From Rhizobium mesoamericanum STM3625 (lineage in GTDB: Bacteria > Pseudomonadota > Alphaproteobacteria > Rhizobiales > Rhizobiaceae): a stretch of DNA of 64,000 nt. The stretch spans positions 3,470,493 through 3,534,492 of the forward strand of contig NZ_HF536772.1 of assembly GCF_000312665.1 (NCBI RefSeq). The letters run 5' to 3'. Position 1 is the stretch's first letter; the number at the start of each line of letters is the position of its first letter. Both the position numbers and the translations under genes were made by a program. Positions 1 through 64,000 of this stretch are shown here, piece by piece. A model generated the notes under the pieces. The model did not search any database. It had not been told where the DNA came from and saw nothing but the letters and a program-made list of their open reading frames with translations.

Positions 1-521
1 CTTGCCTGGCTGATCGATGGCCCGAGGCAAGCAACGATTGCCTCTCGTTTCGCGCCAAGCCGGACCATGGCGTCAATCGTGTTCTCCAGCACGCCGGCAA
101 GCGCGCCTTTCCAACCGGCATGAGCGGCGCCGATAACACCATTGTCCGGATCGGCGAACAGGATCGGTCCACAATCGGCTGCCAACACACCGAGCGCTAT
201 GCCGGGGGCTGCTGTCACCATCGCATCCGCAGCCGGCCGGGACCCGTCATAGTCCTTTCCGACAACGACCACATCAGGCGAGTGGACCTGGTGTACCGTG
301 GCGAGACGGGTGACAGGCAGCGCAAACCAGCCTGCAACGCGACGCCGGTTCTCCTGAACCTTTTCACGGTCGTCGTTCGAGCCAAGGCCGACGTTCAGCC
401 CGCGATAGATGCCATCCGAAACGCCGCCCTGTCGGGTGAAGTAGCCATGGACAATCGCGTCACCGGCTACCTTTTGCAGCAGCGCGCTTTGGATCGGTGC
501 CGGAGATGCTGCTTGTGTCAT
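1..521 (-). CDS. pgeF: PgeF/YfiH-family peptidoglycan editing factor, 3' end cut off
   Basis: The frame starts at an ATG (519-521) and runs off the left edge of the window, giving about 173 N-terminal residues. Visible family motifs are HGYFTRQGGVS near the start, ATVHQVHSPDV, ADCGPILFAD, GAAHAGWKGAL and CLGPSISQ; the His and Cys in these blocks form the metal site of the family. Family knowledge: these proteins were first called laccase/polyphenol oxidases; E. coli PgeF keeps serine out of peptidoglycan precursors, and relatives have purine nucleoside phosphorylase activity. It is the third gene of a leftward set lgt - methyltransferase - pgeF, 98 bases after the methyltransferase stop. Identity is firm; the true substrate is not readable here. 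Confidence 0.9.
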   Translation of the reverse strand, partial: MTQAASPAPIQSALLQKVAGDAIVHGYFTRQGGVSDGIYRGLNVGLGSNDDREKVQENRRRVAGWFALPVTRLATVHQVHSPDVVVVGKDYDGSRPAADAMVTAAPGIALGVLAADCGPILFADPDNGVIGAAHAGWKGALAGVLENTIDAMVRLGAKREAIVACLGPSISQA

Positions 522-619
522 CAAAATTTCCGAGATTGCTTGAATTTGGTTACACGCCATTTCGTGTGGCGCAACCTGGTCGATTGCCCAGGGATGTTGG
601 CTCAGTGGCGCGCGCGCTG

Positions 620-1720
620 TCAATCCACTGAACGGAAGGGCATCAAATCCACGGCGGGATGGGAGACCGCCAGGACCTTGAAGAGTTCGCCCATGCGCCC
701 TTCACCTTCGCCAGCCAGTCGATCGACTGCCGTCTGGATAATTTGCCGCGTATGTGCTTCCCGGTCCCGGCCGAGGGCGGCGGCTCGATCGAGAATGCCG
801 AGACCGACAAGAAAGTCGCCTTGGTAAAGCAGGCCGTTGACGTGGACACCGGCTGAAGTGGCGGCTTGCGCCAGTGCCTGGAAATCGACATGACTCGTGA
901 GGTCGGCCTCGCCCGGATGCGCCAGCGGCGGATCATATTCATGCATGCGCACCGCCTGCAGCGTATCGCCGTACCCACTGACGAGATGTCCGTAGTCGAT
1001 GACGACAGCGCTTCCGCCAAACGCCTTCAGCCGATCGCAGATCGCGAGCATCACCGACTGGCGAGCCGGCGAGACTTCGAGCAGCGTTCCTGGCAGCACG
1101 TCGTTTGCCGGCAAGGGAAGAAGGCCTGGATCGATCCCTGCAACACCGACGCCGAAGGTCAGTCCACCATCGGCGTCGATGCCTACCATGCGCTCACGGA
1201 AGCCCGTCGCCGTCTTGATGAACTGACGGATCGGAATGGCATCGAACAATTCGTTCGCCGCCAAAAGCGAAAATCCCGGCGGCACTTCATCGAAACCCTG
1301 ATGCCAGCTGATCTTGTTGCCATAGGACGCCAGCGCTTCCTGCTGGATGTCGCGCAGGCGCTCGCTTGTTTCGACAAGGTGTACCGTCATGTCCTCGAAA
1401 AGGGGTGGCGCGATACGGGAAATGACGCGCAGCATATCTGCCATCATGGTGCCGCGACCGGGGCCGATCTCGACAAGGCGAACGCCTGCCGGTGTTCTAT
1501 GTCGCTGCCAGGCGTGAACGATGAAGACGCCGATCATCTCGCCAAAAAGCTGGCTCACCTCGGGTGCCGTCACGAAGTCGCCGGAGCTTCCGAAAGGCTC
1601 ACGTGTCTTGTAATACCCATGCTCGGGATCGGCGAGGCACAGCGAGAAGTAGTCCGTGACGCTAATCGGGCCGTTCGCCTGAATGATAGCCTTGATCTTC
1701 TCACCGAGCGCGGTGCTCAT
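620..1720 (-). CDS. MidA/NDUFAF7-like class I SAM-dependent methyltransferase
   Basis: A 366-residue protein of the MidA (DUF185) family. The N-terminus ISVTDYFSLCLADPEHGYY and the SAM-binding loop LVEIGPGRGTMMADML (residues 82-97) are typical, and length matches the family. In eukaryotes the homologue NDUFAF7 dimethylates an arginine of a complex I subunit; the bacterial substrate is not established, so complex I methylation is only an inference. The ATG (1718-1720) lies 24 bases after the lgt stop, so lgt, this gene and pgeF are probably one transcript, the order usual in alphaproteobacteria. Confidence 0.88.
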   Translation of the reverse strand: MSTALGEKIKAIIQANGPISVTDYFSLCLADPEHGYYKTREPFGSSGDFVTAPEVSQLFGEMIGVFIVHAWQRHRTPAGVRLVEIGPGRGTMMADMLRVISRIAPPLFEDMTVHLVETSERLRDIQQEALASYGNKISWHQGFDEVPPGFSLLAANELFDAIPIRQFIKTATGFRERMVGIDADGGLTFGVGVAGIDPGLLPLPANDVLPGTLLEVSPARQSVMLAICDRLKAFGGSAVVIDYGHLVSGYGDTLQAVRMHEYDPPLAHPGEADLTSHVDFQALAQAATSAGVHVNGLLYQGDFLVGLGILDRAAALGRDREAHTRQIIQTAVDRLAGEGEGRMGELFKVLAVSHPAVDLMPFRSVD

Positions 1721-1744
1721 GGATCCCCTCCTGTCCAGCTGCGG

Positions 1745-2626
1745 TCAGTGCTGCGGCGCAGCCTGACGACGGGCGCGAAGCATGGCCCAGATTCCCAGCA
1801 GTACCATCGGCGTGGATAGCACCATACCCATGGTGAGCCAGTTGGTGCCCAGCAGGTAGCCAAGCTGGGCATCCGGTTCACGGAAGAACTCAACGAAAAT
1901 GCGGGACAGTGCATAGCCGCAGACGAAAACGCCGGTGACGAAGCCAGGGGTTTTCAGGGCGCGGAATCGATAGATCAGCAGTGCCAGAACGAGAAGGAGG
2001 ACAATGCCCTCCAGGCCTGCCTCGTAGAGCTGGCTGGGGTGGCGAACAAAGTCACCGCCCGGGCAGTAGCCGTTGGTCTTCTCGATGTATTGGTTGCAGA
2101 ATACCATACCCCACGGCACGTCGGTCAAGCGGCCCCAAAGCTCGCCATTGATGAAGTTTGCGATACGGCCGCAGAATAGGCCGATCGGAACGACGGCTGC
2201 AACGATGTCGAACAGGCTCCAGATCGGTATGCTGTTGCGACGTGCGAAGATGATCATCGCGATGGTCGTGCCGGTCAGTCCACCATGGAATGACATGCCG
2301 CCGTTCCATATCTGGATCGCCCGGACAGGGCGCTCTATAACGGCCGCCAGGTCGTAGAACAGGATATACCCGATGCGCCCGCCGAGAACGATGCCGAGAG
2401 CCACCCAGATGATGAAATCGTCGAGTTGCAGCTTGGTGATAGGGGAAACCTCGCCTGGCCACAGCTTGCTGTTTCCGGCGATCTGACGCGCATAGTACCA
2501 TCCGAGCATGATGCCGGCGACATAAGCGAGTCCGTACCAGTGAACTGAGAGTGGGCCGAGCGAAAAGGCGATCGGGTCGATCTCGGGGAACGGCATGGCC
2601 GCCATGAGATTGGTAACTACAGGCAA
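1745..2626 (-). CDS. lgt: Prolipoprotein diacylglyceryl transferase Lgt
   Basis: Inner-membrane enzyme that moves a diacylglyceryl group from phosphatidylglycerol to the lipobox cysteine of prolipoproteins, the first step of lipoprotein maturation. Seen: several hydrophobic segments, the HGG block in [11 protein letters not shown] (residues about 109-119) and the signature [14 protein letters not shown] (153-166) containing the essential Arg and Asn. The frame used here opens with TTG at 2626 (293 aa); an ATG at 2605 would give 286 aa starting [11 protein letters not shown]. The TTG gives an N-terminal length close to rhizobial relatives, but neither site has a strong SD. First gene of the lgt - midA-like - pgeF set. 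Confidence 0.93.
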
Positions 2627-2908
2627 GGTTTTCCCATTCGGTGGCGCAAGCCCGACGGCATGGTCTCGGGCATCTGACGCGGTTCAGTTCAAGGCGTCCT
2701 TTGAGACTTTCTGAAGGCGCGCCAAACTCGATGTGCCGCGGAAGATGGCGCCCGGAGCAAAATCGGTCAAGTCGATTATTGGCGATCGGGAGCCGACGGG
2801 CGGTCTTATCCAGAGCAAACCGCTTGCATCCTCCCCGGCGAAGCCCTACCTCATTCACGAGGGGCCGAAGTGGCCCTAACTGGTCGACAGCAAAGGGAGA
2901 AAACCGCC

Positions 2909-3169
2909 ATGACGACTGGAGCAAACCGCATCATGGACGAGTTCGCCAAGCTGATGACGGATGCGGCCGGCGCCGCCCAGGGCGTGCGCAAGGAGATCGA
3001 AACCGCCTTCAATGCACAGGCAGAGCGCTGGCTGAATACGCTCGATATCGTCAAGCGCGAAGAGTTCGAGGTCGTGCGCGAAATGGCGATCAAGGCGCGC
3101 GATGAAAATGATGCACTGCTTGCCCGTATCGCAGCCCTTGAAGAGAAGCTTGCTGCCAAAGGCAAGTAA
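2909..3169 (+). CDS. UbiK/BMFP-domain accessory protein
   Basis: An 86-residue acidic coiled-coil protein. The C-terminal half (FEVVREMAIKARDENDALL, then ARIAALEEKLAAK) is the membrane-fusogenic BMFP coiled coil. E. coli UbiK, of the same family, helps assemble the ubiquinone biosynthesis metabolon; that role is assumed by family. Start chosen at ATG 2909 because AAGGGAGA (2892-2899) is an excellent SD and the protein then begins MTTGANRIMDEFAKLM. It is divergent from lgt. A GC-rich hairpin follows the stop. Confidence 0.85.
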   Translation: MTTGANRIMDEFAKLMTDAAGAAQGVRKEIETAFNAQAERWLNTLDIVKREEFEVVREMAIKARDENDALLARIAALEEKLAAKGK

Positions 3170-3186
3170 TTCCCGTTGTGAGACAA

Positions 3187-3220
3187 GCCGCGGTGTGACC
3201 TTTAAGAGACACGCCGCGGC
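3187..3220 (+). other. GC-rich inverted repeat downstream of the UbiK-like gene
   Basis: The arms GCCGCGGTGTG (3187-3197) and CACGCCGCGGC (3210-3220) pair over 11 positions with one G-T wobble, leaving a loop of about 12 bases. It lies 17 bases after the UbiK-like stop. No T-run follows, so it may be a weak or factor-assisted 3' end rather than a classical intrinsic terminator. Confidence 0.45.
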
Positions 3221-3561
3221 CGCGACCTAAAAACCCGATGCCGTTATCCACCTGTGGACACTGCCAAAAAGATCAATGGGCAGAGTCATTTAAACCCTCC
3301 TTCTGAATCTAAACCCGAAAAGCTTTCCACAGTGCCGTTCCCTAAAACGGCTGTGAGGGGCTGGCGTGTCGCCGGCCCCGTTATACACTGATTTTAAATG
3401 ATGATTCGAAGCAGTTGGTAAGCTCCAGGCAGGTTTGACGGCGTTAAGTCTGGAAGCGGTTCAACGGTCATCAGGGTTGGTGGTTCCGGCTGTTGCGTGT
3501 GTTCTCCTTGTGTCTCGTTGACGAAGTTGGTTCGCATTCACTCCGGTCAAGAAGGTGCTGC
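3221..3561. other. Intergenic region with DnaA-box-like words and a GC hairpin
   Basis: No gene is supported here. The stretch holds TTATCCACC at 3244-3252, which overlaps an inverted TGTGGACA, and TTTCCACAG near 3324-3332; both resemble DnaA boxes. A strong hairpin, GGGGCTGGCG (3357-3366) with CGCCGGCCCC (3370-3379), follows. Two GANTC methylation sites occur (about 3304 and 3403). The YbjN-like gene's promoter must lie in the right half. Confidence 0.4.
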
Positions 3562-4062
3562 ATGAGCCTCATGGAATTGGAAGTCGAGCGTCAGTCGAAC
3601 CCGGTCGATATGATCGAGTACGTCGCCGCCAATAACGACTGGTCTTTCGAGCGGTCGGGCGATGACGAGATCGCGATGACGGTTGAAGGGAAGTGGGCGG
3701 ACTACCACGTTTCCTTTTCCTGGATGGAAGAGTTCGAGGCGCTGCACCTGGGCTGCGCCTTCGATGTCAAGGTTCCCGAACAGCGTGTCAACGAAGTCAC
3801 CAAGCTCCTGGCCGCCATCAACGGTCAGGTCCTGATGGGACACTTCGATCTGTGGCGCCAGGAAGATGTCATCATCTTCCGCCAGTCGCTGCTGCTTGCC
3901 GGCGGTGCCGAGCCGACCAATCGACAGGTCGAGGTTCTCCTGGCTAGTGCACTCGACACGTGCGAGGCGTATTATCAGGCCTTCCAGTTCGTAATCTGGT
4001 CGGGCATGGATGCGAACCGTGCCATGGAAGCGGTTCTCTTCGAAACCGTCGGCGAGGCGTAA
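3562..4062 (+). CDS. YbjN-domain protein
   Basis: A 166-residue soluble protein of the YbjN (DUF1790) family, described as putative sensory-transduction regulators with a secretion-chaperone-like fold. Visible: NPVDMIEYVAANNDWSFER at the start, then ADYHVSFSWMEEFEALHL and LASALDTCEAYYQAFQF near the end. No catalytic motif is seen. Start ATG 3562 is preceded by GAAGG (3551-3555); an upstream in-frame start at 3493 gives an unlikely Cys/Arg-rich extension. The stop directly abuts the proC ATG (TAA-ATG), so the two genes are translationally coupled, as in other rhizobia. Confidence 0.88.
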   Translation: MSLMELEVERQSNPVDMIEYVAANNDWSFERSGDDEIAMTVEGKWADYHVSFSWMEEFEALHLGCAFDVKVPEQRVNEVTKLLAAINGQVLMGHFDLWRQEDVIIFRQSLLLAGGAEPTNRQVEVLLASALDTCEAYYQAFQFVIWSGMDANRAMEAVLFETVGEA

Positions 4063-4881
4063 ATGTCATCCGCAGCTAAAGGACCTATCGTTCTCATCGG
4101 TGCCGGCAATATGGGGGGGGCCATGCTCTCCGGCTGGCTGAAGAGCGGCGAGGCCGGTTCTTCTATCGTGGTCATCGATCCCGGCCCGTCGGACCAGATG
4201 CTGAAGACGATCAATGATGCCGGCGTGACCCATGTCACCTCGGCTCCGGCCGGATTGACGGCCGGCGTTCTATTCCTCGCGGTCAAGCCGCAGGTAATGG
4301 ATGCCGTGCTGCCGCCGGTCAAGGCAACAGTGGGGCCGGAGACCGTCGTTGTTTCGGTTGCTGCCGGCAAGACGTTGTCGTTCCTTGAAAAGCATCTGGG
4401 CGAGGCTGCAATGGTACGCGCCATGCCGAACACCCCAGCCATGGTCGGTCGAGGCGTTACGGGTGCATTCGCCAATGCCCGCGTGAGCGATGCGCAGCGC
4501 GAGCAAGTCCACTCTCTGCTACGCGTATCGGGTCCGGTCGAATGGGTTCCAACCGAAGCCGACATCGATGCCGTCACGGCCCTGTCGGGAAGCGGGCCGG
4601 CTTATGTGTTTTATCTCGTCGAGTGTATGGCAGAGGCAGGCCGTAAACTCGGCTTGCAGGCGGACCTTGCCATGCGCCTTGCACGGGAAACAGTCGCGGG
4701 GGCTGGTGAGCTTTTGCACCAGTCCCCCGACGAAGCCTCGCGGCTGCGCCAAAACGTAACGTCTCCGGGCGGGACGACGGCTGCCGCGCTTGCCGTGCTC
4801 ATGGCCGAAGATGCGATGCAGCCGCTTTTCGACAAGGCCCTTGCCGCAGCACGCAGGCGCGCCGAAGAGCTTGCCGGCTAA
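4063..4881 (+). CDS. proC: Pyrroline-5-carboxylate reductase
   Basis: Last step of proline synthesis: NAD(P)H-dependent reduction of 1-pyrroline-5-carboxylate. The 272-residue protein has the Rossmann motif IGAGNMGGAMLSGW (residues about 11-24), the block VRAMPNTPAMVGRGVTG and the signature ALSGSGPAYVF of the dimerisation domain, all at family-typical spacing. The start codon follows the YbjN stop with no gap. A run of eight G (4113-4120) encodes the Met-Gly-Gly-Ala of the nucleotide loop, a place where sequencing slips would be expected; the frame is intact. Confidence 0.96.
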   Translation: MSSAAKGPIVLIGAGNMGGAMLSGWLKSGEAGSSIVVIDPGPSDQMLKTINDAGVTHVTSAPAGLTAGVLFLAVKPQVMDAVLPPVKATVGPETVVVSVAAGKTLSFLEKHLGEAAMVRAMPNTPAMVGRGVTGAFANARVSDAQREQVHSLLRVSGPVEWVPTEADIDAVTALSGSGPAYVFYLVECMAEAGRKLGLQADLAMRLARETVAGAGELLHQSPDEASRLRQNVTSPGGTTAAALAVLMAEDAMQPLFDKALAAARRRAEELAG

Positions 4882-4894
4882 GGATATCAAGAGC

Positions 4895-5236
4895 ATGGCT
4901 GAGGAAATCACCTATGCCGACTTCGAGCGTGTCGATATCCGTGTCGGTACGATTGTTGAGGCAAGTCCGTTCCCGGAAGCGCGCAAGCCAGCCTTCAAGC
5001 TGTTGATCGACTTCGGGCCGGAGATCGGCCTCAAGAAGTCGTCGGCACAGATCACGGTGCACTATACGCCCGAGAGCCTTGTCGGCCGGCAGGTTCTTGG
5101 CGTGGTGAATTTCCCGCCACGACAGATTGGTCCGGTGCGCTCCGAGGTCCTGACGCTTGGATTCGAGGACGAGGCGGGTGCCATCGTTCTTGCGGCAACG
5201 GACAAGCCGGTGGCGAATGGCAAGAAGCTGATGTGA
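4895..5236 (+). CDS. CsaA-like tRNA-binding-domain protein
   Basis: A 113-residue single OB-fold protein of the tRNA_bind/CsaA family (also found at the C-terminus of MetRS). Motifs: FERVDIRVGTIVEASPFPEA at the start, KKSSAQITVHY in the middle and VVNFPPRQIGPVRSEVLTLG. CsaA has been described as an export-related chaperone that binds unfolded proteins and tRNA; its physiological role here is inferred. Start ATG 4895 lies 13 bases after proC, suggesting one transcript. It ends back-to-back with the converging DUF1349 gene. Confidence 0.9.
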   Translation: MAEEITYADFERVDIRVGTIVEASPFPEARKPAFKLLIDFGPEIGLKKSSAQITVHYTPESLVGRQVLGVVNFPPRQIGPVRSEVLTLGFEDEAGAIVLAATDKPVANGKKLM

Positions 5237-5818
5237 TCAGTGGATCTCGCGCGACAGCGGGTCGGTCAGCTTGAAATCGTGGAATATGGCTTCGAAGCCG
5301 CCGCGTTTAGGCGAGCAGAACGCAGGGCCGACAGCCACCTCCGCAAATGCGGGATCGAACCACGCAAGACGGGCCATACGCCAGCTCTCCATGCGCCCTG
5401 TTCGATATTGAATGAACAGAGCATCGCCGTTCCTCGTCACCCGCACGCACATGCGTTCGAATGTGTGGTCTAACCGAAAGGCTGACCAGTCAGAATTTCC
5501 ATTGGTCACGACGACGCTGAAATGCATTGCACCATCGGTGTATTCAATACCGCATTTCATCCAATGGGTCGTGTCTGCGCGAACCATCATGCCCGCCTGG
5601 TCGTAAAGCTCCTGATAACGTCCGGAGAAGGACACTTCGGCGGTGAAGTCGCCTTGTCTTGGCTGATGCAGGAAATGGCCATTGTCACGATGAAAGCCGT
5701 AATAGGTTGCCTGCCAGAAATCGGTTTCGGGCCCGGATGAGACATGCAGTTCGCCGTCGCGGGGTTCACAGCGAGGCGGCGGATTAAACCATGTCATTCG
5801 AGTGATATCGATGGTCAT
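5237..5818 (-). CDS. DUF1349 (concanavalin-like) protein
   Basis: A 193-residue protein of the DUF1349 family, a beta-sandwich lectin/glucanase-like fold of unknown activity (yeast relatives are annotated as regulators of enolase). Recognisable features: a Trp/Phe-rich N-terminus, ETDFWQATYYGFHRDNGHFL, QAGMMVRADTTHWMKCGIEY and AVGPAFCSPKRGGFEAIF. No signal peptide, so probably cytosolic. Its start lies 6 bases below the histidine kinase stop, so it is likely the last gene of the MarR - response regulator - kinase operon. Its stop touches the CsaA-like gene's stop. Confidence 0.85.
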   Translation of the reverse strand: MTIDITRMTWFNPPPRCEPRDGELHVSSGPETDFWQATYYGFHRDNGHFLHQPRQGDFTAEVSFSGRYQELYDQAGMMVRADTTHWMKCGIEYTDGAMHFSVVVTNGNSDWSAFRLDHTFERMCVRVTRNGDALFIQYRTGRMESWRMARLAWFDPAFAEVAVGPAFCSPKRGGFEAIFHDFKLTDPLSREIH

Positions 5819-5824
5819 TTGTCC

Positions 5825-7204
5825 TCACGCGGGCAGGCGGACGGTCGCTCGCAGCCCGCCAAGCGGGCTGTCGCCGAGCGTGACGTTGCCGCCGTGGCTC
5901 CGGGCAATATCGCGCGCAATGGCGAGCCCGAGGCCGGTGCCTGAGGCATCGAGATTTCGCGCCTCGTCGAGCCGGAAGAAAGGCTTGAAGACATCCTCGC
6001 GGTTCTTTTCGGGAATGCCGGGACCGTCATCATCAAAGGTGACCGTTAGCCACTTGGCGCTATGCTTGGCGTTAATGTCGAGGGTGTTGGCGTAGCGGCG
6101 CGCATTCGAGGCAAGGTTGGTCACAAGACGCGTGAAAGCGTTCGGACGCACCGAAATACCATCCGCTCCTTCGATAGAGTAGGTCAGCGTCTTGCCTTCA
6201 TGCAGTTCGAAATCGGCCTCCAGCCTTGCAAAGAGCTCGCTGAGCTTCATCTCGCCGACATCCTCTTCGATCTCGCTTCGAGCAAACGCCATATAGGCTT
6301 CCAACATCGATTGCATGTCATTGACGTCGTCGTTCATGCCCTGCAGATCAGGATTATCGCCAGCCAGAGCCAGCTGCAGCTTGAAGCGGGTCAGGATCGT
6401 GCGCAGATCGTGGCTCACGCCAGTCAGCATCGCAGTGCGCTGCTCGATCTGACGCTCGATGCGCTCTCGCATCAAAATGAAGGCGAGGCCCGCGCGGCGA
6501 ACTTCGTCGGCGCCACGCGGATGGAAATTGTCGGCCTTTTGCCCCTTGCCGAAGCTCTCGGCAGCATTCGCAAGCGCAAGTATGGGTCGGATCTGCCCGC
6601 GTAGGAAAAGGATCGATATGCCGATCAGCACCAGCGAGGCGCCGACCATCCAGACGATAAAGATGTGCGTGTTGGAGGCGTAGGTCGAACTGCGCCTTGC
6701 CAAAACGCGAAGGATTTTATCCTCGAGTTTGATGCGGATCTCGACAATGTTGGAATCACCCACCGTATCGATCCAGAAAGGGCGTTTGACCTGGTCGCTG
6801 ATCTCGTCGCTCAGGATCCCGTCGAGGATGGAGAAAAACGGCTTTGTACGCGGTGGCGGGAGATCTCCGTCCGGTTCGATGGATATCTGCAGGCCCATCT
6901 GGTCGCGTGCGATCCGAGTAACCTCGCTATAATCCGTGTCTTGCGGATAGGTCTCGATAATCTGAATGATCGCGGCAATGTCACGGGTGACGGCAGCCGA
7001 GAGGCGCTGCGTCACCATCTGCCAGTGGCGTTCCATGAACACGGCGGCGACGACGGACTGCAATAGCACCATCGGGATGATAATGATCAGCAGCGAGCGG
7101 ACGTAGAGGCCGGTCGGCAGATAGAGCCGCAATCTGCGCAACATCCATCGCCAGCCGCGGGCGGGCGAGCGGTCGTCGCGCCGAAGAGAGTCGAATGTCA
7201 CCAT
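5825..7204 (-). CDS. EnvZ-type sensor histidine kinase
   Basis: A 459-residue inner-membrane kinase. Order of parts: TM1 (about 36-56), a periplasmic domain of about 120 residues, TM2 (about 180-201), HAMP, dimerisation/phosphoacceptor helix GVSHDLRTILTRF with His265, and an ATPase domain with N box NLASNARR (363-370), G1 box DDDGPGIP (391-398) and G2 box ASGTGLGLAIARDIA. It is EnvZ-like in layout. The gene follows the response regulator by 28 bases. In Rhodobacter the homologous regulators are called PetP/PetR; the signal sensed here is unknown. Confidence 0.93.
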   Translation of the reverse strand: MVTFDSLRRDDRSPARGWRWMLRRLRLYLPTGLYVRSLLIIIIPMVLLQSVVAAVFMERHWQMVTQRLSAAVTRDIAAIIQIIETYPQDTDYSEVTRIARDQMGLQISIEPDGDLPPPRTKPFFSILDGILSDEISDQVKRPFWIDTVGDSNIVEIRIKLEDKILRVLARRSSTYASNTHIFIVWMVGASLVLIGISILFLRGQIRPILALANAAESFGKGQKADNFHPRGADEVRRAGLAFILMRERIERQIEQRTAMLTGVSHDLRTILTRFKLQLALAGDNPDLQGMNDDVNDMQSMLEAYMAFARSEIEEDVGEMKLSELFARLEADFELHEGKTLTYSIEGADGISVRPNAFTRLVTNLASNARRYANTLDINAKHSAKWLTVTFDDDGPGIPEKNREDVFKPFFRLDEARNLDASGTGLGLAIARDIARSHGGNVTLGDSPLGGLRATVRLPA

Positions 7205-7232
7205 TTGGCCGCTGATCCCGGGGTTGCGACTG

Positions 7233-7934
7233 TCAATCGATGCTCAGCCGGTATCCTATACCACGAACCGTCTGCAGCCAGACCGGATTTGCGGGATCGT
7301 CCTCGATCTTGCGTCGCAGACGATTGATCTGCACATCGATGGTGCGCTCGCCGACATCGACGTCGTTGCCGATGAGCTCATGCCGCGGAATAGTATCGCC
7401 GGCGCGCTTGGCAAATAGCAGCATGATCTCCTGCTCGCGATCCGTCAGCCGGACGACCTCGGAGGCCTTCTTCAACTCCTTGCGTGTCAGCGAGAAGGTA
7501 TATGGTCCGAACATCACCTGCTCGATCTTCGGTGCATCGTTCGAGACATTGCGGCGCAGGATGTTGTTGACGCGCAGCACGAGTTCGCGCGGATCGAAGG
7601 GTTTGGCCAGATAGTCGTCCGCGCCAGCCTCCAGCCCAGCGATGCGGCTGCCCGATTCCGCCAAGGCCGTCAGCATGATGATCGGTACATTCTTGATCGT
7701 GCGCAGACCCTTGGTCACTTCGATGCCTGAATCGCCCGGCATCATGACATCCATGATGATGAGGTCGTAATCCAGGCCGGCCAGCTTGCGTTGGGCTTCC
7801 GCGCCATCGGCGGCGGTCGTCACCCTGAAGCCGTTCTCCGTCAAATAACGGTTGAGCAGAGCGCGAATGCGCGTGTCGTCATCCACAACAAGCAAGTGCG
7901 CAGCGTCGTCTGAAATCACTGTCTTTGTCGCCAT
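7233..7934 (-). CDS. OmpR-family response regulator (PetR-like)
   Basis: A 233-residue two-domain regulator. Receiver: acidic pocket DDD (18-20), phosphoacceptor Asp62 in LIIMDVMMPGDSG, conserved Thr89 and Lys111 (LAKPFDPREL). C-terminal winged helix ends with IDVQINRLRRKIEDDPANP and VRGIGYRLSID. It is cognate to the kinase just downstream. Its ATG follows the MarR stop with no gap (7934/7935), the arrangement of petP-petR in Rhodobacter; the symbol is left open because function may differ in rhizobia. Confidence 0.94.
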   Translation of the reverse strand: MATKTVISDDAAHLLVVDDDTRIRALLNRYLTENGFRVTTAADGAEAQRKLAGLDYDLIIMDVMMPGDSGIEVTKGLRTIKNVPIIMLTALAESGSRIAGLEAGADDYLAKPFDPRELVLRVNNILRRNVSNDAPKIEQVMFGPYTFSLTRKELKKASEVVRLTDREQEIMLLFAKRAGDTIPRHELIGNDVDVGERTIDVQINRLRRKIEDDPANPVWLQTVRGIGYRLSID

Positions 7935-8432
7935 TCAATCTGCTTTCGCGTTTTGTCTGTTCCGCATACCCCTCAGGAAGGCCTTTATTCCCTCCCGAAC
8001 CTCTGGAGAAGCCCCGTCGAATGCTCTCTCGATACGGCGCGATTGTGGCTCTGCCAGAGCAAGAGCAAGCTCGCGCCCCATCTTGGTCGGATAGAGCTTG
8101 CGCTGTCGCCTATCCTCGGGCCCCGCAATCTGACGAATATACCCCGAATCGATGAGTTGTTTGAGCACTCTTGCAAGACTCTGCTTGGTTATCTTCAACG
8201 TATCCAGCAGATCGGCAACCGTCATGCCCGGGTTGCGGTTAACAAAGTGAACGACGCGGTGGTGGGCCCGCCCGAAACCGATCTCCGCAAGAATGGCGTC
8301 GGGATCGGAAACGAAGTCACGATAGGAAAAGAACAGGAGCTCGATGATCTCGAAATCGATGGTTTCGGTATTTTCCATCCGCATCTTCAGCGCTTCGGGC
8401 TTGCCCGCCTTCGGGCTCGTCTGGCGTGCCAA
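7935..8432 (-). CDS. MarR-family regulator (PetP-like), probable TTG start
   Basis: A winged-helix MarR protein. The DNA-binding core is seen in MTVADLLDTLKITKQSLARV, followed by the wing IAGPEDRRQRKLYPT. I place the start at TTG 8430-8432, because AAAGGAA stands nine bases before it and the resulting protein (165 aa, beginning LARQTSPKAGKPEALKMRME) has a family-like length. The next ATG is 8382-8384 (149 aa). The longest frame reaches 8687 but would translate an unrelated upstream stretch. First gene of the operon with the response regulator, kinase and DUF1349 gene. Confidence 0.85.
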   Translation of the reverse strand: MARQTSPKAGKPEALKMRMENTETIDFEIIELLFFSYRDFVSDPDAILAEIGFGRAHHRVVHFVNRNPGMTVADLLDTLKITKQSLARVLKQLIDSGYIRQIAGPEDRRQRKLYPTKMGRELALALAEPQSRRIERAFDGASPEVREGIKAFLRGMRNRQNAKAD

Positions 8433-9206
8433 TTTGGAATTTCCTTTCTTGTTGCGCACCTTGCGGGAAGGAAGGTTTTCAAAAATATGCCAACATGACT
8501 GACGTATCTTCGCCGTTCCTAGCTTCCCCATGCAATGCAAAGCCGGAAGAGGGGCGCCACTTTTTCGGTAAATTCGGCCTGACTTCGCAAACTTCACTAC
8601 GTGGGTGATTTCCTCTACGTCAGTGGATAAAACGTATTGGGGACAACAATCAACAGCAATGGCGAGCGGGCGCGGGAGGAGTGCCAAATGGCTTCGGTGC
8701 CCTTGATCAACGAATGGCGAAATCTGGTAATGGTGCGTCCCTTACGTGGAAAGACGCAAAGATCCATGTGTTGACCCAAACGCTGCATGCGCGCGCTGCT
8801 CCAAGCCAAGCGCCTATGGTGACCGGGTCTTCAAGCTGACGGCATGAGCGAGGGCACAAGTCAGCTGAGATTTGCGGCTTCAAGGTACCGTGTTCGGTTG
8901 CCGAACTGGATGCAGCGGCGATCGAGCTCCTGAAGCGCCAGGATTTTTTTGATGCCGATGCCCGCCAGATCGCAAGGGGTGGCAGCGAGATGATGAGCGG
9001 ACATCGCTCGATCTGCGGCAGATGTGATGCGCGTTTCGGAAATCGGTCCCCATACGTTCACGCCGGCGGTGATAAGCGAGCCGCGCTGATCAATGACTCC
9101 GTGAAGATGCGTGCCCGACTGCCGCAGCGGCCGCCTAACCTTGTTTGCGGGCGCAGGCGCGGCCGGGCTTGTTGAGAACGTCCGGCCGCCTTCCCATCGA
9201 AGCTCG
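8433..9206. other. 774-base region without a confident gene
   Basis: The left part must carry the promoter of the MarR operon. A very strong SD, GGGAGGAG (8674-8681), stands six bases before ATG 8688, but that frame stops after 28 codons (MASVPLINEWRN...). Further right, several short frames on both strands overlap without recognisable motifs. The look is that of a decayed gene or pair of genes, but I cannot name the parent family. Confidence 0.35.
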
Positions 9207-9473
9207 TTACCTCGCGCGAGCGGCTACCGCGCCGACGATGGTCGACAGGATGCCGCCGCCAATCAAGCCGCCGATACCATCGGCAACGAGGCCGGTCATT
9301 GCGGCTTCTCCACCGACCATGCTGAGCAGCATGCCGCCTCCGATGCCGCCGATCGCGCCGACGATCGTTCGAGCAACGGCATTGATTGCAACCTGCTTCA
9401 GTGCACCGCTTGCGACATTGCCGCCAACGGCGCCTGCTATCACTTGTGTGATGATGGGCAACAAGGCTTCCAC
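9207..9473 (-). CDS. Small glycine-rich membrane peptide, GTG start
   Basis: An 88-residue, very Gly/Ala-rich protein with two or three membrane-capable segments (LPIITQVIAGAVGG, then TIVGAIGGIGGGMLLSMVGG and IGGLIGGGILSTIVGAV). Repeated GG and GxxxG patterns suggest packed transmembrane helices. The GTG at 9471-9473 is chosen because AAGGAGGG sits five bases upstream; the longer in-frame version to 9536 would read through this SD. No family is recognised with confidence; similar glycine-zipper peptides are annotated as hypothetical in rhizobia. The downstream side (lower coordinates) is the 8.4-9.2 kb gap. Confidence 0.7.
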   Translation of the reverse strand: MEALLPIITQVIAGAVGGNVASGALKQVAINAVARTIVGAIGGIGGGMLLSMVGGEAAMTGLVADGIGGLIGGGILSTIVGAVAARAR

Positions 9474-9663
9474 GATTTCCCTCCTTCGCGTTTCCTCAAA
9501 ACGCTTTGCTGGACGATCTAAAGGATCGCCAGCCATACAGGCGATCCGACGTCCGACCGGGAGCGGGGATATCGTCTGGGTTTCAGTATATTATCATGAT
9601 TGAATGTAAAGTGAAATGGAGAGCAACCCACGCGTGAAGATTTTCCATGCTGCGGTCGGAGAA

Positions 9664-9687
9664 AAAAGGCGCCCGTGGGCGCCTTTT
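9664..9687. terminator. Bidirectional intrinsic terminator
   Basis: The inverted repeat AAAAGGCGCCC / GGGCGCCTTTT has A-runs and T-runs on both sides and so can end transcription in both directions. It lies 18 bases beyond the stop of the SH3/DUF1236 protein gene on the minus strand. Confidence 0.85.
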
Positions 9688-9705
9688 CCATAGTTTTCAT
9701 GGTCT

Positions 9706-10317
9706 TCAGTTGTAGACGTAAACGATGCGGCGAGTACCGGGATCCACAAGGACCGGCCGATCGTTGATGCGGACATATCGATATTGATAGTCCGGAATTT
9801 CCTGGAACGTTACGTCCTCCGGCACGGCTGCGCCGACGACGACATCACCGCGGAGGCGGACGGTGTGGGCCGGATTGGTTTGAACATAGGTCGTAACGGT
9901 TTCTGGCGGGCTGATCGCTTCGACAGAACCAACAGGGCCGAGCAATTCGTCACCAGGGGCCGGATCGGCGGGAGCGATACTTGAGGTCGTTTCATAGGTT
10001 ACGACAGGAACGCCAAGGTCGGCTTGGTGCTGCTCGACGATGACGCGGTTGCCGGCCTGCTCGACCTGCAGATACTGCGCATAGACCCAGCCGCGCACGC
10101 CGTTGACGTTAACGCGGCACCAACGGCTTCCCTGCACGCAGCCATCCAGCATTGCCTGCGAACCGCGCGTCGCTATTGCGATGGAAGGATACTGCGGCCC
10201 GGGGCCGGCACGAACATTCAGATCGTTGATGGCCGTGGCAACCATCTCTGCCTGGGCAAAACCGGCGCTTGCCACGACGATCGCGCCAGCCAGGAACAGA
10301 TTTCGCTTCAAGGTCAT
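9706..10317 (-). CDS. Secreted SH3-domain protein with DUF1236-like C-terminus
   Basis: A 203-residue exported protein. A signal peptide (residues 1-23, cleavage near AQAEM) is followed by a bacterial SH3 domain, ATAINDLNVRAGPGPQYP through WVYAQYLQV (about 26-85), a Pro/Ala/Thr-rich linker, and a C-terminal DUF1236-like block ending YRYVRINDRPVLVDPGTRR. Bacterial SH3 domains usually bind cell-wall peptides, so a periplasmic envelope role is inferred. Two Cys (WCRV and DGCVQ) may form a disulphide. A strong terminator follows. Confidence 0.85.
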   Translation of the reverse strand: MTLKRNLFLAGAIVVASAGFAQAEMVATAINDLNVRAGPGPQYPSIAIATRGSQAMLDGCVQGSRWCRVNVNGVRGWVYAQYLQVEQAGNRVIVEQHQADLGVPVVTYETTSSIAPADPAPGDELLGPVGSVEAISPPETVTTYVQTNPAHTVRLRGDVVVGAAVPEDVTFQEIPDYQYRYVRINDRPVLVDPGTRRIVYVYN

Positions 10318-10555
10318 CTCGTTTCTCCTTGTCTTGTACAGGCAGGTAACGTTTGGTTGATGGCGATGTTCCGGCGCGCTAGGTCTCGCCGGTAAACGAA
10401 TTGTATCAATGTGTTAAATTCAAACTGGACCGGTGTCGAAGTCTCTGCGCGGGCATTGACAGGCCCTCTCTGACGCTGCCTTCGATAAATCTCGGGCTGT
10501 GCCTGCCGCGGTTTCGGACTATAGGGACGAAAGGATATAGAGAAGCGAGGCAATC

Positions 10556-11203
10556 ATGGGCATGCTCCAGGCCGGAATTATCCCGGTCACACCCTTTCAG
10601 CAGAACTGCACGATCCTCTTCGACGCCGAGACGAAGGAAGGCGTGGTGGTCGATCCTGGCGGCGATGTGCCGACGATCCTGGAGGCCATAAAATCGAATG
10701 GTTTCAACATCAAGGAAATCTGGCTGACGCACGGCCATCTTGACCACGCGGGCGGTGCGAAGGAACTCAAAGAGGCTTTGGGTGTCGATGTCGTCGGCCC
10801 GAACGAGGACGATCTTCCTCTGCTGCAGCGCATCGAGGTGCAGTCGCAGAAATACGGCCTGCCGCCCGGCATGCAGAACGTCGTTCCCGACCGCTGGCTA
10901 AAGGATGGCGACAAGGTTTCGTTCGGTAATCACGAATTCGAGGTCTACCACACGCCGGGGCACGCGCCCGGCCACGTAATCTATTTCAATCGCCCGCAGA
11001 ACTTCGCTCATCTGGGGGACGTGCTCTTTAGCGGCTCCATTGGTCGGACAGACCTACCGGGCGGGAACCACCAGCAACTGCTCGAATCCATTCGCGACAA
11101 GGTCTTGCCGTTAGGAGATGACGTCGGCTTCATTTGCGGGCACGGACCAGGCGGCCGGATCGGCGACGAGCGGCGCACCAATCCCTTCCTACGGGGCATC
11201 TGA
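10556..11203 (+). CDS. MBL-fold metallohydrolase, glyoxalase II-like
   Basis: A 215-residue metallo-beta-lactamase-fold hydrolase. The di-metal site is complete: H59-G-H61-L-D63-H64 in THGHLDHAGG, His136 in YHTPGHAPGHV, Asp155 in HLGDVLF and His196 in CGHGPGG. It belongs to the group next to GloB/YcbL, which hydrolyse thioesters such as lactoylglutathione; substrate is not certain. It stands alone between divergent neighbours with an inverted repeat behind it. Confidence 0.9.
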   Translation: MGMLQAGIIPVTPFQQNCTILFDAETKEGVVVDPGGDVPTILEAIKSNGFNIKEIWLTHGHLDHAGGAKELKEALGVDVVGPNEDDLPLLQRIEVQSQKYGLPPGMQNVVPDRWLKDGDKVSFGNHEFEVYHTPGHAPGHVIYFNRPQNFAHLGDVLFSGSIGRTDLPGGNHQQLLESIRDKVLPLGDDVGFICGHGPGGRIGDERRTNPFLRGI

Positions 11204-11220
11204 GCCAGCACGCAAAGCAA

Positions 11221-11244
11221 AAGCGCCGCTGAAACGCGGCGCTT
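11221..11244. terminator. Intrinsic terminator between converging genes
   Basis: AAGCGCCGC / GCGGCGCTT pair around a six-base loop. On the minus strand it is followed by TTTTGCTTT, a good T-rich tail, so it best serves the BA14K gene; it may also stop the hydrolase transcript. Confidence 0.8.
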
Positions 11245-11269
11245 GATGATTGATCATCCGCTGAGGTGA

Positions 11270-11683
11270 TTAGCCGGCGTTGCAGAAGTGGCTGCGACCG
11301 TCGTTGCCGATGAAGGTGCCGCTGCGCGGATCAAACGACCGGTAGCGATAGGAACAATAGCGTTCCCACTGCGGAGTCCAAGGCTCGATATCGGCAACCG
11401 GACGATAGTAGCGGGGCGGGGGGGCGCGATAGACCGGGACGGCGTCGTATTCTTCCTGCTCATAGACCGGCGGGTCGATGTAGCGCGGCTCGTCATAACG
11501 CGGTGCGCTGGCAATGGCAGAGCCGACGATCAGGCCCGTTGCAAGGCCGACTGCGCCGCCGACAAGCGCGTCGTTGCTATGGTGGTGGTGGTGCCAATCG
11601 CCTGCTGATGCAACGCCGATCGATGATACCGTGAGGGCTGCAGCGGTTGCCGTCATTAAGAGCGTTTTCGCAAGCCTGTTCAT
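11270..11683 (-). CDS. BA14K-family secreted protein
   Basis: A 137-residue exported protein. A signal peptide ends near ASAG (about residue 27) and is followed at once by DWHHHHHSND, five consecutive His. A glycine-rich hydrophobic stretch (LVGGAVGLATGLIVGSAIA) precedes a Tyr/Pro-rich region, and the C-terminus WERYCSYRYRSFDPRSGTF with GRSHFC is the BA14K domain. Brucella BA14K is an immunoreactive, lectin-like surface protein. Start ATG 11683 is preceded by AGGGAAA. The His run may bind metal, which is inference. Confidence 0.88.
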   Translation of the reverse strand: MNRLAKTLLMTATAAALTVSSIGVASAGDWHHHHHSNDALVGGAVGLATGLIVGSAIASAPRYDEPRYIDPPVYEQEEYDAVPVYRAPPPRYYRPVADIEPWTPQWERYCSYRYRSFDPRSGTFIGNDGRSHFCNAG

Positions 11684-11773
11684 TTGTCTTTCCCTGTTTA
11701 AACCGATTCCGGTTCTGCACCTTGATGATGGCAAGGTAAGGGCTGTGAGGTGAATGCAGGCTGAATGACAAAA

Positions 11774-11791
11774 CCCGGCATCGCTGCCGGG
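11774..11791 (-). terminator. Intrinsic terminator of the cold-shock gene
   Basis: The stem CCCGGCA / TGCCGGG with a four-base loop, read on the minus strand, is followed by TTTTG. It lies 33 bases after the cold-shock protein stop. Confidence 0.85.
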
Positions 11792-11824
11792 CTTCAACTC
11801 GAATTGACAGCGTTGGCTGGAGGC

Positions 11825-12040
11825 TCAGCCTGCAATCTGCAGGTTGACAGCCTTAGGGCCCTTGCCGCGGCGGTCCGGCTCCGTGTCGAAGCTAACCTTC
11901 TGATTCTCCGTCAGTCCGGCCAAGCCAGAAGCCTGAACGGCAGAAATGTGAACAAAGATATCGGCGCCGCCCTTGTCAGGCTTGATGAAGCCAAAACCTT
12001 TGTCGGTGTTGAAGAATTTTACAGTGCCAGTCTCGGCCAT
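11825..12040 (-). CDS. Cold-shock protein (CspA family)
   Basis: A 71-residue single cold-shock domain. The RNA-binding motifs GTVKFFNTDKGFGFIKPD (RNP1-like) and DIFVHISAV (RNP2) are intact. These proteins melt RNA structure in the cold or at growth transitions. The gene has its own terminator and a leader of roughly 165 bases, typical of csp genes whose leaders regulate translation by temperature. Confidence 0.96.
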   Translation of the reverse strand: MAETGTVKFFNTDKGFGFIKPDKGGADIFVHISAVQASGLAGLTENQKVSFDTEPDRRGKGPKAVNLQIAG

Positions 12041-12205
12041 GCGTCAGGTCCTTTTATCTCCGCCCGCCATCCACACGGGCAGCATCACTGATATTGCCTC
12101 CTCGCGGAGACGTTGGCAGGCAATTATTGAAATGTGAGAAAAAGGTCCCCTCTAGCACAACCGCGCTCGACACGAGACTAACGCTCGCTTTCACCGAACT
12201 GGTTG

Positions 12206-12242
12206 ACCGGAATATTAGCGTCTCCGGCGCGCACATTCTCAA
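12206..12242 (-). promoter_or_regulatory. Candidate promoter of the cold-shock gene with long leader
   Basis: On the minus strand TTGAGA (12237-12242) and CTAATA (12213-12218) are separated by 18 bases, placing the transcript start near 12206. The leader (12206 to 12041) carries a short inverted repeat CTCC/GGAG near 12100. This was picked by eye; no start site is known. Confidence 0.45.
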
Positions 12243-12504
12243 GGACTTCCCATGCTCGCAAAATGCCCGAACACGGTAAGAGTGCTGCGATTATTGGATT
12301 TTGGCAAGCAAAAGTTTTTTAACGCCTCCGTGTCGGCAGGCGCCTAGAAGCGACATTTTTGGGCGGTTCGCGCAAAATTTTGGTCGTCTGCCGCTCCAGA
12401 TTAACGCTTTATATCGTTGGCAATATAGTTTGGGAGCAGATTTTGCCAAAAATGCAACGCTAGCGCGACTGCGCAAATGCTAAAGTTTTTTTCGCTTTTT
12501 CATA
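12243..12504. other. AT-rich gap between csp and the DMT exporter
   Basis: No gene. The stretch is clearly more AT-rich than its surroundings and holds several T-runs (12315-12320 and 12484-12490) that could end the exporter transcript arriving on the minus strand. Confidence 0.4.
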
Positions 12505-13419
12505 TTAACCCAAATTTGGGCTCGGTTTCAGTCTGCCTGACGTGCGACGGCGTGCTATTTCGGGCACGACCTCAACCAGAAGCATAGCCGTGAACATCAA
12601 CGCGCAGCCGGCGTAGCCGAGCGGCGGCATCGTTTCATTCAGGAGAAGGGCGCCAAGTGCGGCGCCGAACAGCGCTTCAGAGGACAGGAAGATGGCTGCC
12701 TGCGACGGGGTCGTGTAGCGCTGGCCGATGATCTGCAGTGAAAAGGCGACACCCGAAGAGAACAGGCCGACATAGAGGATCTCGGGGGCCGCTGCCCATA
12801 CTGCCTCCCAGCTGATCGGTTCCGCAACGATGGCAACAGCAAGCGCACAGGTGGCCGTCACCGCAAACTGGGCGGTTGAAAGTGCAAGCGGACGACCGGT
12901 TTTTGAGACCGTGGTGCCTGCCAGAGTGATTTGCCCGGCCCAGAAGACAGCGCACACGACCGTCAGCAGATCGCCGGTCGTCAGGGCCGAGAGTTGACCG
13001 CCTGACAGCAAGTAGATGCCGGATAAGGCCATGATCGCACCCGGCCAGATGATCCAATGTGGAGAGCGGCGGAGGAAGATGACGGCAATCAAAGGTACGA
13101 TCACGACATAGAGCCCGGTGATGAAACTCGAATTCGTCACGGTTGTCGTCTGCAGGCCGATCTGCTGGGTGGCGGCACCGCCAAACAGCGCCAGACCGGT
13201 CAGGAGATAAAGCTTGAGGTGGCGTGGCGCGGTGTTGGCGGGCGCCCGTCGTGCCTCGACAAGCATGAACGGCAGAACCGCCACGGCCGCGATCATGAAG
13301 CGCAGTCCGATGAACCAGAACGGGCCGATCGCTTTCATCGCCGTCGACTGTGCGACAAAGCCGCCACCCCAGATGGCGGCTGCGAGCAACAGAAGGAGGT
13401 TCGCCTGAATACGCGTCAT
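12505..13419 (-). CDS. EamA-family (DMT) transporter
   Basis: A 304-residue inner-membrane protein with about ten hydrophobic segments in two EamA repeats; the first begins LLLAAAIWGGGFVAQ and the second LTVVCAVFWAGQITLAG. The family exports or exchanges metabolites, amino acids or drugs; the substrate cannot be read from the sequence. Start ATG 13419. It is a single gene between the csp gene and the sugar dehydrogenase, both on the same strand. Confidence 0.9.
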   Translation of the reverse strand: MTRIQANLLLLLAAAIWGGGFVAQSTAMKAIGPFWFIGLRFMIAAVAVLPFMLVEARRAPANTAPRHLKLYLLTGLALFGGAATQQIGLQTTTVTNSSFITGLYVVIVPLIAVIFLRRSPHWIIWPGAIMALSGIYLLSGGQLSALTTGDLLTVVCAVFWAGQITLAGTTVSKTGRPLALSTAQFAVTATCALAVAIVAEPISWEAVWAAAPEILYVGLFSSGVAFSLQIIGQRYTTPSQAAIFLSSEALFGAALGALLLNETMPPLGYAGCALMFTAMLLVEVVPEIARRRTSGRLKPSPNLG

Positions 13420-13559
13420 TTCTTCCTCGGTGCGGGAGCGGGAGAGTGTGGCCGAGCGTTAGCAGCTGCCTTTGGTTTGGGCAAGCTGAAGAATGTCGCT
13501 ACTGCGCTTGCGCCTGAGAGCAAAACGATGACAACGAAAGCCGACCTCCCGGCTCCACT

Positions 13560-14705
13560 TCAGCCACTATTGGCAGGCGCTCGGGATACTCTGAGCAGCG
13601 CACCATCGTCTTCATCGGTCAGGATCAGCAGGGCGCCGTCGGGTGCGACGACCACATCACGCATGCGGCCATAGGAGCCATCGAATATCCGCTCCTCGGC
13701 GACGAAGGCGCCGCTCTCATCGCGCTGCATTCTGGAAAGCAGCTGGAATTTCAGAGCCGCGACGAGGAAGTTGCCATCCCATTCAGGGAACATCTTACCG
13801 TGGTAAATGGCCAATGCGCCCGGCGCTATGGACGGGTCCCAATAGTAGAGTGGTTGCTCAAGCCCTTCCTTGGCGGTGCCTTCGCCGATCTCGGCACCGG
13901 AATAGTCACGCCCATAGGTTATGATTGGCCAGCCATAGTTCTTGCCAGGCTCTATGTGGTTGATCTCGTCACCGCCCCGGGCGCCGTGCTCCACGGTGTA
14001 CAGTTTGCCGTCGGCGGAATCGAAAGCGATGCCCTGCGGATTGCGATGACCCTTCGACCAAATCTCCGGAAGCGCCTTGACGCCATCCTTGAAGGGATTG
14101 TCATCTGGAATGGTGCCATCCGCGTTGATGTGGATGATGGAGCCGGCGTCGTCCTTCCAATCCTGGGCGCGGTCCCTGTCGCCTTGGTCGCCAATGCTGA
14201 TGAACAACGAGCCGTCTTTGGCAAAGGCGATGCGGGAACCATACTGGATATTGCCATTGGAGAAGCGCTTCATCGCAAAGATGGATCTGACGTCGTTAAG
14301 CCTTGTTAAGTCCTGCGAAAGCGTCGCGCTGAAGGCCTCTGTGCCCGAGCCGCCCTTGGCCACGGTCGCAGCGGTGAGAAATATCTTGCGGCTTGTTGTA
14401 AAATCGGGCGCAAGTGCGACGTCCATCAAGCCTCCCTGGCCGCGGGCATTGACAACAGGGACACCGGCGATAGGAGCCGAGAGCTTGCCATCGCGAAAGA
14501 TCCGCAATCGTCCCGATCGTTCGGTGACGAGATAGGAACCATCGGGAAGAACCTCGACAGCCCATGGGTGCTCAAGCCCAGTGGCAACGACATCGACTTG
14601 AACCTCGACGGTTTTCGTCTTGACGCTATCGGCAGAAAAGCTCGGGGAGGCGGCCAAGACCGCGGTTGCAAGGAATCCGAATTGAAGCCTTGAAGGTGTC
14701 GTCAT
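13560..14705 (-). CDS. PQQ-dependent sugar dehydrogenase (YliI/Asd type), exported
   Basis: A 381-residue periplasmic protein. After a signal peptide (residues 1-25, cleavage near SFSA) a six-bladed propeller of the GSDH family follows: LEHPWAVEVLPDGSYLVTER, GQGGLMDVALAPDF, GHRNPQGIAFD, VEHGARGGDEIN and NYGWPIITYGRDYSG are the conserved blocks, with the catalytic and PQQ-contact residues in the last three. E. coli Asd/YliI oxidises aldose sugars with PQQ and calcium. No PQQ synthesis genes lie nearby. ATG 14705 is chosen since earlier starts give a non-signal extension. Confidence 0.9.
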   Translation of the reverse strand: MTTPSRLQFGFLATAVLAASPSFSADSVKTKTVEVQVDVVATGLEHPWAVEVLPDGSYLVTERSGRLRIFRDGKLSAPIAGVPVVNARGQGGLMDVALAPDFTTSRKIFLTAATVAKGGSGTEAFSATLSQDLTRLNDVRSIFAMKRFSNGNIQYGSRIAFAKDGSLFISIGDQGDRDRAQDWKDDAGSIIHINADGTIPDDNPFKDGVKALPEIWSKGHRNPQGIAFDSADGKLYTVEHGARGGDEINHIEPGKNYGWPIITYGRDYSGAEIGEGTAKEGLEQPLYYWDPSIAPGALAIYHGKMFPEWDGNFLVAALKFQLLSRMQRDESGAFVAEERIFDGSYGRMRDVVVAPDGALLILTDEDDGALLRVSRAPANSG

Positions 14706-14999
14706 GATCCATCCCGGTGTCTGTCTTGACCAACGTGGAGCGTTGGACGCCTGCTTCAACCTCATTCCGCTCGCAATAACGGCTTTGTGTTTGTCGACGA
14801 AACCGCGCCGGTCGGTTGCAGATCGACGAGGTCCGCTTCGACGAGATGGCGCAAGCGGGCTTCGTTCCTTCGGGCCGAAAGGCCTCAAGGTCGCGAGCAC
14901 CGGATGGCGACCTTGCGTTGCTGTACCGATCCCGCTTTCATCTCATCGCACATTACCGCCTGGCGCGGCGCTTGCCCTCGGTCGAGAAGTCGGCCCAGG
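14706..14999. other. Intergenic stretch, no gene seen
   Basis: Nearly 300 bases between the dehydrogenase start and the stop of the next leftward gene. Only overlapping short frames without family signatures occur; it presumably carries the dehydrogenase promoter. Confidence 0.4.
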
Positions 15000-15320
15000 C
15001 TAAAGCTCGGTATCTTCTTCGCGGCGTTCGGCAGCAAAGGCCCGCTTCGGAGGAATGTGCGACAGTTGCGCCTTGGCTTTGATGAAGAGCCCGTCGGCGA
15101 TGAGTGCCGTTCCGTACAGCGCCAGCGCGGCGATGCATACAGCAATGATCTTCTCGACGATGGAAAGACGCGGCAAAATGCGACCACCTTGCTTCACACT
15201 CGCCACGTCATGAGCGGTTGCCGCGGCCATCGCCATGGAGAGCTCGAGGTAGGTCGGAAGCGGACCGAATTCGTCCCGGTCCTGATCTCGGTCTACCATT
15301 CTCGAGCTAGCGGGCGTCAT
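15000..15320 (-). CDS. Small membrane protein of unknown function
   Basis: A 106-residue protein with an acidic, Asp-rich N-terminus (MVDRDQDRDEFGPLP), an Ala/Met-rich segment and one clear transmembrane helix (VEKIIAVCIAALALYGTALIADGLF). The tail is charged. Its ATG (15318-15320) overlaps the last 14 bases of the upstream gene, so the two are very probably translated together. No known domain is recognised. Confidence 0.65.
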   Translation of the reverse strand: MTPASSRMVDRDQDRDEFGPLPTYLELSMAMAAATAHDVASVKQGGRILPRLSIVEKIIAVCIAALALYGTALIADGLFIKAKAQLSHIPPKRAFAAERREEDTEL

Positions 15321-15696
15321 ATACAGTTCCCGCGAAGATGCCACGCACGCGTCGCCGCCAGACGGCAAGCCCACTTGCGGCAGTCAGTGCGGCCAGCAGC
15401 GTGACGATGCCGCGCAGGATCTGGTCGTCAGCGCGTGTCGCAGTTTGCGGCCATTTCATCGAGGTGGATGTCTGGGCAATCACCTCTGCCGCTGTCGCTG
15501 TCGGCGCGGCGGCCGTATGCGAGGCTGCCAGCTGCACGAACATGTGCCGGGATTGCCCATCCTCGGCGTAAACCGTCGTGACGAGCCCCAACGTCATAAG
15601 GATCGACGCGGCAAAAGAGAAAAATGCGACCAGTAATGTGATGGTTACGCGACTGACGCGAAGGCGCCTTACGACAAACTCGTCTTCCACAAACAT
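15307..15696 (-). CDS. Two-helix membrane protein of unknown function
   Basis: A 129-residue protein beginning MFVEDEFVVRRLRVSRVTIT. Helix 1 (about 20-44) is followed by an extracytoplasmic Ala/Thr-rich stretch (HTAAAPTATAAEVIAQ) and helix 2 (LRGIVTLLAALTAASGLAVW), then a short Arg-rich tail. Start ATG 15696. It overlaps the next small membrane gene by 14 bases. Both look like a coupled membrane pair; I recognise no family. Confidence 0.65.
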   Translation of the reverse strand: MFVEDEFVVRRLRVSRVTITLLVAFFSFAASILMTLGLVTTVYAEDGQSRHMFVQLAASHTAAAPTATAAEVIAQTSTSMKWPQTATRADDQILRGIVTLLAALTAASGLAVWRRRVRGIFAGTVYDAR

Positions 15697-17273
<1,577 letters not shown>

Positions 17274-17350
17274 GTCTCGGATCCCACGTATTGCTGAACA
17301 AGAGGCCCGCCGGAAATGAACTGACCCCGTAAATTTGGACAGTTGATGGG

Positions 17351-18237
17351 CTAAGATAATAGGGACTGAGTTCTGTATTGGACAGGGCTCAGTCCTTTCA
17401 GTTTGAGCTTGATGCGGTGGTGATTGTCGTAGTGGATGTAGTCGGCGATGCCGTCATCCAGGCTCTGGATGCTTTCGAAGCGATTAGCATAGAAGAGCTC
17501 GGATTTGAGGGTGGCGAAGAAGCTTTCGATCGCCGCGTTGTCGAGGCAGTTGCCTTTGCGTGACATACTCTGGGCGATGCCGCGTTTTTGGAGCAGGCGC
17601 TGGTAGGGGGCATCTGGTAATGCCATCCCTGGTCGGAATGCAGGATCGGGCGTTCGTTCTTTTTCAGCCGGTTCAAGGCCTTGCTCAACATGCCTTCCAC
17701 CAGCTTGAAGACCGGCCTTCTGGCGGTTTCGAAGGCGATAATCTCCCCGTTGCATAGGTCCATAACCGGTGAGAGGTAGAGCTTCTCGCCGGCCACGTTA
17801 AACTCGGTGATGTCAGTGACCCATTTCTGATTGATCGCCCCTGCGGTGAACTGCCGTTTGATGAGATCGGGGGCGATGCGCCCGACGTCATCCTTGTAGG
17901 AGCGGTATTTCTTCGGCCGCATCAGCGATTTCAATCCCATCTCGACCATCAGGCGCTGGACCGTCTTGTGATTGGCCGTATGTCCGAGCTGGCGGATTGC
18001 CGCCGTTATCCGGCGATAGCCATAGCGGCCCTTGTGAGTATGGAAGACGGCCTTGATTCGGTCCTTCATTGCAGCATGCTTGTCGCAAAGCGCCGACACC
18101 TTTTGCCGATAATAAAACGTGCTGCGGGAAAGGCCCGAAAGCTTCAGCAACCCGTCAAGCGGATAGAAAGGCCTTAACGCTTGGACGACTTGCGCTTTTT
18201 GAGCGCTGGTTGCTTCCGCGTTAAGGCCTCGAGTTTT
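17351..18237 (-). pseudogene. IS150-group transposase orfB, frameshifted
   Basis: Encodes the DDE integrase part of the transposase. Reading in the -1 frame relative to orfA from the A7 slip site gives GLNAEATSAQKAQVVQALRP, then the IS150-type start LSGLSRSTFYYRQK, HTHKGRYGYRRI, first catalytic Asp in [10 protein letters not shown], second in [12 protein letters not shown]. Directly after YQM one base is missing in the G/C run at about 17606-17610. The proper continuation, [19 protein letters not shown] and [19 protein letters not shown] with the catalytic Glu, is in another frame ending at 17351. As read, the transposase lacks its Glu and should be inactive, unless the run is a sequencing error. 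Confidence 0.85.
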
Positions 18238-18734
18238 TTTAGGTAGGCGTTCTCCATGCGCAGAGAGTTCAGCTCCGCCAGCAGTTCTTCGCGGCTTTTT
18301 GCTTCGTCACTGTGCGAAGCTTGGGGCTGTTTTGAGATCGGCGGCTCGGGCATTGATCGGGGCCTTCCTTTGCGACGCGGGCTCAAGGCGTCGATTCCGC
18401 CAGTCTTATGGCGTCGCTCCCAATCCACCACGCTACCCTTATTGCGAATGTCGAACAGCGCCGCAGTCTGGCGGTAGGAGAGCCCATCCTCCCACATCCG
18501 CTGGAGAACCGATAGCTTGAATGCTGCGTCGTAGTGGCTGAATTTCTTCGCGAGACCGGCAGCCCCGTGCGCCTCGTAGCTTGCTACCCATTTGCGAACC
18601 GTCGCATGGTCCACGCCGAAATGCACGCAGACTTCACGAGCGCTACGCCCGCCCTTCTCACAAAACTCCACAACTGAAAGCTTAAAAGCCAGGCTGTGTT
18701 TCGACATGCAAAACCCCCGAAGGTTGTTGTCCAA
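18174..18734 (-). CDS. IS150-group transposase orfA (helix-turn-helix)
   Basis: A 186-residue protein with two HTH blocks: SAREVCVHFGVDHATVRKWV and LSYRQTAALFDIRNKGSVVDW, followed by a basic RRKGRPRSM linker and a leucine-rich heptad region ELLAELNSLRMENAYLKKL. Near its 3' end seven A (minus strand, 18234-18240) inside LKKL form a slip site; a -1 shift there leads into orfB. It binds the IS ends and, fused to orfB, makes the full transposase. Confidence 0.9.
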   Translation of the reverse strand: MDNNLRGFCMSKHSLAFKLSVVEFCEKGGRSAREVCVHFGVDHATVRKWVASYEAHGAAGLAKKFSHYDAAFKLSVLQRMWEDGLSYRQTAALFDIRNKGSVVDWERRHKTGGIDALSPRRKGRPRSMPEPPISKQPQASHSDEAKSREELLAELNSLRMENAYLKKLEALTRKQPALKKRKSSKR

Positions 18735-18850
18735 CTTTCGGGGGTCAGTTCAGAAACGGCGGGTTTTTTGCAGGCGCGCAGTTCATTCTTCGCTAACAAC
18801 TGTCGCCTATCTGTCGGCGCTACTTCTCTGACTCTGATGTTTTCGGGATC

Positions 18851-20005
18851 ATGACCATCCATCTCGACCTGGCGACTGTTCTCCTGCTGCACCAATGTTC
18901 TTTCCTGGTCGGTGCTGTGTGCTTTGTTTACATGCGTCTCCAGTCGCGCAGTGGCGAAGGGTTGGGAGCGCTCGCGGCGGGTTACTTCTCGCTAGCGTTG
19001 GCTTCGGCGCTTGCTGGATTGGGAGAACAACATCTACTGTCGCTTCCTGTTTGGGGATTCGGCAGCGTTACCCTCGGCGTCGCCGGATACGCGCTGTTCT
19101 GGATCGGCATTCGCAGATTGAGCAGCGGCAAGTCGCGACCCATGGATTGGTGGGCTCTCGCCATTCCGGCCGTGGTGGCCGTCCTTGCCTTCGCAACGCA
19201 ATTTCATGTCGTGAGCTATTTGCGTGGCAGTATCGGCAACGGCTTTGCGTTCGCGTCGCTTGCCGCCTCGGCATTCTGCATATTGCGAGATCGCGCATGC
19301 GAGCGATTGCCGGTGCGGTTCTTGCTTGCCGCCTTGATCGCGGTTGGCGCGCTATTGGCATTGCTTGTGATCGCGGGCCTTCTTGTTCCGAGCGTCGCAC
19401 CAATGACACCGATTTGGGCGTTCTTTCTGCGCATTATGTGCCAGTTCGCAATTGCGCTGTTCATCATCATCCTGGTCACGGAACGGACCGAAGCAGAATT
19501 GCGGTGTGTCGCCGAAACGGACATGCTGACAGGCATCGGCAACAGGCGCTGGTTCATGTCGTCTTTGCCGCGCTCGATGATCGAGGGCGATGCGCTGTTG
19601 CTGATGGATCTCGATTTTTTCAAGCAGGTAAATGACCGCTTCGGTCATGATGCCGGCGACGCCGTTCTCGTGTCGTTTGCCGAAGCGATCAGTCGTAGTC
19701 TGCGGCCGGGCGACAGCTTCGGCCGATTGGGTGGAGAAGAGTTCGGGCTGTACCTGCCAAAGATGACTGCAAGCGAGGCGCTCGCGACGGCGCAGAGGCT
19801 GTGCGGTGTCGCACGTGGTCTCGTCGTCGAATGCGGCGGCGAGCGGATCTCGCTGACGGTGAGTATCGGCGTTGCTATCGCAGTCGACGACCAGCGCTCG
19901 CTGACAGACCTACTCAAGTTGGCCGATGCCGCCCTCTATGCAGCAAAGGATTCCGGGCGAGATCGTGCCGTTCTATTCGATCCAAGTCTACGCGCCGCTG
20001 CGTGA
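18851..20005 (+). CDS. Membrane-bound diguanylate cyclase (GGDEF)
   Basis: A 384-residue protein. The first 210 residues contain about six to seven hydrophobic helices without a known sensor motif. The GGDEF domain follows: AETDMLTGIGNRRWF (221-235), metal Asp in LLLMDLDFFKQVNDRFGHDAGD, active motif GGEEF (294-298). An allosteric inhibition site RPGD (285-288) stands five residues before GGEEF, so product feedback is expected. No EAL domain. It makes cyclic di-GMP in response to an unknown membrane signal. The gene starts 82 bases right of the terminator T-run, so the IS insertion lies just upstream and might affect its expression. Confidence 0.93.
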   Translation: MTIHLDLATVLLLHQCSFLVGAVCFVYMRLQSRSGEGLGALAAGYFSLALASALAGLGEQHLLSLPVWGFGSVTLGVAGYALFWIGIRRLSSGKSRPMDWWALAIPAVVAVLAFATQFHVVSYLRGSIGNGFAFASLAASAFCILRDRACERLPVRFLLAALIAVGALLALLVIAGLLVPSVAPMTPIWAFFLRIMCQFAIALFIIILVTERTEAELRCVAETDMLTGIGNRRWFMSSLPRSMIEGDALLLMDLDFFKQVNDRFGHDAGDAVLVSFAEAISRSLRPGDSFGRLGGEEFGLYLPKMTASEALATAQRLCGVARGLVVECGGERISLTVSIGVAIAVDDQRSLTDLLKLADAALYAAKDSGRDRAVLFDPSLRAAA

Positions 20006-20029
20006 GGATCGGCTGCTACGGTGAGATTG

Positions 20030-21127
20030 TCAGAGGCCAAGTGCTGACAGCATCAGGAATGTTGCAAAGAGGATGAAATGCGTCATGCCCTCGATGGCGT
20101 TGGTTTCGCCGTCGTTGAGGTTGATCGCCGCCGCGATCAGCGTGATCGCCACCATCACTGTCTGGACGGGTGTCATGGCCATGATGAAAGGTTGGCCCGT
20201 ATAGAGGGCGATCGCCTCCATCACCGGCACCGTGAGGATGACGGTCGATAGCGATGCGCCCATGGCGATGTTGACGGTCGCCTGCATGCGGTTGCCGAGC
20301 GCCGCCCGTAGAGCGGTCAGGATTTCGGGCGCTGCGGAAATTGCTGCAACGACGATGGCGGTCAGGGCGAGGGGAGCGTTAGTATCCCGCAGGCCTTCCG
20401 TCATGAAGTTGGACATGAACTCCGCAAGGAGGCCAATGATGACAACGCCGATCAGGATCGTCGCGATCGACGCGGCTGTCGAATCTTCCGTCGAGTGTTC
20501 CGCCGCATCGGACTTCTTCCGGTCGCTTCGAGGATAGGCATAGCTGAAGAAGTAGCTATGCTGACCGACCTGCATGCGCAGGAACAGGCCGTAGAGCGCG
20601 ATCATCGCAACGATGGTGAAGGCGGAGTAGTAGTGCCATTTTGCGTCGGGCACGAATTCCGGGACGATCATCGAGATGCCCATGGCGGTCAGGATCATGA
20701 CGCCGTAGGTCTTGCCCGAATTGTCGTTGTATGGCTGCTCGCCGTGCTTCAAGCCGCCGAGCAGGGCGGCAAGCCCAAGAATGCCGTTTACGTCGAGCAT
20801 CAGGGCCGCGTAGATCGTGTCGCGAACGAGGGTTGGGGAGCCTTCGCCACTCATCATGATCGCAAGGATGATCACTTCTACGGCAACGGCCGACAGCGTC
20901 AGGATCATCGTCCCGTAGGGGTCGCCGACCTTGATTGCCAGAATCTCCGCATGGTGGGCAACGCGAACGGAGGCAACGACGATGGTCGCGACGAGTGCTG
21001 CCGCCGCTGTCAGCGATATGGCGCGGCCCATCTCAAGAACCGTGTGTTCCGAGAGATACGCAACAAGGGCGACGAGCGTTGCCAGCACCAGGAACATTTC
21101 GCCCTTCAGGCGCGACACGATTTGCAC
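20030..21127 (-). CDS. Calcium:proton antiporter (ChaA/CaCA family)
   Basis: Inner-membrane cation/proton exchanger with about eleven hydrophobic helices. The two alpha-repeats with acidic ion-binding residues are visible: LTLSAVAVEVIILAIMMSGE in the first half and AISAAPEILTALRAALGN with the following helix in the second. A charged cytosolic loop (YPRSDRKKSDAAEHSTEDS) divides the halves. Start is uncertain: GTG 21127 has GTGGAG before it; ATG 21097 is an alternative. Converges with the diguanylate cyclase gene across 24 bases. Confidence 0.88.
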   Translation of the reverse strand: MQIVSRLKGEMFLVLATLVALVAYLSEHTVLEMGRAISLTAAAALVATIVVASVRVAHHAEILAIKVGDPYGTMILTLSAVAVEVIILAIMMSGEGSPTLVRDTIYAALMLDVNGILGLAALLGGLKHGEQPYNDNSGKTYGVMILTAMGISMIVPEFVPDAKWHYYSAFTIVAMIALYGLFLRMQVGQHSYFFSYAYPRSDRKKSDAAEHSTEDSTAASIATILIGVVIIGLLAEFMSNFMTEGLRDTNAPLALTAIVVAAISAAPEILTALRAALGNRMQATVNIAMGASLSTVILTVPVMEAIALYTGQPFIMAMTPVQTVMVAITLIAAAINLNDGETNAIEGMTHFILFATFLMLSALGL

Positions 21128-21356
21128 GAAAAGCTCCACTGTTGAATCATCACGCCAGTCTAAAGCCGTGATTTCACATAGCAAGCGAACGCGGGTGGAG
21201 CGTCCGTTTGCAGTCTTGCAGATTTAATGGAATACTACCCCATCGGTCAGCCGGAAGCATATCGCGGCGCCCACTCGTCTCTTGCAACGCGGCCCGCGCA
21301 GAACTGGATGCAATCCGGTTAGTGTTCGGGCGCGAACAAGAAGAGGAGTGAGATGC

Positions 21357-21638
21357 ATGGTCAAGGTGGTCTACGAGGTCGTTCCTCACGACGGGGGCTG
21401 GGCCTACCGGTTGGGCGGTGTTTATTCCGAAGCATTCCCCACACACTCCGAAGCGCTCGAAGCAGCCCGTATCGTTGCGGCCGAACAGCAGGTTGGCGGC
21501 GATTCCGCTGAAATCAGCTGGCAGGATGACAAGGGCAAATGGCATGAGGAGTATGCCGAAGGCGGAGACCGGCCGGAGACCGAGGTTGTCGATGGCACCT
21601 GGAAAAGCCATTCCAGCGAAGCCTCGCCGCGCGCATGA
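21357..21638 (+). CDS. DUF2188-like small protein
   Basis: A 93-residue soluble protein: VVYEVVPHDGGWAYRLGGVY then SEAFPTHSEALEAARIVAAE, the pattern of DUF2188 proteins, in which a conserved Trp is followed by a phrase placing Ala/Ser in an amphipathic helix. Function unknown. Start ATG 21357 follows AAGAGGAG (about 21340-21347). An overlapping ATG at 21353 is out of frame. The C-terminus is acidic and Ser-rich. Confidence 0.75.
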   Translation: MVKVVYEVVPHDGGWAYRLGGVYSEAFPTHSEALEAARIVAAEQQVGGDSAEISWQDDKGKWHEEYAEGGDRPETEVVDGTWKSHSSEASPRA

Positions 21639-21661
21639 GCATGGTCGATCATCGTCGATGA

Positions 21662-22573
21662 TCAGCCCGGGCGCTTCCGCGCGGTTCCTCTCACATAATT
21701 CGTCAGGCCGCCCACGAGGGCGTCGAACGTGACGCGGTAGCGGCGTGCGGTCTTGATCGCTTCATGCATGACGACCCAGGTGTCGAGCGGTATCCGGAAA
21801 CACTCCGGCAGGACTGGCAACAGATCAGGGTCTCGTGCCGCAATTCCCATTTGGCAAATTCCGATACCCAAGCCGGCGCGAATTGCCGCGATTTGCGCGT
21901 GCGCATTCTCACTCTTGAAAGCGAAGGCTATTCCGTCCGGCAATGGAAAGCGCGCCATCATTGTCCTGATGTAGGCGCTCTGCCGGTCAAAGCCGACAAG
22001 ACGGTGTCGGGCGAGGTCGGTCATCTCCTGTGGCATTCCGTATTGCTCGAGGTACCGACGGTGGGCGTGAAAGCAAAGCGGTATCGCCCCGATGCGGCGG
22101 CCGATCAGCTGGTCCTGGACTGGTTTTGCCATTCTAACGGCAATATCTGCCTCCCGGCTGAGGAGGTCCTCGATGGCGTCTGATGCCGAGAGCTCTATTT
22201 TGAGTTCAGGATGGGCTGCCATCAGTGGTTCGAGGATCGGCGGCAACACTTCGACCCCGATGACCTCGCTGGCACTTATCCGCACGGTACCGGCAACCCG
22301 ATCGCGATGTCCCGAAGCGGTTCTTAGCAGGGCGGCAGATGTTGCGGCGAGCGTTCGGGCATAGGGTTCCAATTCAGCGGCCGCATCGGTGGGTAGGAGA
22401 CCGTTTGGCGAGCGGACGAAGAGCCTCGAACCGATCGCTCCCTCAAGCGCATCGATATGCCGTCCGACAGTCGGCTGTGTTAAGCCCAGTTCACGTGCCG
22501 CTGCCGAAAGCGATCCGTGGTCCAGCACGGCCAACAGCGTTCGGTAGAAATGCCAGTCCGGTTCCTTCTTCAT
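21662..22573 (-). CDS. LysR-family regulator
   Basis: A 303-residue LysR protein. N-terminal HTH: FYRTLLAVLDHGSLSAAARE and LGLTQPTVGRHIDALE, then the effector domain from about residue 90 (VAGTVRISASEVIGVEVLP). Start ATG 22573; the upstream extension to 23266 is antisense to the neighbouring oxidoreductase and rejected. It is divergent from an NmrA/SDR-type oxidoreductase 93 bases away, which is its likeliest target. The intergenic AT-rich stretch around 22570-22620 (TACATTTATGTA) is a possible operator. Confidence 0.9.
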   Translation of the reverse strand: MKKEPDWHFYRTLLAVLDHGSLSAAARELGLTQPTVGRHIDALEGAIGSRLFVRSPNGLLPTDAAAELEPYARTLAATSAALLRTASGHRDRVAGTVRISASEVIGVEVLPPILEPLMAAHPELKIELSASDAIEDLLSREADIAVRMAKPVQDQLIGRRIGAIPLCFHAHRRYLEQYGMPQEMTDLARHRLVGFDRQSAYIRTMMARFPLPDGIAFAFKSENAHAQIAAIRAGLGIGICQMGIAARDPDLLPVLPECFRIPLDTWVVMHEAIKTARRYRVTFDALVGGLTNYVRGTARKRPG

Positions 22574-22666
22574 ACATTTATGTATATCGGCGCCACGAAC
22601 GTCGTCAATTTTGTTTATGTAAACACGTAGGCATGATTGGCTCAGTTCAAACTGACGGAGATCATC

Positions 22667-23674
22667 ATGACAAGACAGAACGGACAGACGGCCCTGGTGC
22701 TCGGGGCAACGGGCGGGATCGGAGGGGAGGTTGCTCGCAAACTCGCCGCGCGCGGCTGGCGCGTGAGGGCGCTGAACCGAGATGCTGCAAAGGCCCGCGC
22801 AAAAGCGCCCGAGTTCGATTGGGTCCAAGGCGACGCGATGAACGCCAGCGATCTCATGACCGCGGCGCAAGGTGTCAGCCTTATCGTTCATGCCGTTAAT
22901 CCGCCGGGTTACCGCGACTGGGAAAAGCTCGTTCTTCCAATGCTCGACAACACCATTGCAGCCGCGCGTTCGGTCGGTGCGCGCGTTGTTCTGCCAGGCA
23001 CGGTTTATAATTTCGGACCGGATGCCTTTCCGGTTCTCAGAGAAGACAGCCCGCAACATCCCGTGACGAAGAAGGGAGCAATCCGCGTCGAAATGGAAAG
23101 ACGGCTGGAGCTTGCCTCGCGCACCGGCGTGCGGGTCATTATCGTTCGTGCCGGCGATTTCTTTGGGCCCGGGGCTGCAAGCAGCTGGTTCTCGCAAGGT
23201 ATGGTTACGGCGGGAAAGCCGCTCGCCACCGTCAGGAATCCGGCACGGCGTGGTGTCGGGCACCAATGGGCCTATCTGCCTGATGTTGCAGAAACGATGA
23301 TCCGTCTTATCGAATGCGGCGACCGTCTTTCATCGTTTGCCACCTATCACATGGACGGATTTTGGGACGCCGATGGTTCTCAGATGCTGGCTGCGATCAA
23401 ACGGGTCGCCAATCTCCCGGTAAAAGCGAAAGTCTTTCCCTGGTGGATGGTGCCGCTCGCTGCCCCGTTCGTTACCTTCATGCGCGAGCTGAAGGAGATG
23501 CGCTATCTCTGGCAGGAGCCGCTGCGGATGTCGAATGAACGGTTGGTCGCTGAACTCGGCAGCGAACCGCACACGCCTATCGACGAGGCCGTTTTCACGT
23601 CTTTGGTCTCGCTTGGCTGCCTGCCGACTGCCCAAGACACCGAGGCACGCCTCCCGGTCAAAGCGGATCACTAG
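22667..23674 (+). CDS. NAD(P)-binding epimerase/NmrA-like oxidoreductase
   Basis: A 335-residue Rossmann protein: TALVLGATGGIGGEVARKLA carries the GxxGxxG dinucleotide loop, LNRD follows, and VQGDAMNASDLMTAA is the adenine-contact block. It resembles extended SDR/NmrA proteins acting as sugar or flavonoid-type reductases or redox sensors; no clear YxxxK is placed in the usual position, so catalysis is uncertain. ATG 22667 chosen over a TTG at 22637 because of GGAG just before it. Divergent from the LysR gene. Confidence 0.85.
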   Translation: MTRQNGQTALVLGATGGIGGEVARKLAARGWRVRALNRDAAKARAKAPEFDWVQGDAMNASDLMTAAQGVSLIVHAVNPPGYRDWEKLVLPMLDNTIAAARSVGARVVLPGTVYNFGPDAFPVLREDSPQHPVTKKGAIRVEMERRLELASRTGVRVIIVRAGDFFGPGAASSWFSQGMVTAGKPLATVRNPARRGVGHQWAYLPDVAETMIRLIECGDRLSSFATYHMDGFWDADGSQMLAAIKRVANLPVKAKVFPWWMVPLAAPFVTFMRELKEMRYLWQEPLRMSNERLVAELGSEPHTPIDEAVFTSLVSLGCLPTAQDTEARLPVKADH

Positions 23675-23709
23675 ACCTGTTTGGAGTTGCATCGCGACGG
23701 CATCTGAAG

Positions 23710-23807
23710 ATAGCCTCAAGGATGCGCGGTTGCTCCAGTCGCTGCGGGATCGCCGCACCAATCCAGAGGATGAGGACGCCCAACAGCTCAAGAGGATCGA
23801 GCAATGA
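23710..23807 (+). pseudogene. Possible C-terminal remnant of a small gene
   Basis: A short open stretch reads SEDSLKDARLLQSLRDRRTN and then PEDEDAQQLKRIEQ before its stop, which overlaps the next gene as ATGA (23804-23807). The charged, helix-like composition and ATGA overlap look like true coding sequence, but there is no good start codon upstream (the next in-frame TTG is 23729). It may be the tail of a gene lost on the left side. Low certainty. Confidence 0.3.
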
Positions 23808-24229
23808 GCAAGAACGCCGGCGGCGCGAAGCAGATGCTGCTCTCAGGCGGCAATCCCCAGATCGCGAAAGCCGAAGGCGACGCGCCCGTAAAGCGTTACA
23901 TCGAAGAGATGCCCGGCTGGAAGAGCGGCGTCGGCAGCCGCTTGGACGCGCTGATCGTACGAACCGTGCCGAACGTCGATAAGGCGGTCAAATGGAATTC
24001 ACCATTCTACGGCATCCGGGGAAACGGCTGGTTTCTGAGCCTTCACTGCTTCACCAAGTACATCAAGGTGGCCTTCTTCCGCGGCACTTCGCTGGATCCG
24101 GTACCCCCAGGGGTGTCAAAACAGAAAGAGGTACGATACCTCGACATCCATGAAAACGATCAGCTAGATGAGGCTCAGTTCGCCGACTGGGTGAGGCAGG
24201 CAAGCCAGTTGCCCGGTGAACGGTTGTGA
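23804..24229 (+). CDS. DUF1801-domain protein 1
   Basis: A 141-residue protein of the DUF1801 (YdhG-like) family with the blocks VKRYIEEMPGWKSGVGSRLD, VPNVDKAVKWNSPFYGIRGN and GWFLSLHCFTKYIKVAFFRG. Family members are small cytosolic proteins of unknown biochemical role, with a fold related to frataxin-like iron-binding proteins. Start ATG 23804. A second, shorter family member lies 92 bases downstream, so this is a tandem pair of distant paralogues. Confidence 0.85.
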   Translation: MSKNAGGAKQMLLSGGNPQIAKAEGDAPVKRYIEEMPGWKSGVGSRLDALIVRTVPNVDKAVKWNSPFYGIRGNGWFLSLHCFTKYIKVAFFRGTSLDPVPPGVSKQKEVRYLDIHENDQLDEAQFADWVRQASQLPGERL

Positions 24230-24321
24230 GGCGAATCTGGAGGCGGCCGCTGTGGGCCCGAAGGCCGAGCGCACTGCGAAGTCGAGGTGGCTGGGTGGGC
24301 TGGAATGGAGGAAACCGACAA

Positions 24322-24735
24322 ATGAAGGCATCGGAACGCATTGATCAATTGATTGAAGGAATTGCAGACTGGCGCGGCAAGACGTTTGCCAGCGTCCGTA
24401 AAACAATTCTCGAGGTCGACCCCGGCATAGTCGAGGAATGGAAGTGGATGGGTAGCCCCGTCTGGTCTCGTGACGGAATGATCGCTGTCGCCAACGCGCA
24501 CAAGGGGAAGGTGAAGCTGACCTTCGCGCACGGAGCCAAACTCCCCGATCCCGACAAGTTGTTCAACGCGGGCCTCGAAGGCAACGCCCGTCGCGCCATC
24601 GATTTCTTCGAGGGGGAAGATGTCAATGAGCCCGCTCTAAAGAAACTCGTCCGGGCCGCTATCGATTACAACAAGAACAACCTGAAGAAGAACGCTCCGG
24701 CGAAGGCTGGAGCTAGCAAAGGCAACCAAGCGTAG
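24322..24735 (+). CDS. DUF1801-domain protein 2
   Basis: A 137-residue DUF1801 protein: RIDQLIEGIADWRGKTFASV, VDPGIVEEWKWMGSPVWSRD and VKLTFAHGAKLPDPDKLF. The tail is Lys/Ala-rich (NNLKKNAPAKAGASKGN), likely disordered. ATG 24322 is preceded by ATGGAGG (SD). Same strand and family as its left neighbour but clearly diverged, so not a recent duplication. Confidence 0.85.
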   Translation: MKASERIDQLIEGIADWRGKTFASVRKTILEVDPGIVEEWKWMGSPVWSRDGMIAVANAHKGKVKLTFAHGAKLPDPDKLFNAGLEGNARRAIDFFEGEDVNEPALKKLVRAAIDYNKNNLKKNAPAKAGASKGNQA

Positions 24736-24830
24736 CGCCTGCATTTTTTTAACAATCGACGCAGCGGACTTTTGGCCCGTTGCGTCGATCGAACATTGCG
24801 CCACGCCGGTTACGGTCTCGGAAAAGAAGA

Positions 24831-24850
24831 TCCCGCCCCAGATGGCGGGA
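24831..24850. terminator. Inverted repeat, probable shared terminator
   Basis: TCCCGCC / GGCGGGA with a six-base loop between the DUF1801 gene and the converging Old Yellow Enzyme gene. The plus strand continues CCTTTGTC, the minus strand TCTTCTTTTCC, so it may stop both transcripts. Confidence 0.65.
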
Positions 24851-24871
24851 CCTTTGTCGTTAAGTGGGGGC

Positions 24872-25993
24872 TCAGGCGGCCTTTTCTTGGGTCGGATAGT
24901 CGACGTATCCGGCGGCACCGCCGCCGTAAAGCGTTGCCTGGTCAAGGACTGCTAGGGGCGCATTGTCCTTAAGGCGCTGGACGAGGTCCGGATTGGAGAT
25001 GAACGGTTTGCCAAACGCAACGAGGTCGGCGCGGCCGCTTTCGACGGCGTCGATTGCCATGTCACGGTCATAACCGTTATTGACCATCCAGCTCGCCTTT
25101 CCACCCGCCTTCTCGTAGGCGTCGCGAAGCGCCTTGTAGTCGAAGGGCTTGTCACCCTGCTGATAGTTGCGATCGCCACCGGTCGCACCCTCGACGACGT
25201 GGATATAGGTGAGATCATACTTTGCCAGACCTTCAACCACATAGGTGAAGATTGACTGCGCATCCGGGTCGGAGGAGTCGTTTGCCGGCGTCACGGGCGA
25301 AATCCGGATGCCGGTGCGGCGAGCGCCGATCTCGGCGGTGATGGCGTCGACGACTTCGAAGAGGAAACGTGCGCGGTTTTCGACAGAGCCACCATATTGA
25401 TCCGTGCGGTCGTTGATGCCGGAGCGCAGAAACTGGTCGATCAGGTAGCCGTTTGCAGCGTGGATTTCGACTCCGTCGAAACCAGCTTCGATCGCGGCGC
25501 GCGCTGCCTTGCGATAGTCTTCGACAATGCCCGGGATCTCGGACGTTTCGAGGGCACGCGGCTCAGAGGTCGGCACGAAGCTTCCCGTACCATCCGGATT
25601 GACGAGATAGGTCTTGGACTTCGCGGCCGTATTCGTCGAGGAGACGGGCTTGCCGCCGTTCGGCTGCAGCGTCGTGTGCGAGATACGGCCGACATGCCAC
25701 ATCTGAACGACAATCTTGCTGCCCGCCGCATGCACGGCGTCAGTCACTCGCTTCCATCCGTCGATGGCTTCCTTAGAGTAGAGACCGGGAACGTTCGCAT
25801 AGCCCTGGCCTTGATGCGTAATGGCGGTTGCCTCGGTCACGATCAGCCCAGCGCCTGACCGCTGGCGGTAGTATTCGACGTTGAGGTCGTTCGGAACGGC
25901 GCCCGGCGAGCGGTTACGCGTAAGCGGCGCCATCACGATGTGGTTCTTGATGGCAATATCGCCAACGTTGGTCGGTTCGAAAAGCTTGCTCAT
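24872..25993 (-). CDS. Old Yellow Enzyme-family alkene reductase
   Basis: A 373-residue FMN flavoprotein that reduces activated C=C bonds, nitro-esters or N-ethylmaleimide. Motifs: KNHIVMAPLTRNRSPGAVPN at the FMN site, MWHVGRISH, the substrate-binding pair in EIHAANGYLIDQFLRSGIND (His-Ala-Ala-Asn) and VAFGKPFISNPDLVQRL near the C-terminus. Start ATG 25993 with AAAGGAC before it. The ArsR gene upstream on the same strand could regulate it, though 198 bases lie between. Confidence 0.93.
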   Translation of the reverse strand: MSKLFEPTNVGDIAIKNHIVMAPLTRNRSPGAVPNDLNVEYYRQRSGAGLIVTEATAITHQGQGYANVPGLYSKEAIDGWKRVTDAVHAAGSKIVVQMWHVGRISHTTLQPNGGKPVSSTNTAAKSKTYLVNPDGTGSFVPTSEPRALETSEIPGIVEDYRKAARAAIEAGFDGVEIHAANGYLIDQFLRSGINDRTDQYGGSVENRARFLFEVVDAITAEIGARRTGIRISPVTPANDSSDPDAQSIFTYVVEGLAKYDLTYIHVVEGATGGDRNYQQGDKPFDYKALRDAYEKAGGKASWMVNNGYDRDMAIDAVESGRADLVAFGKPFISNPDLVQRLKDNAPLAVLDQATLYGGGAAGYVDYPTQEKAA

Positions 25994-26191
25994 TAGAGTC
26001 CTTTCTTGGTGCTTGAAGATCACTCGGCCGAGGCGGACGGGCCTGCCATTCGGCAAAGGGACAGGCGAGGGGCGGTTGCTACACGCCCGATCAACGGAGG
26101 CTGCAAGCAGTACTGCCCGGTCGTCGTGTTCGCAGGCATGGTGGCGAGCACAGGTGCGCTCGCACGACGCATCGCGAAGGCGACCGGCATC

Positions 26192-26485
26192 CTACAGATC
26201 CCTTGAGAGTTGATTGAGGAAAGCCGCGATGGTTTCCTCGTTGCGCTTGTAGAAGATCCATTGGCCGACACGCCTTGTCGTGACAAGGCCTGCTCGGCTC
26301 AATGTGCCTAGATGTGCTGACACAGTCGATTGAGAGAGACCGCAGCGCTCAAACTGGCTGGCGCATACGCCCATTTCTAGCGGATGCTCCTGTGAGGAGA
26401 AGTGATCCCTAGGATTCTTCAGCCAGTTGAGGATCTCCATCCGTGTCGGATGGGCTATCGCCTTCAGGATTTCGTCTTTATCCAT
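26192..26485 (-). CDS. ArsR-family HTH regulator
   Basis: A 97-residue winged-helix repressor. It has the usual AIAHPTRMEILNWLK entry, the recognition region CGLSQSTVSAHLGTLSRAGL and the wing VTTRRVGQWIFYKR. Two Cys (VCASQFERCGLSQ) stand just before the recognition helix, near but not in the classical CVC position, so redox or metal sensing is possible but unproven. Such genes often sit beside Old Yellow Enzymes. Start ATG 26485. Upstream lie the AbcR sRNAs on the same strand. Confidence 0.88.
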   Translation of the reverse strand: MDKDEILKAIAHPTRMEILNWLKNPRDHFSSQEHPLEMGVCASQFERCGLSQSTVSAHLGTLSRAGLVTTRRVGQWIFYKRNEETIAAFLNQLSRDL

Positions 26486-26598
26486 CGCCGTTTGCCGAAT
26501 TATAAATCGTCTCTTGGCGATATATGGATTGGCAATTATCGATATGCAAGTCACGACGGCGTGAACGGCACAATTTTTGACATGGCTAAATTTTGAGC

Positions 26599-26715
26599 AA
26601 AAAAAGAGGGCCTCCGAAGGATCGGGGCCCTTTAAAGGTGTGAAGGTCAATAAACCTCCAGAGGGGAACAGCCAATGCGGTGGCACTGGGAGAGAAGCCA
26701 CGAAATGCATCAGCT
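26599..26715 (-). ncRNA. abcR: AbcR-family (alpha-r15) sRNA, copy 1
   Basis: A small RNA of about 117 bases read leftwards. Its 3' end is an intrinsic terminator (26598-26632: GGGCCCCGA / TCGGAGGCCC stem, then seven T). The two single-stranded anti-SD patches typical of AbcR are present: TCTCCCA (minus strand of 26687-26693) and GTTCCCCTC (26661-26669). AbcR RNAs act with Hfq to silence mRNAs of ABC-transporter binding proteins. It is a tandem paralogue of the second copy about 235 bases to the right, the known arrangement between an ArsR-like gene and lsrB/vtlR in rhizobia. Confidence 0.88.
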
Positions 26716-26721
26716 GAGTGG

Positions 26722-26750
26722 GATATGATGCTTTGAGAGGCAGATTTCAA
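26722..26750 (-). promoter_or_regulatory. Promoter of AbcR copy 1
   Basis: Minus strand TTGAAA (26745-26750), 17-base spacer, CATATC (26722-26727). The start is expected near 26715. The -10 word is identical in the other copy. Confidence 0.7.
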
Positions 26751-26833
26751 TGCATGTTTCCGCATGCCTGCTATGCGCTGCACAATTTTCTGCTGCAATG
26801 CGAAAAAATCGGGCAAGAAGGGAGTGCTTGGGC

Positions 26834-26948
26834 AAAAAAAGAGGGCCGCCGAAAAATCGGGGCCCTTATAGGTGTGAAGGTCAAAACCTCCAGAGGGGAA
26901 CAGCTAATGCGGTGGAACTGGGAGGAAAAGCCACCGTGTGCATCAGCT
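26834..26948 (-). ncRNA. abcR: AbcR-family (alpha-r15) sRNA, copy 2
   Basis: A small RNA of about 115 bases, strongly similar to copy 1. Terminator: GGGCCCCGA / TCGGCGGCCC (26841-26865) followed by seven T. Anti-SD patches: CCTCCCA (minus strand of 26919-26925) and GTTCCCCTC (26893-26901). It differs from copy 1 at scattered positions, mostly outside the terminator and the second patch. In S. meliloti and Agrobacterium the two RNAs are differently expressed and only partly redundant; which copy corresponds to AbcR1 I cannot decide. Confidence 0.88.
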
Positions 26949-26954
26949 GTAAGC

Positions 26955-26983
26955 GATATGGTGTTTTAATGAGCAAACGGCAA
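26955..26983 (-). promoter_or_regulatory. Promoter of AbcR copy 2
   Basis: Minus strand TTGCCG (26978-26983), 17-base spacer, CATATC (26955-26960), start near 26948. The -35 is weaker than in copy 1, which fits activator dependence; VtlR/LsrB-type proteins are known to activate abcR genes in Agrobacterium and Brucella. That link is inference here. Confidence 0.6.
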
Positions 26984-27044
26984 CCCCATTTTATGCATGC
27001 CAGACATGCATACATTGCAAAGCTTGTATTTCTGAACTGGACAA

Positions 27045-27941
27045 CTAAAAGTTCCAGTTGCGCGCCTTGCTGACAATGAAGTCGCGGAAGGCCTTAAGCT
27101 TGGCGGCATTCTTCATTTCGTCGGGGTAGCAGAAATAGGTGTCAAACGACGGGACGTCCGCGTTGATCGGCAGCTGGATGAGGCCAGGGTCGCGTCCGAC
27201 AATATAGTCGGGCATGCAAGCGATGCCCATGCCCAGCAGGCAGGCGCGCTTGATCGAGGTCTGGCTGTTGATCTGCAGGTGCGGGATGCGCTTGTTATCG
27301 GACGAGCGCCCAGCGACCTCGAGCCAGTTGACGTCAAGCAGGTAGCTCGGTGCTGGTTCGCCGAATGTGATGATGCGATGATTGTCGAGGTCTTCGACCG
27401 TCTGTGGCTCGCCATGGCGATTGATGTAGGAGGGTGCGGCATAGACGTGCATGTGAACGGTGAACAGCTTGCGCTGGATCAGATCGGACTGCACCGGCTG
27501 GCGCAAGCGGATTGCGCAATCCGCGTAACGCATGTTGACGTCCACCTCCTCGTTGTCGAGGATCAACTGGATCTGGACATCCGGATAGAGTTGCATGAAT
27601 TCCTGGATCTTGTCCGTCAGCCAGCCTTGGCCAAGGCCTACCGTCGTGGTAACACGCAGCTTTCCGGTCGGCGTCTCCGTCGTCTCGGTCAGCTGCATCT
27701 TCACCGTTTCGAGCTTCAGCAAAACGTCGTGAGCGGTGCGATAAAGCAGCTCCCCCTGTTCCGTCAGGATCAGGCCGCGCGCATGGCGATGGAAAAGCTT
27801 GGTGCCGACATCCTGCTCGAGCGCACTGACCTGGCGGCTGATCGCGGACTGGGACAGATGCAGTTTATCCGCCGCATGGGTAAACGAACCCGCTTCGGCA
27901 GCTGCGTGAAAGATACGCAGCTTGTCCCAATCCAGTGGCAT
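27045..27941 (-). CDS. lsrB: LysR regulator LsrB/VtlR
   Basis: A 298-residue LysR protein: HTH WDKLRIFHAAAEAGSFTHAA and LHLSQSAISRQVSALEQDV, effector domain from about 95. Identification rests on position (abcR pair on one side, trxB on the other) and sequence type. S. meliloti LsrB controls redox, LPS and symbiosis genes and senses oxidation through cysteines; Cys142, Cys234 and Cys271 here match reported positions at a constant offset of four (from memory), whereas a fourth reported Cys is not conserved. ATG 27941 is chosen with GGTGGGGG as SD; ATG 27956 is an alternative. Confidence 0.88.
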   Translation of the reverse strand: MPLDWDKLRIFHAAAEAGSFTHAADKLHLSQSAISRQVSALEQDVGTKLFHRHARGLILTEQGELLYRTAHDVLLKLETVKMQLTETTETPTGKLRVTTTVGLGQGWLTDKIQEFMQLYPDVQIQLILDNEEVDVNMRYADCAIRLRQPVQSDLIQRKLFTVHMHVYAAPSYINRHGEPQTVEDLDNHRIITFGEPAPSYLLDVNWLEVAGRSSDNKRIPHLQINSQTSIKRACLLGMGIACMPDYIVGRDPGLIQLPINADVPSFDTYFCYPDEMKNAAKLKAFRDFIVSKARNWNF

Positions 27942-27964
27942 TCCCCCACCCCTCATAGCCGATC

Positions 27965-28939
27965 CTACTCCGCGGCCACGGCGACAGGCATATGGCCCGT
28001 CAGATATCGTTCGGCTTCGAGAGCTGCCATGCATCCCATACCGGCGGCGGTGATCGCCTGGCGGAACGTATCGTCGGTCACGTCACCTGCGGCATAAACA
28101 CCCTCGAGGCTGGTGGCCGTCGAATTCGGTGCGGTCCAGAGATAGCCATTGTCCTTCAGCTTCAGCTTGCCCTTGAAAAGCTCGGTTGCCGGAGCGTGCC
28201 CGATTGCAACAAAAACGCCGTGGACAGCGACCTCGGTGATTGCGCCGGTCCGCGTATCACGCAGGCGAGCGCCGGTGACGGACGGCGGCATCGGCGGCTT
28301 GGCTGGCGTGCCGATGATTTCGGCGACCTCGGTGTTCCAGAGCACTTTGATGTTTTCCTTCGAGAACAGGCGCTCCTGCAGGATTTTTTCCGAACGAAAG
28401 CTGTCGCGGCGGTGGACGACCGTCACCGACTTCGCGATGTTCGAGAGGTAGAGCGCTTCCTCGACGGCGCTGTTGCCGCCGCCGACGACGATCACGTCCT
28501 TGTTCCGGTAGAAGAAGCCGTCGCAGGTTGCGCAAGCCGAGACGCCGAAGCCCTGGAAGTGCTGCTCGCTCTCGATACCGAGCCACTTCGCCTTGGCGCC
28601 GGTTGCGATGATCAGTGTATCGGCCGTCCAGACCTGGCCGCTATCCGTGCGGGCCACGAACGGCCGCTGGTTCATCTCGACTTCGGTGACGATGTCATTG
28701 ACGATCTCCGCGCCGACATGTTTTGCCTGCTGCAGCATCTGATCCATCAGCCATGGTCCCTGTATGGGGTCGGCAAAACCCGGATAATTCTCCACGTCGG
28801 TGGTGATCATCAGCTGTCCGCCTTGCTCCATGCCGGCGATCAGAACTGGCTTCAGCATTGCACGGGCTGCATAGACGGCAGCCGTGTAACCGGCGGGGCC
28901 GGAGCCGATAATGAGCACCTTGGTATGGCGGGCGGACAT
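27965..28939 (-). CDS. trxB: Thioredoxin reductase
   Basis: A 324-residue flavoprotein that reduces thioredoxin with NADPH. FAD loop LIIGSGPAGYTAAVYAARA (9-27), redox-active pair Cys136-Ala-Thr-Cys139 in SACATCDGFFYR, NADPH loop VIVVGGGNSAVEEALYL and the second FAD motif VYAAGDVTDDTFRQAITAAG are all present. It ends 23 bases before the lsrB start, so lsrB is likely co-transcribed with trxB, linking the redox regulator to a redox enzyme. Divergent from lrp. Confidence 0.96.
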   Translation of the reverse strand: MSARHTKVLIIGSGPAGYTAAVYAARAMLKPVLIAGMEQGGQLMITTDVENYPGFADPIQGPWLMDQMLQQAKHVGAEIVNDIVTEVEMNQRPFVARTDSGQVWTADTLIIATGAKAKWLGIESEQHFQGFGVSACATCDGFFYRNKDVIVVGGGNSAVEEALYLSNIAKSVTVVHRRDSFRSEKILQERLFSKENIKVLWNTEVAEIIGTPAKPPMPPSVTGARLRDTRTGAITEVAVHGVFVAIGHAPATELFKGKLKLKDNGYLWTAPNSTATSLEGVYAAGDVTDDTFRQAITAAGMGCMAALEAERYLTGHMPVAVAAE

Positions 28940-29173
28940 GGTAATTCCTTTCGACTGTCAGGAGAGCGGCGGCTAAGAGGCGAATGAGGCCGTTTCGCGA
29001 TCCATTCGCCATTTATGAACGTCCAGTGCTTTTATTCAAGGGCAGCCTTGCGTTACCAACAAGGCTTTCTCCGGCACGCTGTGCAACAATCCATCGCCGG
29101 GTTGAAACTTTCTTGCGAATTCCGTCGCTTTATATAGAAGCTGGCAATCACGAATTAAAGGAAGGGCAGGATT

Positions 29174-29641
29174 GTGCTTCGCGCCGAACTTGACGCCATC
29201 GATATAAAGATATTGCGTGAGCTGCAGGCTGACGGTCGCATGACCAATGTCGAGCTTGCCGACCGCGTCGGCATTTCGGCTCCGCCTTGCCTTCGCCGCG
29301 TGCGAAAGCTCGAAGAGACCGGCGTCATCGAAGGCTATCACGCAATGCTCAACAGCCCGAAGCTCGGCTTCGATCTTGTCGCCTTTTGCATGGTTGGCCT
29401 CAAGCATCAGTCGGAAGCCAATCTCAAGGCCTTCGCCGCCGCGACCGCGCAGTGGCCCCTGGTGCGGCAGGCCTGGATGGTATCTGGAGACAGCGACTTC
29501 CTTCTGCACTGTGTTGCGGAGAACCTGACGAGGTTCCAGGATTTCGTTATCGAGGTGCTGACGGCCAATGAACACGTCGATACCGTGCGCACGATGCTGA
29601 CGATCCGGCAGGTCAAGCGCGTCGGGTTGGTCGAGGTCTGA
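29174..29641 (+). CDS. lrp: Lrp/AsnC-family regulator, GTG start
   Basis: A 155-residue protein: HTH DAIDIKILRELQADGRMTNV and VGISAPPCLRRVRKLEETGV, then the RAM/AsnC effector domain with GDSDFLLHC. GTG 29174 has AAGGAAGGG upstream and an ATG is not available. Lrp-type proteins respond to amino acids. It lies divergent from trxB and about 100 bases before the lps genes, the order known from S. meliloti. Confidence 0.9.
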   Translation: MLRAELDAIDIKILRELQADGRMTNVELADRVGISAPPCLRRVRKLEETGVIEGYHAMLNSPKLGFDLVAFCMVGLKHQSEANLKAFAAATAQWPLVRQAWMVSGDSDFLLHCVAENLTRFQDFVIEVLTANEHVDTVRTMLTIRQVKRVGLVEV

Positions 29642-29742
29642 GCGGCAAAGGAGCTGAAAGCGAGGCTCTATGAATGGAACTGCTTATGCCTTAAGGAAGG
29701 CGCTTTGCTAGCCGTTGGTGGCGAAGACACGAAGATCATTCT

Positions 29743-30552
29743 ATGAGCAAACTGCCCATATCCGCGTTCATCATTTGCCTGAACGAAGAGGCATATCTGG
29801 GCAATTGCATCGAAAGTCTCGATAAGTGTGCGGAAATCATCGTCGTCGATTCCGGTTCGACGGACGGCACGGTCGCTCTCCTGCAATCCTATATCGACAA
29901 GGGATGGCCGATCCGGCTGTTTCACGAGGCTTGGCGCGGCTATGCGGGGCAGAAGCAATTCGCACTCGACCAGTGCACCCAGCCCTGGTGCCTGAATATC
30001 GATTCCGACGAGCGGCTCGATGCGCCACTGCGAAAGCTCTTGCCCGCACTGGTTGCCGCTGCCGATAACATTGTGGGGTGGCGTGTGGCGCGTCGTCCCT
30101 ATCTCGTCGGTTATGGCTACACCCCCGAACATGTGCACGAACGACGGAATTTGCGGCTAATCCGCAAGGGCCGCGGTGCATATGATCTGACGCAAACTGT
30201 TCATGAAGGCATCGTGCCAACGGGACGGATCAAGGATGCGAAGACCGGCAGCCTTCTTCACTACCGGCCGCTGATCATCGATGAGCAGATCCTGAAGGAA
30301 AACAAGTACTCGACCTTAAAGGCCGATCAGCATTTTGCCTTGGGCGAGGGGACGACTTTCCTGAGGCTGATTTTCAGCCCGCCGCTTTATTTCCTCCGCT
30401 TGTATTTCCATAACGGCCTATGGCGCTGCGGAGCGTCGGGCTTTATCGAGGCGATGACAGGGGCTGTTTATGCTTTCCTTACGCAAGCCAAGCTCTATCA
30501 ACGTCGGACCACGCAGCGGCACCCGAACTTTGATGACGCAGGAAAGCGCTGA
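29743..30552 (+). CDS. lpsC: LPS core glycosyltransferase, family 2
   Basis: A 269-residue GT2 enzyme of the WaaE/LpsC type. SAFIICLNEEAYLGNCIESL is the nucleotide-sugar entry, IIVVDSGSTDGTVALL holds the DSGSTDGT loop, and LNIDSDERLD is the DXD-like metal site (Asp-Ser-Asp). A C-terminal hydrophobic segment suggests membrane attachment. By position it corresponds to lpsC, first gene of the lpsC-lpsD-lpsE set that decorates the LPS core. The gap to lpsD is 12 bases. Confidence 0.88.
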   Translation: MSKLPISAFIICLNEEAYLGNCIESLDKCAEIIVVDSGSTDGTVALLQSYIDKGWPIRLFHEAWRGYAGQKQFALDQCTQPWCLNIDSDERLDAPLRKLLPALVAAADNIVGWRVARRPYLVGYGYTPEHVHERRNLRLIRKGRGAYDLTQTVHEGIVPTGRIKDAKTGSLLHYRPLIIDEQILKENKYSTLKADQHFALGEGTTFLRLIFSPPLYFLRLYFHNGLWRCGASGFIEAMTGAVYAFLTQAKLYQRRTTQRHPNFDDAGKR

Positions 30553-30564
30553 GGTTCAATCGCG

Positions 30565-31596
30565 ATGAAAGTGATGCATATCCATTTCGGCAAGGACGGC
30601 GGAGCGGAGCGCTTTTTTGTCAACCTCGTCAATGCGCTGCATGACCGCGGTATCGAGCAGCGCGCGCTCATTCGGCCCGATCGCAGCTGGCGTCAGGACA
30701 TAGAAAAGTGCGGCGAGGTCTATGAGGGTGTGTTCCGACGCATTTCGCTGTCCCGCTTCATCTTGTCGGCGCGGATGCGCGGCATACTGAACGATTTTCA
30801 GCCCGACGTGATCATGTCCTGGCAGTTGCGTGCCAGTCGCTTTATGCCGCGATACAAGAACGCCCGACGCATTTCCCGGCTCGGAGACTACCCGGAACAC
30901 CTCGGCTACTATCGCAATTCCGAAACGCTCGTCTGTATCACGCCCGACATTGCCAAACGTGTCCGGGAACTTGGCTGGACGCGTGGGGTCGAGGTGATCG
31001 CCAACTTTACGCGCTCGGCTCCAAGCAAGCCAATCGTCAGGGAAACGCTCCAGACGCCCGCAAATGCGTTCGTTGTGATCGGCATGGGGCGTTTCGTAAA
31101 GCGGAAGGGCTTCGATGTCCTGATCAAGGCGATGGCGCGAACTCAGGGCGCGTACCTATGGTTGCTGGGCGACGGGCCTGAGCGCGAGAACCTTGAAAAA
31201 CTCACCGACGAACTCGGCTTGCGAGAGCGTGTTCGGTTTGCGGGATGGCGGACCAATGCTTACGCGTATCTCGCGTCGGCCGATGTCTTCACCGTAACCT
31301 CGCTTCACGAGCCACTCGGCAATGTGTGCCTTGAAGGGTGGGGTGCCGGCAAGCCCACGATCGGCTCCCGCGCCGAGGGGCCGAGCTGGGTGATGACAGA
31401 CGGCAAGGACGCGTTGATGGTCGATTGCGGCGATGTCGACGGGCTTGCGATTGCGATCGCACGCGTTCGCGATGAACCGGACCTGCGCACCGCATTGATC
31501 GAGGGCGGTCAGGAGACACTTAGGAACCGATTTTCCGAGGAGGCGATCACGCAGGCCTATATCCGCCTGTTCCAGAGGGGGACGAGCGCGCCGTGA
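30565..31596 (+). CDS. lpsD: LPS core glycosyltransferase, family 4
   Basis: A 343-residue GT4 enzyme. N-terminus VMHIHFGKDGGAERFFVNLV has the GGAE acceptor/donor loop; IGMGRFVKRKGFDVLIKAMA opens the second Rossmann domain; the EX7E-like motif is in SLHEPLGNVCLEGWGAGKP. It is a clear paralogue of the next gene: both share HFGKDGG-ERFF, SRLGDYP and GWTRGVEVI-NFT. GTGA overlap (31593-31596) couples its stop to the lpsE start. Sugar and acceptor cannot be read. Confidence 0.88.
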   Translation: MKVMHIHFGKDGGAERFFVNLVNALHDRGIEQRALIRPDRSWRQDIEKCGEVYEGVFRRISLSRFILSARMRGILNDFQPDVIMSWQLRASRFMPRYKNARRISRLGDYPEHLGYYRNSETLVCITPDIAKRVRELGWTRGVEVIANFTRSAPSKPIVRETLQTPANAFVVIGMGRFVKRKGFDVLIKAMARTQGAYLWLLGDGPERENLEKLTDELGLRERVRFAGWRTNAYAYLASADVFTVTSLHEPLGNVCLEGWGAGKPTIGSRAEGPSWVMTDGKDALMVDCGDVDGLAIAIARVRDEPDLRTALIEGGQETLRNRFSEEAITQAYIRLFQRGTSAP

Positions 31597-32615
31597 GGGT
31601 GATGCATTTCCATTTCGGCAAGGATGGCGGGTCAGAACGGTTCTTCGTGCATCTTGTCAACGCCTTGGCACGACGTGATGTCGAGCAGAGCGCGATCATC
31701 CGACCGAACCGGATCTGGCGCAAGGATATGCCAGCCTCGGTCAGGATCGCGGAAAGCAACTTTCGCAATCTTTCGCTGGATCGGATCCTGCTGCCTTTCA
31801 AAGTCGCCCTCGACGCGCGACGGCTTCGACCCGACGCGATCATGGCCTGGGCGCCGCGCGCCAGCGAATTGATGCCGAACTACAAAGGATGCATCAAGAT
31901 CTCCAGGCTCGGGGATTATCCGACCAATCTCAGCTATTTCAAAAACTCCGACATTCTCGTCTGCAACACTCCCGGTATAGCCGAGCATGTGCGCGAGATA
32001 GGCTGGACACGCGGTGTCGAAGTCATCTCGAACTTCACCAGTGCCGACAAGGCCGTTCCGGTCGACCGTGCAGCATTCGATACACCGGTAGATGCACCTG
32101 TTGTGATGTCTATGGGCCGTTTCGTGCCACGCAAGGAATTTGCGTTGCTGACCGCGGCAACAGCAAAGCTTCCGGGTGTCTATTTATGGCTTGCCGGCGA
32201 AGGCGAGGAATTGGAGAACGTCAAGAAGGTCGCGGCTGATCTTGGCATTGCGGACAGGGTGCGTTTTCTCGGCTGGCAGAAGGATGCACGGCCTTTCGTC
32301 GCAGCTGCCGATATATTCGTCATGCCATCAAACCACGAGCCGCTTGGCAATGTCATTCTTGAGGCATGGGCGCAGGGCAAGCCGGTCGTTTCCAGCCGTT
32401 CCGAAGGTCCTTCCTGGTTCATGCGCGATGGCGACAACGGGCTTTTGGTTGAAATCGGCGATACGGACGGCTTTTCGCAGGCCATAGAACGGCTGATCAA
32501 CGATCCGCTATTGGCTGCAAAGCTTGCTGCAGGCGGACGCGAGACACTGATGAGCCGGTTCTCCGAAGAGGCGGTTGCGAACGCCTATCTTGCGCTTTTC
32601 AAGCGCAAACCTTGA
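31593..32615 (+). CDS. lpsE: LPS core glycosyltransferase, family 4, GTG start
   Basis: A 340-residue GT4 enzyme starting at GTG 31593 inside the lpsD stop. It has VMHFHFGKDGGSERFFVHLV, MGRFVPRKEFALLTAATAKL and the motif SNHEPLGNVILEAWAQGKPV. It is the tandem paralogue of lpsD, about half identical by eye in the N-terminal part, so the pair arose by duplication and probably adds similar sugars in sequence. It converges with lpsB (10 bases between stops). Confidence 0.88.
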   Translation: MRVMHFHFGKDGGSERFFVHLVNALARRDVEQSAIIRPNRIWRKDMPASVRIAESNFRNLSLDRILLPFKVALDARRLRPDAIMAWAPRASELMPNYKGCIKISRLGDYPTNLSYFKNSDILVCNTPGIAEHVREIGWTRGVEVISNFTSADKAVPVDRAAFDTPVDAPVVMSMGRFVPRKEFALLTAATAKLPGVYLWLAGEGEELENVKKVAADLGIADRVRFLGWQKDARPFVAAADIFVMPSNHEPLGNVILEAWAQGKPVVSSRSEGPSWFMRDGDNGLLVEIGDTDGFSQAIERLINDPLLAAKLAAGGRETLMSRFSEEAVANAYLALFKRKP

Positions 32616-32624
32616 CGCCGTCAC

Positions 32625-33698
32625 TCAAAGCGACCGATAGACCGCAGCAAGCTTGCGCGCTTCCCCTTCGATGCTGAAGGCAGTCGCAGCATGGGCTCGT
32701 GCGCGCGCCGATGCTTGCTGCCGGCGACTGTCGTCGTCGATGAAGAGACAGGACGCTTGGACCATTGCATCGAGATGATCGCGCTGAACGACAATGCCGG
32801 TTTCGTCGGCGCCGGTCACCACCAGCTCCGGAAATGCGCCAACGTCAGTGGCGACGACAGGAACCGCCGTTGCCATCGCTTCAAGCGGCGTCAAACCAAA
32901 ACCTTCCCAGCGCTGTGGAGCGATGAAGAGGTCGAGCGTCCGGTACCAATCGTTGATATTGGTGTGTTCGCCGATAAAGAGAATGCGATCAGCCAGGCCG
33001 GCGGTAGCGACGCGTGACTTCAGTTCCTTCTCGAACTCGATATGCTGGGTCGTTGCGCGCCCCGCAATAATGGCGATCCAGTCCGGTCGCGCTGGCAGCA
33101 GGCGGATCATGCTGTCGACGAAAAGGTCCGTGCCCTTCTGATGGCGAATACGACCGAAGCAGCCGACGATCTTCTTCGTCGCGTCGAGACCAAGCAGCTG
33201 TTTGACTTTTGCCTTGTCGTCCGCCGGTGAGAAGCGGGCAGTGTCTATTCCGTGCAGGACAACGGTGTTCGGCACCTCGAGATAGTTGGCCGTTTTGCCG
33301 CTGGTTGCGATTACGGCGTCCATCTTCGAGATGAGCCACTTCGTCCAGCCGCTGTGGCGACGCTGTGAGGCCGAGGTGAAGACAATCTTCAGCGGCATGC
33401 GCAGGACATCGCGCATCGCGATGGCCGGCAGCATCTCAATGTTTCGGCGAGCGTGCCATACACGAAATCGCTTGCCTTGCGGAGCGCGCCAAAGCTTCGG
33501 CAAATCGCGAAAGCGAATGTGCGGCAGAGATGCCGGAAGTCCTGGTCCGAGAGCCGCGATTTTCTCGCCGAGTGCGCGCTGGATTGGGATCAGCTGAATG
33601 ATGGTCGAGGTGACGCCGGAGAGCCGTTTCTTGAAGTTCGGCGCAATGATTTCGACGTCACTGACATTGACGATAGCCGATTGGCCGCGACCGTCCAC
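32625..33698 (-). CDS. lpsB: LPS core mannosyl/glucosyl transferase LpsB
   Basis: A 357-residue GT4 enzyme: APNFKKRLSGVTSTIIQLIP at the start, HARRNIEMLPA, VLHGIDTARFSP, IVGCFGRIRHQKGTDLFVDS and the EX7E block APQRWEGFGLTPLEAMATAV. S. meliloti LpsB is a broad-specificity core transferase required for normal nodule invasion. No ATG exists near the conserved start; GTG 33698, eight bases past the greA stop, is taken and implies greA-lpsB coupling. The longest frame to 33758 would overlap greA. Confidence 0.9.
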   Translation of the reverse strand: MDGRGQSAIVNVSDVEIIAPNFKKRLSGVTSTIIQLIPIQRALGEKIAALGPGLPASLPHIRFRDLPKLWRAPQGKRFRVWHARRNIEMLPAIAMRDVLRMPLKIVFTSASQRRHSGWTKWLISKMDAVIATSGKTANYLEVPNTVVLHGIDTARFSPADDKAKVKQLLGLDATKKIVGCFGRIRHQKGTDLFVDSMIRLLPARPDWIAIIAGRATTQHIEFEKELKSRVATAGLADRILFIGEHTNINDWYRTLDLFIAPQRWEGFGLTPLEAMATAVPVVATDVGAFPELVVTGADETGIVVQRDHLDAMVQASCLFIDDDSRRQQASARARAHAATAFSIEGEARKLAAVYRSL

Positions 33699-33705
33699 GG
33701 ATCGA

Positions 33706-34182
33706 TCAGCCCCAGGAAATGGAAAGCACTTCGTAGGCCTTGGAGCCGCCAGGCGCATTGACCTCGATGGAGTCGCCGACTTCCTTGCCGATCAATGCAC
33801 GGGCGATCGGCGACGAGATCGAGATACGGCCGGCCTTGACGTCCGCTTCCTGGTCACCCACGATCTGATAGGTCTTTTCTTCCTCGGTGTCCTCGTCAAC
33901 GAGTTTCACCCTGGCGCCGAACTTGATCTTGTCGCCGGACATCTTCGAAAGGTCGATGACCTCGGCGCGCGCGGTCAGGTCCTCGAGCTCGCTGATCCGG
34001 CCTTCGTTATGGCTTTGGGCCTCCTTGGCCGCATGATATTCGGCGTTTTCCGAAAGGTCTCCATGGGCACGGGCTTCGGCGATTGCCTCGATAATCCGGG
34101 GACGCTCCTCCTGCTGACGCCAGCGCAGCTCTTCCTGCAGCTTGACGAAACCACCCTGCGTCATCGGTACCTTATCAACCAT
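33706..34182 (-). CDS. greA: Transcription elongation factor GreA
   Basis: A 158-residue protein, exactly the family length. The N-terminal coiled coil carries [20 protein letters not shown] with the two acidic tip residues in [14 protein letters not shown], and the C-terminal FKBP-like domain has [18 protein letters not shown]. GreA rescues backtracked RNA polymerase. ATG 34182 follows GAAGGA. It is the first gene of greA-lpsB, an arrangement reported in S. meliloti. Confidence 0.96.
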
Positions 34183-34531
34183 TTTTTTGTCCTTCACTCC
34201 CCGCATCCGCTTAGCTGCGGACACAAAAGAAAACAGGTCCCGAAGGGGAACTTCGGAACCGTGCAACAATCCTACTTACTCGGCTTATAGCAGATCGCCA
34301 CCGCTGATTTCCATAAAATTCGTATCGCTACTCGAAGGCGCGCGGTTTACGGCTGAAACCCCCGGCAATCCTGACTTCTTGGAACTGCAACACAGCGCAT
34401 AAGAGGATGGAAGTCCCTGAAGGTCGAGCATTAATGCCCGTGTTGGTTCTGGAATTGGCATCTTCGGGTTGAATTTGAAAGCTGATATGATCGTCACGGG
34501 CGATAGGGCATGGTTGGCGCAGGAGGGGAAG
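34183..34531. other. Divergent promoter region of greA and the alpha/beta hydrolase
   Basis: No gene. An imperfect inverted repeat (CCGCATCCGC / GCTGCGGACAC, 34199-34221) lies in the greA leader. No sigma-70 site stands out. Confidence 0.4.
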
Positions 34532-35563
34532 ATGAGCGACGACTATATCATCAGTGCCAGAAAGCGTGCGGGAGATGCCTTGATTGCGGAACCTGGACCG
34601 ATCAAGTTTCTGAAGGTGCCCGCCGCCCTCGACAGCTACGATGCGCGTCAGGCAGTGTCCAGCGCCAAGGATTGGGTCACGGAGGTTCAGGGGCTTGCCG
34701 ACGGCGACGAAAATCCGAATTCGATCGGTCCGCGCGGCGACGTGCTCATCTTCGTGCATGGCTACAACAACGACATTCCAACCGTTCTAAGGCGAATCAG
34801 GCAGCTTGGCGCCGACATGCGAGCCGAAGGCTGGCACGGTGTGATCGTGGCGTTTGACTGGCCGAGCGACAATCAGACGCTCAACTACCTTGAGGACCGC
34901 TCGGATGCTGCCGCGGTCGCAAGTGAGCTTGTGACGAAGGGTATTCGGCTCTTAAAGCAGAGCCAGCAGTCAGGCTGCGAGACCAATGTGCATCTGCTTG
35001 GCCATTCCACCGGCTGCTACGTGATCATGGATGCCTTCGCCCAATCGGACAAGCAGGGCGATCTCTTCAAGGCCGACTGGCGTGTCGGTCAGGTCGCATT
35101 CATCGGCGGCGATGTGTCCACCGATAGCCTGGCGCTTGCGAGCGACTGGAACCAGCCGATGTTTCGCCGGATCATGCGGCTCACGAACTACTCCAATCCC
35201 TTCGATTCCGTGCTTGCCGTTTCCAACGCAAAGAGGCTCGGTGTTGCGCCGCGCGTCGGTCGTGTCGGACTGCCCGACGCCGTCAATGCCAAAGCGGTGG
35301 ACGTCAACTGCGGTAAATACTTCGAAACGCTCAATCCCGCCTCGCAGCCGCAGATTGGTTCATGGACCCACTCATGGCACATCGGCAATCGGGTTTTTGC
35401 CCGCGACCTGGCCATGACGCTCGAAGGTGCGATCGATCGCCACGCCATCCCGACGCGGCGGGAGGAGGCAGGCAAGCTGATCTTGCAGGATCGACCGCGA
35501 CCGGCCTTTCAGGGCGCCTGGAATGTCAAGGCAGACGCGCAGGATGCGCGGGCGCGAATCTAG
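34532..35563 (+). CDS. DUF900-type alpha/beta hydrolase
   Basis: A 343-residue soluble protein. GDVLIFVHGYNNDIPTVLRR (strand 3 and oxyanion side), VIVAFDWPSDNQTLNYLED and the nucleophile elbow LLGHSTGCYVIMDAFA (G-H-S-T-G) mark a DUF900 (esterase/lipase-like) hydrolase. Ser is the nucleophile and a late His (WTHSWHIGNRVF) may be the base. Start ATG 34532 is preceded by AGGAGGGG. Substrate unknown; no signal peptide. Confidence 0.82.
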   Translation: MSDDYIISARKRAGDALIAEPGPIKFLKVPAALDSYDARQAVSSAKDWVTEVQGLADGDENPNSIGPRGDVLIFVHGYNNDIPTVLRRIRQLGADMRAEGWHGVIVAFDWPSDNQTLNYLEDRSDAAAVASELVTKGIRLLKQSQQSGCETNVHLLGHSTGCYVIMDAFAQSDKQGDLFKADWRVGQVAFIGGDVSTDSLALASDWNQPMFRRIMRLTNYSNPFDSVLAVSNAKRLGVAPRVGRVGLPDAVNAKAVDVNCGKYFETLNPASQPQIGSWTHSWHIGNRVFARDLAMTLEGAIDRHAIPTRREEAGKLILQDRPRPAFQGAWNVKADAQDARARI

Positions 35564-35617
35564 TGACTTCGACGCTGCGAGAAGCGACCGGCGCGCATGG
35601 CGCGCCGGTCGCGTTCA

Positions 35618-39103
<3,486 letters not shown>

Positions 39104-39275
39104 GGGCTTTTTTCCGTTTCCTAGCTGCGCAGAAAGCCGGCCAGGGTGGGAGGCACCGGCCGGGTCGCGCATATGATGGTCTTTTCAGGCTAGAAGCGGC
39201 TTATAGGCAAATGTATTTGTAAACGGAACCCCATAAATTGCGGAATCGACAGGAATTGGCAGAGCTTGCGAAAGC

Positions 39276-40304
39276 CTAGTCGATGCCCGGTACAACAAGC
39301 GCCCTTATCTCGCCCCGGCGGGCGGGTTTGGAGATCGCTTCGACGGCGTCGTTGAAGCCAATCCGGCGGGAGATCAGCGGCTCGACCTTGATGATCCCCG
39401 ACGCGATCAGATTGGCCGCGCGCCGGTGGGTGAACGGGTTGAGGAACGAATTGACCAGCTTGATCTCGCGGAAGAGGAGATCGAACGGCTCGATTGCAAT
39501 CTTCGAACCTTGAGGCATCACCCCGAGGATAATGACGGTGCCGCCGCGGCGTGCAAGGCTGGGCGCCTGCTCGATTGTTTCGGCAACGCCCGCACATTCG
39601 ATGACCACATCTGCCCCTCCCGGCAGCAAGCCGTCTGCCGAGGTCAGGCGAGCGACGATATCGCCCGTCGAGGCATCGGCGCTCGCGGTTGCTCCAAGGC
39701 CCTCGGCCAGCGCCCGCTTCTCCTCGCTGCGGGTAAGGAGGACGACGTTGGTGGCGCCTGCAAGCCTGGCCAACTGGACGACGAGCAAGCCGATCACGCC
39801 GCCGCCAAGGACGACAACCGATGCCCCTGTCCCAATTTCCGCAAGGTCCACGGCGTGGATGCAGCAGGCGAGGGGTTCGCAGAACGCTCCATGGAGAGGA
39901 TCCAATGCGGAGGGGAGTTCGAAAGCCTGCTGCTGCGGGATGCAGACATAGTCGGCAAAGCCGCCGTCGCGATGGATACCGATCGCCTTGAGGTTATCAC
40001 AGAGATTGACGCGGCCACGCTGGCATTGCGGGCAGCGACCGCAGGCGATGTTCGGGTCGCCGGTGACGCGCATGCCTTCCCGAAAACCGCTCACGCCATC
40101 GCCTATCTGTTCAATGATGCCTGTAAACTCGTGACCCAGGGTTACGGGGGGCTTTGAGGGAAACTCGCCCAGAAATAGATGGCGATCAGTACCGCAGATG
40201 CCGCAGGCCTCCACACGCACGAGCAATTCGCCGATTCCGGGCTGCGGACGTTCTACATCGCGCAGGGCAAGCTTGCCCGTCGCTTCGAGCCGCACTGCCT
40301 TCAT
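39276..40304 (-). CDS. Zinc-dependent alcohol/sorbitol dehydrogenase (MDR family)
   Basis: A 342-residue medium-chain dehydrogenase. Catalytic zinc: Cys in ACGICGTDRH and His-Glu in GHEFTGII; structural zinc: CGRCPQCQRGRVNLC with all four Cys; NAD loop VVVLGGGVIGLLVVQLA. It resembles sorbitol, threonine or galactitol dehydrogenases; the substrate is open. ATG 40304 has GGAGGAGAG as SD. Single gene, divergent from the YpfJ-like protease. Confidence 0.9.
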   Translation of the reverse strand: MKAVRLEATGKLALRDVERPQPGIGELLVRVEACGICGTDRHLFLGEFPSKPPVTLGHEFTGIIEQIGDGVSGFREGMRVTGDPNIACGRCPQCQRGRVNLCDNLKAIGIHRDGGFADYVCIPQQQAFELPSALDPLHGAFCEPLACCIHAVDLAEIGTGASVVVLGGGVIGLLVVQLARLAGATNVVLLTRSEEKRALAEGLGATASADASTGDIVARLTSADGLLPGGADVVIECAGVAETIEQAPSLARRGGTVIILGVMPQGSKIAIEPFDLLFREIKLVNSFLNPFTHRRAANLIASGIIKVEPLISRRIGFNDAVEAISKPARRGEIRALVVPGID

Positions 40305-40495
40305 GATTTGTCTCTCCTCCATAGCTGGTCGCAAGGAGGCCCGAGCGCGAGTGTTTCGTCAAGCGGCTGGCTTCGGTTAAAGGAGACTGGTCATTTGTTC
40401 TGCGCCGGAAGCGGTGGCCGAAAGCTGGAATTTCCCGATGGCAGAGATATATAAATGAGCCTACAGCGACCGAAGGTTTAGCGCGGGGAACCGTC

Positions 40496-41413
40496 ATGGA
40501 ATGGAAAGGCCGGCGTCAGTCCGACAACATCGAGGATCGCCGCGGCGATCCTTCAATGGGCGGACTAGGCAGTGGAGGGGGCTTCAGCTTTCCGTCGGGC
40601 GGCGGCATGGGCCGGCGCGGCGGTGGCTTGAGCATCGGCACCATCATCTTCCTCGTCGTCATCTACCTTGTCTTCAAGGCGATGGGCATCGACCTGCTGC
40701 AGATCATGGATGGCGGCATGACGACCGGCGGGCCTGGCTATGAACAAAGCGACTCGGCAGGTCGGACGCCCGCCAATGACGAGATGACCGCGTTCGTCCG
40801 TACAGTCCTGGCTGAAACTGAGGATACGTGGAACGGAATTTTCAAGTCCATGGGCCGTCAATACGAGGAGCCCCGCCTCGTTCTCTTCTCCGGACAGACT
40901 CAGTCTGCCTGTGGTTTTGCCTCGGCGGCGACCGGGCCGTTTTATTGCCCGAGCGATCACAAGGTCTATCTCGACACAGCTTTCTTCAGGCAGCTGAGCC
41001 GCCAGTTCGGTGCCTCCGGCGATTTTGCCGAAGCCTATGTGGTCGCCCATGAGGTTGGCCATCATGTCCAGAATCTGCTCGGCATCCTGCCGAAGTTCAA
41101 TCAGGCGCGTCAGCGGATGAGCGAGGCGGATGCCAACAAGATGTCGGTCCGCATCGAACTGCAGGCTGATTGCCTTGCCGGCATTTGGGGCAAGTTCACC
41201 GACCAGAAAGGAATTCTCGAGGCCGGCGATCTCGAGGAGGCGCTGAATGCAGCGCAGCAAATCGGCGATGACACGCTGCAGAAGCGCAGCCAGGGCTATG
41301 TGGTGCCTGAGAGCTTCAACCACGGCACCTCGGAGCAGCGGGCGCGGTGGTTCAAACGCGGCTTCGATAGCGGGCAGCTTTCAACGTGTGATACGTTCTC
41401 CAACCCTGTTTGA
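40496..41413 (+). CDS. YpfJ-like neutral zinc metallopeptidase
   Basis: A 305-residue membrane-anchored protein. A Gly-rich N-terminus (GGLGSGGGFSFPSGGGMGRR) and one transmembrane helix (IGTIIFLVVIYLVFKAM, about 47-63) precede the peptidase-like domain with zinc motif HEVGHH in VVAHEVGHHVQNLLG and the later Glu/Asp in IELQADCLAGIWG. Family DUF2342/YpfJ; proteolysis has been proposed but substrates are unknown. ATG 40496 lies after GCGGGGAA. Confidence 0.88.
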   Translation: MEWKGRRQSDNIEDRRGDPSMGGLGSGGGFSFPSGGGMGRRGGGLSIGTIIFLVVIYLVFKAMGIDLLQIMDGGMTTGGPGYEQSDSAGRTPANDEMTAFVRTVLAETEDTWNGIFKSMGRQYEEPRLVLFSGQTQSACGFASAATGPFYCPSDHKVYLDTAFFRQLSRQFGASGDFAEAYVVAHEVGHHVQNLLGILPKFNQARQRMSEADANKMSVRIELQADCLAGIWGKFTDQKGILEAGDLEEALNAAQQIGDDTLQKRSQGYVVPESFNHGTSEQRARWFKRGFDSGQLSTCDTFSNPV

Positions 41414-41453
41414 CTTGAAGCAGCCTCTCCCTTGCGAGGAGGCGCGGGCACCG

Positions 41454-42449
41454 TCACTTTTCGCTGTCCATGTGTTTGAGCTGCGCGTCGGGATAGCGTG
41501 CACCTGCCGCGGCATCCTTCGGCACGGCTCGTTCAATGGCCGCCATGTCCTCGAAGGAGAGTTGCAAGGCTCGTGAATCGAGCGCTTCTGTCAACCGGTC
41601 GCGCCTGCGTGCGCCCACAAGCGGCACAATGTCTTGTCCCTGAGCCGCCACCCAGGCAATGGCAACCTGTGCAACCGATACCTTTTTTGCTTGCGCGATC
41701 GTGCGCAACTCTTCGACCAGCGCGAGGTTCTGCTCGATATTACCGGCTTGGAAGCGTGGGCTCATACGGCGGAAATCGCCAGCGCCCGTTTCTTGCCCCT
41801 TTTGCCAATGTCCACTGATCAGCCCACGGGAGAGAACGCCGTAAGCTGTGATCGAAATTCCGAGCTCGCGGCAGGTCGGCAAGATCTGGTCCTCGATGCC
41901 GCGCGAGATCAGAGAATATTCGATCTGCAGGTCGCAAATCGGATGCGTGTTTGCCGCCCGACGGATCGTGTCCACACCGACTTCCGAAAGGCCCACATGC
42001 CTGACATATCCAGCCTTGATCATGTCGCCGATTGCCCCCACGGTTTCCTCGATCGGAACGTCGGGATCCAGGCGGGCAGGGCGGTAGATATCGATGTAAT
42101 CGACGTCGAGGCGCTTCAGTGTATAGGCGAGGAAGTTCTTCATCGCCGCCGGTCGAGAGTCGTAACCGCTCCAGTTGCCGGCCGGATCGCGCAGGGCGCC
42201 GAATTTGACGCTGAGGACAATATCGTCTCGCTTGCGGCCCCTTAGCGCCTCGCCGATAAGCATCTCGTTATGGCCCATGCCATAGAAGTCGCCGGTGTCG
42301 AGCAGGTTAATGCCGGCGTCGAGAGCGGCATGGATCGTCGCAATGCTCTCGCCGCGGTCGGCTGGCCCGTACATGCCAGACATGCCCATGCAGCCGAGGC
42401 CGACGACCGAGACCAAGGGACCGTTTCTACCCAGGTGATGCTTTTCCAT
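41454..42449 (-). CDS. Aldo/keto reductase
   Basis: A 331-residue NADPH-dependent TIM-barrel reductase. The Asp and Tyr of the catalytic tetrad lie in DTGDFYGMGHNE and the Lys in SVKFGALRD. The usual active-site His (in YYLHRVDP of relatives) is replaced: here the strand reads YIDIYRPARLDPDVPIEE. This variant is a recognised subgroup, but the loss should alter catalysis. ATG 42449 after AGGAGAACG. Divergent from a LysR gene that probably controls it. Confidence 0.9.
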   Translation of the reverse strand: MEKHHLGRNGPLVSVVGLGCMGMSGMYGPADRGESIATIHAALDAGINLLDTGDFYGMGHNEMLIGEALRGRKRDDIVLSVKFGALRDPAGNWSGYDSRPAAMKNFLAYTLKRLDVDYIDIYRPARLDPDVPIEETVGAIGDMIKAGYVRHVGLSEVGVDTIRRAANTHPICDLQIEYSLISRGIEDQILPTCRELGISITAYGVLSRGLISGHWQKGQETGAGDFRRMSPRFQAGNIEQNLALVEELRTIAQAKKVSVAQVAIAWVAAQGQDIVPLVGARRRDRLTEALDSRALQLSFEDMAAIERAVPKDAAAGARYPDAQLKHMDSEK

Positions 42450-42553
42450 TTCGTTCTCCTTCGTAGCGGTATTGATCATTCAGTTGTTTTACCGCACCGG
42501 ACTTCGTGCGATAATCCGTATGAATGCGAACGGCCTGTACGGGAAAATGCACA

Positions 42554-43459
42554 ATGGAAGATCTTCCCCTCCATGATTTGGATGCCTTCGCAGCCATTGC
42601 AAGGGAGCGCAGCTTTCGCGCCGCGGCGCGCAAGCGCGGTGTATCTGCGTCCTCGCTCAGCGACTCGGTGCGGCGGTTGGAGGAGCGCGTTGGCGTTCGC
42701 CTGCTCAACCGGACGACCCGCAGCGTCACGCCGACCGAAGCGGGCGAGCGGCTCCTGGAGAGGCTTGCGCCCGCGCTGGGGGAGGTCGCACAGGCACTTC
42801 AGCAACTCGACAGTTTCCGCGACAGCCCGAGCGGAACGCTCCGCCTGAACGTGCCGGTAATCGCGTTGCGGCTTTTCCTGCCCGATCTCGCTATCCGCTT
42901 TTTGAAGCGTTACCCGCAGATCTCACTGGAGATGGTCGGTGAGGACACTTTCGTCGATGTGCTTGCCGCCGGTTACGACGCCGGCATTCGATACGGCGAG
43001 CGGCTGGAGCGCGACATGATCGCAGTGCCGATCGGACCTCGCAGGCAGAGGTACGTCACGGCGGCCGCGCCTGACTATCTGGTGCGCCGTGGTGTCCCCA
43101 AGCATCCGCGCGATCTGCTTGAGCACGATTGCATCAGACATCGCTTCTTGAGTGGGGCGACGTTGCCATGGGAGTTCGAGCGCGGCCAGGAGACGCTGAT
43201 GATCACGCCGAAAGGACCGTTTATTGCCAATGCGATCGATATGGAAATCTCGGCAGCCATCGCGGGGTTGGGCGTCATCCGAACTTTCGAGGAAGTCCTG
43301 TCCCCCGCCATCGAAATGGGGGCGCTGGTGCCGATCCTTGGGGCATGGGTAACTGAATTCTCCGGGCCATTTCTCTACTATGCCGGTCGTAAGCACTTGC
43401 CACCCGCGCTTCGCGCGTTCGTCGACTTCGTCAAAGACGAACGCGGTAGAAGCGGTTAG
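42554..43459 (+). CDS. LysR-family regulator
   Basis: A 301-residue LysR protein of the group often found divergent from oxidoreductases: HTH HDLDAFAAIARERSFRAAAR and GVSASSLSDSVRRLEERVGV, effector domain from PSGTLRLNVPVIALRLFLP. ATG 42554. The 104-base divergent spacer to the aldo/keto reductase gene is the expected binding site and contains TTTTACCGC and GCGATAAT words; no clear T-N11-A is picked out. Confidence 0.9.
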   Translation: MEDLPLHDLDAFAAIARERSFRAAARKRGVSASSLSDSVRRLEERVGVRLLNRTTRSVTPTEAGERLLERLAPALGEVAQALQQLDSFRDSPSGTLRLNVPVIALRLFLPDLAIRFLKRYPQISLEMVGEDTFVDVLAAGYDAGIRYGERLERDMIAVPIGPRRQRYVTAAAPDYLVRRGVPKHPRDLLEHDCIRHRFLSGATLPWEFERGQETLMITPKGPFIANAIDMEISAAIAGLGVIRTFEEVLSPAIEMGALVPILGAWVTEFSGPFLYYAGRKHLPPALRAFVDFVKDERGRSG

Positions 43460-43615
43460 AATCCACCTTTGTTCCGCTTCTCCATCAACAGAAGTCGTGT
43501 GCCTATCAAAAGATTTGAAATGTTCACGGATTGTTTCGCCCATATGCGTAAGTTATGTAACAAGACCGGCGACGCGATCGTCTTTCCAGAAAACAACCTG
43601 CTGTAGAGATGTCTG

Positions 43616-44863
43616 ATGCTCGATCCGAAATTCGTTCGTCGCGGCCTCTTCCTCGTCTTCATGATTCTGTTTCTCGACGTGATCGGGATCGCGATCATCA
43701 TGCCCGTGTTGCCGGCCTATCTCGAACAGCTGATCGGCGGATCCGTGAGCGAAGCTGCGCTCGACGGTGGGTGGCTGCTCGTCGTCTACGCCGTGATGCA
43801 ATTCCTGTTTGCGCCATTCCTCGGCAATCTCAGCGACCGCTTCGGGCGACGACCGATCCTGCTTCTGTCCGTGCTGACGTTTGCGATCGACAATTTTATC
43901 TGTGCGGTGGCGACGAGCTTCTGGATGCTCTTCATCGGCCGCGCACTGGCGGGCTTCAGCGGCGGTAGCTTTGCGACCTGTTCGGCCTACATCGCCGATA
44001 TCAGCAATGACGATAATCGGGCAAAGAACTTCGGCTTGATCGGTATTGCGTTCGGCGTCGGTTTCACGATCGGTCCCGTCATCGGCGGCTTCCTAGGCGA
44101 GTTCGGTCCCCGCGTCCCATTCCTTGGGGCTGCGGCTTTATCGTTCGTCAATTTCGTTGCCGCCTACTTCATGCTCCCCGAGACGTTGGAGGCAAAGAAC
44201 CGCCGGACGTTTGAATGGAAGCGTGCCAATCCGTTGGGCACTCTGAAGCAGATGCGAAACTATGACGGTATCGGGCCTATATGCGCGGTCATGTTCCTTT
44301 TTTGGCTGGCGCATGCCGTCTATCCCGCTGTCTGGTCCTTCGTGTCGACCTATCGCTATGGCTGGAGCGAAGGGCAGATCGGCCTGTCGCTTGGCATCTA
44401 CGGCATTGGTGCGGCCTTCGTCATGGGCGTCATTTTGCCGAAAATCGTGCCGGTGCTGGGCGAGTGGAAGACTGCCGTCCTTGGCCTGTCGTTTTCTGTC
44501 GTCGGACTAACGGGCTATGCCTTCGCCTGGGAAGGCTGGATGGTCTACACTGTGATCGTGCTGACCGTGATGGAGAATGTCGCCGACCCGCCGCTGCGAA
44601 GTATTGCGGCCGGCAAAGTGCCGCCGTCGGCTCAAGGTGAGCTGCAAGGGGCGCTCACAAGCCTTAGCAGCATCACCACCATCGTCGGGCCGCTGATCTT
44701 TACACAGTTGTTCGGCTACTTCACGCGCCCGGACGCGCCAGTGCGTTTTGCTGGAGCGCCCTTTCTTCTTTCTGCCATCATCATCCTGATCGCAGCCATC
44801 GTATTTTTGGCGAAGGTGCGAACGGCCAAGGCCGCAGACATCGTCGAGCAGCCGGCGGAATGA
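43616..44863 (+). CDS. MFS efflux transporter, TetA-like (DHA1)
   Basis: A 415-residue carrier with twelve hydrophobic segments. The N-terminus LFLVFMILFLDVIGIAIIMP has the Asp used by TetA-type pumps, motif A is GNLSDRFGRRPILLLSVLT and motif C-like ALAGFSGGSFATCSAYIADI is in the first half. It resembles tetracycline/proton antiporters, but true tetracycline export cannot be inferred. ATG 43616. A weak terminator hairpin follows. Confidence 0.88.
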   Translation: MLDPKFVRRGLFLVFMILFLDVIGIAIIMPVLPAYLEQLIGGSVSEAALDGGWLLVVYAVMQFLFAPFLGNLSDRFGRRPILLLSVLTFAIDNFICAVATSFWMLFIGRALAGFSGGSFATCSAYIADISNDDNRAKNFGLIGIAFGVGFTIGPVIGGFLGEFGPRVPFLGAAALSFVNFVAAYFMLPETLEAKNRRTFEWKRANPLGTLKQMRNYDGIGPICAVMFLFWLAHAVYPAVWSFVSTYRYGWSEGQIGLSLGIYGIGAAFVMGVILPKIVPVLGEWKTAVLGLSFSVVGLTGYAFAWEGWMVYTVIVLTVMENVADPPLRSIAAGKVPPSAQGELQGALTSLSSITTIVGPLIFTQLFGYFTRPDAPVRFAGAPFLLSAIIILIAAIVFLAKVRTAKAADIVEQPAE

Positions 44864-44884
44864 GCTATCAGAATTCGTGATGCG

Positions 44885-44903
44885 ATGATGAATTTTTCAT
44901 CAT
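44885..44903 (+). terminator. Weak hairpin after the MFS gene
   Basis: ATGATGAA / TTCATCAT around TTT, then TTGCATAGTTTT. AT-rich and short, so a weak intrinsic terminator at best. Confidence 0.4.
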
Positions 44904-45006
44904 TTGCATAGTTTTCAGTAGTTCTTCGCGGCGCTTTGATCTAAGCCCTATCGATAACCTTGCCGCAACCTGCGGCCGTTGCCGATTCAATCACAGGAAC
45001 AGTGTC

Positions 45007-46410
45007 ATGGACACGCCGATCGACGCGCGCAAGCTTGCGCCGAGAACCGATAACCATTGGGCAGCGCACTTCCGGGCCACACTGGCGCTCGGGATCCCGC
45101 TGATCGGTGCGCAGCTCGCCCAGCTCGGCATCAACACGACCGACGTGATGATCGTGGGGCGCCTCGGCGCCGAAAATCTCGCCGCCATGGTGCTTTCGGC
45201 GCAGTTCCTGTTCACGATCCTCGTCTTCGGCTCGGGTTTCGCGATCGCCGTCATACCGATGGTTGCGCAGGCCTATGGCAGGGGCGACGTCGTCAGCGTG
45301 CGTCGCTCGCTGCGCATGGGGCTCTGGGTGGTGCTCGCCTATTGGGTGATCATGCTGCCGGCGTTCTTCAACTCCGAGCGGATATTGCTTGCTGCCGGAC
45401 AGAAGCGCGAAGTGGCGGCACTGGCGCACGGTTATATCCTGATCGGTCAGTTCGGCGTGTTGCCGGGCCTCCTCTACAACGTCATGCGCGCCCTGGTCAG
45501 TGCGATCGGTCGCGCCGCCGTCATTCTCAACGTAACGATCGCGATGCTCGTGCTGAATGCCTTCTTCGCCTATGCACTGGTTCTCGGGCATTTCGGCTTT
45601 CCGGCGATGGGCCTGGAAGGTGCGGCGATCGTTTCAGTGGTCGTACAGACTGCCGGCTTCCTGTTCATCCTCGGCTACGTACAGAGCAGGGCGGACACGC
45701 GCCGCTACGAGATCTTCGTGCGGTTCTGGCGTCCAGACTGGAAGGCGTTCTGGGAAGTCGTGCGTCTCGGTTTGCCAATCAGCGTGACGATTCTCGCCGA
45801 AGTGAGCCTCTTCACGGTTGCCTCGTTGCTGATGGGCCACATCGGCACAATCGAGCTTGCGGCGCATGGTATCGCGCTGCAATGGGCCTCCATCGCATTC
45901 ATGATCCCGCTCGGCTTGTCGCAGGCGGCGACCGTTCGGGTCGGCGTGGCGCACGGACAGGGCGACTACACGGCGGTTGTTCGGGCATCGATCGCAGTCG
46001 TCGTGATCGCCTGCCTGATCGCGGGTGCAGGCGGCGTCCTGTTTGCCGTCGCGCCGGAGTTTCTCGGAAGCTTGTTCCTTGACACGAAGCTGCCCGAGGC
46101 GCCCCAGGTGCTTGCCTATGCCGGGCCTTTGATCGTTGTTGCAGGGCTTTTCCAGTTGGTCGACGGCCTGCAGGCAATCGCAAACGGCCTGCTGCGCGGT
46201 CTGAAGGATGCACGTGTGCCGATGATCCTGGCGCTGATTGCCTATTGGCCGATTGGCTTCTTCCTCGCTTGGGCCTTTGCGTTCCCGCTTGGCTTCGGCG
46301 GCATCGGCATCTGGTTCGGATTCCTCGTCGGGCTTGCGGCGGCGGCCGTGATGCTTTGCGCACGCTTCTATCTGCTTCTTGGCCGCGAGAAGACCATGGC
46401 CGGCGTCTAG
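45007..46410 (+). CDS. MATE-family efflux transporter
   Basis: A 467-residue multidrug/toxin extrusion protein with twelve hydrophobic segments in two repeats. LALGIPLIGAQLAQLGINTT with DVMIVGRLGAENLAAMVLS is the first repeat signature and RLGLPISVTILAEVSLFTVA the second. It uses sodium or proton gradients to export cationic compounds (NorM-like). ATG 45007. It follows the MFS pump by 143 bases on the same strand; its stop converges with a broken monooxygenase gene. Confidence 0.92.
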   Translation: MDTPIDARKLAPRTDNHWAAHFRATLALGIPLIGAQLAQLGINTTDVMIVGRLGAENLAAMVLSAQFLFTILVFGSGFAIAVIPMVAQAYGRGDVVSVRRSLRMGLWVVLAYWVIMLPAFFNSERILLAAGQKREVAALAHGYILIGQFGVLPGLLYNVMRALVSAIGRAAVILNVTIAMLVLNAFFAYALVLGHFGFPAMGLEGAAIVSVVVQTAGFLFILGYVQSRADTRRYEIFVRFWRPDWKAFWEVVRLGLPISVTILAEVSLFTVASLLMGHIGTIELAAHGIALQWASIAFMIPLGLSQAATVRVGVAHGQGDYTAVVRASIAVVVIACLIAGAGGVLFAVAPEFLGSLFLDTKLPEAPQVLAYAGPLIVVAGLFQLVDGLQAIANGLLRGLKDARVPMILALIAYWPIGFFLAWAFAFPLGFGGIGIWFGFLVGLAAAAVMLCARFYLLLGREKTMAGV

Positions 46411-46422
46411 CCGGCCACCTGA

Positions 46423-46742
46423 TCAAGCTGCGACCGGCCTGTAGTTGGCAATGTCGGCTCGAATGCCGAGCCGTTGAAACAGCGCTTGCGGATCGAAGTT
46501 TCGGGCGCGATGGGCTGCCTGCACCGCGACCTTTGCCCGGTCGATCATGTCGACACTTTCCCATTGCACGATCGTCACGAAGTTGAATTCGCCAGGACCC
46601 GAAACCTGCTCCAGTACCTGATGGCTGATAAAGCCTTCCTGGGCTTGCAGGACTTCATGCGTTTTCAGCACGTTTATCAGGAATTCCTCGCGCGCGGCCC
46701 CGGAACGGCGAACTTGTCAATCCGGTAAAACGCTCCGTTCAT
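46423..46742 (-). pseudogene. Antibiotic biosynthesis monooxygenase-like gene, frameshifted
   Basis: A small ABM/YgiN-type dimeric alpha-beta barrel protein, broken by one missing base. From ATG 46742 (SD AAAGGAG) the frame reads MNGAFYRIDKFAVPG and then shifts in the run of four C (46698-46701); restoring one base joins it to AAREEFLINVLKTHEVLQAQ and on to VTIVQWESVDMIDRAKVAV. Without repair the first part stops early and only an 82-codon piece from GTG 46671 could be made. Either a real mutation or a homopolymer error. A palindromic promoter lies just upstream. Confidence 0.75.
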
Positions 46743-46777
46743 TCTCATCTCCTTTGGTTTGGATATCACAAAGGCGG

Positions 46778-46807
46778 GTGTAATTCTTCAAGTCAACTTG
46801 AAGTCAA
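46778..46807 (-). promoter_or_regulatory. MerR/SoxR-like promoter with internal palindrome
   Basis: Minus strand TTGACT (46802-46807), 18-base spacer, TTACAC (46778-46783). The spacer overlaps an 18-base near-perfect palindrome with arms CTTCAAGT and ACTTGAAG (46786-46803). Operators of this shape inside the spacer are typical of MerR-family activators such as SoxR. No MerR gene is nearby. It points at the broken monooxygenase gene, 29 bases upstream of its start. Confidence 0.5.
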
Positions 46808-46828
46808 TAGGTTGAAACATGTCCATCT

Positions 46829-47059
46829 GACATCGAAGCAGCGATACGCGAGCTGAAAGCTCGACTGGATGGGCAGATTGAGGTTGCCGGAGCCAACATG
46901 GCGCGACCTATGACGGACCTCGGTCGCGTCGTGCCTGGTCGCGGCGAGCCAGCCGTTCTTCGCCGGCCCGCAGCCGGTACGGAGGTGATTAGGTTGGCAC
47001 ACCTTCCTTTTGAGCCCGCGCGACCAACCCGGCGGACTGCCAAGTGTGGTCGGTTTTGA
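46829..47059 (+). pseudogene. Remnant of a RibD-C/dihydrofolate-reductase-like gene
   Basis: The frame reads DIEAAIRELKARLDGQIEVA then GANMARPMTDLG, typical of the C-terminal part of YyaP/RibD-C dihydrofolate-reductase-like proteins. It then jumps to VVPGRGEP with a one-base shift to a FFAGPQ reading, and resumes as TEVIRLAHLPFEPARP before TGA 47057-47059. The N-terminal two thirds and an internal stretch (the usual LIDEYRLYLHP region) are missing, so it cannot be functional. It shares a spacer with the broken monooxygenase gene. Confidence 0.65.
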
Positions 47060-47073
47060 AGATCAGCGTCGAG

Positions 47074-47367
47074 CTAATAGTTATACATCGACATCGGATC
47101 ATTGACGCAGGCGTAGTCCAGCAGACATTGCCTGCCGCTGCCGTCGCGCAGACTAGCGGTGCTTAGCTTGTCTCCGGGGCCGCATTGGGCCGGCGGGTAG
47201 CGGAAATTGCGGCCACCGAAGCCCAGGCGAACATAGACCTTCTTGGATTGGCGAATAATCTGCGCGAGTTGTGCGCAGCTGTAGTCCTTGGCATCGACCT
47301 TCACGGGCCCGGCGGCAAGACATACCGTCGGGAGCAAGCACGCAACGGCGAGAACCAAGAATCTCAT
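47074..47367 (-). CDS. Small secreted cysteine-containing protein
   Basis: A 97-residue protein with a clear signal peptide (residues 1-18, FLVLAVACLLPTVCLAAG). The mature part YSCAQLAQIIRQSKKVYVRL, PPAQCGPGDK, RQCLLDYACVND has four Cys, likely two disulphides in the periplasm. I recognise it only as a rhizobial hypothetical type. ATG 47367. The gene after it on the same strand is the decayed region. Confidence 0.75.
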   Translation of the reverse strand: MRFLVLAVACLLPTVCLAAGPVKVDAKDYSCAQLAQIIRQSKKVYVRLGFGGRNFRYPPAQCGPGDKLSTASLRDGSGRQCLLDYACVNDPMSMYNY

Positions 47368-47644
47368 GGGTGGCTGCCTCCATGTCCAAGACACAATAAA
47401 TCAGCACTCGCGGCACAATTCAAACGGATATCTCGTGGCGGACGTGCAACCAATAAATAGGAGGAGCCCCCGCTCAGGAGCGGGCATTTTCAAACGCAGC
47501 ACCCGGGTGGCCAAAGGGCGCGCAAACGCTCTGCGGCTGGCGATGGACGTTAAAGGCTGCGCGCCGGTGAACCGACCCATAATGTCGGGCAACAACGGGT
47601 CAGTTCAGAAAGGCGGGACTTGGCACTACGTCCACGAATACTGC
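47368..47644. other. Gap between the cysteine protein and carA, with repeats
   Basis: No gene. Holds a hairpin CCCGCTC / GAGCGGG (about 47469-47484) followed by ATTTTC on the plus strand, and the 40-bp inverted-repeat relic described separately. Confidence 0.4.
47568..47607. repeat. 40-bp relic with IS-like inverted ends
   Basis: TGAACCGACCC (47568-47578) and GGGTCAGTTCA (47597-47607) are inverted copies of the terminal sequence of the IS at 17317-18752 (TGAACTGACCC), separated by only 18 bases. Directly to the right follow GAAA and GGCGGG (47608-47617), the same type of flank as beside the complete IS. It looks like an internally deleted copy or end-to-end scar inside what was the carA terminator. 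Confidence 0.55.
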
Positions 47645-48850
47645 TCAGCGTTCGGCGAGGGCTTCCTCGCCCTTCTTCGCGCGCACCAGATTGATGAAGC
47701 GGCGGAAGAGGTAATGGCTGTCCTGCGGACCGGGTGAGGCTTCCGGGTGGTGCTGCACCGAGAAGATCGGCTTGCCTGATACCCGCAGGCCGCAATTGGT
47801 GCCGTCGAACAGGGAAACGTGAGTCTCTTCAACGCCATCTGGCAGAGACTTCGTGTCAACGGCGAAGCCATGGTTCATCGAAACGATCTCGACCTTACCG
47901 GTGGTGTGGTCCTTCACCGGGTGGTTGGCGCCGTGGTGGCCCTGGTGCATCTTCTCGGTCTTGGCGCCGAGGGCGAGGCCGAGCATCTGGTGGCCGAGGC
48001 AGATGCCGAAGACCGGGATGTCGGTCTTGATCAGCTTCTGGATGACGGGAACTGCGTATTTACCTGTTGCGGCGGGGTCACCCGGGCCATTCGACAGGAA
48101 AATACCGTCCGGCTGTATGGCAAGCACGTCTTCCGCGCTCGCCGTAGCCGGCAGCACCGTGACCTTGCAATTAAGGCCGGCAAACAGGCGCAAAATGTTG
48201 CGCTTCACGCCGTAGTCGAGGCAAACCACATGGTACCTGGCATTTTCGGGCGCAAGCTCACCGTAGCCTTCGTTCCAGATCCACGGGGTCTGCGCCCACT
48301 GCGACGACTGGCCTGACGAAGCGACCTTGGCGAGGTCGAGGCCCTCGAGGCCGCTCCAGGCCTTGGCTTCCGCCTTCAGCGTCTCAAGGTCGAAGACACC
48401 GTTCGGGTCGTATGCGATGACGGCGTTCGGCGAGCCATTCTCGCGGATCCAAGCCGTCAGTGCGCGGGTGTCGATACCGCACAGGCCGATGATGCCGCGC
48501 GCCTTCAGCCAGGCATCGAGATGCTTGACGGCGCGATAGTTGGACGGATCAGTGATGTCGGCCTTGAAGATGACGCCTACCGCGCCGTGGCGGGCTGCCG
48601 GCGTCAGGTCTTCGATGTCTTCGTCATTGGTGCCGATGTTGCCGATATGCGGAAACGTGAAGGTGACGATCTGGCCGAGATAGGAAGGATCGGTCAGGAT
48701 CTCTTCGTATCCGGTCAGCGCAGTGTTGAAGACCACCTCGGCCTGGACCTTACCGGTCGCGCCGATGCCCTTGCCTTCAATGACGGTTCCGTCTGCAAGA
48801 ACGAGCAGGGCGGTCGGCTTTTCGGTTGTCCAGGGTGCTGTCGCGGTCAT
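47645..48850 (-). CDS. carA: Carbamoyl-phosphate synthase small subunit
   Basis: A 401-residue glutamine amidotransferase that passes ammonia to CarB. The N-terminal CPSase domain (LLVLADGTVIEGKGIG, then FNTALTGYEEILTDPSYLGQ) is followed by the class I amidotransferase with nucleophile Cys in FGICLGHQMLGLALGA and the His-Glu pair in FSVQHHPEASPGP. ATG 48850. Monocistronic, separated from carB. Divergent from the YqeY gene. Confidence 0.97.
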   Translation of the reverse strand: MTATAPWTTEKPTALLVLADGTVIEGKGIGATGKVQAEVVFNTALTGYEEILTDPSYLGQIVTFTFPHIGNIGTNDEDIEDLTPAARHGAVGVIFKADITDPSNYRAVKHLDAWLKARGIIGLCGIDTRALTAWIRENGSPNAVIAYDPNGVFDLETLKAEAKAWSGLEGLDLAKVASSGQSSQWAQTPWIWNEGYGELAPENARYHVVCLDYGVKRNILRLFAGLNCKVTVLPATASAEDVLAIQPDGIFLSNGPGDPAATGKYAVPVIQKLIKTDIPVFGICLGHQMLGLALGAKTEKMHQGHHGANHPVKDHTTGKVEIVSMNHGFAVDTKSLPDGVEETHVSLFDGTNCGLRVSGKPIFSVQHHPEASPGPQDSHYLFRRFINLVRAKKGEEALAER

Positions 48851-49120
48851 CTTAATCCCGTTTCCGGCAGCCACACGTCCTTGGGCAACGTTGGCCAGCC
48901 ATTTGGTTCGCAAGCATATGCGCGCGGCAAGGCACGCGCTCTCAGGCCTGATCACGAATTTTGGTGCAGGTGGCGGTAAATAGCCACGCTATTGCGCGAG
49001 GTCAATCTTTGTACCGCACATTCTGCCGGTTTTCTCGCGCTTTCTGCCGGCGTTTTCCGCAATTTATTTGATCCCATGCATTCGCGTGGTTTATGAAGCG
49101 GCAATCAAACAGGAGTGATT

Positions 49121-49576
49121 ATGATGTTGCGCGATCAACTCGCCGCCGCCCTCAAGGATGCCATGAAGTCCAAGAACGCCGAGCGGCTTTCGACCGTTCG
49201 CCTGATTCAGGCCGCGATCAAGGACCGGGATATCGCCAATCGCGGCGCTGGCAAGGACGAGGCCAGTGACGACGAGATTCTGCAGATCCTTGCCAAGATG
49301 GTGAAACAGCGCGACGAATCGGCGAAAATCTACGAAGAAAACGCACGTCCGGAACTGGCAGCCAAGGAGCGTGCCGAAATCGCCGTGCTGCAGGATTTCC
49401 TGCCGAAGCAGCTTTCAGACGCCGAAGTGCGCAGCAACATTGCGGCGATCATTGCTGAGATTGGCGCGGCCGGTCCGAAGGACATGGGAAAAGTGATGGC
49501 CGTTCTGAAGGAGCGCTATGCCGGACAGATGGATTTCTCCAAGGCCTCCGGAGCCGTCAAGGAGCAACTGAACTGA
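49121..49576 (+). CDS. GatB/YqeY-domain protein
   Basis: A 151-residue, Ala/Lys/Glu-rich helical protein: LRDQLAAALKDAMKSKNAER, LSTVRLIQAAIKDRDIANRG and EIAVLQDFLPKQLSDAEVR. The C-terminal helical domain resembles the tail of the amidotransferase subunit GatB, suggesting a tRNA- or translation-linked role, unproven. AGGAG at 49111 supports ATG 49121 (or 49124). In many bacteria YqeY is near rpsU-dnaG-rpoD, as here. Confidence 0.92.
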   Translation: MMLRDQLAAALKDAMKSKNAERLSTVRLIQAAIKDRDIANRGAGKDEASDDEILQILAKMVKQRDESAKIYEENARPELAAKERAEIAVLQDFLPKQLSDAEVRSNIAAIIAEIGAAGPKDMGKVMAVLKERYAGQMDFSKASGAVKEQLN

Positions 49577-50482
49577 TCAGCGCTGGCTCGCCACTTTTCT
49601 GGCGGCCGGCCCTAGCACTGCCTCCGCGGCGGCGTCGATCACGGCGAATTTTGCCGCCTGATATCCCCAATACTCCATGACAAAGCCGTGGGAGAGCCAG
49701 GTGTCGCCCTTGTAGGGCGGCTCGGTCCAGCCGACGCTTCCCATTTCAAAGGCCTGCGTCAGCAGGCGTTTCAGGTGCGTGTTGGAGATCATGAACTGGT
49801 TGCGGATTTCCTTGAGCGACAGCTGCCCGATATAAGCGCGTTGCGAGCTGCGATCGAAGTTGTCGAGGCGGCTCATGAGGTAGTCCATGATCAGGCCGCC
49901 TGAATTAGCCCAGTTGAACAGGCCGTAGGTTGCGCCAGGGTCACGGACGGCGTCGCTATCGATGATCGCCTTGGAAATCAGCGGCTGCATCGTGGAGAAG
50001 GCCGCCGGGTCGGCGTTGATCCGGTCCAGCCGATTGCCGCCGTCCAGGGTGTCGAGAATGAAAAGGTGGGTGGCAAGCCATCTGAAAAAGTGTTCGTGGG
50101 CGGTTTCCGTAGGCTCCAGCAGGCGTGTGCGCTTGTCGCTTGCACTTTCGACCGGACGAAGGAAGCGATAGGCAAGCATTTCCTGGATGAAGGCCGCGGC
50201 GGTATTGCGGCTTGCAATCTTGTTGGCCACGACGAAGGCGATGAAACGGCCTGAATAAAGGCCGAGTTTCGGTTCGCCGGGGTAGCCGAAATGAAGGGCA
50301 AAGCCGGCATGGGCCATCAGCCAGCGTTGTTGCGCGGCAAAGATCGACGCGATGCGCGGACTTTCGCGATAGATCGTGAGCATTTCGCGGGCACAACGCA
50401 GCACGGCCACGAAAAAGGCGTCGCACTCTAAAAAATCTTCAACTTTATGTGGCATTCGACCGTCCCGATAAGTCGCTTTCAT
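49577..50482 (-). CDS. Conserved protein of unknown function with a winged-helix-like middle
   Basis: A 301-residue soluble protein starting MKATYRDGRMPHKVEDFLEC (ATG 50482; ATG 50455 at the second Met also fits). Seen: helical N-terminal half (AREMLTIYRESPRIASIF), an HEHFFRWLATHLFILD stretch, and LSLKEIRNQFMISNTHLKRL followed by LTQAFEMGSVGWTEPPYKG, which looks like a winged-helix recognition element and wing. I know no characterised relative. Upstream is a strong hairpin with T-run and a promoter (see the ncRNA entry), so its expression may be attenuated. Stop abuts the YqeY gene stop. Confidence 0.75.
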   Translation of the reverse strand: MKATYRDGRMPHKVEDFLECDAFFVAVLRCAREMLTIYRESPRIASIFAAQQRWLMAHAGFALHFGYPGEPKLGLYSGRFIAFVVANKIASRNTAAAFIQEMLAYRFLRPVESASDKRTRLLEPTETAHEHFFRWLATHLFILDTLDGGNRLDRINADPAAFSTMQPLISKAIIDSDAVRDPGATYGLFNWANSGGLIMDYLMSRLDNFDRSSQRAYIGQLSLKEIRNQFMISNTHLKRLLTQAFEMGSVGWTEPPYKGDTWLSHGFVMEYWGYQAAKFAVIDAAAEAVLGPAARKVASQR

Positions 50483-50564
50483 TAGGCATCGGGCGATAAC
50501 TGTCAATGCCTTCCACGGACCCCGATGGAGGCGGAACATACAGAAATAAAACTTCTGGGTGAAA

Positions 50565-50722
50565 TTAAAGAAGGCAGGAGCTGGGGGTGCTCCTGCCTTC
50601 TTGCTCTTTGCTTTCGGTGGCGACGCAGGACCGAGATCCAAGCCACCGATGACTTGCAAAGACACCCTTGCGAGACGGCGCCGGGGGTAGGGATGGTGCC
50701 TCGCATGGGGATCGCTGTGTTG
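50565..50722 (-). ncRNA. Candidate structured sRNA or attenuating leader
   Basis: On the minus strand, a promoter-like pair is followed about 120 bases later by a very strong hairpin (12 perfect pairs: GAAGGCAGGAGC 50570-50581 with GCTCCTGCCTTC 50589-50600, loop of seven) and TTCTTTAATTT. Before it lies another hairpin with arms TCGGTGGC and GCCACCGA (50653-50646 and 50625-50618 approximately). The transcript would be about 158 bases. It could be a free-standing sRNA or the leader of the unknown gene starting at 50482. Confidence 0.55.
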
Positions 50723-50728
50723 ACTGAG

Positions 50729-50757
50729 AGGTTATTGCGATGCGGCAAGTGATTCAA
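50729..50757 (-). promoter_or_regulatory. Promoter of the candidate structured transcript
   Basis: Minus strand TTGAAT (50752-50757), spacer of exactly 17 bases, TAACCT (50729-50734); start near 50722. Good fit to the rhizobial sigma-70 consensus. Confidence 0.5.
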
Positions 50758-51117
50758 ATTACAAAAAAATAATGATTGGCGTCGGGGGCTGCCTTATGTG
50801 TGTCATCGGAGCCGCAAGCGGTCGCTGCTCGATCGCCGAGCGCCGTTGGCGCAATTGCGAAGCTATTGTTCTGTCATCGATTTTTGACAATCGGCAAGAG
50901 ATGGGGGGGTGGACCGCTAGCCTCCCATACACGCAGAACGCGGGTTGCTGCCTTCAGTGTCGCACCCCCTGTCGCAGGGGTAGTAACGCATTTTTGAACA
51001 GCCGGCCCTAGAGAATTTCGAAGGCTGTGGGCCCCCTGTGAATAGCGCGCCCTTTGGCCAAATGCCGTGGCATGTGCTGATGAACCTGCTTATATGGACC
51101 CCAGTTACGAGGTTCAC
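50758..51117. other. 360-base gap upstream of dnaG
   Basis: No gene. GC-rich inverted repeats occur (CACCCCCTGTCGCAGGGGT near 50964-50983; CAGCCGGCCC near 51000). The 20-residue DnaG pre-sequence from an earlier GTG is not supported. It should hold the dnaG promoter. Confidence 0.4.
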
Positions 51118-53103
51118 ATGCGCTTTTCCAATTCCTTTCTCGACGAGATACGCGATCGCGTGCCGATTTCGGACGTGATTGGGCGTCGTGTGAGCTGGGA
51201 TAAGCGCAAGACCAATGTCTCGCGCGGCGATTATTGGGCTTGCTGCCCGTTTCACGGGGAGAAGTCGCCAAGCTTTCATTGTGAGGATCGCAAGGGGCGC
51301 TACCATTGCTTCGGCTGCGGCGTAACCGGCGATCACTTCCGGTTCCTGACGGATCTGGAGGGATTGAGCTTCCCGGAGGCGGTGCAGCAGATCGCCGACA
51401 TGGCGGGTGTTGCCCTGCCGGTTGCCGATCCAGTCATCGAGAAGCGTGAAAAGGATCGCACGTCACTTTTCGACGTCATGGAGCTTGCGACCAAATTCTT
51501 CCAGGATCAACTGCAAACGGCCAACGGCGCGCGGGCACGGGCTTATCTGCGCGATCGAGGATTGACAGGGCGCACGATCGAGACGTTCCGGCTTGGCTTT
51601 GCGCCAGATAGCCGCAATGCGCTGAAGGAGTTTTTGGCGGCAAAAGGCGTTGCCAAGGAGCAGATCGAGGCTTGCGGCCTGGTCGTTCACGGTCCCGATG
51701 TGCCAGTCTCCTACGATCGCTTTCGCGACCGGATCATGTTCCCGATCCTCTCGTCCCGCGAAAAGGTGATAGCCTTTGGCGGGCGGGCCATGTCTGCGGA
51801 TGCGCCGGCCAAGTATCTCAACTCCAACGAGACGGAGCTCTTTCACAAGGGCAACGTGCTCTACAATTTCGCGCGCGCCCGCCGGGCAACCCAGGGCGCC
51901 AACGGCGAGCGCACGATCATCGCCGTCGAAGGCTATATGGATGTGATTGCGCTGCATCAGGCCGGCATCGAGAATGCCGTGGCGCCGCTCGGGACGGCGT
52001 TAACCGAAAGCCAGCTTGAACTCCTCTGGAAGATGACGCCACAGCCGGTGCTTTGCTTCGACGGCGACAGCGCCGGCGTGCGCGCGGCCAATCGGGCCGC
52101 GGATCTGGCGCTTCCACATATTAAGCCGGGCCGCACGGTGCGCTTTGCCCTGCTGCCCGACGGCAAGGACCCCGACGATCTGGTGCGCAACGAAGGTCGA
52201 GCGCCTTTCGACAAGGTGATGAGCCAGGCCAAGCCCCTGGCGGAGATGATCTGGGCTCGCGAGATCAATACCGGGCAGTTCGAGACGCCTGAAGCCAAGG
52301 CAGAACTCGAAGCGCGGCTGAAGCAGCTGGTTGCCATCATTGCCGATGAAAATGTGCGTCGCCACTACCAGCAGGATATGCGCGACCGCCTGAATGGCTT
52401 CTTCCAGCCCCAATTCCAAAATCGCGGCAACGAGCGGCGAAGCTTCGATCGCGGTGGTGGCCAATCTCGCGGTCGAGGCAACGACGGATCGCGCGGCCCG
52501 CGTCTTTCCGGCGGCGGCATTTCCGACCGGCTCGCACGTTCCGGTCTTGTTAAGGGCCATCAGGAAACCCCAGCCTTGCGGGAAAGCGTGTTGGCGCTGA
52601 CGGTCATCAATCATCCTGCCTTGATGCAGGACGAGTATGACGAGATCGCTTCGATCGACTACGACAACCGCGAACTGCAGCGGCTTTGGTCTGTCATGCT
52701 CGGCGCTGCAGCGGCCGTCGCGGGACCGCATTTGACCCGCGAGTATCTACTGGAGCGTATGGAGGAGCAGGGCTTTGGCCTGTTGCTGCAAGGACTTGAG
52801 CAGCAGATCCGCAATGCCCGCCTCTGGATCGCCACATCTGAGGCGGCGATGGAAGATGCGCGCGAAGGCTATCGGCAGGCGCTCGCTTTCCATAAGCGCG
52901 CCAAGGCGCTGCGCTTCCAGAAGATCGAACTTGAGCGCGAGATCGCCGAAGCGACCGAGGCCGGCAATGGTGAGGTGATCGACCAGCTGATGCGCGCGCT
53001 GCAGGAGGTTCATTTCGAGGGACTTCGTCTCGAAAACCAGGAAGCCATTATCGACGGCTTCGGCGTGCTCTCCGGCCGCGTCAAGGGAGCGGCGAGCCAT
53101 TGA
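51118..53103 (+). CDS. dnaG: DNA primase
   Basis: A 661-residue primase that makes RNA primers at the replication fork. CHC2 zinc ribbon: Cys43 and His46 in [12 protein letters not shown], Cys64 and Cys67 in [16 protein letters not shown]-polymerase domain and Toprim: [17 protein letters not shown] with catalytic Glu and [15 protein letters not shown] with the metal Asp pair. A Gly/Arg/Ser-rich linker ([19 protein letters not shown]) precedes the helicase-binding domain, longer and more basic than in E. coli. ATG 51118. Its stop overlaps the recQ start (TGATG). Confidence 0.96.
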
Positions 53104-54959
53104 TGGACTCGGCAGAGCGGCAATTTTCCGCTGGTGATGCGCTGTTTGGAGCCGAACGTACGCCGCTTGACATTTTAAACCGCGTCTACGGCTATCCCGC
53201 GTTCCGCGGCAAGCAGCAGCAGGTGGTTGAGCATGTCGCCTCTGGTGGCGATGCGGTCGTCCTCTTTCCGACGGGGGCCGGCAAGTCGCTCTGCTTCCAG
53301 ATCCCGGCGCTCTGCCGCGAGGGATTTGGGATCGTCGTTTCGCCGCTGATCGCGCTGATGCGCGATCAGGTCGAGGCGATGAAGCAGCTCGGCATCAGAG
53401 CGGCGGCGCTGAACTCGACACTGTCGCGCGAGGAATTCATCGATGTCCGTCGGGCGATTTCTGCAGGCAAGCTCGATCTTCTCTACGTGACACCTGAGCG
53501 CATTCTTCTCGATGGCTTTCGCGATACGATCGGCAACGCGCGGATCTCGCTCTTGGCCATCGACGAGGCGCACTGTGTCTCTCAGTGGGGACATGACTTC
53601 CGGCCGGAGTATCGCGAACTCGGCAGACTAGCTGAACACTATCCAGGCGTGCCGCGCATGGCGCTGACGGCGACGGCCGACCCTCACACCCGCGACGATA
53701 TCGTCGAACGGCTGGCGCTGAAGAATGCCAGGGTGTTCACCACGAGCTTTGATCGTCCGAACATTTCTTATGAAATCGTCGAGCGCGACCAGCCGCGCCA
53801 GCAATTGCTGCGCTTTCTTTCAGGACACAAAGGCAACAGCGGTATCGTCTACTGCCTGTCGCGCGCAAAGGTCGAGGATACGGCCGAGTGGCTGAACGGG
53901 CAAGGGATACGCGCGCTTCCCTATCACGCCGGCATGGACCGGGCGCTTCGCGATGCCAACCAGGACGCCTTCCTGAAAGAGGATGAGCTTTGCCTCGTCG
54001 CCACCGTCGCCTTCGGCATGGGGATCGACAAACCGAATGTGCGCTACGTCGCGCATCTCGATCTGCCGGGTTCGGTCGAGGCCTATTATCAGGAGACAGG
54101 CCGCGCCGGGCGTGACGGCCTGCCTTCCGAAGTCTGGATGACCTATGGCATGGCCGACGTCATCCAGCGGCGGCGGATGATCGACGAGGGCGGAGCGGCC
54201 GAGGAAATCAAGCGGGTCGAGCGCTCCAAGCTCAACGCACTGCTGGCAATCTGTGAAACCGCCTCGTGCCGCCGCCAGGCGATCCTTGCGCATTTTGGCG
54301 AGGTGCATGTTGGCAATTGTGGCGGGTGCGACACCTGTTTGAAGCCGGTTGAAACCTGGGATGGGACAGAGGCAGCCATCAAGGCACTTGCGGCGATCTA
54401 TAGAACGGGCGAGCGGTTCGGCACTGGACACGTGGTCGACGTGCTGCTTGGCAATGTCAACGAGAAGACGGAACGCTTCGGCCACACGACGATCCCGGTT
54501 TTCGGCGCCGGAAACGATCTGCCGGCCCGCACCTGGCAATCGGTATTTCGGCAATTGCTCGCCATGGGGCTGGTCAGGGTCGATCAGCAAGCCTTCGGTG
54601 CCCTCAGGCTCGAGCCGGAGGCCCGCGCCGTCTTCAAGCGCGAACGATCGGTCTTCTTCCGCAAGGATCGTCCGGTTGCGGAACGTCGTTCAAAGCGAAC
54701 GGCGCAGGTCGAGCGGCGCTCCATCCTGTCTGGGAGCGACGGTGTGCTCTTCGAAGCTTTGCGCGCAGAGCGCACGGGGATCGCGCGTTCGCTCGGCGTG
54801 CCGCCCTATGTCGTCTTCCCTGATACGACGCTCGTTGCCTTCGCAACCGAGCGGCCGCGCACGCACACGGAAATGCTCGGCATCTCGGGTGTCGGCCAAT
54901 CGAAGCTCGAACGATATGGCGATGCATTTCTTGATGTGATCCTGAGCCACGATGACTAG
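53103..54959 (+). CDS. recQ: ATP-dependent DNA helicase RecQ
   Basis: A 618-residue helicase. Walker [17 protein letters not shown] box [20 protein letters not shown], motif [18 protein letters not shown], zinc-binding Cys in [12 protein letters not shown] and CGGCDTC, winged-helix RQC domain and C-terminal HRDC domain ([20 protein letters not shown] and [18 protein letters not shown]). ATG 53103 overlaps the dnaG stop by one base, so dnaG and recQ are translationally coupled. In most alphaproteobacteria I know, rpoD follows dnaG directly; here recQ and others intervene. Confidence 0.95.
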
Positions 54960-55157
54960 GGTTTGACCCTGCGTTTCAATGATGGCATCTTCCGTGTCAC
55001 GAAAGATGCAGGCGGCGAGTGATGCACGGTTGCATGGCGCCTCTTTTTGCCTTTCGGTCCGTAGCCTTGCCGTTGCCGTCGTCGTTTCTAGCATGCGCCG
55101 GCGGAGAGATCCCACAGACATTGCCTTGAACACATAATTGACAGCGGAGAACGTTGG

Positions 55158-56216
55158 ATGCCTGATCCGTCGCAATCGCAGCCGCATTCTGCTCTGGGAT
55201 CTCTCTTTATCATCGCTGCCGTGGTCGCCATCGGCGCCGGGGCGTTCGCTTATACCGCAGGATGGCTCTCGCCCGGCCGCCTCACCCCGACGAAGCTTGT
55301 CGGGGCGCTGGCGCCACCCGATGGGCCGGCGCTTGGCCATCGGCGAAATCATGCAAAAGGCATCTGTTTCACCGGCATGTTCGAAGCGAACGGGAACGGT
55401 ACCGCTCTCTCCCGGGCGACCGCCTTCGTTGCTGGGCAATATCCGGTTGTCGGACGGTTCAACCTCGGTACGCCTGACCCGAATGCGACTGACGCCACGG
55501 TTCGCGTGCGAGGAATCGGAGTTCAAATATCGACACCTGACGGCGAAACCTGGCGCATGGCCATGATCGATCCGCCGATCTTTCCGGTCGCCACGCCGCA
55601 GGCGTTCTACGAGCTGCTCGAAGCGTCGAAGAGCAAGGACCCGGAGGTCATTAAAACCTTCGCCGCAGCGCATCCGGAATTTGCGGCCTTCGGCAAGTGG
55701 GCGACGACTGCGCCGTGGACTGCCAGCTATGCTGAGGTGGCATTCAATAGCCTCAACGCCTTCATTTTCATGGATGGCACCGGCGCCGAACATGCGGTCC
55801 GCTGGTCATTGATGCCGCAAGCGCAGGTTACGCCGATCTCCGGCACCGATTTGGAAAAGCTCGGTCCAAATCACCTGGAAGACGACATCATGGACCGCGT
55901 CAGCAAGGGGCCGCAGAGCTGGACAATGGTCTTAACGGAAGCCGCGCCATCGGACCCAACCTCGGATCCGACGAAGGCATGGCCATCGGAGCGCAGAACC
56001 GTTCAAGCCGGCACGCTGGTCGTGCAGAAGATCGAGGCGGAGGCAGACGGTCCTTGCCGCGACATCAATTTCGATCCGACCATCTTGCCTGATGGCATCA
56101 AGGTTTCCGACGATCCGTTTCCGGCTGCCCGTTCGGCAGCGTATGCGAAATCCTATGACCTGCGCACTTCGGAAGCGAGCTACTATCCCCGAACCGCTGG
56201 GAGCACAAAGCCATGA
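55158..56216 (+). CDS. Catalase-family peroxidase (SrpA-like), membrane-anchored
   Basis: A 352-residue protein with one N-terminal membrane segment (LGSLFIIAAVVAIGAGAFAYTAG) and a minimal catalase fold: HRRNHAKGICFTGMFEANGN carries the catalytic His, VVGRFNLGTPDPNATDATVR the heme-side block, and FAAAHPEF a later contact. The heme-ligand Tyr is expected near the C-terminal YAKSYDLRTSEASYYP. It breaks down peroxide or oxidises small donors in the periplasm. Overlaps the following cytochrome b561 gene as ATGA. Confidence 0.88.
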   Translation: MPDPSQSQPHSALGSLFIIAAVVAIGAGAFAYTAGWLSPGRLTPTKLVGALAPPDGPALGHRRNHAKGICFTGMFEANGNGTALSRATAFVAGQYPVVGRFNLGTPDPNATDATVRVRGIGVQISTPDGETWRMAMIDPPIFPVATPQAFYELLEASKSKDPEVIKTFAAAHPEFAAFGKWATTAPWTASYAEVAFNSLNAFIFMDGTGAEHAVRWSLMPQAQVTPISGTDLEKLGPNHLEDDIMDRVSKGPQSWTMVLTEAAPSDPTSDPTKAWPSERRTVQAGTLVVQKIEAEADGPCRDINFDPTILPDGIKVSDDPFPAARSAAYAKSYDLRTSEASYYPRTAGSTKP

Positions 56217-56788
56217 ACCGAGCCAAGACAGAGTTCACCGCAGTTCAGCGTTCATTGCATTGGCTGATGGCAATCTGCATTCTGGCAATGCTCTTTATCG
56301 GCGTCGGGATGGTGTCCACGATCGGGCGGCAATACACCCCTTTGCTTACCACCCATAAGACCCTGGGCATCACAATTCTCGTGCTGGCCCTGATCCGCCT
56401 CGTGGTCCGATTTGTCTATGGCGCGCCAGCGCTGCCTGCTGACCTTCCCGAGCCGATGAAGCTCGCCGCGCACCTGTCGCACCTAGCCTTGTACATGCTG
56501 ATGATCGGCATGCCGCTCATTGGCTGGGCCATGATGTCTGCGGGCGCCTATCCCGTCGTGCTTTATGGTCAGATACGGCTTCCTGCGATCCTGCCGCAGA
56601 GCGACAGCCTGCACACGCTGCTGTGGAATGCGCATTTCTATCTGGCCTTTGCATTTTTCGCGCTCGTTTTGCTGCATATTGCCGCCGCATTGTTTCATGG
56701 GCTTGTCCGACGCGACGGGGTCCTGCAGACCATGCTGCCGGTCGGCAACGATGATGTGCGACTAACGCCCCAACGCAGCGAGCGGTAG
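56213..56788 (+). CDS. Cytochrome b561-family protein
   Basis: A 191-residue four-helix membrane protein. Heme-ligand His are expected in QRSLHWLMAICILAMLFIG, TTHKTLGITILVLALIRLVV, MKLAAHLSHLALYMLMIGMP and LLWNAHFYLAFAFFALVLLH. It passes electrons from quinol to periplasmic partners; together with the catalase-like gene (ATGA overlap) it looks like an electron supply for peroxide reduction. This pairing is known in other proteobacteria. Confidence 0.9.
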   Translation: MNRAKTEFTAVQRSLHWLMAICILAMLFIGVGMVSTIGRQYTPLLTTHKTLGITILVLALIRLVVRFVYGAPALPADLPEPMKLAAHLSHLALYMLMIGMPLIGWAMMSAGAYPVVLYGQIRLPAILPQSDSLHTLLWNAHFYLAFAFFALVLLHIAAALFHGLVRRDGVLQTMLPVGNDDVRLTPQRSER

Positions 56789-57127
56789 AGCGCCCCCCTC
56801 GAAAGAGCAGCTTGGTCTGCCGGTGCAAGCCGCGCCCACGGACATCGCCAGGCATATTTGCAATTGCCGGCACGACGCCCACCCGATCGTGGCGCTTGTT
56901 GCTGAGGTTACTGGCAAAATGGTCGCCAGTAAGGACAGTGGAACCCCTTTGATCGTCGTCTCGACCCGCCGACCCGATTGACGCACCTGATTTTACTCCT
57001 TTGCGCTGACCGATTTTGATCTCTGTCAAACCTCTGTGTCCGTGAAGCCCTGCGTTGACGGTGGCAAGACAGGCGCTTGGGTATGTGCTAGTGCAGGGCA
57101 TCGGGAACGTCAAAAGAAGGGCACTCA
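56789..57127. other. Intergenic region before kbl
   Basis: No gene supported; several overlapping frames lack signatures. It must contain the kbl-tdh promoter, and I see no obvious riboswitch. Confidence 0.4.
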
Positions 57128-58315
57128 ATGACCTCGCAATTCCTCTCCCACCTTCGCACCGAAATTGCCGCATTGAAGGACGCCGGGCTTTACAAGTCCG
57201 AGCGCGTCATCACGTCAAAGCAGGCGGGCGAGATCGCTGTTGCCTCCGGCGAGCGGGTTTTGAACTTCTGCGCCAACAACTACCTCGGGCTGGCGGATAA
57301 CGAAGAACTTACCGAAGCGGGGAAGAAGGCGCTCGACCGCTATGGTTACGGTATGGCCTCGGTGCGCTTCATCTGCGGTACCCAGGAGGAACACAAGCTG
57401 CTCGAGTCACGCATTTCCTCCTTTCTCGGCATGGAAGACACAATTCTCTATTCCTCCTGTTTCGACGCCAATGGCGGCCTCTTCGAGACCCTGCTTGGCG
57501 AAGACGATGCGATCATCTCGGATGCGCTGAACCATGCCTCGATCATCGACGGCGTGCGCCTGTCCAAAGCGAAGCGCTTCCGTTATTCCAACAATGACAT
57601 GAAGGCGCTGGAAGAAGAGCTGAAGAAGGCGCAGGGCAGCCGCTTCAAGCTGATCGCCACTGACGGCGTATTCTCGATGGATGGCATCATCGCCAATCTT
57701 CAGGGGGTGTGCGATCTGGCCGAAAAGTATGGCGCGATGGTCATGGTCGACGACAGTCATGCCGTTGGCTTTGTCGGCAAACACGGACGCGGTTCGCCAG
57801 AGCATTGCGGTGTCGAGGGTCGGGTCGACATCATCACCGGCACGCTCGGGAAGGCGCTCGGTGGTGCGTCCGGTGGCTACACCTCGGCCAAGGCCGAAAT
57901 CATCGATTGGCTGCGACAACGGTCGCGACCCTATCTGTTCTCGAACACACTGGCGCCGGTCATTGCGGCCGCATCGCTGAAGGTCTTCGATCTCATCGAA
58001 AACGGCGATGGCCTGCGCGAGCGGCTGGCAGAAAATGCGACGCTCTTTCGCTCCGAAATGACAAAGCTCGGTTTTACGCTCGCGGGCGAGGGACATCCGA
58101 TCATTCCGGTCATGCTCGGTGATGCCAAGCTGGCGCAGGACATGGCGGCGCTGATGCTGAAAAAGGGCGTCTACGTGATCGGCTTCTCATTCCCCGTCGT
58201 GCCGAAGGGACAGGCGCGCATCCGCACACAGATGTCGGCAGCGCATTCGCGTGCCGATGTCGAGCGGGCGATCGCGGTCTTTGCCGAAGCCGGCCGCGAA
58301 CTTGGAGTCATTTAA
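57128..58315 (+). CDS. kbl: 2-amino-3-ketobutyrate CoA ligase (glycine C-acetyltransferase)
   Basis: A 395-residue PLP enzyme (alpha-oxoamine synthase family) converting 2-amino-3-oxobutyrate plus CoA to glycine and acetyl-CoA, second step of threonine breakdown. Motifs: [42 protein letters not shown] and the PLP lysine Lys242 in [17 protein letters not shown] 57128 after AAGAAGGG. Operon with tdh, 21 bases downstream. Confidence 0.96.
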
Positions 58316-58336
58316 AGGGTTTGGGAGAGTATGATC

Positions 58337-59374
58337 ATGTCGAACATGATGAAGGCGCTGGTCAAGGCGAAGCCGGAGGTCGGGCTTTGGATGGAGCATG
58401 TCCCGGTTCCCGATGTCGGGCCGAACGACGTGCTGATCAAGGTGAAGAAATCCGCGATCTGCGGTACCGACGTCCATATCTGGAACTGGGATCAGTGGGC
58501 GCAGAAGACCATTCCGGTGCCGATGGTGGTCGGCCACGAGTTCTGCGGCGAGATTGCGCAGATCGGTTCGGCGGTGACGAAATACCATGTGGGCGAGCGA
58601 GTCTCCGGCGAGGGCCATATCGTCTGCGGCAAGTGCCGCAACTGCCGTGCGGGCAGGGGGCATCTGTGCCGCAATACGCTTGGGGTGGGTGTCAATCGCC
58701 CCGGTTCCTTCGGCGAGTTCGTCTGTATTCCCGAGGCGAACGTGGTGCCGATCCCGGACGATATTCCAGATGAGATCGCGGCGATCTTCGATCCGTTTGG
58801 CAATGCGGTGCACACGGCGCTTTCCTTCGACCTCGTCGGCGAGGACGTGCTTGTCACCGGCGCGGGGCCGATCGGCATTATGGGAGCACTGGTCGCCAAG
58901 CGCTCGGGCGCCCGCAAGGTGGTCATAACAGACATCAACCCGCATCGGCTTGATCTCGCCCGCAAACTCGGCATCGACTACGTCGTCGACGCCTCGCAGG
59001 AGAACCTTGCTGATGTGATGAAGTCGATCGGCATGACCGAGGGCTTCGACGTCGGGCTGGAAATGTCGGGGGCAGCACCGGCGTTCCGCGACATGATCGA
59101 CAAGATGAACAATGGCGGCAAGATCGCCATCCTCGGCATTGCGCCCGCCGGTTTCGAGATCGATTGGAACAAGGTCATCTTCAAGATGCTCAACCTGAAG
59201 GGCATCTATGGACGTGAGATGTTCGAGACCTGGTACAAGATGATCGCCTTTGTGCAAGGCGGCCTGGATTTGTCGTCCGTGATCACCCACCGGATCGGGA
59301 TCGACGACTTCCGGGAGGGGTTCGAGGCAATGCGCTCGGGCAACTCCGGCAAGGTGGTCATGGATTGGAATTGA
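58337..59374 (+). CDS. tdh: L-threonine 3-dehydrogenase
   Basis: A 345-residue zinc medium-chain dehydrogenase that oxidises threonine to 2-amino-3-oxobutyrate, the substrate of Kbl. Catalytic zinc site in [13 protein letters not shown] and GHEFCGEI, structural zinc Cys in [18 protein letters not shown] loop [20 protein letters not shown] 58337 has GGGAG at the right distance; an earlier in-frame ATG (58331) is too close. Second gene of kbl-tdh. Confidence 0.95.
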
Positions 59375-59383
59375 GGAGGCTCG

Positions 59384-59731
59384 ATGCGTTACGAAGGAAG
59401 CTGCCATTGCGGCAAGATCGAATTTGAAGTGGAGGGGGAGCTTACCTCGGCCCTCGACTGCAATTGCTCGCTTTGCCGGCGGCGCGGGGGATTGCTGGCC
59501 TTCGTGCCACGCGACAAGTTCACCCTGAAAACACCAAGCGAGAACCTGTTGACCTATACGTTCAATACGCACATGATCCAGCATCGCTTCTGTGGCACCT
59601 GCGGCATCGCTCGTTTTTCAGAAGCCAAGATGCCGGACGGCGCCGAGATGGCCTGCATCAACGTCCGCTGCATTCCCGCAGTCGATCTTGCAAGTCTGGA
59701 GATCCAACTCTGGGATGGGCAGTCTCATTAA
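59384..59731 (+). CDS. GFA-family (glutathione-dependent formaldehyde-activating) protein
   Basis: A 115-residue zinc protein. The Cys sets are present: GSCHCGKIEFEV, DCNCSLCRRRG and RFCGTCGIARF. The typical end of the third set, CGxxPF, is changed to CGIARF. Family name comes from Gfa, which speeds formation of S-hydroxymethylglutathione; most members have unknown substrates. It starts 9 bases after tdh with GAGGAGG as SD, so it is probably part of that operon. Confidence 0.88.
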   Translation: MRYEGSCHCGKIEFEVEGELTSALDCNCSLCRRRGGLLAFVPRDKFTLKTPSENLLTYTFNTHMIQHRFCGTCGIARFSEAKMPDGAEMACINVRCIPAVDLASLEIQLWDGQSH

Positions 59732-60185
59732 GATTGCCCGGTACGATCAACTGACAATGGGCACCACGGCTCTTGGCGGCTACTTTGTGGCCGAAGAAGA
59801 ATATCGGCCACTCTTGTCTTCTTGTGGTGACATCCTATCTAAGCTTGGCAATCGCTTGAGCGGTTCCGGGCCTGTGGATAAGGCTTTTTCCGGGTTTTCT
59901 GAGGCTTTTTTGCTAGAAAAGCTTGACGAGAACAAAAAATGTGGGAATCACCGTTCGACTTGAAAAGCGGTGAACTGGGTCAAGGGCGGATCGCACAACC
60001 ATGGCCGGACATATGATGACTTTGAAGTTCTGTCGTCCGGCGCCGGCAATCGTGGTTAATCAGGCATTAAATCTCATCCCATTAGGTGGGACTAGGTGAT
60101 TCGAGACGGTCGTTTGCGGCGTATCGGCTGCGCACGGCCGTTCACTGCGGCGAGTTTGAATAGCGTCAGGAAGGCGACGACATAA
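59732..60185. other. Intergenic region upstream of rpoD
   Basis: No gene. A candidate sigma-70 promoter is TTGACG (59923-59928), 17 bases, AATCAC (59946-59951), giving a leader of about 230 bases. A T-rich stretch with repeated GGCTTTTT (59882-59912) lies before it and may end the tdh-GFA transcript. Confidence 0.45.
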
Positions 60186-62237
60186 ATGGCAACTAAGGTC
60201 AAAGAGAACGAAGAAGCGGAAGTCGAACGCGACGGCGGCACCGACGGCCCTCTTCTCGATCTTTCCGATGACGCGGTCAAGAAGATGATCAAGGCCGCGA
60301 AGAAGCGCGGCTACGTAACAATGGACGAGTTGAACGCCGTTTTGCCGTCCGAAGAAGTGACGTCCGAGCAGATCGAAGACACGATGTCGATGTTGTCGGA
60401 CATGGGCATCAACGTCATCGAAGACGAAGAGGCAGAGGAAGCCACTGCCGGCGGCGACGACGATGATTCCGGCTCCGACGACGAGAGCGAAGGCGGCGAG
60501 CTCGCACCTTCGGGCGGTACCGCTCTTGCGACCGCCAAGAAGAAGGAACCGACCGACCGCACCGACGATCCGGTTCGTATGTATCTGCGCGAAATGGGCT
60601 CGGTCGAGCTTCTGTCGCGCGAAGGTGAGATTGCGATCGCAAAGCGCATCGAGGCTGGCCGCGAAACCATGATCGGCGGCCTCTGCGAGAGCCCGCTGAC
60701 GTTCCAGGCACTGATCATCTGGCGCGACGAACTCAACGAAGGCACGACGCTGCTTCGTGAGATCATCGATCTCGAGACGACCTATTCCGGCCCGGAAGCC
60801 AAGGCTGCACCGCAGTTCCAGAGCCCCGAGAAGATCGAGGCCGACCGCAAGGCTGCCGAAGAGAAGGAAAAGACGCGTCGCGTCCGTTCCGGCGACGACG
60901 ACATCACCAATGTCGGCGGCGAGGGCCTGCCTCCGGAGGAGGAAGAAGAAGACGAGGACGAATCCAACCTGTCGCTCGCCGCCATGGAAGCGGAACTGCG
61001 CCCGCAGGTCATGGAAACGCTCGACATCATTGCCGAGACCTACAAGAAGCTGCGCAAGCTTCAGGACCAGCAGGTCGAGCAGCGGCTTGCCGCCACCGGC
61101 ACGCTGTCGTCCGCCCAGGAACGCCGCTACAAGGAGCTCAAGGATGAGCTCATCAAGGCGGTCAAGTCTCTGTCCTTGAACCAGAACCGCATCGATGCAC
61201 TCGTTGAGCAGCTCTACGACATCAACAAGCGCCTCGTTCAGAACGAAGGCCGCCTCTTGCGCCTGGCTGAATCTTATGGCGTCAAACGCGACTCCTTCCT
61301 CGAGCAGTACCAGGGCGCCGAGCTCGATCCGAATTGGATGAAGTCGATTGGCAATCTCGCGGCACGCGGCTGGAAGGAATTCGCCAAGGGCGAAAACACG
61401 ACGATCCGCGACATCCGCCAGGAGATCCAGAATCTTGCGACGGAAACCGGCATCTCGATCTCGGAATTTCGCCGCATCGTGCACATGGTACAGAAGGGCG
61501 AGCGCGAAGCGCGTATCGCCAAGAAGGAAATGGTCGAAGCGAACCTTCGCCTCGTTATCTCCATCGCCAAGAAGTATACGAACCGTGGCTTGCAGTTCCT
61601 CGACCTCATTCAGGAAGGCAACATCGGCCTGATGAAGGCGGTCGACAAGTTCGAATACCGCCGCGGCTACAAGTTCTCGACCTATGCGACGTGGTGGATC
61701 CGTCAGGCGATCACCCGTTCGATCGCCGACCAGGCCCGCACGATCCGTATTCCGGTGCACATGATCGAAACGATCAACAAGATCGTTCGTACCTCGCGCC
61801 AGATGCTGCACGAAATCGGTCGCGAGCCGACGCCGGAAGAACTGGCCGAAAAGCTCGCCATGCCACTCGAAAAGGTCCGCAAGGTCTTAAAGATCGCCAA
61901 GGAGCCGATCTCGCTCGAAACCCCTGTCGGTGACGAAGAAGATTCACACCTCGGCGATTTCATCGAGGACAAGAACGCGCTGCTGCCGATCGACGCCGCC
62001 ATCCAGGCGAACCTGCGCGAAACGACGACCCGCGTTCTTGCATCGCTGACGCCGCGCGAAGAGCGCGTCCTGCGAATGCGCTTCGGCATAGGCATGAATA
62101 CTGACCACACGCTCGAAGAAGTCGGCCAGCAGTTCTCGGTTACCCGCGAACGTATCCGGCAGATCGAGGCGAAGGCGCTGCGCAAGCTGAAGCATCCGAG
62201 CCGTTCGCGCAAACTGCGCAGCTTCCTGGACAGCTAG
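60186..62237 (+). CDS. rpoD: Primary sigma factor sigma-70
   Basis: A 683-residue housekeeping sigma factor. Region 1.1 near residues 20-85, an acidic patch ([17 protein letters not shown]), region 1.2 in [20 protein letters not shown], a long acidic non-conserved insert, regions 2.1-2.4 ending [20 protein letters not shown], region 3, and region 4.2 [20 protein letters not shown]. Length fits alphaproteobacterial RpoD. It recognises the TTGAAA/CATATC-type promoters noted above. Unlike the common dnaG-rpoD neighbours, 7 kb separate the two here. Confidence 0.98.
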
Positions 62238-62265
62238 GCTTCCAGATTTGACCAGAACGCATTCG

Positions 62266-62297
62266 AAAGTCGGGCCTCGTGTCCGGCTTTTGCTTTG
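62266..62297 (+). terminator. rpoD terminator
   Basis: AAAGTCGG (62266-62273) pairs with CCGGCTTT (62283-62290) with one G-T; TTGCTTT follows. It lies 28 bases after the rpoD stop. Confidence 0.75.
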
Positions 62298-62447
62298 GGC
62301 GCACCCCTCGGGCTCTGGTGTTTCTTGTTGTCGAATGGGGACAGGAGTAAGGTACATTCCACGGGGGATAGGACCGACCACAGCGCGTGAGCGATGGTCG
62401 CCATAGCCTGTTGCGTAGGGCCAAAACCCTCCGTGTGGAGGTGTGCA

Positions 62448-62741
62448 ATGACCACTTATGTCATGCTTATCAACTGGACAGATCAAGGCATTCGCACTGC
62501 ACGCGACTCGGCAAAGAGACTGGACGCAGCAAAGAAGGCGCTCGGCGATATGGGCGGCTCCTTCAAGAATTTCTTTCTGACGATGGGCGACTACGACATG
62601 GTTGCCATCTGCGAGGCGCCTGATGATGCCGTGATGGCACGCTTCACCCTGCAGCTTGCGACGGCCGGAAATGTGCGTACGCGAACGCTGAAGGCATTTC
62701 CTGAGGCCGCCTACCGCGAAATCATAGGATCGCTCGGATAG
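62448..62741 (+). CDS. GYD-domain protein
   Basis: A 97-residue protein of the GYD family (ferredoxin-like dimer): TTYVMLINWTDQGIRTARDS, LGDMGGSFKNFFLTMGDYDM (holding the Gly-Asp-Tyr-Asp variant of the GYD motif) and VMARFTLQLATAGNVRTRTL. Function unknown; common in rhizobia. ATG 62448 with GGAGG seven bases upstream. Confidence 0.88.
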   Translation: MTTYVMLINWTDQGIRTARDSAKRLDAAKKALGDMGGSFKNFFLTMGDYDMVAICEAPDDAVMARFTLQLATAGNVRTRTLKAFPEAAYREIIGSLG

Positions 62742-62802
62742 CGCTCGGTGGTCGCCCAGCGTGGCAGCCATTGAAAACATGTCGCTTCTGGTCGCGCGGA
62801 CG

Positions 62803-62838
62803 TGGTCGCGTCCGTGCGACCAAAGGCTTTTTTGTTTT
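62803..62838 (+). terminator. Terminator of the GYD gene
   Basis: TGGTCGC (62803-62809) and GCGACCA (62816-62822) with a six-base loop, then AAAGGC, TTTTTT and GTTTT. Confidence 0.8.
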
Positions 62839-62903
62839 ATGGCTTGATGATGCCTTCTTAAAAGGCCACATCGGTAGCGTGGCGTTGGGCATCGTTCGTA
62901 GGC

Positions 62904-64000
62904 ATGCAGAAGTTATCGGCGAAGAAATGGGGACCGTTCGGCTGGGGCATCATTGCCTCTGCGCTGTTGCACCTTGCCGTCGTTGCCTTCTTTCTCGTGA
63001 AGTTGCCGGTGCCTACGCCTCAGCCGGAGGAGGAAACCGTCAGCGTCGATCTCGTGCCGCCACCCGACGAAAAGAAACCCGAGGAGAAGCCGCCGGAACT
63101 GAAGATGCCGGAAGAGCCTAAGCCCAAGGAGCCGCAACCGGAGGAGAAGAAGGCAGAGGAAAAGCCGGCCGAGAAATCTGCCGAACCGCCGAAGCAAGAA
63201 AAGGCCGAGCAAGCGCCGCCGCCACCACCACCGCCGCCCTCGCATGAGACAAAGGCGCCCGAAGAAAAGGCGCCCGAAGAGAAGCCGCCGGAAAAGCCGC
63301 CGGAAGCAACGGCAGCGGATGCCAAGTCCAACGAACAGGCTGGCAAGCCGCAGCCCCTGCCGGTGCTGCGGCCAGTAACGGAATTTGGTGAGAAGGATAC
63401 CGGGCCGAAGAAATCGACGGAAGGGGATGCTTCCGTCGCGGGTGTGAAGTCGGATACGCCGAAGCCTTCGCCGGAGCCCAAGCCGGAGCCCCCGCAAGAT
63501 CAGGCGCGGCCGGAGGACATGGCAGAAGCGGCCAAGGAGCCCGAAAGCAAAAAGCCGCCTGCCAATCCGGTCCCAGACGATGTCGATCTCCCGCAAGTCG
63601 ACCTGGCGGTGAGCCATGCCGAGAAGAACAGCCCTGCTGCCGGAGCTGAAGGCGAAGCCAAGACGAGCTTGGAGCAGGCAAAACCGCCCGCCTCGACAAA
63701 GCCCGATACGACGGGAACGGCGAGGGTGGACAAGCCTGTCGAGCTGATGGAGGCAAAGACACTTTTCTCGCAAAACATGACGAACGATCCGGTGGCGAGA
63801 ACCGCTATGGGCGATCTGCCGCGCCGTGCTCGCGTGGCCGAGCTGTGCAGTTCGGAGCTGCGTCAGCAACTGATACACTCGCCTCCGGGATATAGCCCCG
63901 AAATGGTGCCGCGCGCTGGACTGGCGCAGGGAACCGTCCTTGAACTGCGAGGAGTTGCATTCCGTGCCAGTGCCCGTTGGTATGATCTAAGCTTTCGATG
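62904..64000 (+). CDS. TonB-like DUF930 protein, 3' end cut off
   Basis: The open frame from ATG 62904 reaches the window end (over 360 residues). A short basic N-terminus and one transmembrane helix (GWGIIASALLHLAVVAFFLV, about 14-33) are followed by a very long Pro/Glu/Lys-rich region with EEKPPE and PPPP runs, the layout of TonB or TolA energy-coupling proteins that span the periplasm. The C-terminal part DLPRRARVAELCSSELRQQL begins the DUF930 domain, whose role is unknown. No SD is strong. Confidence 0.85.
   Translation, partial: MQKLSAKKWGPFGWGIIASALLHLAVVAFFLVKLPVPTPQPEEETVSVDLVPPPDEKKPEEKPPELKMPEEPKPKEPQPEEKKAEEKPAEKSAEPPKQEKAEQAPPPPPPPPSHETKAPEEKAPEEKPPEKPPEATAADAKSNEQAGKPQPLPVLRPVTEFGEKDTGPKKSTEGDASVAGVKSDTPKPSPEPKPEPPQDQARPEDMAEAAKEPESKKPPANPVPDDVDLPQVDLAVSHAEKNSPAAGAEGEAKTSLEQAKPPASTKPDTTGTARVDKPVELMEAKTLFSQNMTNDPVARTAMGDLPRRARVAELCSSELRQQLIHSPPGYSPEMVPRAGLAQGTVLELRGVAFRASARWYDLSFR

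Follow-up and report, generated by a model that had tools for sequence, protein, structure and literature searches.

Insertion of an IS150-group element in a terminator-like hairpin downstream of aatA and the probable preference of its relatives for such loops

The window analysed here, a stretch of 64,000 nucleotides from Rhizobium mesoamericanum STM3625, contains an insertion sequence (IS) that parts the two arms of a GC-rich hairpin shortly beyond an aspartate aminotransferase-type gene (aatA). This position raises the question of whether the element lies in the loop by chance or whether its transposase seeks out such loops. Uninterrupted sites, the target duplication, its centring on the loop and the recurrence of insertions in terminator-like hairpins of unrelated Proteobacteria and Bacillota are read directly from the sequences. 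Our comparisons make it likely that the IS belongs to a lineage of the IS150 group (IS3 family) whose transposase prefers the loops of intrinsic-terminator hairpins and makes a staggered cut of 3 to 4 nt.

The element downstream of aatA and its uninterrupted site

A sequence-only reading of the window had placed an IS150-group element, flanked by duplications of GAAA, in the tetraloop of the aatA terminator, and our analysis agrees with it in each of these particulars. GAAA is present on both flanks of the IS; with a single GAAA kept, the joined flanks read CCCGCCG-GAAA-CGGCGGG-TTTTTT, which contains a perfect 7-bp hairpin; and this lies 32 bases past the aatA stop codon, which ends at 17273 (spacer, 17274-17305), with all of the proposed coordinates correct (Table 1). 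The hairpin is unlikely to be a chance palindrome, since perfect stems of at least 7 bp were found at the junction at only 73 of 5580 random flank positions. With its GC stem, its T tract, its place 3' of a gene and its conservation in relatives, the hairpin has the features of an intrinsic terminator. The best NCBIfam match of the aatA product is PRK06107.1 (aspartate transaminase) at 566.7 bits, which is below the curated cut-off of 617.

The element has the gene layout of the IS3 family and IS150 group, with a helix-turn-helix in OrfA and a DDE/rve integrase core in OrfB. Its terminal inverted repeats are imperfect, starting with TG and ending with CA (termini TGAACTGACCCC...GGGGTCAGTTCA), and the GAAA duplication falls within the 3- to 5-bp range of this group. 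Membership of the IS150 group is further supported by the OrfB protein of an intact relative (L008, 92% identical), which shares 53% identity over 279 amino acids with InsK of IS150, the sole IS3-group protein compared. Fusion of OrfA and OrfB by programmed frameshifting is annotated in the ISEcB1 and IS150 records only. The present copy is probably not autonomous, since its orfB frame is broken while that of relatives, and of a second copy in the same genome, is intact.

Table 1. Features of aatA, the split hairpin and the inserted element, in window coordinates
Feature	Position	Strand	Basis or remark
Aspartate aminotransferase-type gene (aatA)	16071-17273	+	Pfam Aminotran_1_2, E 1.5e-87
5' arm of split terminator, CCCGCCG	17306-17312	+	Sequence
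GAAA tetraloop, left copy of target duplication	17313-17316	+	Sequence
IS3-family, IS150-group IS, 1436 bp	17317-18752	-	Transposase genes on minus strand, antisense to aatA
Left terminal inverted repeat	17317-17341	+	
orfB, HTH_21 and rve domains	17351-18150	-	Frame broken in last third; 3' end overlapped by left-end hairpin
Left-end hairpin, 16 bp, loop of 5, then TCAGTTTG	17361-17397	+	Entered by transcription from aatA; compensatory changes
orfA, HTH domains	18174-18734	-	Domain search
Right-end hairpin, arms 18713-18726 and 18732-18745, then UUUU	18713-18745	-	Ahead of an orfA ATG
Right terminal inverted repeat	18728-18752	+	
GAAA, right copy of target duplication	18753-18756	+	Sequence
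3' arm of split terminator, CGGCGGG	18757-18763	+	Sequence
T6 tract of split terminator, TTTTTT	18764-18769	+	Sequence
GGDEF (diguanylate cyclase-type) gene, downstream	18851-20005	+	Pfam GGDEF, E 3.5e-36

The 3' end of aatA was located in all 148 genomes of the genus, and the DNA beyond it was inspected for the best 30, the window's own genome included. The uninterrupted hairpin that the sequence-only reading predicted for relatives lacking the IS is indeed found there. Among the 29 relatives (the best of the 148 genomes), a perfect stem of at least 7 bp lies directly past the aatA stop in 16, the hairpin is imperfect by eye in 10 and none was seen at one locus (L068). The hairpin of the nearest relative (L064, 91%) is that of the window but includes one G-T pair. 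Six loci share the GAAA loop (L064, L066, L067, L070, L071 and L072); the others have GCGA, GTGA, GAGA or different loops. This terminator has also been struck in two more genomes: in one (L074, G139), an IS remnant in the opposite orientation follows the 5' arm, one side of it being seen, and in the other (L127, G012) a short derivative of the IS lies within the loop. L002, the other full copy in this genome (85% identical), sits in a hairpin as well, and this hairpin is uninterrupted in 14 of the 29 relatives inspected; another hairpin was reported for the remainder.

Insertion sites of related copies

Copies of the IS were sought in 148 genomes of the genus, 67 of which gave any match, and in 394 genomes of the family, 51 of which did so; end pairs were taken if 36-75 or 1250-1600 nt apart. 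As just the two best candidates per genome were scored in these searches, copies have been missed. Plasmid copies from S. meliloti (pSymB, L168), R. beringeri (L169) and Cupriavidus (L170) were added. A wider set was formed from the best 80 of at least 588 matching stretches in a genome scan: 48 of these loci had both ends and at least 15 nt of flank (32 were left out), and 45 entered the statistics, the other three having short flanks or a site already held. The end finder for this set was anchored on the motif TGAACTG and hence misses elements with other ends, while two copies for which the ends are probably wrong (L192 and L252) were kept in the counts as failures. Sites with common flanks were collapsed, which reduced 110 sites to 93 independent ones.

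A site passed our rule if the junction lay, to within 2 nt, inside a hairpin loop no longer than 14 nt and closed by a stem of at least five pairs with three G-C, and if at least five of the eight bases beside the hairpin were T or A. This one rule was applied equally to sites and controls, and a test for perfect stems was independent of it. The T-run part of the rule was revised once, after a first version had counted from the wrong pair. That version, which started at the G-C pair lying furthest out in the fold as a whole, passed 14/64, 0/1 and 10/45 sites and was dropped, many of its failures being plainly terminators by eye. Under the rule in use, some hairpins that seem genuine on inspection still fail on account of a long loop or an imperfect stem (L218 and L007).

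Most of the other copies collected sit in loops of terminator-like hairpins. Among the Rhizobiaceae, where the IS and its palindromic derivatives of 44 to 48 nt were taken together, 42 of 50 independent sites passed the full rule compared to 32 of 1000 random flank positions (Fisher P = 1.6e-46). Full ISs passed at 15 of 17 sites and short derivatives, counted at 33 independent sites with up to two mismatches in their ends, at 27. For wider IS150-group copies from Proteobacteria and Bacillota, 27 of 42 sites passed, a count that includes one probable REP-type site since L199 and L200 share one repeated palindrome, compared to 36 of 840 random positions (P = 1.2e-23); before grouping, the wider sites with a duplication of at least 3 numbered 33, and 25 of them passed. 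Positions shifted by 16 to 22 nt passed at 3/200 and 6/168, respectively, and shuffled flanks at 134/930. The contrast shrinks if the tract part of the rule is omitted (43/50 and 33/42 versus 333/1000 and 216/840). A perfect stem of at least 7 bp is present at 56 of the 93 sites, to be set against the control positions given above. Measured over the 68 sites with stems of at least five pairs, the centre of the duplication departs from the centre of the loop by a mean of 0.07 nt (sd, 1.27), whereas control stems have an sd of 3.37. Among 60 representative IS sites, the duplication measured 3 bp at 31, 4 bp at 13 and 5 bp at 1, and none was found at 15. Other rve-domain elements, used as a control, passed at one of six sites (six of 30 loci were usable, and two of these are one site in two genomes). 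A search of phages gave two weak matches.

Passing sites were found in Bacillota and in three classes of Proteobacteria (Alpha-, Beta- and Gammaproteobacteria). Outside the counted set, plasmid copies in Klebsiella grimontii (L303) and Acinetobacter indicus (L304, with a stem of 17 bp) pass as well. The suggestion that such an element may target terminators generally holds for this lineage as a preference, at the rates given above, but not as an absolute rule: two copies in an R. tropici-like genome (L010 and L110, both G140) have no hairpin at the site, and some relatives lie at REP-like palindromes or at nothing recognisable. The target rule of the G140 element may be relaxed; this element keeps both of its end hairpins though sited in no hairpin. 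ISPsy9 (L171) has a duplication and no such hairpin, and the sites of two Xanthomonas copies (L221 and L227) are not terminator-like. Three of four Pseudomonas copies with ends TGGACTGCCC lie in hairpins, which we take to be REPs of the ISPsy8 kind, and one (L193) lies in none. L199 and L200 pass the rule yet are copies of one repeated palindrome; together with L201 they represent three insertions in one Pseudomonas genome, all in copies of the same short, REP-looking palindrome. Another Pseudomonas insertion (L195) is at the centre of a 32-bp perfect palindrome. In a side clade, L185 (1030-2471) and L187 come from different genera and lie in palindromes that both contain GTGTCCAC...GTGGACAC, which may be a terminus of a different mobile element. 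The state of the site switches at least 11 times on a tree of 63 OrfB rows. Terminators were chosen by 42 of 53 elements with a left-end hairpin versus 3 of 10 without, which, with about four independent pairs (P = 0.25), is a hint that only elements with this hairpin choose terminators.

Two elements of E. coli were considered separately. Nine loci were compared for ISEcB1. In seven, the IS occupies a single position between yfbM and nuoN, which are convergent; it has entered the loop of CCGCCGA-GCATG-TCGGCGG, a hairpin that has A and T tracts, and the duplication is of 4 bp, CATG. Other E. coli contain the joined site without the IS, with 100% identity across 86 nt, and a match to no less than 80% of its length exists in 3868 of 5426 genomes; the empty site is absent from K-12 MG1655, since the interval differs there. 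In strain 510016 (L254, ISEcB1 at 1191-2631), the left half of the yfbM/nuoN hairpin differs and no duplication is left. For a copy of ISEcB1 next to lacI (L260), a duplication and a hairpin are both lacking; a plasmid copy (L172) has a duplication and no such hairpin. For IS150, MG1655 and nine further records were retrieved, and seven of the nine were analysed with MG1655. There are four distinct intact sites, all within predicted hairpins beside ibs or hok genes and all with 3-bp duplications. One of these (L294, IS150 at 501-1943) has its junction in the loop and passes the full rule, as none of the others does; in another (L298, 501-1943) the loop that was entered belongs to a hairpin of 22 pairs with too few T; and in the remaining two (L295/L299 and L300, with L295 and L300 at 501-1943) the junction is in an arm, about 8 nt off the apical loop. 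The hokA copy of the MG1655 type (L293, L296 and L297) has one hairpin arm left. IS150 itself is a less clear case of loop targeting, with one of the four distinct intact sites passing the rule and two in a loop. IS copies are reportedly frequent at hok loci, as Pedersen and Gerdes are said to have described in 1999. Target choice may explain part of the presence of ISs at hok and ibs loci.

Hairpins carried by the element and its short derivatives

The element carries a hairpin near each end. That of the left end starts 44 nt inside the IS, on the side facing aatA. The 43 distinct sequences compared come almost entirely from Proteobacteria and Bacillota; 94% of their pair cells are paired, nine of the 16 pairs have two-sided changes and a mean of 5.1 of the 8 bases past the core are T. 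Shuffling of the 3' letters gave a mean of 83% paired and a maximum of 85%, a comparison that is not a probability because the sequences are related and were admitted with at least 11 of 16 pairs, a filter that raises the percentage and left out L184, L192, L198, L221, L227 and L252. This hairpin is inside the 3' end of orfB, and both of its arms covary across Proteobacteria and Bacillota, apparently preserving pairing. The right-end hairpin, ahead of an ATG of orfA, folds at -12 kcal/mol or below in 50 of 52 distinct right ends, and TTTT is present past its stem in the 16 Rhizobiaceae copies displayed. A consensus scan of 17250-18860 returned four terminator-like sites compared to 1.9 (sd, 1.7) in shuffles, one of them being a short version of the left-end hairpin, and no promoter-like sites. 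We infer that the end hairpins act as terminators that bar outside transcription from the element. They may also substitute in part for the terminator that is split; at aatA, the strong left-end hairpin with its fairly U-rich tail may function in place of the broken one. Read-through from aatA into the IS, put forward in the sequence-only reading, is accordingly no more than a possible consequence of the insertion.

The short derivatives are built from the same parts. By pattern search, 15 of the 148 genomes were seen to contain such palindromes with exact ends, 16 in all and 45 to 48 nt long. In each, the final 8 nt of the left end close the right-end hairpin, a structure that a deletion between CGGGG(G)T repeats, present at both ends, would be expected to give. 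When five derivatives were folded (L127, L031, L096, L161 and L054), the predicted hairpin was lengthened and the terminator arms and T tract stayed joined in all five. Internal deletion to a palindrome of 44 to 48 nt would hence restore one continuous hairpin ahead of the T tract. The terminator that holds the IS at L002 in the window's genome holds a derivative in L140. This genome also contains two derivatives of 45 to 47 nt (L007, at G000:C1:1902500-1902544, and L005, at G000:C7:307479-307517), and similar derivatives are found in other Rhizobium genomes, mostly within terminator-like hairpins.

Alternative explanations and known systems

We propose that the transposase would recognise the hairpin as a structure, in the form of an extruded hairpin or DNA cruciform, more than as a fixed sequence and that insertion into the terminator loop by a staggered cut of 3 to 4 nt would duplicate the loop bases. 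A fuller account can be built on this proposal, in which an IS150-group lineage, present in Proteobacteria and Bacillota at least, recognises shape and lands in loops, exchanges the host's terminator for its own covarying terminators and, on deletion, is reduced to a palindrome that joins up with the host arms as one working terminator; IS150 copies near hok and ibs would then be due to the terminator hairpins of antisense RNAs and not only to selection for loss of the toxin. Taken as a whole, this account is tentative, and we are inclined to doubt that all of its parts will hold together.

It is very improbable that insertion is random and that copies are found near gene ends, and hence at terminators, because only intergenic insertions survive. 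The sites for which genes were examined (aatA and yfbM/nuoN) are intergenic, and defective copies such as that at aatA have been under selection for some time. However, positions just 16 to 22 nt away rarely pass the rule, the duplication is centred tightly on the loop and other rve-domain elements passed at the single site noted above; moreover, selection would be expected to disfavour the breakage of terminators rather than to spare it. We would give almost no credence to targeting of REPs in the manner of IS1397 and ISKpn1, with the aatA hairpin as one member of a repeated palindrome family. Relatives that target REPs do exist within the same IS family (the Pseudomonas copies and those of PMC1525189), but the target hairpins in Rhizobiaceae differ in sequence and occur at different loci, and the aatA hairpin stays with its gene in relatives.

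Two other explanations concern what the transposase might recognise at these sites. The protein could read the duplex, that is, an A tract, a GC-rich centre and a T tract with mirror symmetry, and not a folded hairpin. A and T tracts are present on both sides at 47 of 68 sites, and CCCCGC, GCCCGC and CCCGCC recur beside the loop. Against this, there are 42 different 6-mers among 62 stem arms, and the stems in Bacillota are quite different, such that pairing and not particular bases is common to the sites. We consider duplex reading unlikely as the explanation of target choice, while a sequence component could still contribute since two-sided tracts are so common. Alternatively, the transposase may be drawn by transcription, either to RNA polymerase paused at the terminator or to the nascent RNA hairpin. 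This would fit with sites that are mostly terminator-like and not just any palindrome, but relatives also strike REP-like and other palindromes, and we view a lead from transcription as improbable. Recognition of the hairpin as a structure is the reading that we prefer.

If this reading is true, terminators are a widely used landing site of a common group of transposons, and insertions at gene ends or between convergent genes, together with the evolution of gene ends, would be read differently. It would perhaps also bear on how some toxin-antitoxin loci gained their IS copies. The old question of whether and where cruciforms form in living cells would also become accessible to a simple insertion assay, given a transposase that locates loops independently of any fixed sequence.

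Insertion into hairpins has been described for several other elements. IS3-family elements including IS1397, ISKpn1 and ISPsy8 insert into REPs or palindromic units, and insertion at the axis of symmetry with a 3-bp duplication is stated for ISPsy8 (PMC1525189, Tobes and Pareja). These resemble the present IS as IS3-family elements that enter hairpin-forming sites but use one repeated family of palindromes, whereas the present IS is found in many terminator-like hairpins of varying sequence. In staphylococci, IS1272 and TnSha1 (IS1182 family) were found to enter hairpins without a primary-sequence consensus, several of which were confirmed as terminators by RNA-seq (PMC4923244). They differ by a blunt cut of the stem, partial deletion of the hairpin, the lack of a duplication and a transposase of another family; in the present IS, GAAA is duplicated and the stem is intact on joining the flanks. 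ISEcB1 of E. coli B is of the same group as the present IS and is like it in lying in the loop of a convergent terminator with a 4-bp duplication and an empty site elsewhere, but its plasmid and lacI-side copies are in no such hairpin. IS150 shares the left-end hairpin, the OrfB similarity and four sites in hairpins with 3-bp duplications, but differs in that the junction is in the loop at two of these sites, with one passing the full rule, in that the sites are beside hok and ibs and in its ends, TGTACTGCACCC. Class C group II introns are also said to insert at terminators, for which Robart et al. in 2007 are reportedly the source. Rho-independent terminators are given as landing sites of these introns in PMC3522654; the introns differ from the present IS in being retroelements and in inserting downstream of the hairpin. 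The IS1447 paper (PMC6211511), as far as it was seen, has no bearing on hairpin targets. In the open-access literature, searched through listings and selected passages, we found no report of terminator or terminator-loop targeting by IS150-group elements. Hence, landing in hairpins or terminators is known (IS1397 and ISKpn1 at REPs, IS1272 at terminators), landing of IS150-group elements in terminator loops was not found described, and the new points are the hairpins near both ends of the IS, with compensatory changes in the left one, and a short deletion derivative that leaves the terminator arms together.
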